Below, piece by piece: positions 1-27,571 of a stretch of DNA of 27,571 nucleotides. The stretch lies in IMG/VR virus record IMGVR_UViG_3300007960_000138, positions 1 through 27,571 of that record. One strand, written 5' to 3'. Positions within the stretch are counted from its first letter, which is position 1, and each line of letters begins with the position of its first letter. The notes under the pieces were generated by a model that searched no databases, was not told where the DNA came from, and was given only the letters and a program-made list of their open reading frames with translations. This DNA comes from a virus. A program made the position numbers and the translations under genes.

Positions 1-398
1 GCTCCCTTCACGGCTGGGTCTGACGACCGCACAACCTCCCTTCTGCGGATCGTGAGCCAGTCAACTTGACTGTCGTCATCCCACACTTGAGCTATCGTTA
101 GCGCGTCATGGATGGCCTTGGGGATGTTGTCGATATCACGCCGGGCTCGACGGTCGGGAGGGAACGCCTCCAGGACTACAGCTAGCCTCGTGTCGGCGTG
201 GAAGATCGGCTCGGTGTAGTCGTACCCTAGCTCGATGCTGAGCGATGAGCTGATCGCGTCGAGGGCCCTCTTTCGGTATTGTCTGCCGACCTTTGACAGA
301 AGCACTCCCCTCTTAGGAACAGCCCTCCAGATGAGGTTGGCCGAGGGCGGATACGGCAGCCACAGATCGAGCATTGCTGTATCGGCAAACTTGACCAC
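1..398 (-). CDS. rusA: RusA-family Holliday junction resolvase, 3' end cut by window edge
   Basis: Crossover-junction endonuclease that cuts four-way DNA junctions, used by phages to resolve recombination and replication intermediates before packaging. The reading frame stays open for 132 codons from a GTG at 398 to the left edge, so the C-terminus is missing. It is recognisable from the N-terminal YPPSAN segment (about residues 16-21), the SKxGRxYR stretch (35-42) and the core RRDIDNIPKAIHDAL (86-100) followed by VWDDDSQVD (105-113). These match the RusA acidic active site: D88, D90, K94 and an Asp at 107-109. Start choice: a GGGAGG Shine-Dalgarno lies 7 bases before the GTG. An ATG eight codons inside is possible but lacks a site. 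It follows the methyltransferase-like gene by 19 bases and is probably cotranscribed. Recognition is from motifs and not from a search. Confidence 0.88.
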   Translation of the reverse strand, partial: MVKFADTAMLDLWLPYPPSANLIWRAVPKRGVLLSKVGRQYRKRALDAISSSLSIELGYDYTEPIFHADTRLAVVLEAFPPDRRARRDIDNIPKAIHDALTIAQVWDDDSQVDWLTIRRREVVRSSDPAVKG

Positions 399-417
399 AG
401 CGCGTCCTCCCTCGTGT

Positions 418-1041
418 TCAGGCGTGAGGTGAACCGGTCGTCAGCTCGATCATTCTCTTGTGGATGTAGGCGATGCATTTGGGGTTAATGTCCGAAGCTA
501 TAAACCTGGTGCCACGCTCAGCGTACGCCCTCAGCGGATAGTAGCCGTACCCGCAGTAAGCGTTAGCCATCTTACGCCCGGCCTTGTCGATGACGAAGTT
601 AAGTCTTTCGCGGTGAGTCATGCTATCGACTGGAATCGTAGTCCCCCAAGCATAGAGCTTACCGGGCGCTCCGGAGATCACGGTATCCGCGACCGCATCC
701 GCGGCAGGCAGGAAAGACCAGGGTCGACCTCGCCCCGCCGTCATCATGACCGGGATGTTGTGTGCGCGACCCGCCTCCACCAAGGCTACCATCGAATCGG
801 CCAGCCGGTTCCACTCGGTGGGAGGCTTACCGATACGCTCGTAGAACCGCACCGCCCCGTGCCTCCAAGGAGGTTCCGCGTAGATCAGCGTTACATCGGA
901 GGCCGTGAACACGGACGGCACACCCTCAGTCATGTCGTGCGCGTAGGCTGAGCAGCCGTCCAGTTCGAACCAATCGAGAGGCTCCAGTCCCTCGTACTCG
1001 GGGCTCAGGGCTGAGTGGTAAGCGAAACGATCACGGGTCAT
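418..1041 (-). CDS. Divergent DNA methyltransferase-like protein
   Basis: A 207-residue protein with the order of a beta-class amino-methyltransferase. A catalytic-loop-like EPPW sits at residues 56-59 after hydrophobic strand TLIYA. A C-terminal segment, NAYCGYGYYPLRAYAERGTR followed by FIASDINPKCI, resembles the AdoMet-binding motif I plus the next acidic residue. Both motifs are off consensus: EPPW instead of DPPW/DPPY, and YCGYGY instead of FxGxG. Activity is therefore uncertain. It could be an active N6-adenine or N4-cytosine enzyme, or a relative with another role. It is the first gene after the iteron region and has its own promoter whose -10 box ends 6 bases before the ATG, so its mRNA is probably leaderless. 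No Shine-Dalgarno is visible. The second methyltransferase in the window (26614-27270) has the same motif order. Confidence 0.68.
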   Translation of the reverse strand: MTRDRFAYHSALSPEYEGLEPLDWFELDGCSAYAHDMTEGVPSVFTASDVTLIYAEPPWRHGAVRFYERIGKPPTEWNRLADSMVALVEAGRAHNIPVMMTAGRGRPWSFLPAADAVADTVISGAPGKLYAWGTTIPVDSMTHRERLNFVIDKAGRKMANAYCGYGYYPLRAYAERGTRFIASDINPKCIAYIHKRMIELTTGSPHA

Positions 1042-1047
1042 AAATCG

Positions 1048-1076
1048 ACGGTACCTGTGGCCGCAGAGTCAGTCAA
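1048..1076 (-). promoter_or_regulatory. Promoter of methyltransferase-like gene, leaderless type
   Basis: On the minus strand, TTGACT (1076-1071), a 17-bp spacer and TACCGT (1053-1048) are followed by 6 bp and then the ATG at 1041. The expected transcription start falls at or next to the start codon. The box pair and spacer match the other intergenic promoters in this window. The nearest iteron begins 12 bp upstream of the -35, so an iteron-binding protein could also control this promoter (inference). Confidence 0.6.
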
Positions 1077-1230
1077 GGCTAGCGGGAGTTTCGTCACAGA
1101 TGTCCCGGTAAGATCAGCCGATCAGCGGGAGGTTTCGTCACAGATAAGGGGGTTTCGTCACAGTTTTGGCACGACCAAATGACGAAACCTCCAGCGCGTT
1201 GTAGCCCCCTAAGCTCGGAGGTTCCCTGGA

Positions 1231-1249
1231 CTTACTCTTTTCTTTTTTC
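1231..1249. other. T-rich tract, possible DNA unwinding element
   Basis: A run of T with scattered C sits in an otherwise G+C-rich region, midway between the two iteron groups. Its position and composition fit the melting element of an iteron origin. The assignment depends on the origin hypothesis. Confidence 0.4.
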
Positions 1250-1277
1250 AGAGAGGGGTGGTTTTGGCACAGAAACA

Positions 1278-1290
1278 GGGGGTGTCCCCC
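1278..1290 (-). terminator. Weak candidate terminator after the primase operon
   Basis: On the minus strand GGGGG-ACA-CCCCC forms a short strong stem, followed by TGTTTCTG. It lies 167 bases past the primase stop codon, so it could end the leftward replication transcript before the methyltransferase promoter. The U-tract is poor and the loop is tight. It could equally be part of origin structure. Confidence 0.3.
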
Positions 1291-1400
1291 CACCCGTGAT
1301 TCCGGGGGTCAGGGAAGGGCGGAGGGCACACCCCCTTCATTCTGTGACGAAACCTACCCCGACCAGCGCAAGGCTCGGCCTGCCCTTAGGTTACGCCAAC

Positions 1401-1432
1401 GAGGTTTCGTCATTTCGTTGTGACGAAACCTC
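1401..1432. repeat. Perfect 12-bp inverted repeat made of two iterons
   Basis: GAGGTTTCGTCA (1401-1412) and TGACGAAACCTC (1421-1432) are exact reverse complements separated by 8 bp. The pair gives a dyad site suited to a dimeric binding protein. It is the most symmetrical part of the iteron cluster. Confidence 0.8.
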
Positions 1433-1456
1433 GCCGGGCGTGACGAAACCTCCGCG

Positions 1457-3727
1457 TCAGTCATGGTGCTCCAGGGCGACGTAGGCGGTGCGCGAGCGGC
1501 CTCCGGCAGCCGTCGTGCCCATCTCTACTAGGGAGATGTCCTGCCCGTCGATGAGAACCTGGAGCACCTCGGCCCGCTCCTTCGGGGTCAGCTTCCGGTA
1601 GCAGGTCACTCGACCGAGATCCCTCAGGGTCAGGCCGCGCTCGCCCGACTGGGCGATTACAGAGTAGACCGCCTTCACCTTCGCGTCGAACGGCGAGTCC
1701 GCTACGACCAGGTTTACGGACTCCGTGAGTCGCCCCACCGACCACTTCACTAGATCGATGGCGTACTTGGCGCAGGCCGAGTCAATCCTGGGATCGCGGG
1801 GATCGGTTGCTACCGCAGCTACCAGGGCCAGCTTGTCGGCGTGCTCCCAGGCTCGGTTCCATAGCGCCTCCATCCCGGTCCCTCGCGTGTCGCTCATGAG
1901 GTTGCCGATCTCGGCGTCGAACTGGTCGAACATTGCCCCGGCCTCGGGGGTCTTGCTGACCGTGTAGGGCGCTGCCGGGTTCACGGCCTGGAGGTTGCCC
2001 GAGCCCTTCGGATGACGGGCTACACGAATCCAGTCTAGGATCTTGCGAGGTACGGTCGTGTCGCCGGGAGTCGCCTTCTCGGGCCTCATCAGATCAGTCG
2101 GAATGACCAGCAGCCGGTTCAAGTATCCGCTGAGGATGTGCTTGCTCCGCATCGCGGAGTAGAAGGTCTCAGGGGTAGTCGTGGCGTGGATGTTTACGCA
2201 CGGGTACTCGATGACGACTCGCGGCCTCTTGTCCTGATCAGCGTACTCAGTTCCGATGTAGACGTCGCTGGCTGAGCTAAACAGCTTCATGAAGATGCTC
2301 ATGATCGCCGCCACATGGCCGCCGCTATTCGGGTTCTGTACGGCCTCCATGAGCATCCCGAACTCGTCGAGCTGAAACAGCACGCTAGGCGACATCCACA
2401 CCCTGGTAAGGATGGCCTGTCCGCTGGCCAGCTCCTCGCCGCCGATGAGGTCGTCTAGATCAGCGGCGTGGAGGATCCGCTTCACGGCGCTACGCGGGTG
2501 ATTCTTCCCGCATCCGGTAGGCCCTGTGCCCACCAGATAGAGGTTGGTGCGCAGGCCCGTCTCTGTGTCGTAATGCCTGCCGCACACCGTAGCCGCCAGC
2601 GACATGGCCGCGTTGACGGCCAGAACAGGCTGGGGTCTCACCGCCGTACTCGTGATGTAGTCCGCGATGTCGGAAAGGATTCCGGGAGGTCGCAGCAGAT
2701 AATCCGGGATCTTCTTCGACGCGCCGCTAACGCGCTTCACCTTGACCGTGGAGATGTGCGCGGCTGAGGCTGCGCCGTCCGCTACAGGCGGCTCCCGGGT
2801 GGCTTTAGCCATTCCGTACACCGTGGCCAGCGTGACCGCGTTACTGCGGTCGTTCTTGAACGACCCCCACACTCTCGCGCTGTCCGCCGCGTCGTACTTA
2901 TGGGAGAGCTGAGCCCAGGTGTCCCAGATCCGGTACCCCCTCGTGCCGGGATCGGCGGAATGAATAGCCATCCCGACCCTGATCCACACGCTGCGGTCAT
3001 CGCTGCTGATCCGGTTGAGAGCTTCCGTCAGCTCCACCACCTGCCTCTCCGTCAGGCCGTCGCCAGCATTGAGGCCTGGAGGAGCCTCCGGCGGCGCAGC
3101 CCCGTTGGACGCAGCCGCAGATTCTTCGCCCCCCAGCAGGCGTGCTAGCCACCGAGGAGGCGGTGATCCGTTGCCCGTAGGCTCGCCTTTGTCGGACCAC
3201 TCGTAGAGCCTCAGGCTGGCGTGACGCGATGGAGCAGCGACCACATAGCCGCCGTCGCTCTTGAAGTCCAAGCCTGGACCCAGGACTCTACTGGACGCCT
3301 CAAAGCCAGGGTACCGGTAGAAGACATGGAAGCCGCCTCCTCCCGTATCGCATACAGGCGAGTCGACGGACTTGTCCTGCATCTGAGCTACCAGATCAGG
3401 CGCTACCTTGTAGATGGTTTCTAGACCGCCGTTCCTGGGGTCTACGTCAAGGACGACCAGATTCGACGCTCGGCCCGTGGCTACTCCGATGTTCGCCGTA
3501 GGGTGCTTATTCCACCAGTCACGGATGGTGTCTAGATCTGTCGTAGCGCCGGTCGATCCGTTGCGGTTCAGCGGGTGCTTACCAGCCGAGGCGCATCGGC
3601 TACGCTTGGCGCAGGTGCACACCCCGTAGTCATCGACGGGAAATACTGGCAGCACCCGCCAGCCCCTTGATGCGTATGAGATCGCGTATTCCAGTAGAGG
3701 GAGTTGCTCATTACGCTGGTCATGCAT
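1457..3727 (-). CDS. Primase-polymerase / helicase fusion protein
   Basis: A replication protein of 756 residues combining primer synthesis with a P-loop motor. Residues about 8-190 are a bifunctional primase-polymerase (Prim-Pol) domain: VVLDVDPRNGG carries the metal-binding D94 and D96, and GGGFHVFYRYPG carries H134. Residues about 222-306 resemble a PriCT-type primase C-terminal helical domain (RSVWIRVGMAIHS... ARVWGSFKN). Residues about 340-620 look like a DUF3987/virulence-E-like ATPase with Walker A GPTGCGKN (402-409) and Walker B-like LFQLDEFG (450-457). The start overlaps the stop of the upstream small HTH gene by 8 bases, so the two are probably translationally coupled. The stop lies 8 bases from the nearest iteron. 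This is the likely replication initiator/primase acting at that origin, although no specific iteron-binding domain can be pointed to. Confidence 0.88.
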   Translation of the reverse strand: MHDQRNEQLPLLEYAISYASRGWRVLPVFPVDDYGVCTCAKRSRCASAGKHPLNRNGSTGATTDLDTIRDWWNKHPTANIGVATGRASNLVVLDVDPRNGGLETIYKVAPDLVAQMQDKSVDSPVCDTGGGGFHVFYRYPGFEASSRVLGPGLDFKSDGGYVVAAPSRHASLRLYEWSDKGEPTGNGSPPPRWLARLLGGEESAAASNGAAPPEAPPGLNAGDGLTERQVVELTEALNRISSDDRSVWIRVGMAIHSADPGTRGYRIWDTWAQLSHKYDAADSARVWGSFKNDRSNAVTLATVYGMAKATREPPVADGAASAAHISTVKVKRVSGASKKIPDYLLRPPGILSDIADYITSTAVRPQPVLAVNAAMSLAATVCGRHYDTETGLRTNLYLVGTGPTGCGKNHPRSAVKRILHAADLDDLIGGEELASGQAILTRVWMSPSVLFQLDEFGMLMEAVQNPNSGGHVAAIMSIFMKLFSSASDVYIGTEYADQDKRPRVVIEYPCVNIHATTTPETFYSAMRSKHILSGYLNRLLVIPTDLMRPEKATPGDTTVPRKILDWIRVARHPKGSGNLQAVNPAAPYTVSKTPEAGAMFDQFDAEIGNLMSDTRGTGMEALWNRAWEHADKLALVAAVATDPRDPRIDSACAKYAIDLVKWSVGRLTESVNLVVADSPFDAKVKAVYSVIAQSGERGLTLRDLGRVTCYRKLTPKERAEVLQVLIDGQDISLVEMGTTAAGGRSRTAYVALEHHD

Positions 3728-3938
3728 CGTTCTTCTTCATGTCCGCGATGATCGCGTGGAGCTTGCTGATCTTGGGGTCAGGGACTTCGCCGCGAGCGAA
3801 CCGAGCGAGCCAGTGGAAGTTCAGCTTGGTGCGGTACGCCAGCTCTAGCAGATCGCATCGCTGGCACCACCGCTGAGCCGCAGTAACCGACTCCCGGTAC
3901 CGCATGATGGTAAGCATTTCAGGTCTTTTCTTGGGCAT
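3720..3938 (-). CDS. Small helix-turn-helix protein
   Basis: A 72-residue protein. The segment LLELAYRTKLNFHWLARFARGEVPDPKISKLHAII (about 30-64) reads as a lambda-Cro/HTH-type DNA-binding unit: a helix, a turn, then the recognition-like FHWLARFARGE. A regulatory role is inferred. It lies between DUF669 and the primase and overlaps the primase start by 8 bases. The chosen ATG (3938) has no clear Shine-Dalgarno. In-frame ATGs at residues 8 and 12 are alternatives. The short 68-base gap upstream contains a CCACCG/CGGTGG inverted repeat but no convincing promoter. It could regulate the replication operon or help load the primase. Confidence 0.6.
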   Translation of the reverse strand: MPKKRPEMLTIMRYRESVTAAQRWCQRCDLLELAYRTKLNFHWLARFARGEVPDPKISKLHAIIADMKKNDA

Positions 3939-4006
3939 GGTTGTAGTGAGGGTTGCCGCCTTGCTCGGCTTTCTGCCACCGGGACCCTCAGCTCCGGTCG
4001 GTGGTT

Positions 4007-4465
4007 CTAGAAGGGAGGCTCGTCCGAGCCAGCCGTGGTGCCGGTACCGGAGGCAGCCGGGGCGGTCGCGGACACGGCGAAGTATCCCGCCACATCGTTG
4101 GAGGCGTCGAACTCAGGCGTGGCCTTCCGCACCTTGAGCTTGCACCCGATCCGGCGGTAGTGGAGTTGCTCCGAGTCGGTGACGTTCATCTCGCCGCAAG
4201 CGCGGCAGATCTGCGACAGGGTGCGGTTGGCGATGTCTACCGCCGCCTGATTCGGGTTCACGAGGTTCAGCCGGTCCCAGACTCGTCGCCCCTTGAACTC
4301 CCCGGTCTGGACTTCCAGCGTGAGCTGGAGGTACTGGCCGAGGCCGTTCTTCGTGGTCTTCATCTCGGACTCGATGATCTCGACCTCGTACTTGCCAGCA
4401 GGCAAGGGGTCGTAGTTGTCAGCCGGGTCGTGGGTGTTCGCGTCGAACGCGGTGGGGAGTTTCAT
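4007..4465 (-). CDS. DUF669 protein, probable single-strand DNA-binding partner
   Basis: A 152-residue protein recognisable as DUF669 (Pfam PF05037) from its N-terminal FDANTHDPADNYDPLPAGKYEVEIIESEMKTTKN and the following GQYLQLTLEVQTGEFKGRRVWDRLNL. It then has a helical segment with QICRACG. The C-terminus is low-complexity, Ala/Thr/Gly-rich and ends in DEPPF, an acidic hydrophobic tip like the partner-binding tail of single-strand binding proteins. In phages such genes sit next to RecA-fold ATPases and exonucleases and are thought to coat single-stranded DNA. Here the ATG overlaps the stop of the ATPase gene as ATGA, which supports a joint role in recombination. Binding activity is inferred from family and context. 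Confidence 0.78.
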   Translation of the reverse strand: MKLPTAFDANTHDPADNYDPLPAGKYEVEIIESEMKTTKNGLGQYLQLTLEVQTGEFKGRRVWDRLNLVNPNQAAVDIANRTLSQICRACGEMNVTDSEQLHYRRIGCKLKVRKATPEFDASNDVAGYFAVSATAPAASGTGTTAGSDEPPF

Positions 4466-5259
4466 GATTCAGTCGTTTCTTGTGTCGGTTGGTTAGTGCC
4501 GCGCACCGAGTTGATGGCGGCGGTGAGTTCCTTGGCGTAGTCGCTCCAGGACAGCATGATGCTCTCAGGAAGCTCGTAGCGCGACTTGGCTTGGAAGGCT
4601 GCCCGTTCCGTGAGGTGGAGCATGCGCTGTCCGGTGGACACCCCGCGTCGAGTCTTCTTGTTGAATCCAGCGTCGGTCTCCTTGACCACCACTCGGTGGT
4701 TCGCGAAGCCTACGATGTCGGCCCACTCCTGGACCACCCCTGAGGCCCGAGCGTTCAGCTTGAGCTGGTAGCGGTCGTAGGGGTCGCTCTCGGGAGAGTC
4801 AAACCGCTTGATCTCCGTGTGGCAGATGATGATGCTGCCCATCCTCCGCTCCGTGCGCAGGTAGTCGAGAGCCGACAGGATCTTGCGCCAGTGCTCCAGG
4901 GCCAGGACGTAGCCCTTGCCGTACCCGAAGTCCTCGATGGTCTCATGGCCGTTCACCTTGGCGGTGTGCGCCCAGATGAGCGACTCCAGCCAGTCCGCCG
5001 AGTCCAGCACGACGGTCTGGTAGTCGTGGTCGCCCGAGGCCAGCGATCTAAGCGCGTCCAGTACCTCGGCGTACACCTTGCAGAGAGGAAAGGCCGAGAC
5101 CGGGATAGCGTCGAGCCCGTCCTCGGTGGGCACGAAGATGGGGTTAGGGGCCTGGGAGGCGAAGGTCGATTTGCCTACACCGTGAGGCCCGTGGATGACC
5201 AGGCGAGGCGGCAGGGCCGCGCTCCCTGTGGTTCGGATTGAGTTCAGGTCGAATGCCAT
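4462..5259 (-). CDS. RecA-fold ATPase, Sak4-like recombination protein
   Basis: A 265-residue P-loop ATPase. Walker A is GPHGVGKST (24-32) and the Walker B strand is TVVLDSADW (82-90). There is a conserved IIICH segment near 149 and basic residues through the middle. This size and arrangement match the phage AAA_24/Sak4 group of minimal RecA-like proteins that anneal or pair single-stranded DNA with help from an SSB. The direct neighbour is a DUF669 protein and the divergent neighbour a Cas4-like nuclease, which strengthens the assignment. The ATG at 5259 has no Shine-Dalgarno. The leader before it, about 41 bases from the -10 box, is rich in repeated CAAC. A promoter on the minus strand lies at 5301-5329. 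Confidence 0.8.
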   Translation of the reverse strand: MAFDLNSIRTTGSAALPPRLVIHGPHGVGKSTFASQAPNPIFVPTEDGLDAIPVSAFPLCKVYAEVLDALRSLASGDHDYQTVVLDSADWLESLIWAHTAKVNGHETIEDFGYGKGYVLALEHWRKILSALDYLRTERRMGSIIICHTEIKRFDSPESDPYDRYQLKLNARASGVVQEWADIVGFANHRVVVKETDAGFNKKTRRGVSTGQRMLHLTERAAFQAKSRYELPESIMLSWSDYAKELTAAINSVRGTNQPTQETTES

Positions 5260-5300
5260 TGTGTTGGTTGGTTGGGTCTGGGCTCGCAGCCCTCCCCTAC

Positions 5301-5329
5301 AAGGTAGCGGCCCGTGGCAGAAATGCCAA
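5301..5329 (-). promoter_or_regulatory. Leftward promoter for ATPase-DUF669-HTH-primase operon
   Basis: Minus strand: TTGGCA (5329-5324), a 17-bp spacer, TACCTT (5306-5301), continuing GTA. This gives a leader of about 35 bases that holds a GGGCT/AGCCC hairpin and a CAAC-repeat stretch before the ATG at 5259. The box sequence and spacing mirror the rightward promoter. Confidence 0.6.
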
Positions 5330-5339
5330 GCAAAAATGC

Positions 5340-5368
5340 TTGAAACTTCCGACCCAACCGGCTACCTT
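5340..5368 (+). promoter_or_regulatory. Rightward promoter for Cas4-like nuclease, leaderless type
   Basis: TTGAAA (5340-5345), a 17-bp spacer and TACCTT (5363-5368) are followed by 6 bp and then the ATG at 5375, so the transcript should begin at or beside the start codon. No Shine-Dalgarno is present. The -35 is separated from the leftward -35 by 10 bp. Confidence 0.6.
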
Positions 5369-5374
5369 GTAAGC

Positions 5375-6370
5375 ATGGCAAAACTACCCAAGAAGTCACG
5401 CTGCGCGACCGGAATCGTCGCAGCGGTCTACCAAGCGCTGGAGAAGCGTGAGGCTGAAAGTAAGCCTCGCACTCACCTGGGGGCATCGCAGATCGGTAAG
5501 TCCTGTAGCCGCGAGCTGTGGTACTCGTTCAGGCGATGCCACACCTCTCAGTTCAGCGGCAGAATCATCCGGGTATTCGCGACCGGTCATCTCCAGGAGC
5601 CTCGGATCATCGAGGACTTGGAGGCCGCTGGAATGAAAGTAGGGAAGTCGCAGAAGTGGTTTCCTGAACCTGAGACCGACGGACACTTCAGCGGAAGCAT
5701 TGATGGCGTGGTCTGGGGCGTACCCGGATATCCCGACATCCCTCACCTGCTGGAGATCAAGACCTCCAAGGCGAGCTACTGGAGATCCCTGGAGAAGCAT
5801 GGGGTAGCCAAGGCGGTGCCAGCCCACTACGCTCAGATGCAGACCTACATGAGATGGGCCGGGCTGACTCGCGCGCTCTACGTGAGCGCGAACAAGGACA
5901 CCGACGAGCTTTACATCGAGCGCGTGAAGTACGACGAGAAGGCATCACTGGCCTGCCTCGATGTAGCCAAGGCCGTGATCTACAGCCACGATCCTCTGCC
6001 CAAGATCAGCGAAGATCCCAAGTGGTTTGAGTGCCGCTGGTGCTCGGCGCACTCGATCTGCCACGGCGAGGAGATCCCCCCTCCGCATTGCCGCAACTGC
6101 GTCCAAGCAACGCCGATTGCCGACGGGCGGTGGTCGTGCGAGGCCGGAGGCCCTATTGATGACGGGCTGTGCGATCGCCACGCGATGCTGCCCTCACTGG
6201 TCAAGAAATGCCGGGTGGTCGACGCGACGAGCGGTGGCATCGTCTACGCCGTGGATGGCGCGGAAGGCCGTAGGTTCTATAACGGAGATCCGGCCAAATG
6301 TCCTCCGGACCTCCCTCGCGTCAACAGCGCCGACCTGAGCGCTGCGGTTAGCGTAGAGCTAGAGGTCTAG
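5375..6370 (+). CDS. Cas4-like PD-(D/E)XK exonuclease with Fe-S cysteines
   Basis: A 331-residue nuclease and the only convincing rightward gene. The fold is shown by GSIDGV (D110), LLEIKTSK (E127, K129) and the QMQTYM motif (154-159). An Fe-S staple is suggested by C44 in SCSRELWY plus C220, C223 and C229 in CRWCSAHSIC, the pattern of Cas4/AddB nucleases. A second C-terminal cluster (C239, C242, C255, C266, H269) looks like an added zinc knuckle, as in phage exonucleases of this group. It likely resects DNA ends for the adjacent RecA-fold ATPase and DUF669 protein. The open frame extends upstream to 5195, but that part runs over the ATPase gene and the promoters. The ATG at 5375 is preferred because it lies 6 bp after the -10 box. 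It ends one base from the convergent gene. Confidence 0.85.
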   Translation: MAKLPKKSRCATGIVAAVYQALEKREAESKPRTHLGASQIGKSCSRELWYSFRRCHTSQFSGRIIRVFATGHLQEPRIIEDLEAAGMKVGKSQKWFPEPETDGHFSGSIDGVVWGVPGYPDIPHLLEIKTSKASYWRSLEKHGVAKAVPAHYAQMQTYMRWAGLTRALYVSANKDTDELYIERVKYDEKASLACLDVAKAVIYSHDPLPKISEDPKWFECRWCSAHSICHGEEIPPPHCRNCVQATPIADGRWSCEAGGPIDDGLCDRHAMLPSLVKKCRVVDATSGGIVYAVDGAEGRRFYNGDPAKCPPDLPRVNSADLSAAVSVELEV

Positions 6371-6371
6371 C

Positions 6372-6614
6372 CTACTCCGACCCGTAGATGTCTAGGAGGT
6401 TTTCGCAGATCTGGAGCAGGTACCCCTGGATGGAGTCGTGACCTCTGTGCTTACGCACGATGGCGTGGAGCCTAGCACGATCACCCTTGTCTACTAGCAG
6501 GTAGATCTGCTCCTTGGACTCACGGTACTTGTAGACGCTCCTGCGGGTTCGTGCGCGTCTAGCGGCGGCGTCTCCGCTATCCTCTGATTTGAGCGGGTCG
6601 CTATCTATCGACAT
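6372..6614 (-). CDS. Small basic protein, possibly ribbon-helix-helix
   Basis: An 80-residue protein that I do not recognise by name. After a charged, disordered-looking N-terminus, the segment KEQIYLLVDKGDRARLHAIVRKHRGHDSIQGYLLQICENLL (about 38-78) alternates a short strand with two helices. This resembles ribbon-helix-helix DNA-binding proteins in which a lysine-glycine turn precedes the first helix (inference). The start at 6614 is chosen for its strong GGAGG site about 7 bases upstream; an open frame continues upstream without such a site. The stop codon is separated by a single base from the stop of the convergent nuclease gene. Confidence 0.6.
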   Translation of the reverse strand: MSIDSDPLKSEDSGDAAARRARTRRSVYKYRESKEQIYLLVDKGDRARLHAIVRKHRGHDSIQGYLLQICENLLDIYGSE

Positions 6615-6636
6615 GGGGTTCCTCCAGTATGGAAGC

Positions 6637-6706
6637 GCGGCGGTCGCCGTTACCGTGAGTCGTTCCTCCCCATCGGAGATCTTCTCTTGGTTGCGACGAC
6701 CGCCGC
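6637..6706. repeat. 10-bp inverted repeat in leader of 6372-6614
   Basis: GCGGCGGTCG (6637-6646) and CGACCGCCGC (6697-6706) are exact reverse complements 50 bases apart. They lie in the 109-base stretch between the small membrane ORF and the start of the ribbon-helix-helix-like gene. On minus-strand RNA they could form a long-range stem just upstream of the ribosome-binding site. No -10/-35 pair of the type seen elsewhere was found here. Confidence 0.4.
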
Positions 6707-6723
6707 TGGTCACACGGTGGGTT

Positions 6724-6834
6724 TTACATCATCGCGGCTGCGAAAGTGAGCAGCCCGATCCAGAAGGCGGTTTCCACCTTCAGCATGGTGAGGCTGTGCG
6801 CCTTCGCCCTAGCCTTGGTGCGGGTAGGCTTCAC
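6724..6834 (-). CDS. Putative 36-residue membrane protein
   Basis: A short open frame beginning with GTG at 6834 overlaps the stop codon of the upstream gene as GTGA, the junction type used throughout this genome. The product has a strongly basic N-terminus (KPTRTKARAKAH) and a hydrophobic C-terminus (FWIGLLTFAAAMM), so it would insert with the basic end inside the cell. Function is unknown. The coupling to the previous gene and the clean basic/hydrophobic layout argue that it is real. It is not conserved in any family I can name. Confidence 0.45.
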   Translation of the reverse strand: MKPTRTKARAKAHSLTMLKVETAFWIGLLTFAAAMM

Positions 6835-7439
6835 GCTTCCATCTCCTTATTCAGTCGGTCGATCTCATCCTTGCGGTCGCGCTCCCAGGCGCGCGCGAGT
6901 TCCATGATCGCATCGCACGACCCCAGGAAGTCGATCTTCATCTCCTCGCCGAGGATCTTACCCCAGTTGCGGCCCTTGAAGTCAATCAGGGTGGTCATCG
7001 CCATCAGCAGATCTACGGGGCCAGCGATCTCGCTGCGCTTCGTAGACACCTCGATCTGCGAAGCCATGATCGGGTAGTCGGAGTGCTGGAGTACCGCAGC
7101 TACCTCGGCGGCGTGTCGGGGCTCACCTCCCTTACTCCAGATAAGGCAGGTTCCATGGCAGGCCATGTTGGCCATGCTCAGTGTTTGAGCCCAGTTCCGC
7201 GCAGAGTGTTCGATGGCCTCCGGTATGCTCCGGTCGCCAACCTTCTCGTCGAGGTCGCTCGCCAGCCCCGAGAGGTCATCAAGGCAGCTCGGATCGAGGT
7301 GGGTCTTCACCTGCCTCTCCAGTTCCTCCAGGCCTCCCAAGCAGTTGAGAGCCGCCGCGTTGAATAGGCTGGCCAGTCGGCACAGCTTCTCCCTGCTAAG
7401 CAGCTCGGGAATGTGGATGTCAGGGTTGGGGTTGCTCAT
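6831..7439 (-). CDS. Unknown 202-residue protein, first gene of a small operon
   Basis: No family is recognised. The sequence looks mostly helical, soluble and acidic, with scattered cysteines (for example MACHGTCLIW around 113-122) and a highly charged C-terminal helix (ELARAWERDRKDEIDRLNKEMEA). It has no signal peptide or membrane segment. It is the first gene after the structured region that ends the late operon, and it has its own promoter whose -10 box ends 7 bases before the ATG. A GGAG directly touches the ATG, too close to work as a normal ribosome-binding site. This fits leaderless translation. Downstream are a small membrane ORF and a ribbon-helix-helix-like gene, so this may be an early or host-interaction operon (inference). 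Confidence 0.65.
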   Translation of the reverse strand: MSNPNPDIHIPELLSREKLCRLASLFNAAALNCLGGLEELERQVKTHLDPSCLDDLSGLASDLDEKVGDRSIPEAIEHSARNWAQTLSMANMACHGTCLIWSKGGEPRHAAEVAAVLQHSDYPIMASQIEVSTKRSEIAGPVDLLMAMTTLIDFKGRNWGKILGEEMKIDFLGSCDAIMELARAWERDRKDEIDRLNKEMEA

Positions 7440-7446
7440 CTCCTTT

Positions 7447-7475
7447 ACCTTAAACCCGATGACTCAGTAAGTCAA
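7447..7475 (-). promoter_or_regulatory. Promoter of 6831-7439 operon, leaderless type
   Basis: Minus strand: TTGACT (7475-7470), a 17-bp spacer, TAAGGT (7452-7447), then 7 bp and the ATG at 7439. It shares its -35 with the promoter at 1048-1076 and its spacing with all the intergenic promoters found here. Confidence 0.62.
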
Positions 7476-7503
7476 GAGGTTTTCCGAGAGTTTTCGAGGC
7501 GAT

Positions 7504-7540
7504 GCCGTGGGCCGCTAGCGGCCCGTTGGCGGGCCACGGC
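7504..7540. repeat. Nested palindromes after the late operon
   Basis: GCCGTGG (7504-7510) pairs with CCACGGC (7534-7540) around a 16-bp perfect palindrome, GGGCCGCTAGCGGCCC (7509-7524). GGCCCG/CGGGCC (7520-7533) offers an alternative hairpin. The element sits between the last gene of the late operon and the next promoter, where a terminator or processing site is expected. No T-run follows on the minus strand, so classical intrinsic termination is doubtful. Confidence 0.55.
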
Positions 7541-7551
7541 TCGCCCCGTCC

Positions 7552-7580
7552 CCGTCTCCCCCTCGGGAGGCGGTCTTTCT
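7552..7580 (+). terminator. Hairpin with short T-rich tail, weak candidate terminator
   Basis: CCGTCTCCC (7552-7560), loop CCTC, then GGGAGGCGG (7565-7573) forms a 9-bp stem with one G-U pair, followed by TCTTTCT on the plus strand. As a terminator it would stop rightward transcription, although no rightward gene is known just upstream. On the minus strand it may only add structure to the end of the late transcript. Confidence 0.3.
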
Positions 7581-7592
7581 CTGATCGCCGCA

Positions 7593-7835
7593 CTACGCCC
7601 CCTTATCGCCGGCCTCAGGCGAAACTACCCGATTTAGGCTTACCCAGGCGTCGGGTGCGGGCGAGGCTTCGCCTGAGGCCCACCGTCTGAATGACGTAAC
7701 AGGTAGCCCGGCCTTGGCGCAAGCGTCTCGGGGTGTCAGCCCTCGGCGCGTGATCTTCTTGCGCATCCGGTCGATCTCTTCATGACTCAGGCACAGCCTG
7801 GTGCGCCCATAGCGGTCCTTGAACATTTTGGGCAT
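7593..7835 (-). CDS. Small helix-turn-helix protein at end of late operon
   Basis: An 80-residue basic protein. SHEEIDRMRKKITRRGLTPRDACAKAGLPVTSFRRWASGEASPAP (about 17-61) reads as a helix-turn-helix in which VTSFRRWASGE is the recognition region, comparable to FHWLARFARGE of the small protein at 3720-3938. DNA binding is inferred. An AGGAGA site about 8 bases before the ATG supports the start, and only 3 bases separate it from the upstream lipoprotein gene. The last part of the gene overlaps a 13-bp inverted repeat. A role in late gene control is possible; nothing in the sequence shows its target. Confidence 0.6.
   Translation of the reverse strand: MPKMFKDRYGRTRLCLSHEEIDRMRKKITRRGLTPRDACAKAGLPVTSFRRWASGEASPAPDAWVSLNRVVSPEAGDKGA
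7611..7680. repeat. 13-bp inverted repeat inside the HTH gene
   Basis: GGCCTCAGGCGAA (7611-7623) and TTCGCCTGAGGCC (7668-7680) are exact reverse complements with a 44-base spacer, within the last 90 bases of the coding sequence. Together with the palindromes at 7504-7580 they make the end of the late operon unusually structured. Confidence 0.65.
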
Positions 7836-7838
7836 GCC

Positions 7839-8306
7839 CTACTCTCCTTGTTCGGGGGTCCGGCTCTGCGATGACAGGCCTCTACTCTTGCGGCTACCGT
7901 ACCAGTAGTGCCACAGCTGAAAGGCGACGGAGAGGCTGACGATGACAGCAGCCCAGAGAAGGACATCGCCCAGCCACTCCTGGAACTTGAGGAAGGCTGA
8001 TTCGCCCTGCTCCATCTCATCCTTTAGGCGCTGGAGCCGAGCCGGGAGAGGCTCCGTCGAGTTCTCATCTTCTAGCGTAGCGACGACATCGCGCCGTGCC
8101 TCCCTGACGTGCTCCTCGGTTCCGTTTGGGATGAGCAACTCAGCCGCCGCCGTCGCCGCCAGGGCGACTACACCCGCCGCCGGGTTGATGAGGTAGACGA
8201 TGGCCGCCGGGCCTGCGATCACCGCCGCCGAGTGCGTCGTGTCCAGCACTTCGGCTGCCGAGCAGCCTCCCAGAGTCAGGAGCAGGCCCGCCAGAGCGCC
8301 ACGCAC
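7839..8306 (-). CDS. Lipoprotein with C-terminal membrane anchor, u-spanin candidate
   Basis: A 155-residue envelope protein. The N-terminus MRGALAGLLLTLGGC is a short lipoprotein signal with lipobox LGGC (C15). Residues 27-55 are Ala/Val-rich and hydrophobic. Residues 63-110 form a charged, helix-prone segment. Residues about 114-132 (DVLLWAAVIVSLSVAFQLW) are a second membrane segment, followed by a basic tail (GSRKSR). Lipid-anchored N-terminus, periplasmic helix and C-terminal anchor with basic tail is the topology of unimolecular spanins, which fuse inner and outer membranes at lysis. The extra hydrophobic stretch at 27-55 is unusual. If the host lacks an outer membrane this reading fails. 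The GTG start has only a weak GGTGA site and overlaps a 32-residue ORF in another frame. Confidence 0.55.
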   Translation of the reverse strand: MRGALAGLLLTLGGCSAAEVLDTTHSAAVIAGPAAIVYLINPAAGVVALAATAAAELLIPNGTEEHVREARRDVVATLEDENSTEPLPARLQRLKDEMEQGESAFLKFQEWLGDVLLWAAVIVSLSVAFQLWHYWYGSRKSRGLSSQSRTPEQGE

Positions 8307-8374
8307 AGCGTCACCAGTAGGGTTAGAACCTTCTTCTTGTGGCGGAACACGAAGTCAGGGATGGACTTATTCAT
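8276..8374 (-). CDS. Putative 32-residue membrane protein overlapping the lipoprotein gene
   Basis: ATG at 8374 lies inside the end of the coiled-coil membrane gene, where AAATGAATAA holds both this start and the stop of that gene. It encodes MNKSIPDFVFRHKKKVLTLL and then VTLCVALWRACS. A triple-lysine n-region is followed by a hydrophobic span. Its last 31 bases overlap the lipoprotein gene start in a different frame. It may be a tiny lysis peptide, or a leader whose translation lets ribosomes restart at the lipoprotein GTG. No family is recognised. Confidence 0.4.
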   Translation of the reverse strand: MNKSIPDFVFRHKKKVLTLLVTLCVALWRACS

Positions 8375-8720
8375 TTTCGGTTCGATCCTCCAGGGCTTTC
8401 ACTCTGTCCTGTAGCCGCAGGTCGGCTTCTACGAGGGCCGCAATTCTCAGCTCAAACAGTTCGCTCATGGCGCTCGCGTCGCCGGTCGTAAAGCTGTCTC
8501 CCATCCTACTCTCGATGGCCTTCGTCAGATTGGTCACGTCCCGCTGCAGCAGCGCGACATCAGTTTTCATGCCAGACAGCGTAATGGACTGACCCGTGAA
8601 AACAACAGTCAGCACGCCGCCAGTTACGCCTAGAATCCACTTAGCGAGAGTGCTGAGGCCCATCGAGTTCTCTCTGATCGAATGCGCGATTCTTTCAATG
8701 TCGTCCTGATCCAAGGTCAC
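8367..8720 (-). CDS. Membrane protein with coiled coil, possible holin or i-spanin-like
   Basis: A 117-residue protein: a short acidic N-terminal helix (TLDQDDIERIAHSIREN), one membrane span (about 24-45, LAKWILGVTGGVLTVVFTGQ) and a long coiled-coil-like tail with heptad hydrophobics (VALLQRDVTNLTKAIE... LRLQDRVKALEDRTENE). A single N-terminal anchor plus coiled coil is seen in inner-membrane spanin subunits and in XhlA-like holin accessory proteins. The sequence does not decide between them. The GTG start at 8720 is preferred because a GGGGGG run lies 6 bases upstream and the stop of the last fibre gene is just 10 bases away. A longer frame begins inside that gene but lacks a site. Confidence 0.6.
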   Translation of the reverse strand: MTLDQDDIERIAHSIRENSMGLSTLAKWILGVTGGVLTVVFTGQSITLSGMKTDVALLQRDVTNLTKAIESRMGDSFTTGDASAMSELFELRIAALVEADLRLQDRVKALEDRTENE

Positions 8721-8730
8721 GGATACCCCC

Positions 8731-9225
8731 CTATGCAGGCCATTGGATGGCGAAGAACTTGATAGTGATGGAGCCTGTGTTGTAGTTGCCGCTAGACTGA
8801 TTTCTCCAGGCGTTGAACCCCGTAGTGGTGATCGACCCAACAGTGTATGTGTTGTTTCCGTTGAGCTCAGCCGCGAAGTTCTCCGGCATGAGGAACACCT
8901 TGGGAGCCGACGAGAACCGGGTGGTGCCGCCGGTAGCCACGAAGGTTCCGGTAGTGCTGTTATTGGACCCGGAGAAGACGATCTCCCCGATCTCCCACCG
9001 AATGAACGCCTGGAGCATCGCGGCCACCGTACCGAAGTCCGTGGTGTACCCCAGCGACGTGAGCCCCGTAGAGGTCAGGTTGCTCGGATGAGGCCCGAGC
9101 TGAGCCTGGACCGCATCAATGGCTGACGCGATCTCATTGAGGGTGTTAGCCGTGAACGCGCTGGTACTTTCGCTGATCGTAGCGAACGAGTCAGTCGCGC
9201 TAGGGTAGCTGCTTCCGTAACTCAC
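8731..9225 (-). CDS. Tail fibre-like protein, third of three tandem relatives
   Basis: A 164-residue protein. The N-terminus holds SSYPSATDSF, then a helix TANTLNEIASAIDAVQAQLGPHP (about 26-48), a pattern common at the attachment end of phage tail fibre and appendage proteins. The C-terminal half is beta-rich and ends IKFFAIQWPA, like the last strand of H-type-lectin-like receptor-binding modules. It shares this plan with the two genes just upstream. The GTG start overlaps the previous stop as GTGA. A role in host-surface binding is inferred from layout and from its place after the hub gene. Confidence 0.6.
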   Translation of the reverse strand: MSYGSSYPSATDSFATISESTSAFTANTLNEIASAIDAVQAQLGPHPSNLTSTGLTSLGYTTDFGTVAAMLQAFIRWEIGEIVFSGSNNSTTGTFVATGGTTRFSSAPKVFLMPENFAAELNGNNTYTVGSITTTGFNAWRNQSSGNYNTGSITIKFFAIQWPA

Positions 9226-9713
9226 AGGTCATCCTCAATCGCCAGGTATCTTACCGTAAAAGACTTGCCGTTATTGGACTCATTCGTCAGCCCCTTTCGG
9301 TGGTAGTTGAACCCTGTAGGCGAGCCGGAGGCAGGTACCAACTCAACGGATTCATCCCAGTTATCCCAGACTTTCCGAGACTTTCCAGGTCGGTCGACCT
9401 GGATCAGAATGATCATGTCCCCGGCCTCGGTGAATCTGCTCGGGTTCTTGAACTCGACGTAAACCGGGTCATCGCTGGGCAGCTCAACCTCGAACTCCCC
9501 GGCCTCCATCCGGGAGATCCTCTCGACCACGTCCGCCACGTCGCTGTAGCTCTGCCAGATCGTCCCGGTGAAGGTGTACGGATCCGCCCCCAGCTCGGCC
9601 TGAATCTTGGACGGAGCGTCCAGCATGGCGTTGAGCTGAGTCGCCGTCAGGCGGTCGAACTCGTCCGCCAGTCGCATGAACACATCAAGCAGGGAAGGGT
9701 AGCTGCTAGCCAT
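9222..9713 (-). CDS. Tail fibre-like protein, second of three tandem relatives
   Basis: A 163-residue protein. SSYPSLLDVF is followed by the helix TATQLNAMLDAPSKIQAELGADP (about 23-45) and SYSDVADVVERISRMEAGEF. The C-terminal half (VYVEFKNPSRFTEAGDMIILIQV ... FNYHRKGLTN ... FTVRYLAIED) is beta-rich. It is clearly related in plan to its two neighbours but low in identity, which suggests old duplication and fast divergence of receptor-facing surfaces. It starts by TGATG with the preceding gene. Function in adsorption is inferred. Confidence 0.6.
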   Translation of the reverse strand: MASSYPSLLDVFMRLADEFDRLTATQLNAMLDAPSKIQAELGADPYTFTGTIWQSYSDVADVVERISRMEAGEFEVELPSDDPVYVEFKNPSRFTEAGDMIILIQVDRPGKSRKVWDNWDESVELVPASGSPTGFNYHRKGLTNESNNGKSFTVRYLAIEDDL

Positions 9714-10210
9714 CAGTTCTCGTCTTCCTCGGTGGACCGCTCAAACCCGAACGGAGGCTGGACCGCAATCCACTGGACCACCTTACCCGAAGCGTTGGTT
9801 CTCGTGTCATGACGGCTGCCTAGCGTGAACCCGTCCTTGGTGATTCGCTTGGCGAAGAACCTGTTGTAAGGCCCAGGCTCCGAGTCGAGGACTACTTGGC
9901 AGAAGACAAACGGAGGCGCGGTGAATCTGCCGCTAGTGAAGTCGACCCGGAACCCACCTGCGGCATCCGTGGTCGTCTCTTCACCGACCTCGACCCGAGC
10001 GAATGCGTGTAGGAACGCGCCTACCGATCCGTAGTCTGGGCCGCCGCCAGCGGTGAAGTCGGCGGGGTCAGTGCCTAGCGCAGTCTCTACCGCTACGATT
10101 GAGTTGATCGTAGCGGTGAGAGCATCAGCGGTCAGCCAATCGACTTCATCGACCAGCGTCTCCGGGGTGGGATCGACCGCCGTGGGGTAATCGCTTGAGT
10201 TGTCGGCCAT
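9713..10210 (-). CDS. Tail fibre-like protein, first of three tandem relatives
   Basis: A 165-residue protein. SSDYPTAVDPTPETLVDEVD is followed by the helix TADALTATINSIVAVETALGTDP (about 28-50), YGSVGAFLHAFARVEVGEE and then a beta-rich half. VDFTSGRFTAPPFVFCQVVL, RITKDGFTL and VVQWIAVQPP resemble the strands of H-type-lectin-like fibre tips. It directly follows the hub gene, with which it shares TAATG, so it is the most likely of the three to contact the baseplate. It has a charged tail (FERSTEEDEN) absent from the others. Confidence 0.62.
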   Translation of the reverse strand: MADNSSDYPTAVDPTPETLVDEVDWLTADALTATINSIVAVETALGTDPADFTAGGGPDYGSVGAFLHAFARVEVGEETTTDAAGGFRVDFTSGRFTAPPFVFCQVVLDSEPGPYNRFFAKRITKDGFTLGSRHDTRTNASGKVVQWIAVQPPFGFERSTEEDEN

Positions 10211-12375
10211 TACTTGCTCCCCTTCTCCGCGTTCTTGGAGGCTTCGGTGACGCGGTCATTCACTTCTTCGATGGCCTCCGAAGCGGACATGAGGCCGCCG
10301 AACCCCTGGACCTCGACGAGCAGCGGTGCGGTACTGCCGTTGTGCGTGACCTTGATCTTCTCCGGGTATACCTCAAGGTGCGTCCCGAGGGCTCGCTGGT
10401 TGACCCGCGTACCCAGCTGGTAGTCGTAGTTGCGCCGGGTGAAGTCCGCGCTGTCGTCCTGGAACTCGGACTCCGAGCTAACCGCACTGGTCGTCCAGGC
10501 GTACTCGCCGTCAAGTGTGCCGTTGCCGAAAGCGTACCGCACGAACGCCGCGTCGTTGGAGTCGCGCAGGCCAGCGTTGGTCATCAAGACTAGACCTCCG
10601 TACCGCTTGAACGGAGGGGTCGTGTTCTGGTGTCCGCCCAGGAAAGACGCGGTGGTTCCGCTCCAGGACTTCCACACCAGGACTTGGGAGTAATCCGCTG
10701 ACGAGGCGTCGCCAGCAGGCGCTACGCCCGCGTTGAGGGCTAGTCCGTTGAGGACGATCTTATCGGTGCTACCCGTGCTGTAGAGGGTGGAGAGCGAGAT
10801 GTTCGTGCCTGCGATCATCGTGGTCACGGTTGTCCCGTCGCTGAAGTGACCGGCTACCTGGATCGTGCCGGAGCTGACCCAGTAGTATTCCAGAGCGACC
10901 GTATGCTCAGCCTGGATCTTAGCGGTCGTCACCGTGCCAGCGGAGACAGCCGCCGGACCCCAGGTGCCGGTGTTGTCGCGCTTAGCGATTAGTAGCTTCC
11001 AGGCACCTCCGCTCGCGTACCACGCGATGCTTAGCCTGTTCTCCACCTCCCCGATGTACAGCGTGGCCGGACTGCTGGTAGCGGTTGTGCTTACCTGTCG
11101 GCGGGTCCACTCCACGAGCCTCCTGTCCGAGGTGGACGACATCGTATGCGGATCAAAGTTCACGATGTCTGCGCCCGTAGGCCCGTTGCCCGTGTCGATC
11201 ACCGAGTACCTGGCAGTAGTAGCGTTCCGCGTGGCTGCGTAGATTGACTTGGAATCGCCCCAAGCCCTGTAGTCCTTGGGCTTGTCCCGCACGACCAGCA
11301 GCTTGCCGCCGTTCTTCAGGTAATACAGCGGGCTGTAGTACTTTAGCGTGCCTCCCTCGTTCGCGGTCACGAGTCCCGACAAGGAGTCGAACAGGGTAGT
11401 CTTGACCTTCAGCTCTCGTGAGCAGAGTGCGCGAGCCTTCGATGCCGCCGCAATCAGACATTGCCCGTCATTCCTCAGACCGGACTCGCTTACCGTCTTT
11501 TTGCGCCTACCGTAGAGCGCGATGGATTCTTCGCTGGCCGCCGTCCCCGTGTAGAACACCCGGGAGGTGTCGGCGGGGTCGCCTTCGATCTCCTCCCCTA
11601 CGACCTTGATGTCGTTGAAGACCCCCGAGGCGCTTGAATCGATGGTGTGCGAGATTAGCTGGCTCTTGTCTACGCTAGCTATCGCACGGTCCGCGCTGCC
11701 GCTCTTTTCCCACAGATGCCCGGTCCAGGCTTTGAAGTAGAGCGTGCCGTAGCTAGACGCGGTTGCTGCGGGCTTGACTCCGTAGCTGAAAAATGACTCG
11801 CCGCCAGCCAGCTCGACCAGTGCCTTCATGACCTTGTTGATCGGCTCGTCCTTGAACTCGACGGAGACCTTGCGCGACGACGCTCCGAGGGTGTCGATGT
11901 CCTTGCTCTTTACCGGTGTGTCGCCCGCGTCGATCATGGACTGAGCGACGGTGCTGGCGATTGATCCGATGGTTTCTCCCTCGTGAACCCCGGTGTACCG
12001 GAAGTCCTTGAGGAACTCCCCGGCCCCGCGCAGCCTGAGCGTAACGATGTCGCCTCCACGCTCAGCCGTGGCCGAGTCCACTACGCCGAACCACAGGAGA
12101 TCTGTCGCGTCGTCGAAGGCCGTGCAATCATCCAGATCGCGGTCGTGGTAGATCCAGGCTACGCCCGCAGCCCCGCCTTCTACCAGACGCCTCCAGGCCT
12201 CGCCGTTCTCCGTCAAGATGATCTTCGCGGACCCGCCCCACACGCCGCCAGCCGCTACACGGTAGTTGAACTCCAGATCCATCAGGCCCGCTGAGGTGGA
12301 GAGTAGAACCTTGCGCGAGGCGTCGGTCCACAGATCGCGCACCGGAGCATCAATGACGAGCCTGATGTTAGCCAT
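10210..12375 (-). CDS. Baseplate hub / tail tip protein with jelly-roll-like insert
   Basis: A 721-residue tail-tip protein. The first part (to about residue 200) has the character of siphovirus hub proteins that cap the tube below the distal tail protein: TDASRKVLLSTSAGLMDLEF, LLWFGVVDSATAERGGDIVTLRLRG and LKDFRYTGVHEGETIGSIA. The middle continues with hub-like alternating strands and helices. Residues about 430-600 (TLYIGEVENRLSIAWYASGG through VLVWKSWSG) look like a concanavalin/laminin-G-type jelly roll and may bind surface glycans (inference). No peptidase motif was seen. The position between the distal tail protein and the fibre genes, joined to both by TAATG, fits. It could instead be named tail-associated protein. 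Confidence 0.7.
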   Translation of the reverse strand: MANIRLVIDAPVRDLWTDASRKVLLSTSAGLMDLEFNYRVAAGGVWGGSAKIILTENGEAWRRLVEGGAAGVAWIYHDRDLDDCTAFDDATDLLWFGVVDSATAERGGDIVTLRLRGAGEFLKDFRYTGVHEGETIGSIASTVAQSMIDAGDTPVKSKDIDTLGASSRKVSVEFKDEPINKVMKALVELAGGESFFSYGVKPAATASSYGTLYFKAWTGHLWEKSGSADRAIASVDKSQLISHTIDSSASGVFNDIKVVGEEIEGDPADTSRVFYTGTAASEESIALYGRRKKTVSESGLRNDGQCLIAAASKARALCSRELKVKTTLFDSLSGLVTANEGGTLKYYSPLYYLKNGGKLLVVRDKPKDYRAWGDSKSIYAATRNATTARYSVIDTGNGPTGADIVNFDPHTMSSTSDRRLVEWTRRQVSTTATSSPATLYIGEVENRLSIAWYASGGAWKLLIAKRDNTGTWGPAAVSAGTVTTAKIQAEHTVALEYYWVSSGTIQVAGHFSDGTTVTTMIAGTNISLSTLYSTGSTDKIVLNGLALNAGVAPAGDASSADYSQVLVWKSWSGTTASFLGGHQNTTPPFKRYGGLVLMTNAGLRDSNDAAFVRYAFGNGTLDGEYAWTTSAVSSESEFQDDSADFTRRNYDYQLGTRVNQRALGTHLEVYPEKIKVTHNGSTAPLLVEVQGFGGLMSASEAIEEVNDRVTEASKNAEKGSK

Positions 12376-13178
12376 TACAGGTCATGCTCGCCTACATTGT
12401 GGAACCGCTCGTAATAGCGGCAGGTCATCTGGAGCAGCGAGTCCGTAGTGGTAGGCTCGTAGTAGATGTCGCTGTTCCCGTTGGGCAGCTCCCAGAACTG
12501 CCCGTCTACTCTCTTGGGCACCGCAGCGCCGGAAGAAGGAGTGCCGGTGAAGTAGATCTCGCCTGTGGACGAGTCGATCTCCATCACATCTCCTGCGGCC
12601 ATTGAGAACTGGAACAGCCGGAACTCCTCGCTCGTCGTGCTGTTGCGGACAATCAGGCTCATGTCCGTGTAGGACGCGCCGCTCAGCGCGGTGAATCTCC
12701 AGTCCGGCAGCGACGGAGCCTTACCCTGGTAAGAGATCGTGTCTGGGCCGACGTTGCTGCTGCTGTTCACCTCGGTCGAGGTCTGGAGCGCGCTGCCTCG
12801 CCAGTACGGGGATGTGGCGATGAACTTACACGACCACAGGACGGAGGTTCCGTCCGTTCCTTCGGTAGCCGTGATGCTGCCCGTATCGGCGTAAGCGTCG
12901 ATATACCGGTCGTCGCTAATGCGGAGAACACCTACGCCTGGCACGTGAAGGTTCTTCATTAGCAGGTCGAGGAGGTTCGTGGCGTTGGTCGGAGTGTCCG
13001 AGCGGATGATCCCGGTGATCGTGATCTCGCGGCCCTCCAGCGTGTTGCGCACGACCCCTGAGCCACCCCGCAGCAAGGACTTGGTCTTGACCTCGATGCC
13101 GCCGTAGTCCTTCCAGTTCAAGGTCTGGGTGCTGCCGCTGTGCAGGGCGTAGCCGTTCCACTGAGGGCTGTAAGTCAT
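12375..13178 (-). CDS. Distal tail protein
   Basis: A 267-residue protein of the Dit/siphovirus tail component type (Pfam PF05709-like). The N-terminal half has NWKDYGGIEVKTKSLLRGGSGVVRNTLEGREITITGIIRS with a following helix TNATNLLDLLMKNL, the usual Dit N-domain. SCKFIATSPYWRGS is the segment that commonly precedes a C-terminal galectin-like domain, here about 140-267. It forms the ring joining tube to hub. The gene follows the tape measure by two bases and shares TAATG with the hub gene. The gene order tape measure, Dit, hub supports the call strongly. Confidence 0.8.
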   Translation of the reverse strand: MTYSPQWNGYALHSGSTQTLNWKDYGGIEVKTKSLLRGGSGVVRNTLEGREITITGIIRSDTPTNATNLLDLLMKNLHVPGVGVLRISDDRYIDAYADTGSITATEGTDGTSVLWSCKFIATSPYWRGSALQTSTEVNSSSNVGPDTISYQGKAPSLPDWRFTALSGASYTDMSLIVRNSTTSEEFRLFQFSMAAGDVMEIDSSTGEIYFTGTPSSGAAVPKRVDGQFWELPNGNSDIYYEPTTTDSLLQMTCRYYERFHNVGEHDL

Positions 13179-13180
13179 GG

Positions 13181-15724
13181 CTAGAGGTAGGTATTGGCTC
13201 CGATGATTTCGCTGACTTGCTGCGCGATCTGCTCCGCTAGGTCGGTAGCGTCTGCGCCCACCGAGTTTACCGAGATGTTGAAGGTATGGCCGGACTCAGG
13301 CTGCGCCGAACCCATAAGTGCCGGGTTCCGGCGAGCCAGGTCAGACAGCAGGGATCGTGCGCGGACCGGGCGAGTCTCCGGAATGATCAGCTCGCTGCCG
13401 CGCTCGCCTACCTCAAAGATGCCGCGCGAGGTAACACGCCCGCCATCCGCCATGCCGGGGATCGCCGCGTTGGCTGCTCCGGTGGCGTTGGCGGTAGCGG
13501 CTACGCCTGCGCCCTGCGCGACGGCAGCCGTAATGGCCCCGACAGCCATAGGCCCGAATGACAGCGTTGACCCGAACGATGCGATGGCTGAGGCGGTTGC
13601 CGCCGCCGTGAGTCCCGGCATGGCAGCCGACACCACGGCTTGGTTCTGTGCGATCGTATTCGCAACACCCGCAGCCTGGGTCGCCGCCGATTCAGCTTGA
13701 GCCGCCTTCTCCAGGGCTTTCTTGATCCCGAAGAAGCTGAGGATGTTGTCGACTAGCGGGCGGAAGATGTAGTCATTGATCGCGCCGCCGATGGCCCTCA
13801 TCGGGGTCAGAACGGCGGTGAACAAGTCGTTGATTGCCCCGCCCGCGCCGAGGATCGGTTCAAGGATCTGGTCAAGGAAGATCTGCTTAGCCCGATCACC
13901 GAAGCCAACGAATGCGTCCTCCCAGTCCTTCGATTGGTCTACCAGTGCGCCGCTGATTTCCGCAGACAGCGCGCCTCCCATCTCAGCGCCGATAGGCCCC
14001 ATCTTGTCGATCTCGTCAGCCCAGAACTTAGCCCAGATATAAGTAACCTTCTCTGCCGCCTCCTCGTGAGGCTTACCCAGGGCTTCATTTAGATTCTCAA
14101 GGTTGTCGCCTTCCGGCAGCACAAGAATATCTTTGGCCTCATTGCGGAAGGCTGCCCGCATATTGTGCGCCGCCTGGCGCATATTTGCCGAGACCTTCTT
14201 CAGATCGATGTTGACCTCAGGCTCCCACCCGGTCTTCATCAGCCTCTCAGTTTCTCTGACAGCCTTGCTGATTTTAGTGTTCAGATCATCGATGATCTGA
14301 TCCCAGGCTGCCATGAGGGCGTCATCCTCAGCTAGCCACGCCTTTGCTTTGGCAATCTGGTAAGAGAACCAGACGATACGATCCGCGGAAATGGAGACCT
14401 GATTAGCGAAAATCTTGAACGCGTTGGTGACGAAGTTCAACGCGAACGAAAGGCCGGTTCCGCCGGAGAGCGTGTCTACCATGTAGGCGAGCATCTCGAC
14501 AAAGATAGGCAGCCCCGCCTTAGCGGCGTCCGTGAGGCCCGTGTCCAGGCGCCTAAGATCGTTCTTGGACGCTACGAGCGTGTCTGCGAAAATCGCGACC
14601 CCTTCGCTGACGGTGTTAATCGCCTCAACGAAGTCCTCGTTGCCGCCGATGACCTCTCCGACCTTGCGGGCCATCGAATCATACTCTGAGTTGACGATAT
14701 CTAGCTTCCATTGGAGCGTAGACATCATCTTCTCCAGGCCTTCCTCGACCAGGCCAGAGGACTCGGCTACTCCTCTTAGCAGATCACTTACGCTCTGCTT
14801 GCCAGTCTGGATGCCTAGAGCGGCCTTGAGTCCCTCAAGGTTAGGGATGACCGTAGACAGCGTACCAATGCTTTCCTGGGATAGAGCGGACAGCTCGTCC
14901 AGGATCTTGAAGATGCCGCCGCGATCCCTCAGGACGTCTTCATTGAAGAACTGGAGGTTGAGGTTGGCGATGGCATCCTTAGCCGTGCCTGAGGGCTTGA
15001 TGATCGCCGCGATAATGCCGTTCACGGCGGTCATGGCCTCAGCGGTCTTCACGCCGCCGAGCGTCAGCTTGGCCACCGCTGCGCTCAGGTCATCGAAGCT
15101 GATCCCGGCGTTGGCCGCCATCGCAGCCACGCGACCATAGGACTTCGCCAGCTCCTCGCCTGTGGTCTTGCCCTGCTTGATCGTGGAGAACAGCTTGTCC
15201 GAGACCTCTACGGCCTCATCCGCGCTGAACCCATAGGCGTTCATGATCGTCGTGATCAGGTCGACCGCCGTTGAGGTGTCTACCAGTGCGACCTTGGCAA
15301 ATCTGATCGACGCCTCAAGAACCTTCGTCGCGTCAGCGGCTTCGGTGTTGCCCGCGCTGAAGGTCTGATACATCGCCTTGGCCGTGTCGATAGCGTCCGC
15401 GCCGTACTTGCGGGCGAACTGATCGACTTCACGACCCAGCTTCTCAAACCCTTCACGATTGGTATCGACGATGGTCCATACCTCGGCCATCGCCATTTCA
15501 AATGAAGCAAACGCCTCAATAGATTTACTAATCGGAGCGACTACCCAGTTCTGTACCGCCGAGCCGAACGCCTGGAGTACGCCGATACCCTGGTTGATCG
15601 TAAGCAGGGTATCGCGAGTAGCCGTGCCAAACTTCTTGGCTGCGCTGCGCGCGCTGCCGAACGCTCCGCTTACGCGGTCACGTCCGACGAGGTCGATCCG
15701 GTGTTCGTATCTTGACGATGCCAT
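13181..15724 (-). CDS. Tail tape measure protein
   Basis: An 847-residue protein that sets tail length and lies inside the tail tube. The N-terminal part contains a TP901/PhageMin_Tail-type region (about 80-260: FARKYGADAIDTAKAMYQTFSAGNT, SIRFAKVALVDTSTAVDLITTIMNAYG, ELAKSYGRVAAMAANAGISFDDL). The middle is long and helical, with a hydrophobic Ala/Gly-rich stretch near 680-770. The C-terminus has GMADGGRVTSRGIFEVGERG followed by SELIIPE, typical of tape measures. By the usual rule of about 0.15 nm per residue the tail would be roughly 125 nm. The ATG shares one base with the stop of the frameshifted chaperone (TGATG). Confidence 0.92.
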   Translation of the reverse strand: MASSRYEHRIDLVGRDRVSGAFGSARSAAKKFGTATRDTLLTINQGIGVLQAFGSAVQNWVVAPISKSIEAFASFEMAMAEVWTIVDTNREGFEKLGREVDQFARKYGADAIDTAKAMYQTFSAGNTEAADATKVLEASIRFAKVALVDTSTAVDLITTIMNAYGFSADEAVEVSDKLFSTIKQGKTTGEELAKSYGRVAAMAANAGISFDDLSAAVAKLTLGGVKTAEAMTAVNGIIAAIIKPSGTAKDAIANLNLQFFNEDVLRDRGGIFKILDELSALSQESIGTLSTVIPNLEGLKAALGIQTGKQSVSDLLRGVAESSGLVEEGLEKMMSTLQWKLDIVNSEYDSMARKVGEVIGGNEDFVEAINTVSEGVAIFADTLVASKNDLRRLDTGLTDAAKAGLPIFVEMLAYMVDTLSGGTGLSFALNFVTNAFKIFANQVSISADRIVWFSYQIAKAKAWLAEDDALMAAWDQIIDDLNTKISKAVRETERLMKTGWEPEVNIDLKKVSANMRQAAHNMRAAFRNEAKDILVLPEGDNLENLNEALGKPHEEAAEKVTYIWAKFWADEIDKMGPIGAEMGGALSAEISGALVDQSKDWEDAFVGFGDRAKQIFLDQILEPILGAGGAINDLFTAVLTPMRAIGGAINDYIFRPLVDNILSFFGIKKALEKAAQAESAATQAAGVANTIAQNQAVVSAAMPGLTAAATASAIASFGSTLSFGPMAVGAITAAVAQGAGVAATANATGAANAAIPGMADGGRVTSRGIFEVGERGSELIIPETRPVRARSLLSDLARRNPALMGSAQPESGHTFNISVNSVGADATDLAEQIAQQVSEIIGANTYL

Positions 15725-16247
15725 CAGAGGAGGTCAGCGATGTTGACTACGGGTTGGGCCGTCTTGAGGGCTTTTCGTAGCCGGTCGCTTTCCTCCCATT
15801 TAAGGATGCCGACGAGAGCGTGACCCTCGTCCGCTGGCATCTCCATCAAGTCAGAACGACCGAACCCGAATCGAGTGAGTAGCGCGACATCCCTTACGCG
15901 GGAGTACCGCCGAAAAAACCTGCGGCGACCTCGATCACGCGACCCATGTCGGTAATAGCGATGCCGCTCCAGAAGTCTTCCTCGGACAAGTCTGAGCCGC
16001 CTGCGACGGCGCACCTCCAGACGAGCCAGAGCATCCCTTCTTGCTGGAAAGCCTGGTGAGCTTCACGCTCACTTTCCGGCAAAGCGTCTACCGCCGCAGC
16101 CTCCATTCCCAGGGCTTCGATGTTGCGCCCGAAGTGCTTGCGGAACAGCACCGAGTCCCAGACGGTAGGCGACGCGAAGCGATACTCCTTGTCGCCAATG
16201 GTGATTGCAGCGGTAGCGGAGGGGGTCTTTTCCGGGTTTTGAGTCAT
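15724..16247 (-). CDS. Tail assembly chaperone, long form made by -1 frameshift
   Basis: Predicted 174-residue product: residues 1-112 of the short form, then a shift to the -1 frame at T TTT TTC, then 62 residues starting RRYSRVRDVALLTRFGFGRS and ending NIADLL. The extension has no credible start of its own; its upstream frame reads as Arg-rich nonsense. It ends exactly at the tape measure ATG. This is the layout of lambda G/GT and of most siphoviruses, in which the rarer long form binds the tape measure during tail assembly. The shift is inferred from sequence; its efficiency cannot be judged. Confidence 0.82.
15894..16247 (-). CDS. Tail assembly chaperone, short form
   Basis: A 117-residue protein, the G-like partner in tail assembly. 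It has a small N-terminal beta part (AAITIGDKEYRFASPTVWDSVLFRKHFG) and helical remainder (EGMLWLVWRCAVAGGSDLSEEDFWSGI). It lies between tail tube and tape measure, the invariant place for this gene, and carries a slippery heptamer six codons from its end. It starts three bases after the tail tube stop. Sequence similarity to lambda G is not visible, so the call rests on position, size and the frameshift. Confidence 0.8.
   Translation of the reverse strand: MTQNPEKTPSATAAITIGDKEYRFASPTVWDSVLFRKHFGRNIEALGMEAAAVDALPESEREAHQAFQQEGMLWLVWRCAVAGGSDLSEEDFWSGIAITDMGRVIEVAAGFFGGTPA
15912..15918 (-). promoter_or_regulatory. Slippery heptamer for programmed -1 frameshift
   Basis: Minus-strand T TTT TTC occupies codons 111-112 of the chaperone in the X XXY YYZ register (GGT TTT TTC in the zero frame). 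Slipping back one base moves reading into the only long open frame that reaches the tape measure start. The bases downstream are G+C-rich (CGGCGGTACTCCCGCG) and may form a stimulatory structure. Confidence 0.82.
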
Positions 16248-16250
16248 GGC

Positions 16251-17282
16251 TTAGCCGATGGTAGCATCGCTGTTGGTCAGGGTCATCGTCCCTTCCATCG
16301 TAGCGCCGGAGCGGTAGGCCTTGAACTCCAAGCTCTGGTAAATCGCTCCGGTTTCGGTCATGTGGGGATCCGGCGGTGAGGTCAGCCGGACGTTGGGGAA
16401 GTCCAGGACCAGGCTTTCGCTAGCTGCCGTCGGACCCTCCAGCGTCAGGATCAAGCTCTTGGGAGTGCCTGCCCGGTAGTTCGTCGTGAAGGCATCCCCG
16501 CTAGCGCCAGTACCCTGGAACAGCACTTCCGCGCTGATCGTCACCTCCAGGCGGCCTGCGAGCGTGGGCTCGGACATCTCCGGAGCTTGTAGCACCCTGA
16601 CCGGATCCCACCCCTGGGAGATGGTCACGCTCCAGCGGCGACACGGGTAGGTGTCCTCGCTGGCGTCGGTGCCGTACTTGAACCCGGCAGTGGGGCTGCT
16701 CGCATCGCTCGGAGCCTTGATGAAGTTGTCCGTGGGGTAGGACGGAGTAGGGATGGCGAGGGTGTCGTGACCCGCTCCGATCAGCGTCCACTCAGCTCGC
16801 GCGATGGCGTTGTCTTCGCAGGTGATCGTGCAGGCGGTCGGACGGCAGCCGTAGTACCGATCCGCTACGTCGGACCCGCTAACCAGTAGGCCGTCCCTAG
16901 CGACGATGAAGGACAGCCCCTTGCCCGCCATACCGGAGGCGTAATCGCCCACGCTGAGCGTATGGGTGTAGGGACCGGCCCCAGCATCGGCTGACTCATC
17001 GAACAGCAGGTGCTCCAGGAGAAGGCCCCAGCCGCCGCCGTACCGGAGGTCATGCGACCAGGTGCCCGAGACGGCCTTCATCCCCTTCACGACATCGGCG
17101 GTGTCGACCCCTCGCTCGACCGTGTGGGAGGCCTCCAGGAACTCTTGATCGAGCTGGAAGGTCTCATCGCCCGGAGCGATCTGAAGGTAGTGGCTGGCGC
17201 TGGTGGCCGATCCAAAGCTACTCTCCTCCCCCCAGCCAATGAACCCCCCAATGCCAACGCGACGGTCAACGAAATCAGTCAT
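16251..17282 (-). CDS. Major tail protein (tail tube)
   Basis: A 343-residue protein taken as the tube subunit from its position just before the tail chaperone pair. It has the features of large siphovirus tube proteins: GIGGFIGWGEESSFGSATSASHYLQI at the start, EASHTVERGVDTADVVKGMKAVSGTWSHDLRYGGGWGLLLEHLLF, FIVARDGLLVSGSDVADRYYGCRPTACTITCEDNAIARAEWTLIG, and a final ALPHA-free beta-rich part. The length is above that of lambda V, suggesting an added domain. It overlaps the stop of the preceding small gene by 8 bases. Confidence 0.8.
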   Translation of the reverse strand: MTDFVDRRVGIGGFIGWGEESSFGSATSASHYLQIAPGDETFQLDQEFLEASHTVERGVDTADVVKGMKAVSGTWSHDLRYGGGWGLLLEHLLFDESADAGAGPYTHTLSVGDYASGMAGKGLSFIVARDGLLVSGSDVADRYYGCRPTACTITCEDNAIARAEWTLIGAGHDTLAIPTPSYPTDNFIKAPSDASSPTAGFKYGTDASEDTYPCRRWSVTISQGWDPVRVLQAPEMSEPTLAGRLEVTISAEVLFQGTGASGDAFTTNYRAGTPKSLILTLEGPTAASESLVLDFPNVRLTSPPDPHMTETGAIYQSLEFKAYRSGATMEGTMTLTNSDATIG

Positions 17283-17478
17283 TGGTCTTCTCCTCGCTCT
17301 TTACGGACTTCTTCTTGGCGGCGGCATCGCCCGGGCTTTCGACCGGGGTAAACCTGCCGTCAGCGACCAGCGACTTCGCCAGCTCATCGGGCAGGTCGAT
17401 CTCTCCGAGGTACGGTACAGTTCCAATCCGAGGCAACCGAACCGCAGCCTTTAGGGTGCTGGTGTTCTTGATTCTCAT
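17275..17478 (-). CDS. Small unknown protein between tail terminator and tail tube
   Basis: A 67-residue protein. The first 45 residues (RIKNTSTLKAAVRLPRIGTVPYLGEIDLPDELAKSLVADGRFTPV) look like a small beta domain followed by a helix. The tail is lysine/glutamate-rich and disordered-looking (KKKSVKSEEKTND). It resembles in layout the small protein after the capsid gene at 19247-19477: a short folded unit with a charged tail. It is linked by TAATG upstream and by an 8-base overlap downstream. I do not recognise a named family. Confidence 0.6.
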   Translation of the reverse strand: MRIKNTSTLKAAVRLPRIGTVPYLGEIDLPDELAKSLVADGRFTPVESPGDAAAKKKSVKSEEKTND

Positions 17479-17921
17479 TAGGTCAGGCTGGGAAACCAGC
17501 CGATTTGGTAGACGATGGTTGCGACTCCCTGACGTAGCTCAGCTTCGTCCAGGTACTCGATTGTAGTGCCGCCGTAAGTTACCTGACCGACGTTGGCGGT
17601 CCAGGCGGATTTGGCTTCTAGCGCCGCCTCGACTTCCTCGCAGATGGTATCCAGCGTATCGTCGAAGTCGGTCACTACCTTTACGTGCGCCTCGACGACT
17701 AGCTCGATCTCCCGCGCATAGCCGCCCCAGGTGCCCGTCACGCTGACGTACTCGCGCTCCATCGCCCCGAAGCTGTCCGACCGGGTGTAGACCTTCAGGC
17801 ACGGGAGGCTGCCGTCAGACAGAGGGTAGACCGAAGACGCGAACACATTACTCCCAGTAGTGGCCAGCCCGGTGAGGGCCGTAACCGCAGAGTCACGCAC
17901 GGTATTCCTGGGATGCGTCAC
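17478..17921 (-). CDS. Tail terminator-like protein
   Basis: A 147-residue protein with the alpha-beta plan of lambda U/tail terminator proteins. It has an N-terminal helix (NTVRDSAVTALTGLATTG), strands LPCLKVYTRSD and IELVVEAHVKVV, a central helix (DDTLDTICEEVEAALEAK) and a last strand (GVATIVYQIGWF). Such proteins cap the finished tail tube and join it to the head. The gene position, after the head completion gene and before the tube, agrees. The GTG start overlaps the previous stop as GTGA. Confidence 0.72.
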   Translation of the reverse strand: MTHPRNTVRDSAVTALTGLATTGSNVFASSVYPLSDGSLPCLKVYTRSDSFGAMEREYVSVTGTWGGYAREIELVVEAHVKVVTDFDDTLDTICEEVEAALEAKSAWTANVGQVTYGGTTIEYLDEAELRQGVATIVYQIGWFPSLT

Positions 17922-18478
17922 GACCCCTTGATCCGCTCGACGTAGAGCTGGCCGTAAGTGAGGACGATGTTTTTGTCGGTGTCATCAGCTTTGACGCGGA
18001 GATCGAGATCACCGGCTGCTGTGACTTCAAAGCATCCCGTGGCTCCGCATGAACCGGTAGCTCCTCCGCTGTTCATCCTGCGCTGGTTGGCGCAGGACTG
18101 AATCTCCGTTCCGTCTAGATGCGGCGCAAAGACGAAGGTGGTGCTGGGCGATCCGCTGAACGACACCTGAAAGGTCACGCGGTAGACACCGGTACGGGTC
18201 AGCGCGATCTTGTCGCTGGCTACGGTGGGCGTAGTATTGCTCGACTCGCCGTTGGTTGCGAACCCGGTTACTGCCACGTAGCTCGTACCAATACTTGTCT
18301 GTGTCGTACTCCCGTTGTGGACGTAGATCTCGCCGTAGGTAGCCCAGTGGTTGAACAGGCTAAGGCGGCTGGTCTTATACGACGCGGGCGTAGTAGCGAC
18401 ACTGCCGACGATCTCAAGCAAGTCGGTATCGGCTTCTGAGCTGATTGCGTCAAGATCGGTGATCTTCTTGTTAACCAT
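17918..18478 (-). CDS. Virion protein with C1q/TNF-like jelly-roll domain
   Basis: A 186-residue protein. The N-terminal KITDLDAISSEADTDLLEIVGSVA segment is a widespread phage module that tethers a receptor-binding or decorating domain to the virion. The rest (about 45-186) is beta-rich with a C1q/TNF-like rhythm: TSIGTSYVAVTGF, VASDKIALTRTGVYRVTFQVSFSG, FEVTAAGDLDLRVKADDT. It contains cysteines (SCANQRR, GSCGATGCF). Its position among head-tail joining genes is not the usual one for a fibre, so it may decorate the head or neck. It is linked by TAATG to the joining protein gene. Function is inferred. Confidence 0.6.
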   Translation of the reverse strand: MVNKKITDLDAISSEADTDLLEIVGSVATTPASYKTSRLSLFNHWATYGEIYVHNGSTTQTSIGTSYVAVTGFATNGESSNTTPTVASDKIALTRTGVYRVTFQVSFSGSPSTTFVFAPHLDGTEIQSCANQRRMNSGGATGSCGATGCFEVTAAGDLDLRVKADDTDKNIVLTYGQLYVERIKGS

Positions 18479-18846
18479 TAGCCCGTGATCCGCACAAGTC
18501 CGCTCTCAGTCACACGCTGATCCCCAGCTTCGGTCGTCCGCGTGTCGCCTAGCGATGGAGTGCCGCCGCCGACGACTTCCTCAAGAACCAGGGTTTTCAT
18601 GCCAGTACCGTCAGGCTGAAGTACGCGGACGGTGTAGGAGGTGTCATTCACGATGAGCGCATCGCCCACCGAAACTGAACTCAGATCATCGTCGTCGCCA
18701 AGCACGACGGGGAACTCGCCCTGGACGCCTGCTACTTCGACGTAACCGTGGTCGAACACGACAGACACCGAAGATCCTCCGACCGAGGCAGGGACGGCGA
18801 AGTCGTCCTCTACCAAGAACTCGGAGTGATCTTCGGTGAAAGCCAT
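18478..18846 (-). CDS. Head-tail joining protein, FII-like
   Basis: A 122-residue protein beginning MAFTEDHSEFLVEDDFAVPASVGG, the pattern of small lambda FII-type head-tail attachment proteins. It continues with VSVVFDHGYVEVAG and SVGDALIVNDTSYTVRVLQPDGTGMKTLVLE, a compact beta barrel. The last 25 residues are a Thr/Arg/Glu-rich tail with a short repeat (DTRTTEAGDQRVTESG). It would sit on the connector and receive the tail. No Shine-Dalgarno is evident; 11 bases separate it from the upstream stop. Confidence 0.72.
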   Translation of the reverse strand: MAFTEDHSEFLVEDDFAVPASVGGSSVSVVFDHGYVEVAGVQGEFPVVLGDDDDLSSVSVGDALIVNDTSYTVRVLQPDGTGMKTLVLEEVVGGGTPSLGDTRTTEAGDQRVTESGLVRITG

Positions 18847-18857
18847 GTGTCGGAAGG

Positions 18858-19250
18858 TTAGGACGGGTACTTGTCGAACCCGATGCCCGTGACCGAAGCC
18901 TCGAAGGTCGGGGTGCTGGTACCGCCGACCGTGAGATGTGCGCGGATGTACTGCGAGGCGGCGTCAGCCGAGATGGTCAGGGAGAACTGATCATCGTCAT
19001 TGGAGGTGGTCACCTGGTCAAACGCGGCCCCGGTGATGTCGGACCAAGTCGAGTTGTCCGCAGACTCCTGGATCTTGACGTCAAGGGTGGGCGAGGAGCC
19101 AGCGGCGTTGGTGGTGGACAGAACGATGAGGATCTGCCCGGTGAGACCCGAGATGTCAACGCCGGATTCGGTGCTGGCCCCCGAGCCGTAAGTGTCGGCG
19201 TTCGCGAGGTCGATCAGAGTGACCGCGCCGCCCCATGATTGGACGTTCAT
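18858..19250 (-). CDS. Small virion protein, possibly capsid decoration
   Basis: A 130-residue beta-rich protein. TYGSGASTESGVDISGLTGQILIVLSTTNAAGSSPTLDVKIQESADNSTWSDITGAAF is a recurring phage virion motif resembling a jelly roll with a sample-like IQESxDxSTW segment. The rest (VTTSNDDDQFSLTISADAASQYIRAHLTVGG) continues the sheet. Its place directly after the capsid gene block suggests a head decoration or completion role (inference). The start overlaps the previous stop as ATGA. Confidence 0.6.
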   Translation of the reverse strand: MNVQSWGGAVTLIDLANADTYGSGASTESGVDISGLTGQILIVLSTTNAAGSSPTLDVKIQESADNSTWSDITGAAFDQVTTSNDDDQFSLTISADAASQYIRAHLTVGGTSTPTFEASVTGIGFDKYPS

Positions 19251-19477
19251 GCTTCTTCTCCTGCCTCGGTTTCGGAGGCCTTCGTCTTCTTGGTGTATCG
19301 TCGAGTAGCCTTGGGTTGCGCGGCTTCTTCAACAACTGGCTGGGCTTCATGGTGCAGCTCAGCCTTACGCATCGCCACCAGGCGTCGTGCGGTGGCGTCA
19401 GGTACTTCCAGGATCTTGCCCGGGGTCACGACGGCACGACCGCAGATGGTGCGCCGTAGAATCTTGATCTTGGTCAT
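19247..19477 (-). CDS. Small unknown protein after the capsid gene
   Basis: A 76-residue protein: TKIKILRRTICGRAVVTPGKILEVPDATARRLVAMRKAELHHE forms a small strand-helix unit, then a Glu/Lys/Ala-rich tail (KATRRYTKKTKASETEAGEEA). Proteins of this size and N-terminal pattern commonly follow the capsid gene in phages, and their function is not settled. The ATG at 19477 is chosen over an upstream in-frame start because an AGGAA site lies 5 bases before it. A stem-loop (19498-19525) separates it from the capsid stop. Confidence 0.65.
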   Translation of the reverse strand: MTKIKILRRTICGRAVVTPGKILEVPDATARRLVAMRKAELHHEAQPVVEEAAQPKATRRYTKKTKASETEAGEEA

Positions 19478-19497
19478 GGCATTCCTCGCCGCCGCCA

Positions 19498-19525
19498 ACT
19501 CCTGTAGGAGGAATCCCACAGGAGT
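19498..19525 (-). other. Stem-loop between capsid gene and next gene
   Basis: ACTCCTGT (19498-19505) and ACAGGAGT (19518-19525) are exact reverse complements with a 12-base loop, 15 bases beyond the capsid stop codon. No T-run follows on the minus strand. It could slow or partially stop transcription, or stabilise the 3' end of capsid mRNA to keep capsid the most abundant product. Confidence 0.5.
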
Positions 19526-19539
19526 CAGCTAGCCGCCTT

Positions 19540-21453
19540 CTACGCCGTGATCACGTCGTTGGCGATGGAGAAGGACTCCGCGTGGCGCACGGCGATGTCC
19601 ATGTCCTGGAACACAGTCACCCGGACGAGGCCCGAGGTGCTGTTGCTGTAGGGGTCGACCAGGAGATCCATGCCCGACCACATACCGACCAGCAGGCTCG
19701 ACCAGTCCCCGAAGATGACCGCCGACAGGGTCGCGCCCGAGCCGCCCTTTTCAAGATTGCTGGGCAGCTGGTTCGACATGAGAACCGGATACTCCAGGAG
19801 AGTACCGGTGTCGTACAGGTGCCTCTCGCCGTAGGTCGCGGTGATGAGGGTCTGACGCAGCTTGCCGATGGTCTGCGCGTTCATGACCCAGGCGAGGTCG
19901 CCAGCCAGAGCGTTGTCCTGGCTGACCTCGGTGATCGCATCGACCAGGTCGCCCCAGTCCAGGACCTTGCCGTTGGTGTCACCGCCGAAGGTCCCGACCC
20001 CGGTGGTGTTCAGGATGCCCTCAGGCTCGTTGTCGGACCCGCTTCCGTTGATGGCGGCGAGGTCAGTCGCGAGGCCGATCCGCTTCATCAGATCGGACTC
20101 CACGAACGCCTGGATGTCGATGCTCGACTGGAGCAGGATCTTCCGGCTGAGTTCGGTGTACGCGCCGACGGTCTTCGGCACCAGAGTCACCTGGTCGAAC
20201 GCCTGAGTGGACTCAGTCAGAGTCCCGCTCTCAGCGACCCAGTAGGCCGTGCCGCCGGTGGTCTGGCGAGGGAAGGTCACGGGACCGGCGAGGTCGCGAA
20301 CGACCGTACCGCGCTGAAGAACGAGGCTGGAGTTGTCCAGCTTCTCGATCATGGTGCGGTAGTCCGGGGCGACGGTCGCACCGCCGCTGCCGAAGGTGCC
20401 GACCGTCAGGTCGCGCTTCATGACGTCGGGCGGAACCAGCAGACCCTGCGGCTCCTTGCCGCGCTTGGCCGCGAAAGCATCGCTGGCCTCGATTTCGAAC
20501 GCAGCCTCTTCACGGCTACGGCGGTCGTTCGGGTTGGCGAGGTAGCGGAGCGCACGGACGATGTTGAACCGACGCGCCTCCTTGGGGTCCATCCCGAGTT
20601 CAAGGTCTCCGACCGGGCGAGCCTTGGAACTAGCCGTCGCGCCGCGCGATGCGTGAATGCTGGTGAGCAGCTCCGACTGGAACTTCTCGACGCTCCAGTT
20701 CTCGGAGATGGCTCGCGAAGCGAGGTCACTCTGCCGGTGCTGGGTTCCGAGCGTGTGGATAGTGGCCATGCGCTGGCGTTCCGCCTTGAGCGCGTCCTCC
20801 ACAGCTTGGCTGGTGTCCACCGTCGGGGTGGCTTGCGGCTCCACCGGAGTCGACGGAGCGGGATCTTGGTCAGGGCGCATCTGTTGTCCTCTTGTGGTGA
20901 TGCCGTTATTGGGGTCGTTGTCATCGTCAGGCGCCTGGAAATCAAAGTTCCTGCCTACGCCTACGGTGTCGTCAGCTGGGATGCTGACGATGGAGATTTC
21001 GTGGGGAGTCCACGCGGTCACTCGCTTCAGGGCGAGCTGGTTTCTGGAGGGGTCAGCCTCCCGCTCAGTGACGGCATCCTGGATGGTGTACCCGACGCTA
21101 GCCTTGCCTCGGATGCCGTCCTTGATGTCCTGGAAGATCTCCTCGGCCTTCGCGCTACGGCTGAACTTCACCGTGGCCCGACCGACCTTGTCTTCGATCC
21201 TGGCGTTCAGCACAACACCGATCTGATCGTAGGCGTTGTGGTTGAACAGGAGCGGAGCGCCGTTCTTGAGCCTCGTCATGTTGACGTGACTCCGCTTGTG
21301 GCTGAGGATCTCCATACCGAACCATTGTTCGGCAGGCTCCTCGCTACTGAAGGCGAGCGATACCGTTCGCTCATCCTCGTCCAGAGAGGATCTGTCGAAC
21401 CGGAAAGTCCGGTGGAACAGCTCCATCGTGCCTTGGTCTGCCTCAGGATTCAT
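19540..21453 (-). CDS. Prohead protease fused to HK97-type major capsid protein
   Basis: A 637-residue polyprotein. Residues about 10-170 are a prohead protease: FDRSSLDEDERTVSLAFSSE, LLFNHNAYDQIGVV with catalytic-type H72, IRGKASVGY with S119, and WTPHEISIVSIPAD with E154. Residues about 180-270 are a low-complexity and helical linker, probably scaffold/delta region. Residues about 330-637 are an HK97-fold capsid: GGATVAPDYRTMIEKLDNSSLVLQRGTVVRDLAG, FPRQTTGGTAYWVAES, LATDLAAINGSGSDNEPEGIL, LLVGMWSGMDLLVDPYS. Fusion means protease and capsid are made one to one and the protease must cut itself free. The ATG at 21453 overlaps the portal end by 11 bases; the next ATG is nine codons in. Confidence 0.9.
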   Translation of the reverse strand: MNPEADQGTMELFHRTFRFDRSSLDEDERTVSLAFSSEEPAEQWFGMEILSHKRSHVNMTRLKNGAPLLFNHNAYDQIGVVLNARIEDKVGRATVKFSRSAKAEEIFQDIKDGIRGKASVGYTIQDAVTEREADPSRNQLALKRVTAWTPHEISIVSIPADDTVGVGRNFDFQAPDDDNDPNNGITTRGQQMRPDQDPAPSTPVEPQATPTVDTSQAVEDALKAERQRMATIHTLGTQHRQSDLASRAISENWSVEKFQSELLTSIHASRGATASSKARPVGDLELGMDPKEARRFNIVRALRYLANPNDRRSREEAAFEIEASDAFAAKRGKEPQGLLVPPDVMKRDLTVGTFGSGGATVAPDYRTMIEKLDNSSLVLQRGTVVRDLAGPVTFPRQTTGGTAYWVAESGTLTESTQAFDQVTLVPKTVGAYTELSRKILLQSSIDIQAFVESDLMKRIGLATDLAAINGSGSDNEPEGILNTTGVGTFGGDTNGKVLDWGDLVDAITEVSQDNALAGDLAWVMNAQTIGKLRQTLITATYGERHLYDTGTLLEYPVLMSNQLPSNLEKGGSGATLSAVIFGDWSSLLVGMWSGMDLLVDPYSNSTSGLVRVTVFQDMDIAVRHAESFSIANDVITA

Positions 21454-22981
21454 CTTGCGGATCGTCCTCTGCGTCGTCTTCGTCAGGCTCCTCGTCAGGG
21501 GACTCATCCTCAGGACTCGGAGCCATCGTGTTGTCGGGTTTGAGGCCAGCCTCTACAAGGATTTTTTCTTCTTCTTGTAGCCTCTTGACGATGTCGTTGA
21601 AGTCGCGCCCCTGCGCTGCCGCAGCGTCGGTTCGCGTGGAGATGCCTAGCTCGATGCCGCGAGCCGCAGCGTCGATATCGCGGACCGGGTCGACCCAGGG
21701 CCACCCCCGAGCCACCCACTTCGCATCGGTTACATGGTCAACGGCTGGCGGAAGGACCAGGCCGCCGCTAGTGAGAGCGTGACCGAGCCAAACCCGGAAG
21801 ACCCGGTCACACAATGCCTCACTCACGAATGACTGGAGCACGCGCCATTGGTCGCGCTCGTCGAGCACCCCCGCCCGGATGCTGCTGAAGTTCACGCCTT
21901 CTAGGTCATTGGCGAGGCCGTTATACGACACATTCATTCCGGCAGCCGCGCCGCGCAGCACACCCTTGATGAAGTCCGAATAGGCCGTATTCGGGTGCGT
22001 CGGATCGAACATATCGAAGTCCTGGCCCTCAGGGAGCTGCCTCCACGAGCCAGGCTCCAGGTCATCGATCAGGGCTCCGTCGGTGTCTACCGCGTCACCC
22101 GTGAACTCGTCGCCGCTCGGGGTCTTGACCACGCCCATCTTGCAGGCTGCCACCCGCGCCGCCGTCCACTCGGCTTCCTCGTAGCCGTGGAGCATATCGA
22201 GCCTCAGCATGGCTGAGGTGAGCCACGGGTACCCACGGCACTGCTCGGGCCGCTTGACGACGAAGATATGGAGAATGCGCGAAGCCTCGTACCGGTCATA
22301 CCAGTAGTTGCGGTGCTGCCACGCGCCGTCGCCCGGGTGGTTGGTCATCAGGTGGTACGCGACCGGCTTGCCGAACTGGTCGTGTTCAACGCCCATGATG
22401 ATCCGGTTGCCGTTATCCAGGCGAACATTCAGCGTCTCATTGAGCCTGTCGCACTCAAGCACCTGGAGCGCGTATCCGAACTCATTGTCGTAGCCTTCGT
22501 GGTGCACGACGAGTACCTCGCCGTCCCTCCCGAGGGTCTCTGCTACCAACCGCTGGACGTCAAGCCACGACAGCCTGCCCGTCACATCACAGACTCCCCT
22601 CTTACCCCACCTGCTCCACGCTTCCTCAATCCCTGTGCGGGCATCCTCATCAGGCTCTCCGGCTCGTCCTGTAGCCAAGCTCTGAAGTCGGATGCCCTGG
22701 TTCCCGACGATGTTGGCGGAAACTAGGTTGAGGAACTTACAGGCATAGTCGTTGTCCTGGCACAGCTGCCTGCTGCGGTACCGCAGGGTGCGCAGGCCGT
22801 TGATCAGATCCTCGTTGATAGACGCGGAGGTTCCCTTGAACCCTTGGTAGAGGTTGCTGCTTGACGTACTACCGAAGGCTCGTCCGTGAAACCTAGGGCC
22901 GCGCCTGCGTACCGGGCGAACGGCCTCAGTAGCCTCAGCGCCGTTCCTGTTGAACCGGATTTCAATGGGTCCGAACTTCAT
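21443..22981 (-). CDS. Portal protein, lambda family
   Basis: A 512-residue portal of the lambda B type (Pfam PF05136). It is recognisable from LYQGFKGTSASINEDLINGLRTLRYRSRQLCQDNDYACKFLNLVSANIVGNQGIRLQ near the start, VQRLVAETLGRDGEVLVVHHEG, RPEQCRGYPWLTSAMLRLDMLHGYEEAEWTAARVAACKMGV and GMNVSYNGLANDLEGVNFSSIRAGVLDERDQWRVLQ. The C-terminus is acidic (DESPDEEPDEDDAEDDPQDES). It forms the ring through which DNA enters and to which the tail joins. The ATG at 22981 overlaps the previous stop as ATGA; an in-frame start further upstream (23059) would run through that gene and is not preferred. Confidence 0.9.
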   Translation of the reverse strand: MKFGPIEIRFNRNGAEATEAVRPVRRRGPRFHGRAFGSTSSSNLYQGFKGTSASINEDLINGLRTLRYRSRQLCQDNDYACKFLNLVSANIVGNQGIRLQSLATGRAGEPDEDARTGIEEAWSRWGKRGVCDVTGRLSWLDVQRLVAETLGRDGEVLVVHHEGYDNEFGYALQVLECDRLNETLNVRLDNGNRIIMGVEHDQFGKPVAYHLMTNHPGDGAWQHRNYWYDRYEASRILHIFVVKRPEQCRGYPWLTSAMLRLDMLHGYEEAEWTAARVAACKMGVVKTPSGDEFTGDAVDTDGALIDDLEPGSWRQLPEGQDFDMFDPTHPNTAYSDFIKGVLRGAAAGMNVSYNGLANDLEGVNFSSIRAGVLDERDQWRVLQSFVSEALCDRVFRVWLGHALTSGGLVLPPAVDHVTDAKWVARGWPWVDPVRDIDAAARGIELGISTRTDAAAAQGRDFNDIVKRLQEEEKILVEAGLKPDNTMAPSPEDESPDEEPDEDDAEDDPQDES

Positions 22982-23562
22982 CAGCTGAACCTCGTTCTGA
23001 TCTTGGACGGCCCGGACAGTCCCTTGGAACGCCGTAGCTCCGCTAGCTCTTGTGCCCACCTAGCCCGGTACCGCTCCTCCCAGGTGATCAGCTCGTTCGC
23101 GCTCATCCGCATGAGGGATCGGCCAGCGATGCTGTAACTGAGCTGGTCCTTGGAGGCCTTGCCCTGGATCGTCGCCTCAAGCGCGTCCAGGACGATCTTG
23201 GTGTGGGATCTCCCATCGTGCGAGGTCGCGGTAGCCAGGTCAGCTACGACAGTCAGCCATCCCTCAGCAACCACGTGACGCTCGCCCGTGGTGTCGTTGG
23301 TGATGATCTGCTGATACGAGTAATCGCCAGCAGCCCAACTAGCGGTAGTGGCTGGAGCGACCGTGGTCAAGAACTGGGATCCTGACGCCGAGGCCGTGAA
23401 TGTGCCAAGATCAGTCGAGCTGCCGACGACCTCTGTGGTGAGAGTCCATGAGCTGTTGGGAAAGTCCGAGAAGGAGTCTTTCCATGTCCAGGTGTCCCCG
23501 GCGACCAGGCGCTCGGGGATCGACGTAGGGACGGTGTAGCTCACCCACCCATCGAACCCCAA
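22981..23562 (-). CDS. Head protein between terminase and portal, gpW-like position
   Basis: A 193-residue protein. The N-terminal half is beta-rich: IPERLVAGDTWTWKDSFSDFPNSSWTLTTEVVG through VVAEGWLTVVADLA, an immunoglobulin-like rhythm. The C-terminal part, DGRSHTKIVLDALEATIQGKASKDQLSYSIAGRSLMRMSANELITWEERYRARWAQEL, is a conserved helical motif found in many phages at this spot, where lambda has gpW. A head-tail or portal-associated role is inferred. No ATG is available; TTG at 23562 lies 13 bases after the terminase stop and lacks a clear ribosome-binding site, so the start is uncertain. Confidence 0.65.
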   Translation of the reverse strand: MGFDGWVSYTVPTSIPERLVAGDTWTWKDSFSDFPNSSWTLTTEVVGSSTDLGTFTASASGSQFLTTVAPATTASWAAGDYSYQQIITNDTTGERHVVAEGWLTVVADLATATSHDGRSHTKIVLDALEATIQGKASKDQLSYSIAGRSLMRMSANELITWEERYRARWAQELAELRRSKGLSGPSKIRTRFS

Positions 23563-23575
23563 GGAGGCGTCCGGT

Positions 23576-25435
23576 TCAAGGGTTCAGCCAACTCTTTCTT
23601 CGCGCTGTCGTTGGCCGCCTACGCTGCTTTCCGTCGCCCCTAGCGAGCGCATCCAATCCGGCGGTGTCGCCCCGCTCCTGGAACTTCGGAGCCGTAGGCT
23701 GCGCTACACCCGCCTTAGCGGCCAAGGTAGCGAAGTTGGGGCGCAGCAGGCGCAAGGCCGCCAGCGCGTACACCCGGCAGTCCAGCGCCTCGTTGCGCGC
23801 TTTCACCTTTCGCCACACGCGCCGCGGAATCGAGTTCTTATACTCTGTAAGCGGTCGCTCGGCGGTAAGCTGCTCGAAGTACTCCTCGTCGTACCGGTCA
23901 GGGAAGTGGCAATACCCCGGCCCCGGCTCCTCGATCTTCAGGCGAGCGAATACAAGATCCTTGGCGGAGTCCGTTCCTACGGACACCAGGCTGACGTTCT
24001 GTTTCTTGATCCGCCTCGGCACACCCGCGATAGGCTGGCCAGCAACGCTAGACCCCTTGATCGCGAAGATCCGTCTACCCTGCCGCTTGCGGCAGTAGTC
24101 GTAGACCGCTTGAGTGTGCAGACCACCGGAGTCTACACAGGCCGCGTTGACGCGGAGCGGGCGGCCCTTGTCGGTGGTGTATTCCCTATCGAAAAGCAGG
24201 TCTAGATCCTTCCAGACCTGCGGGAGTCCGGGGTCGCCCTGGATGATTACATAGTCGATAGACCACGACTCCTCGTCGACCCCGGTGCCGAGTACCTCGA
24301 CCTCCAGGCGGTCGCCCTGTACGTCGACTCCGGCGGTGACGGCCAGCACCTTGTCGGGCACCTCCTCGATGCTGTAAGGCTCGCAACGAGCGCGCAGAGT
24401 CCTGGGCTCCACGGCCTCAGCCGCTAGGTCTTCCCAGGTCTCTCCCAGCACCGTGTTGTAGAAGGTGCGCAGCGTCTCCGGGTTCTTGCGCACGGACAGG
24501 TACTCCTTGACCAAGTTCTCCCAGGTGGAGTTGGGCGAGTAGCTGTATCCAGCCCAGATATGGAAGCTGGCATGGTCGCTCGGCGCATCGGGATTCGTGG
24601 CCCGCCACTCGCCGTTCTCTACCATCCACCGCTTCTTGTTGTGCGGGATGAGCGCGCCGCAGTGCTCGCAGCAGTACCTGGTGGTCGCCGGGTCGTCGTC
24701 CGTCCACTTCATGTTCGACCACCGGAGGATCTGCTTCTCATGGCACTCCGGACACGGCACGAAGTAGTACCGCTGGTCGCCCTCAAGGAACCACGCCTCA
24801 ACCCGGCTGATGCCCTTGATTGTGGGCGTACCTCCGATAGCGATCTTGCGGTTCCAGTAGTACTCGGTACGCCGGATACCGAGCTGGATCTGGTCGCCCT
24901 CAGCTCCGGCGGTCGGAGGGTAGCCATCTACCTCGTCAAACAGCAGCACCCGGATCGAGTGACGACGGAAGCCTGCCGCGCTGTTGGCTCCGACCAGGAT
25001 GAGGTTCCCTCCAGGGAACACCTTGTTCAGGATAGTGTTGCCCGTTCCCTTGGTCATGTCCACGGAGACGAGGCCACGCAACGCCGGGGTGTCGCGCAGC
25101 ATTGGCGTAAGCTCGCTACGACTGTACCCCTGCGCGTCACCCAGGGTCGGCTGAACCAGCATGATCGGGCAAGGAGCCTCGGCCATGTGGTAGGCGATGA
25201 TGTGATTGAGGCACTTGGTGTAGCCGACACGCGCACTTTTCATGAAGCTAATGACCCGGATAGATGGGTCGCTGAACGCATCCATGATCCCGTGCTGGTA
25301 GGGCAGCGATGTCCACTTACCGGGGTCGGCGGCGGACTCAGGCGACAGGTAGGCGTGACGGTCCGCCCACTGTCCCACGCTCAGCGGCTTCTCCGGCTTC
25401 AGCCCTACCCGGTAGCTTGTGCGCCAATCAAGCAC
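23576..25435 (-). CDS. Terminase large subunit, GpA family
   Basis: A 619-residue packaging motor and nuclease of the lambda GpA type. The ATPase part has a variant Walker A KSARVGYTK (66-74) and Walker B LLFDEVDG (164-171). A zinc-knuckle region follows: CPECHEKQ and CCEHCG (about 225-265). The nuclease part contains AVTAGVDVQGDRLEVEVLG and AACVDSGGLHTQAVYDYC with candidate metal-binding aspartates. A basic tail (KQRRRPTTARRK) ends the protein. The GTG start overlaps the small subunit by 8 bases. Confidence 0.93.
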   Translation of the reverse strand: MLDWRTSYRVGLKPEKPLSVGQWADRHAYLSPESAADPGKWTSLPYQHGIMDAFSDPSIRVISFMKSARVGYTKCLNHIIAYHMAEAPCPIMLVQPTLGDAQGYSRSELTPMLRDTPALRGLVSVDMTKGTGNTILNKVFPGGNLILVGANSAAGFRRHSIRVLLFDEVDGYPPTAGAEGDQIQLGIRRTEYYWNRKIAIGGTPTIKGISRVEAWFLEGDQRYYFVPCPECHEKQILRWSNMKWTDDDPATTRYCCEHCGALIPHNKKRWMVENGEWRATNPDAPSDHASFHIWAGYSYSPNSTWENLVKEYLSVRKNPETLRTFYNTVLGETWEDLAAEAVEPRTLRARCEPYSIEEVPDKVLAVTAGVDVQGDRLEVEVLGTGVDEESWSIDYVIIQGDPGLPQVWKDLDLLFDREYTTDKGRPLRVNAACVDSGGLHTQAVYDYCRKRQGRRIFAIKGSSVAGQPIAGVPRRIKKQNVSLVSVGTDSAKDLVFARLKIEEPGPGYCHFPDRYDEEYFEQLTAERPLTEYKNSIPRRVWRKVKARNEALDCRVYALAALRLLRPNFATLAAKAGVAQPTAPKFQERGDTAGLDALARGDGKQRRRPTTARRKSWLNP

Positions 25436-25991
25436 CGGTGTACCCCAGGTCGCCGCCAGTGGTCGTCCGCGCTCCCTCGGCCAGCTCTACCAGGACTCGC
25501 CGTACCTCCGCGTCGATGATCTGGTGGATGGCTACTGGATCTGTTTCGATGGATAGCCTGTCTCGCAGGCGACCGCCGAGCGACATGAACGCATCGCGCA
25601 CCGCTCTGCCTTCGGCGTACGCCTCACGCTCAACTACGGATCGCTCTACAAGTAGGCCAGCAGCTTCTTCATACTCCAGCTTAGCCTTCTTGGCCCTGAA
25701 GACCTCAAGGACAGTCTTGGCGCTGTTGAGGGTCTGGGGCGTGCCGTTGATCTGATCAGGAGCGGTCGGCGCTTCGCGTCGGGGGTCGCCGCCAGGAGGG
25801 TCTACACCGTCCCGGATCTTAGAGGGGCGAGCCGGATCTAGGCTAGCCCGCAGCGCGGCAGTAGCCTCGTCAGGATCAATCCGACCGTCCTTGTCCAGGG
25901 TGATGGTGCCGCGTTTGACGAGGGCCGCTACCCGTTGGCGGGATACGCCTACGAGCTTGGCGAACGCCGTCTGCGACACCTTCTCAGCCAC
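25428..25991 (-). CDS. Terminase small subunit, Nu1-like
   Basis: A 187-residue DNA-recognition subunit of the packaging motor. A winged-helix N-terminus (VSQTAFAKLVGVSRQRVAALVKRGTITLDKDGRIDPDEATAALRAS, about 5-50) resembles lambda Nu1. A proline-rich linker follows, and then a helical region (TVLEVFRAKKAKLEYEEAAGLLVERSVVEREAYAEGRAVRDAFM) that would oligomerise and contact GpA. The GTG start has AGGGAG 8 bases upstream. The adjacent large subunit confirms the assignment. No cos-type site was identified. Confidence 0.88.
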   Translation of the reverse strand: MAEKVSQTAFAKLVGVSRQRVAALVKRGTITLDKDGRIDPDEATAALRASLDPARPSKIRDGVDPPGGDPRREAPTAPDQINGTPQTLNSAKTVLEVFRAKKAKLEYEEAAGLLVERSVVEREAYAEGRAVRDAFMSLGGRLRDRLSIETDPVAIHQIIDAEVRRVLVELAEGARTTTGGDLGYTGA

Positions 25992-26017
25992 CTTGGTTGC
26001 TCCCTATCAGGTCGCGG

Positions 26018-26617
26018 TTAGACCGCGCCTTCCTCGTCGTCGTCTCCCGGCAGCGGTCGGCCAGGAACACGGGCGATCTCGCGCTTGTCCACGTAGAACT
26101 CGTGGCCGCACGACGGACACATAAGCTCGTGAAAGTGGCCGATTGAGGCGTTGTAGAGAACCTCGTACTGCTGGTTCATCTGCTCTTCGGTCTGCTGGAT
26201 CTGCTCCTGGGACGCGATCGGCTTGGACGCCGCCTGGTGTAGCAGGCGGTCGAGGTCCATGTTCCCGAAGTGAGTCTGAAGCTCGGCCAGCTCCTCGATC
26301 TCACGCAGCTCAGCCACGAGAGCGTCCATGTTCCACGCCGCCAGCTCGCCGCTCTTGTTGTCCGCGATGCGGTACTCCTTGGCGAGCTGCGGGGTGAGGT
26401 CTGCGACGTAGACCGGGACTGTCTTCATCTCCAGACGGACGGCGGCTTTGTATCGCGTGTGACCCGCGATGATGACCCCCTTGCTGTCCACCACGATAGG
26501 GACGTTGAACCCGTACCTCTCGATAGAGTCCATGACGCTGTTCACCGCGTTCTCGTTGTTGCGCGGATTGCGCCAATACGGAACGACCTGCTCAATCGGA
26601 CGGTCTTCTACCTTCAT
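26018..26617 (-). CDS. ParB/Srx-like protein with zinc-knuckle-like C-terminus
   Basis: A 199-residue protein. Residues about 1-95 are a ParB N-terminal-like domain: VVPYWRNPRNNENAVNSVMDSIERYGFNVPIVVDSKGVIIAGHTRYKAA holds the GHTRYKAA nucleotide-binding motif, and RIADNKSGELAAWNMDAL follows. The C-terminal part is helical, with a glutamine-rich segment, and ends in MCPSCGHEFYVDKREI, a single CxxC. There is no partner ParA and no DNA-binding helix-turn-helix of true partition ParB, so plasmid partition is unlikely. Phages often carry such proteins beside DNA methyltransferases. The ATG overlaps the methyltransferase stop as ATGA, with GGAGG some 14 bases upstream. Biochemical role unknown; CTPase/nuclease activity cannot be judged. 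Confidence 0.8.
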   Translation of the reverse strand: MKVEDRPIEQVVPYWRNPRNNENAVNSVMDSIERYGFNVPIVVDSKGVIIAGHTRYKAAVRLEMKTVPVYVADLTPQLAKEYRIADNKSGELAAWNMDALVAELREIEELAELQTHFGNMDLDRLLHQAASKPIASQEQIQQTEEQMNQQYEVLYNASIGHFHELMCPSCGHEFYVDKREIARVPGRPLPGDDDEEGAV

Positions 26618-27270
26618 CGGTTCCAGGAGCCTCCTAGCTCCGCGATCTTTCGTGCCGTTACGGCGAGGCGTCTACGCGCAAGCTCTGTGCCTACGAATGG
26701 GATGCCGCGCTTGAATGCGTGGACGGCGGTTAGCCCTCTGCCGAGACAGAGGTCGCCTACGCAAGCCGGTCGCTCTATCTCGATGGCTAGCCCAGGCGTG
26801 TCCTTGTCATCGACTCCGCTGAATGACCTGGCCGAGTCCGGCACAGGGCTGGTGCCGCCTCTGATGAGGCGAGCTTCCACCTTGCCGTTGTAGGTGATCG
26901 GCCACTCTTCGACGTACGGAAACGCCTGCTCCATACGCTCGATCACGCGAGGCGCGTGACGCTTGCCCATCTCGCAGTAGAAGACAGACGGAGCGATCAC
27001 GCCCGCCGCCGCGAACAGGCAGTTCAGGAATCGATCCATGCTGTCGGTCGTAGGCTCGTTGCCCGCCTTGTGAGCGAACCCGGTTACGTGGCTCATGTTG
27101 TAGGGCGGATCTACGTAAAGCAGGTCAGCTCTAGTCATGAAGCTCGGGACAGGGTCTACCGTGAAGTCGTAGACCTGGATCACGCTGTTGGTCTTGGACT
27201 CGACCCACGGTACCCCGTACTCAACAGGGAACCGCTCGTATGAGTCGTCGTAGTACCTCTCTGCGCTCAT
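26614..27270 (-). CDS. DNA methyltransferase, beta-class DPPY type
   Basis: A 218-residue methyltransferase for N6-adenine or N4-cytosine. The catalytic motif IV is LLYVDPPYNMSH (DPPY at 54-57). A C-terminal AdoMet-site-like stretch, VGDLCLGRGLTAVHAFKRG then FVGTEL (about 171-196), gives the order IV then I (beta class). Motif I is slightly off consensus (DLCLGRG for DxFxGxG). No separate target-recognition domain is evident in the 110 residues between motifs, so the target site cannot be named. The ATG at 27270, two bases after the upstream stop, is preferred to an upstream in-frame start that runs into the neighbouring gene. It lies between two ParB-like genes, all three coupled. Confidence 0.82.
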   Translation of the reverse strand: MSAERYYDDSYERFPVEYGVPWVESKTNSVIQVYDFTVDPVPSFMTRADLLYVDPPYNMSHVTGFAHKAGNEPTTDSMDRFLNCLFAAAGVIAPSVFYCEMGKRHAPRVIERMEQAFPYVEEWPITYNGKVEARLIRGGTSPVPDSARSFSGVDDKDTPGLAIEIERPACVGDLCLGRGLTAVHAFKRGIPFVGTELARRRLAVTARKIAELGGSWNR

Positions 27271-27272
27271 GG

Positions 27273-27571
27273 CTAGACCGGGGTCTCCTCGCCGGTAGCT
27301 TCCCGCCATTCCTTCTTGAACATCTGCTGATGCTTGGTTTCCCAGGACTTGCGGTACTCGACATCCTCAAAGAGCTTGGAGAACCCGGTCACGTGCTTGA
27401 GCCGTAGAAGCTCGTCTACCTCCAGGCCAAGCTCGGCGCAGATGGCGCTGTCAGACCACCCGTTCTCTAGCATCGAGAAGATCATGCTAGCCATGCCCGT
27501 GACTGAGTGCTTGCCCCGCGCTCGGTTGTGCCGCACGGTCGAAGCCATCCGGTCATTGATCGGCTTGTCGA
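27273..27571 (-). CDS. ParB-like protein, C-terminal part (5' end outside window)
   Basis: The frame is open to the right edge; the seven complete codons before the first ATG (27548) read DKPINDR. The visible segment PINDRMASTVRHNRARGKHSV ... SMIFSMLENGWSDSAICAELGLEVDELLRLKHVTGFSKLFEDVEYRKSWE is the conserved C-terminal part of phage ParB/Srx-like proteins, in which HNRARGxH follows the ParB N-domain. The helix-turn-helix-like stretch (GWSDSAICAELGLEVDELLRLK) could bind DNA. The ATG at 27548 is almost surely internal. The protein is followed two bases later by the methyltransferase gene. Confidence 0.75.
   Translation of the reverse strand, partial: DKPINDRMASTVRHNRARGKHSVTGMASMIFSMLENGWSDSAICAELGLEVDELLRLKHVTGFSKLFEDVEYRKSWETKHQQMFKKEWREATGEETPV

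Follow-up and report, generated by a model that had tools for sequence, protein, structure and literature searches.

A cluster of eight iterons directly 3′ of a Prim-Pol/DUF3987 gene is very probably a phage replication origin bound by the tail end of the primase-helicase

The window analyzed here is the entire 27,571-base IMG/VR virus record IMGVR_UViG_3300007960_000138. A RusA-like resolvase gene (3-398, Pfam/PHROGs), cut by the contig end, is followed by an open reading frame (ORF) of 207 amino acids (418-1041), for which no Pfam, PHROG, or phage match was obtained; it carries an AEPPW motif and was judged by eye to be methyltransferase-like. Beyond a noncoding gap of 415 bp (1042-1456) lies the gene of a 756-amino-acid protein (1457-3727, Pfam/PHROGs and model), in which Pfam placed Prim-Pol at residues 15-185, PriCT_2 at 234-307, and DUF3987 at 497-662, and which we propose to be the initiator, helicase, and primase of the phage. 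It is succeeded by genes for a small helix-turn-helix (HTH) protein (3720-3938), a DUF669 single-strand binding protein (4007-4465, Pfam/PHROGs), and a Sak4-like AAA ATPase (4462-5259, Pfam/PHROGs). These genes all lie on the minus strand, and the gap is bordered by the 3′ end of the Prim-Pol/DUF3987 gene on one side and by the start of ORF 418-1041 on the other. Far from this region, a ParB-like protein is encoded at 26018-26617, upstream of the terminase genes. The terminase matched proteins from many hosts at <50% identity, and the phage host was therefore left unassigned. Megablast of the window against phage records gave no match.

The first-pass annotation of this DNA had described eight exact copies of GTTTCGTCA in mixed orientation within the gap, four on each side of a T-rich tract. 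An exact-match search of the record recovered all of them between 1088 and 1449, four per orientation, and their positions bear out the arrangement in two groups: R1 (1088-1096, plus), R2 (1132-1140, plus), R3 (1152-1160, plus), and R4 (1180-1188, minus) on one side, and L1 (1345-1353, minus), L2 (1404-1412, plus), L3 (1421-1429, minus), and L4 (1441-1449, minus) on the other. A genome-wide search for the 9-mer had been suggested as a check on clustering, and every exact copy in the record, which is the window itself, fell in this single gap. The chance expectation in the window is 0.15, and eight copies were reached in none of 100 shuffles; the reversed pattern, used as a control, had no match in the entire record. 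When one mismatch was allowed, just two stray extra sites appeared. The repeat unit is longer than the 9-mer, with the consensus GAGGTTTCGTCACAG, and three degenerate iterons could be added: GTTTTGGCA at 1163 and at 1261 (as GTTTTGGCAC, 1163-1172 and 1261-1270, both plus) and GGTTACGCCA near 1390. The dyad reported at 1401-1432 is indeed perfect and formed by two iterons, L2 and L3, but its arms measure 13 bp (1400-1412 and 1421-1433) rather than 12 bp.

Between the two groups lies the T-rich tract (1231-1255), a putative melting element. Of all 27,547 25-mers in the window, the one that begins at 1231 ranks lowest in nearest-neighbor stability. A long inverted repeat capable of forming a hairpin (1269-1345; z = -3.6 versus shuffles) sits between this tract and the left iteron group, and it might serve as a single-strand initiation site resembling that of pRN1. 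A GC-skew switch at about 1.1-1.45 kb, put forward earlier as a sign of an origin, was not borne out: the window skew showed no clear switch at the gap and was uninformative.

The IMG/VR database was then scanned with a query containing the motif alone (two inverted copies 5-35 bp apart), the primase being left out of the query. Only three contigs were recovered, and they belong to two lineages, one of the near-identical contigs L033 and L034 and the other of L035. Each contains exactly eight GTTTCGTCA copies in a single cluster of about 250 bp, located directly 3′ of a Prim-Pol/DUF3987 gene in L033 and L034 and one gene further away in L035. The expectation that the motif would recur beside the primases of relatives was met in both lineages. 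Single 15-mer matches in 23 IMG/VR contigs were nearly all one isolated copy and were taken as chance. Four GTTTCGTCA copies, including a 9-bp tandem pair as in L033, were also observed at the extreme end of a planctomycete metagenome-assembled genome contig (L219, 2893-2997), where the neighboring gene is cut off. A viral contig without a recognizable primase (L020) has a perfect 16-bp inverted repeat (TGTGACGAAACCTCGG...CCGAGGTTTCGTCACA, 5325-5378), with two copies only. No close prophage was found; an alignment profile run against 401 Sphingomonadaceae-centered genomes matched the N-terminal primase only. In the literature, the matches listed for the 9-mer comprised only primers and unrelated sequence.

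A second scan, for direct copies of the motif, yielded mostly chance and tandem-repeat matches among those listed. Two of the listed contigs, L092 and L110, carry DUF3987 genes (Pfam E values of 4e-90 and 2e-88) that lack Prim-Pol, with several GTTT(C/T)GTCAG copies directly 3′ of the DUF3987 stop codon. No Prim-Pol gene was seen beside the listed matches of the direct-repeat scan in IMG/VR and genomes, one weak match (L128) excepted. Since L092 and L110 have no Prim-Pol, the common partner of the motif is DUF3987 together with the C-terminal winged helix, and not the primase domain. In L110 (7606-8079), the iterons 3′ of the DUF3987 gene fall inside the start of the next reading frame; such origins can therefore be partly coding and are easily missed.

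To see how general the layout is, we surveyed phage records and IMG/VR, in total 58 Prim-Pol loci with near-duplicates kept, for an 8-mer occurring at least four times within 500 bp. Such a repeat was present 3′ of the primase in 31 loci and on the 5′ side in 2, and the 3′ repeat was the strict maximum of its locus in 30 of the 58. By this measure, a 3′ cluster is missing from the other 27, including those of CAjan, XAJ2, and several Vibrio and Pseudoalteromonas phages; several of the latter have an AT-rich noncoding gap 5′ of the primase gene instead. The iteron sequences are clade specific: GCGTGACAA in Rhizobium phages 16-3 and RHph_X2_25, CAATTCCAAA in RHph_TM3_3_14B (AP-16-3 shares the core, with fewer exact copies), GCTAACCGAC in two Synechococcus phages, CCCTATCCCC in Stenotrophomonas and Pseudomonas phages, GTTGTATA in Sphingomonas phage Kharn, and ATCCTCCCA or ATCCTTCCA in D5-type prophages. 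In the classic phage 16-3 (L282, 8113-8547) and in RHph_X2_25 (L289, 8113-8549), 13-14 copies of GCGTGACA were noted 3′ of a Prim-Pol gene that has a RecA-like AAA_25 helicase. A series of IMG/VR prophages (L305-L336) has D5-type Prim-Pol genes (Pfam on L323) with iterons of the ATCCTCCCA, ATCCTTCCA, and ACCCTTCC types directly 3′, and the 3′ origin rule therefore reaches beyond DUF3987.

Roseobacter phage CRP-821, a complete circular genome of 30 kb with a terminase related to that of the window, contains TGTATAAA seven times in a 175-bp gap 3′ of its primase, and this is the only 9-mer cluster of the genome. This bears on the idea that the cluster in the window is a copy-control or incompatibility element similar to crr of phage P4, or a secondary origin, while the main origin lies in a missing part of the genome. 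P4 does have two iteron regions, ori and crr, and the IMG/VR record may be a fragment. Nevertheless, the complete CRP-821 genome, similar in layout, offers no second cluster, and the least stable 25-mer of the window falls in the middle of the iterons; we regard this possibility as very unlikely.

An out-of-sample set was assembled from 77 DUF3987 genes in genomes chosen without the motif, as families around four host genomes. Within the 220 bp that follow the stop codon, 24 of the 77 genes had an 8-mer in three or more copies, compared with 13 of 686 other windows (p = 5e-17); for 5′ windows, the count was 2 of 73. The fourth set, from Pseudomonas, gave low scores for most of its loci, and some genes were chosen by a fallback rule, which would, if anything, dilute the signal. 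One locus found by family only, L358, has a winged helix with ARDVQR and GGRP, as in L110, and carries CTGACAAAACTGACGAAACC and GGTTTTGTCAG, the iteron of L110. In a partial Mantel analysis of 42 proteins, winged-helix identity was associated with the sharing of repeated 7-mers once the core was controlled for (r 0.19, 0 of 300 permutations), whereas core identity was not once the winged helix was controlled for (219 of 300 permutations). A DUF3987 gene with its own 3′ repeats recurs in many unrelated phages and bacterial elements. We found no paper linking DUF3987 to 3′ iterons or an origin in the open-access literature, most subscription journals and preprints being outside the scope of the search.

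Closer relatives of the L035 primase (64-81% identical) allowed iterons and proteins to be compared directly. In the six loci, L291-L296 (L291 and L035 being one contig), the iterons are conserved in number, order, and spacing, and a central AT-rich element resembling TTTTATATA is retained; within one phage, all iterons change in concert: they read GTTTCGTCA in L291, GTTTCGTCG in L295 and L296, GTTACGTCG in L292, GTTATTCAG in L293, and GTTTTTCAG in L294. In L295, about 1.3 kb of inserted genes (about 6550-7800), resembling a HicAB toxin-antitoxin pair as judged by eye only, part the primase from the origin. When the six proteins were aligned with those of L033 and the window (901 columns), a CG-to-TT change in the iteron was found to go with an Arg-to-Asn replacement in the helix-turn-helix of the winged helix, and a T-to-A change with an Arg-to-Pro replacement in the wing (GGRP becoming GGPS or GGPP). 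All four combinations of CG/TT with T/A are present, and the two features therefore vary independently. These two positions, winged-helix R/N and wing R/P, are the only fixed-difference columns across all eight proteins. When the five close relatives with full-length proteins were considered and both partitions were added together, fixed columns made up 6 of 68 positions in the winged helix versus 4 of 685 elsewhere (p = 7e-5). The pattern was spotted by eye before the whole-protein scan that served to check it, and six of the eight proteins are close; as samples few and related, they provide evidence that is strong but not final. In the absence of binding data, the observed covariation supports the view that the C-terminal domain of the helicase is what reads the iterons.

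This comparison also weighs on who binds the repeats and for what purpose. The gap is upstream of ORF 418-1041 and has dyads inside, winged helices are common in repressors, and SaPI-type origins can also be autoregulatory; the repeats could accordingly be operators through which the primase or another phage DNA-binding protein regulates ORF 418-1041 and RusA, or its own gene, with replication starting elsewhere. Yet the far-side neighbor varies among phages (RusA, VRR-NUC, NusG-like, and others) while the cluster keeps to the primase/DUF3987 gene, the GTTTCGTCA sites are not spread over other promoters, and the binder indicated by covariation is a helicase. An operator function of this kind appears unlikely to us.

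As for the binder, the first-pass annotation had offered two initiators, the Prim-Pol/helicase fusion and the small HTH protein (3720-3938). The latter could bind the iterons of a genuine origin and recruit the primase-helicase, as lambda O does DnaB, and many such phages do have a small HTH gene 5′ of their primase. Nonetheless, a profile search detected no homologue in the examined DNA of L033 and L291-L296, where the same or related iterons occur, and the HTH protein was rejected as the iteron reader; L092 and L110 have the same motif beside DUF3987 genes, and it is with the primase winged helix that the iterons covary. Its role as the iteron binder is, in our judgment, extremely improbable. 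Of the two proposals, the one naming the primase-helicase is favored by the evidence, with the C-terminal winged helix as the putative binder, and we consider the question largely settled in its favor.

The predicted structure of this protein is in part consistent with such a role. AlphaFold modeled the C-terminal 112 residues as a winged helix (pLDDT 85) with the GGR motif in the wing; the putative iteron reader, supported also by covariation, comprises residues about 679-756 (1460-1693, minus strand). The closest structures to the model were winged helices of PadR, MarR, TFIIIC, and Pol III, mixed with other folds, and no match to solved structures was significant. Confidence in the full-length model is low (mean pLDDT 64). 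Its N-terminal Prim-Pol part matches structures of pRN1 ORF904, and its helicase part matches MCM helicases weakly (best E 6.5e-5, low TM-scores), a predicted likeness that we treat as a lead. A PDB sequence search with the whole primase-helicase gave no significant match.

Taken together, the comparative evidence strongly supports an iteron origin beside the primase, as proposed at first, replication itself being unmeasured. We hold it highly likely that the gap is the phage origin and that the primase-helicase binds the iterons there through its winged helix, a view without replication or binding data behind it; the eight repeats are very probably where replication starts, as inferred from comparison. 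We infer that the C-terminal winged helix of the protein (1457-3727) would bind the GAGGTTTCGTCACAG iterons in both of the groups of four that flank the tract, and that the DUF3987 AAA+ helicase domains would assemble as rings on both iteron groups. The rings might then melt the T-rich tract (1231-1255) and move outward, and the protein's own N-terminal Prim-Pol domain may make the primers in both directions. The sites themselves, the low stability of the tract, the recurrent location 3′ of the gene, and the joint variation of iteron bases and winged-helix residues are observed; binding, ring assembly and loading, melting, priming, and direction are all inferences.

In the lambda origin, to which the locus had been likened, iterons also lie beside an AT-rich melting region. 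The lambda iterons, however, are inside the O gene, and O is not a helicase and recruits host DnaB; the window does not meet lambda-type criteria, its iterons being outside the coding region and the adjacent gene having DUF3987. In phage P4, one protein, alpha, combines primase and helicase with iteron binding through a C-terminal winged helix, as we propose for the single protein of the window, although the primase and helicase families are different and P4 has two separate iteron loci. Closer than lambda are SaPI Rep, SCCmec Cch2, and pRN1, in which the helicase doubles as the initiator and its gene is immediately followed by the origin.

SaPI Rep and SCCmec Cch2 are staphylococcal self-loading helicases whose C-terminal domain binds short iterons directly downstream of their own gene, the SaPI primase being coupled or fused to the helicase-initiator; they are thought to work by the mechanism proposed here (PMC7581432, which cites Ubeda 2007). 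In the window and its relatives, too, the helicase gene is directly followed by the iteron cluster, and in the window the AT-rich tract (1231-1255) lies between two groups of four. In contrast, the iteron sequence is unrelated, the host of the window is not known as staphylococcal, and the helicases differ in class: Cch2 is of the D5/Primase-Cterm class, Cch and SaPIbov1 Rep are of the DUF927 class, and the window helicase, to which Pfam assigns DUF3987 and not DUF927 or D5_N, is a member of neither family. ORF904 of the Sulfolobus plasmid pRN1 combines Prim-Pol, a helicase, and a C-terminal winged helix, and a replication-essential element lies directly 3′ of its gene (PMC4234260); the window shares this domain combination and has its putative origin in the same position. 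The two differ in that the window combines iterons with a hairpin located between their groups, whereas pRN1 depends on a stem-loop of 100 nt, has no identified iterons, and uses an SF3 helicase (PMC4234260). Among the relatives of the window, the conserved element is the iterons.

The domain order of the window protein matches the PrimQH type (Prim-Pol, PriCT, DUF3987, and C-terminal winged helix), with no tree separating PrimQH from all3500. As far as the available portion of that study extends, Kazlauskas 2018 (PMC5862659) predicted DUF3987 to be a helicase and suggested that the winged helix might recognize the origin, and named no binding site, whereas our analysis supplies sites and a covariation test. 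Taken as a single locus, the window adds a new case to a layout already known; what is contributed beyond earlier predictions is the inferred binding sites, their position, and the covariation.

A broader reading, to which we give only somewhat better than even chances, is that DUF3987 proteins (PF13148) are widespread iteron-reading initiator helicases with the origin directly 3′ of their genes and a readable winged-helix code, such that origins could be predicted from protein sequence. With the same confidence, the code may pair GGR in the wing with T and GGP with A, Arg in the helix with CG and Asn with TT, and, further, RDVQR with GTCAG and REVR with GTAGG. If this is true, origins would be predictable across phages, satellites, and integrated elements. 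The natural two-by-two variants of iteron and winged helix in L291-L296 are ready material for work on the coevolution of initiator and origin, and candidate origins are indicated for many phages in which the gene is annotated merely as "DNA primase" beside a gap. Comparative support is gained for the prediction, made in 2018, that such primases read the origin through their winged helix, and a Pfam domain of unknown function, present in many phages and bacterial mobile elements, acquires a concrete, if inferred, function and binding sites.
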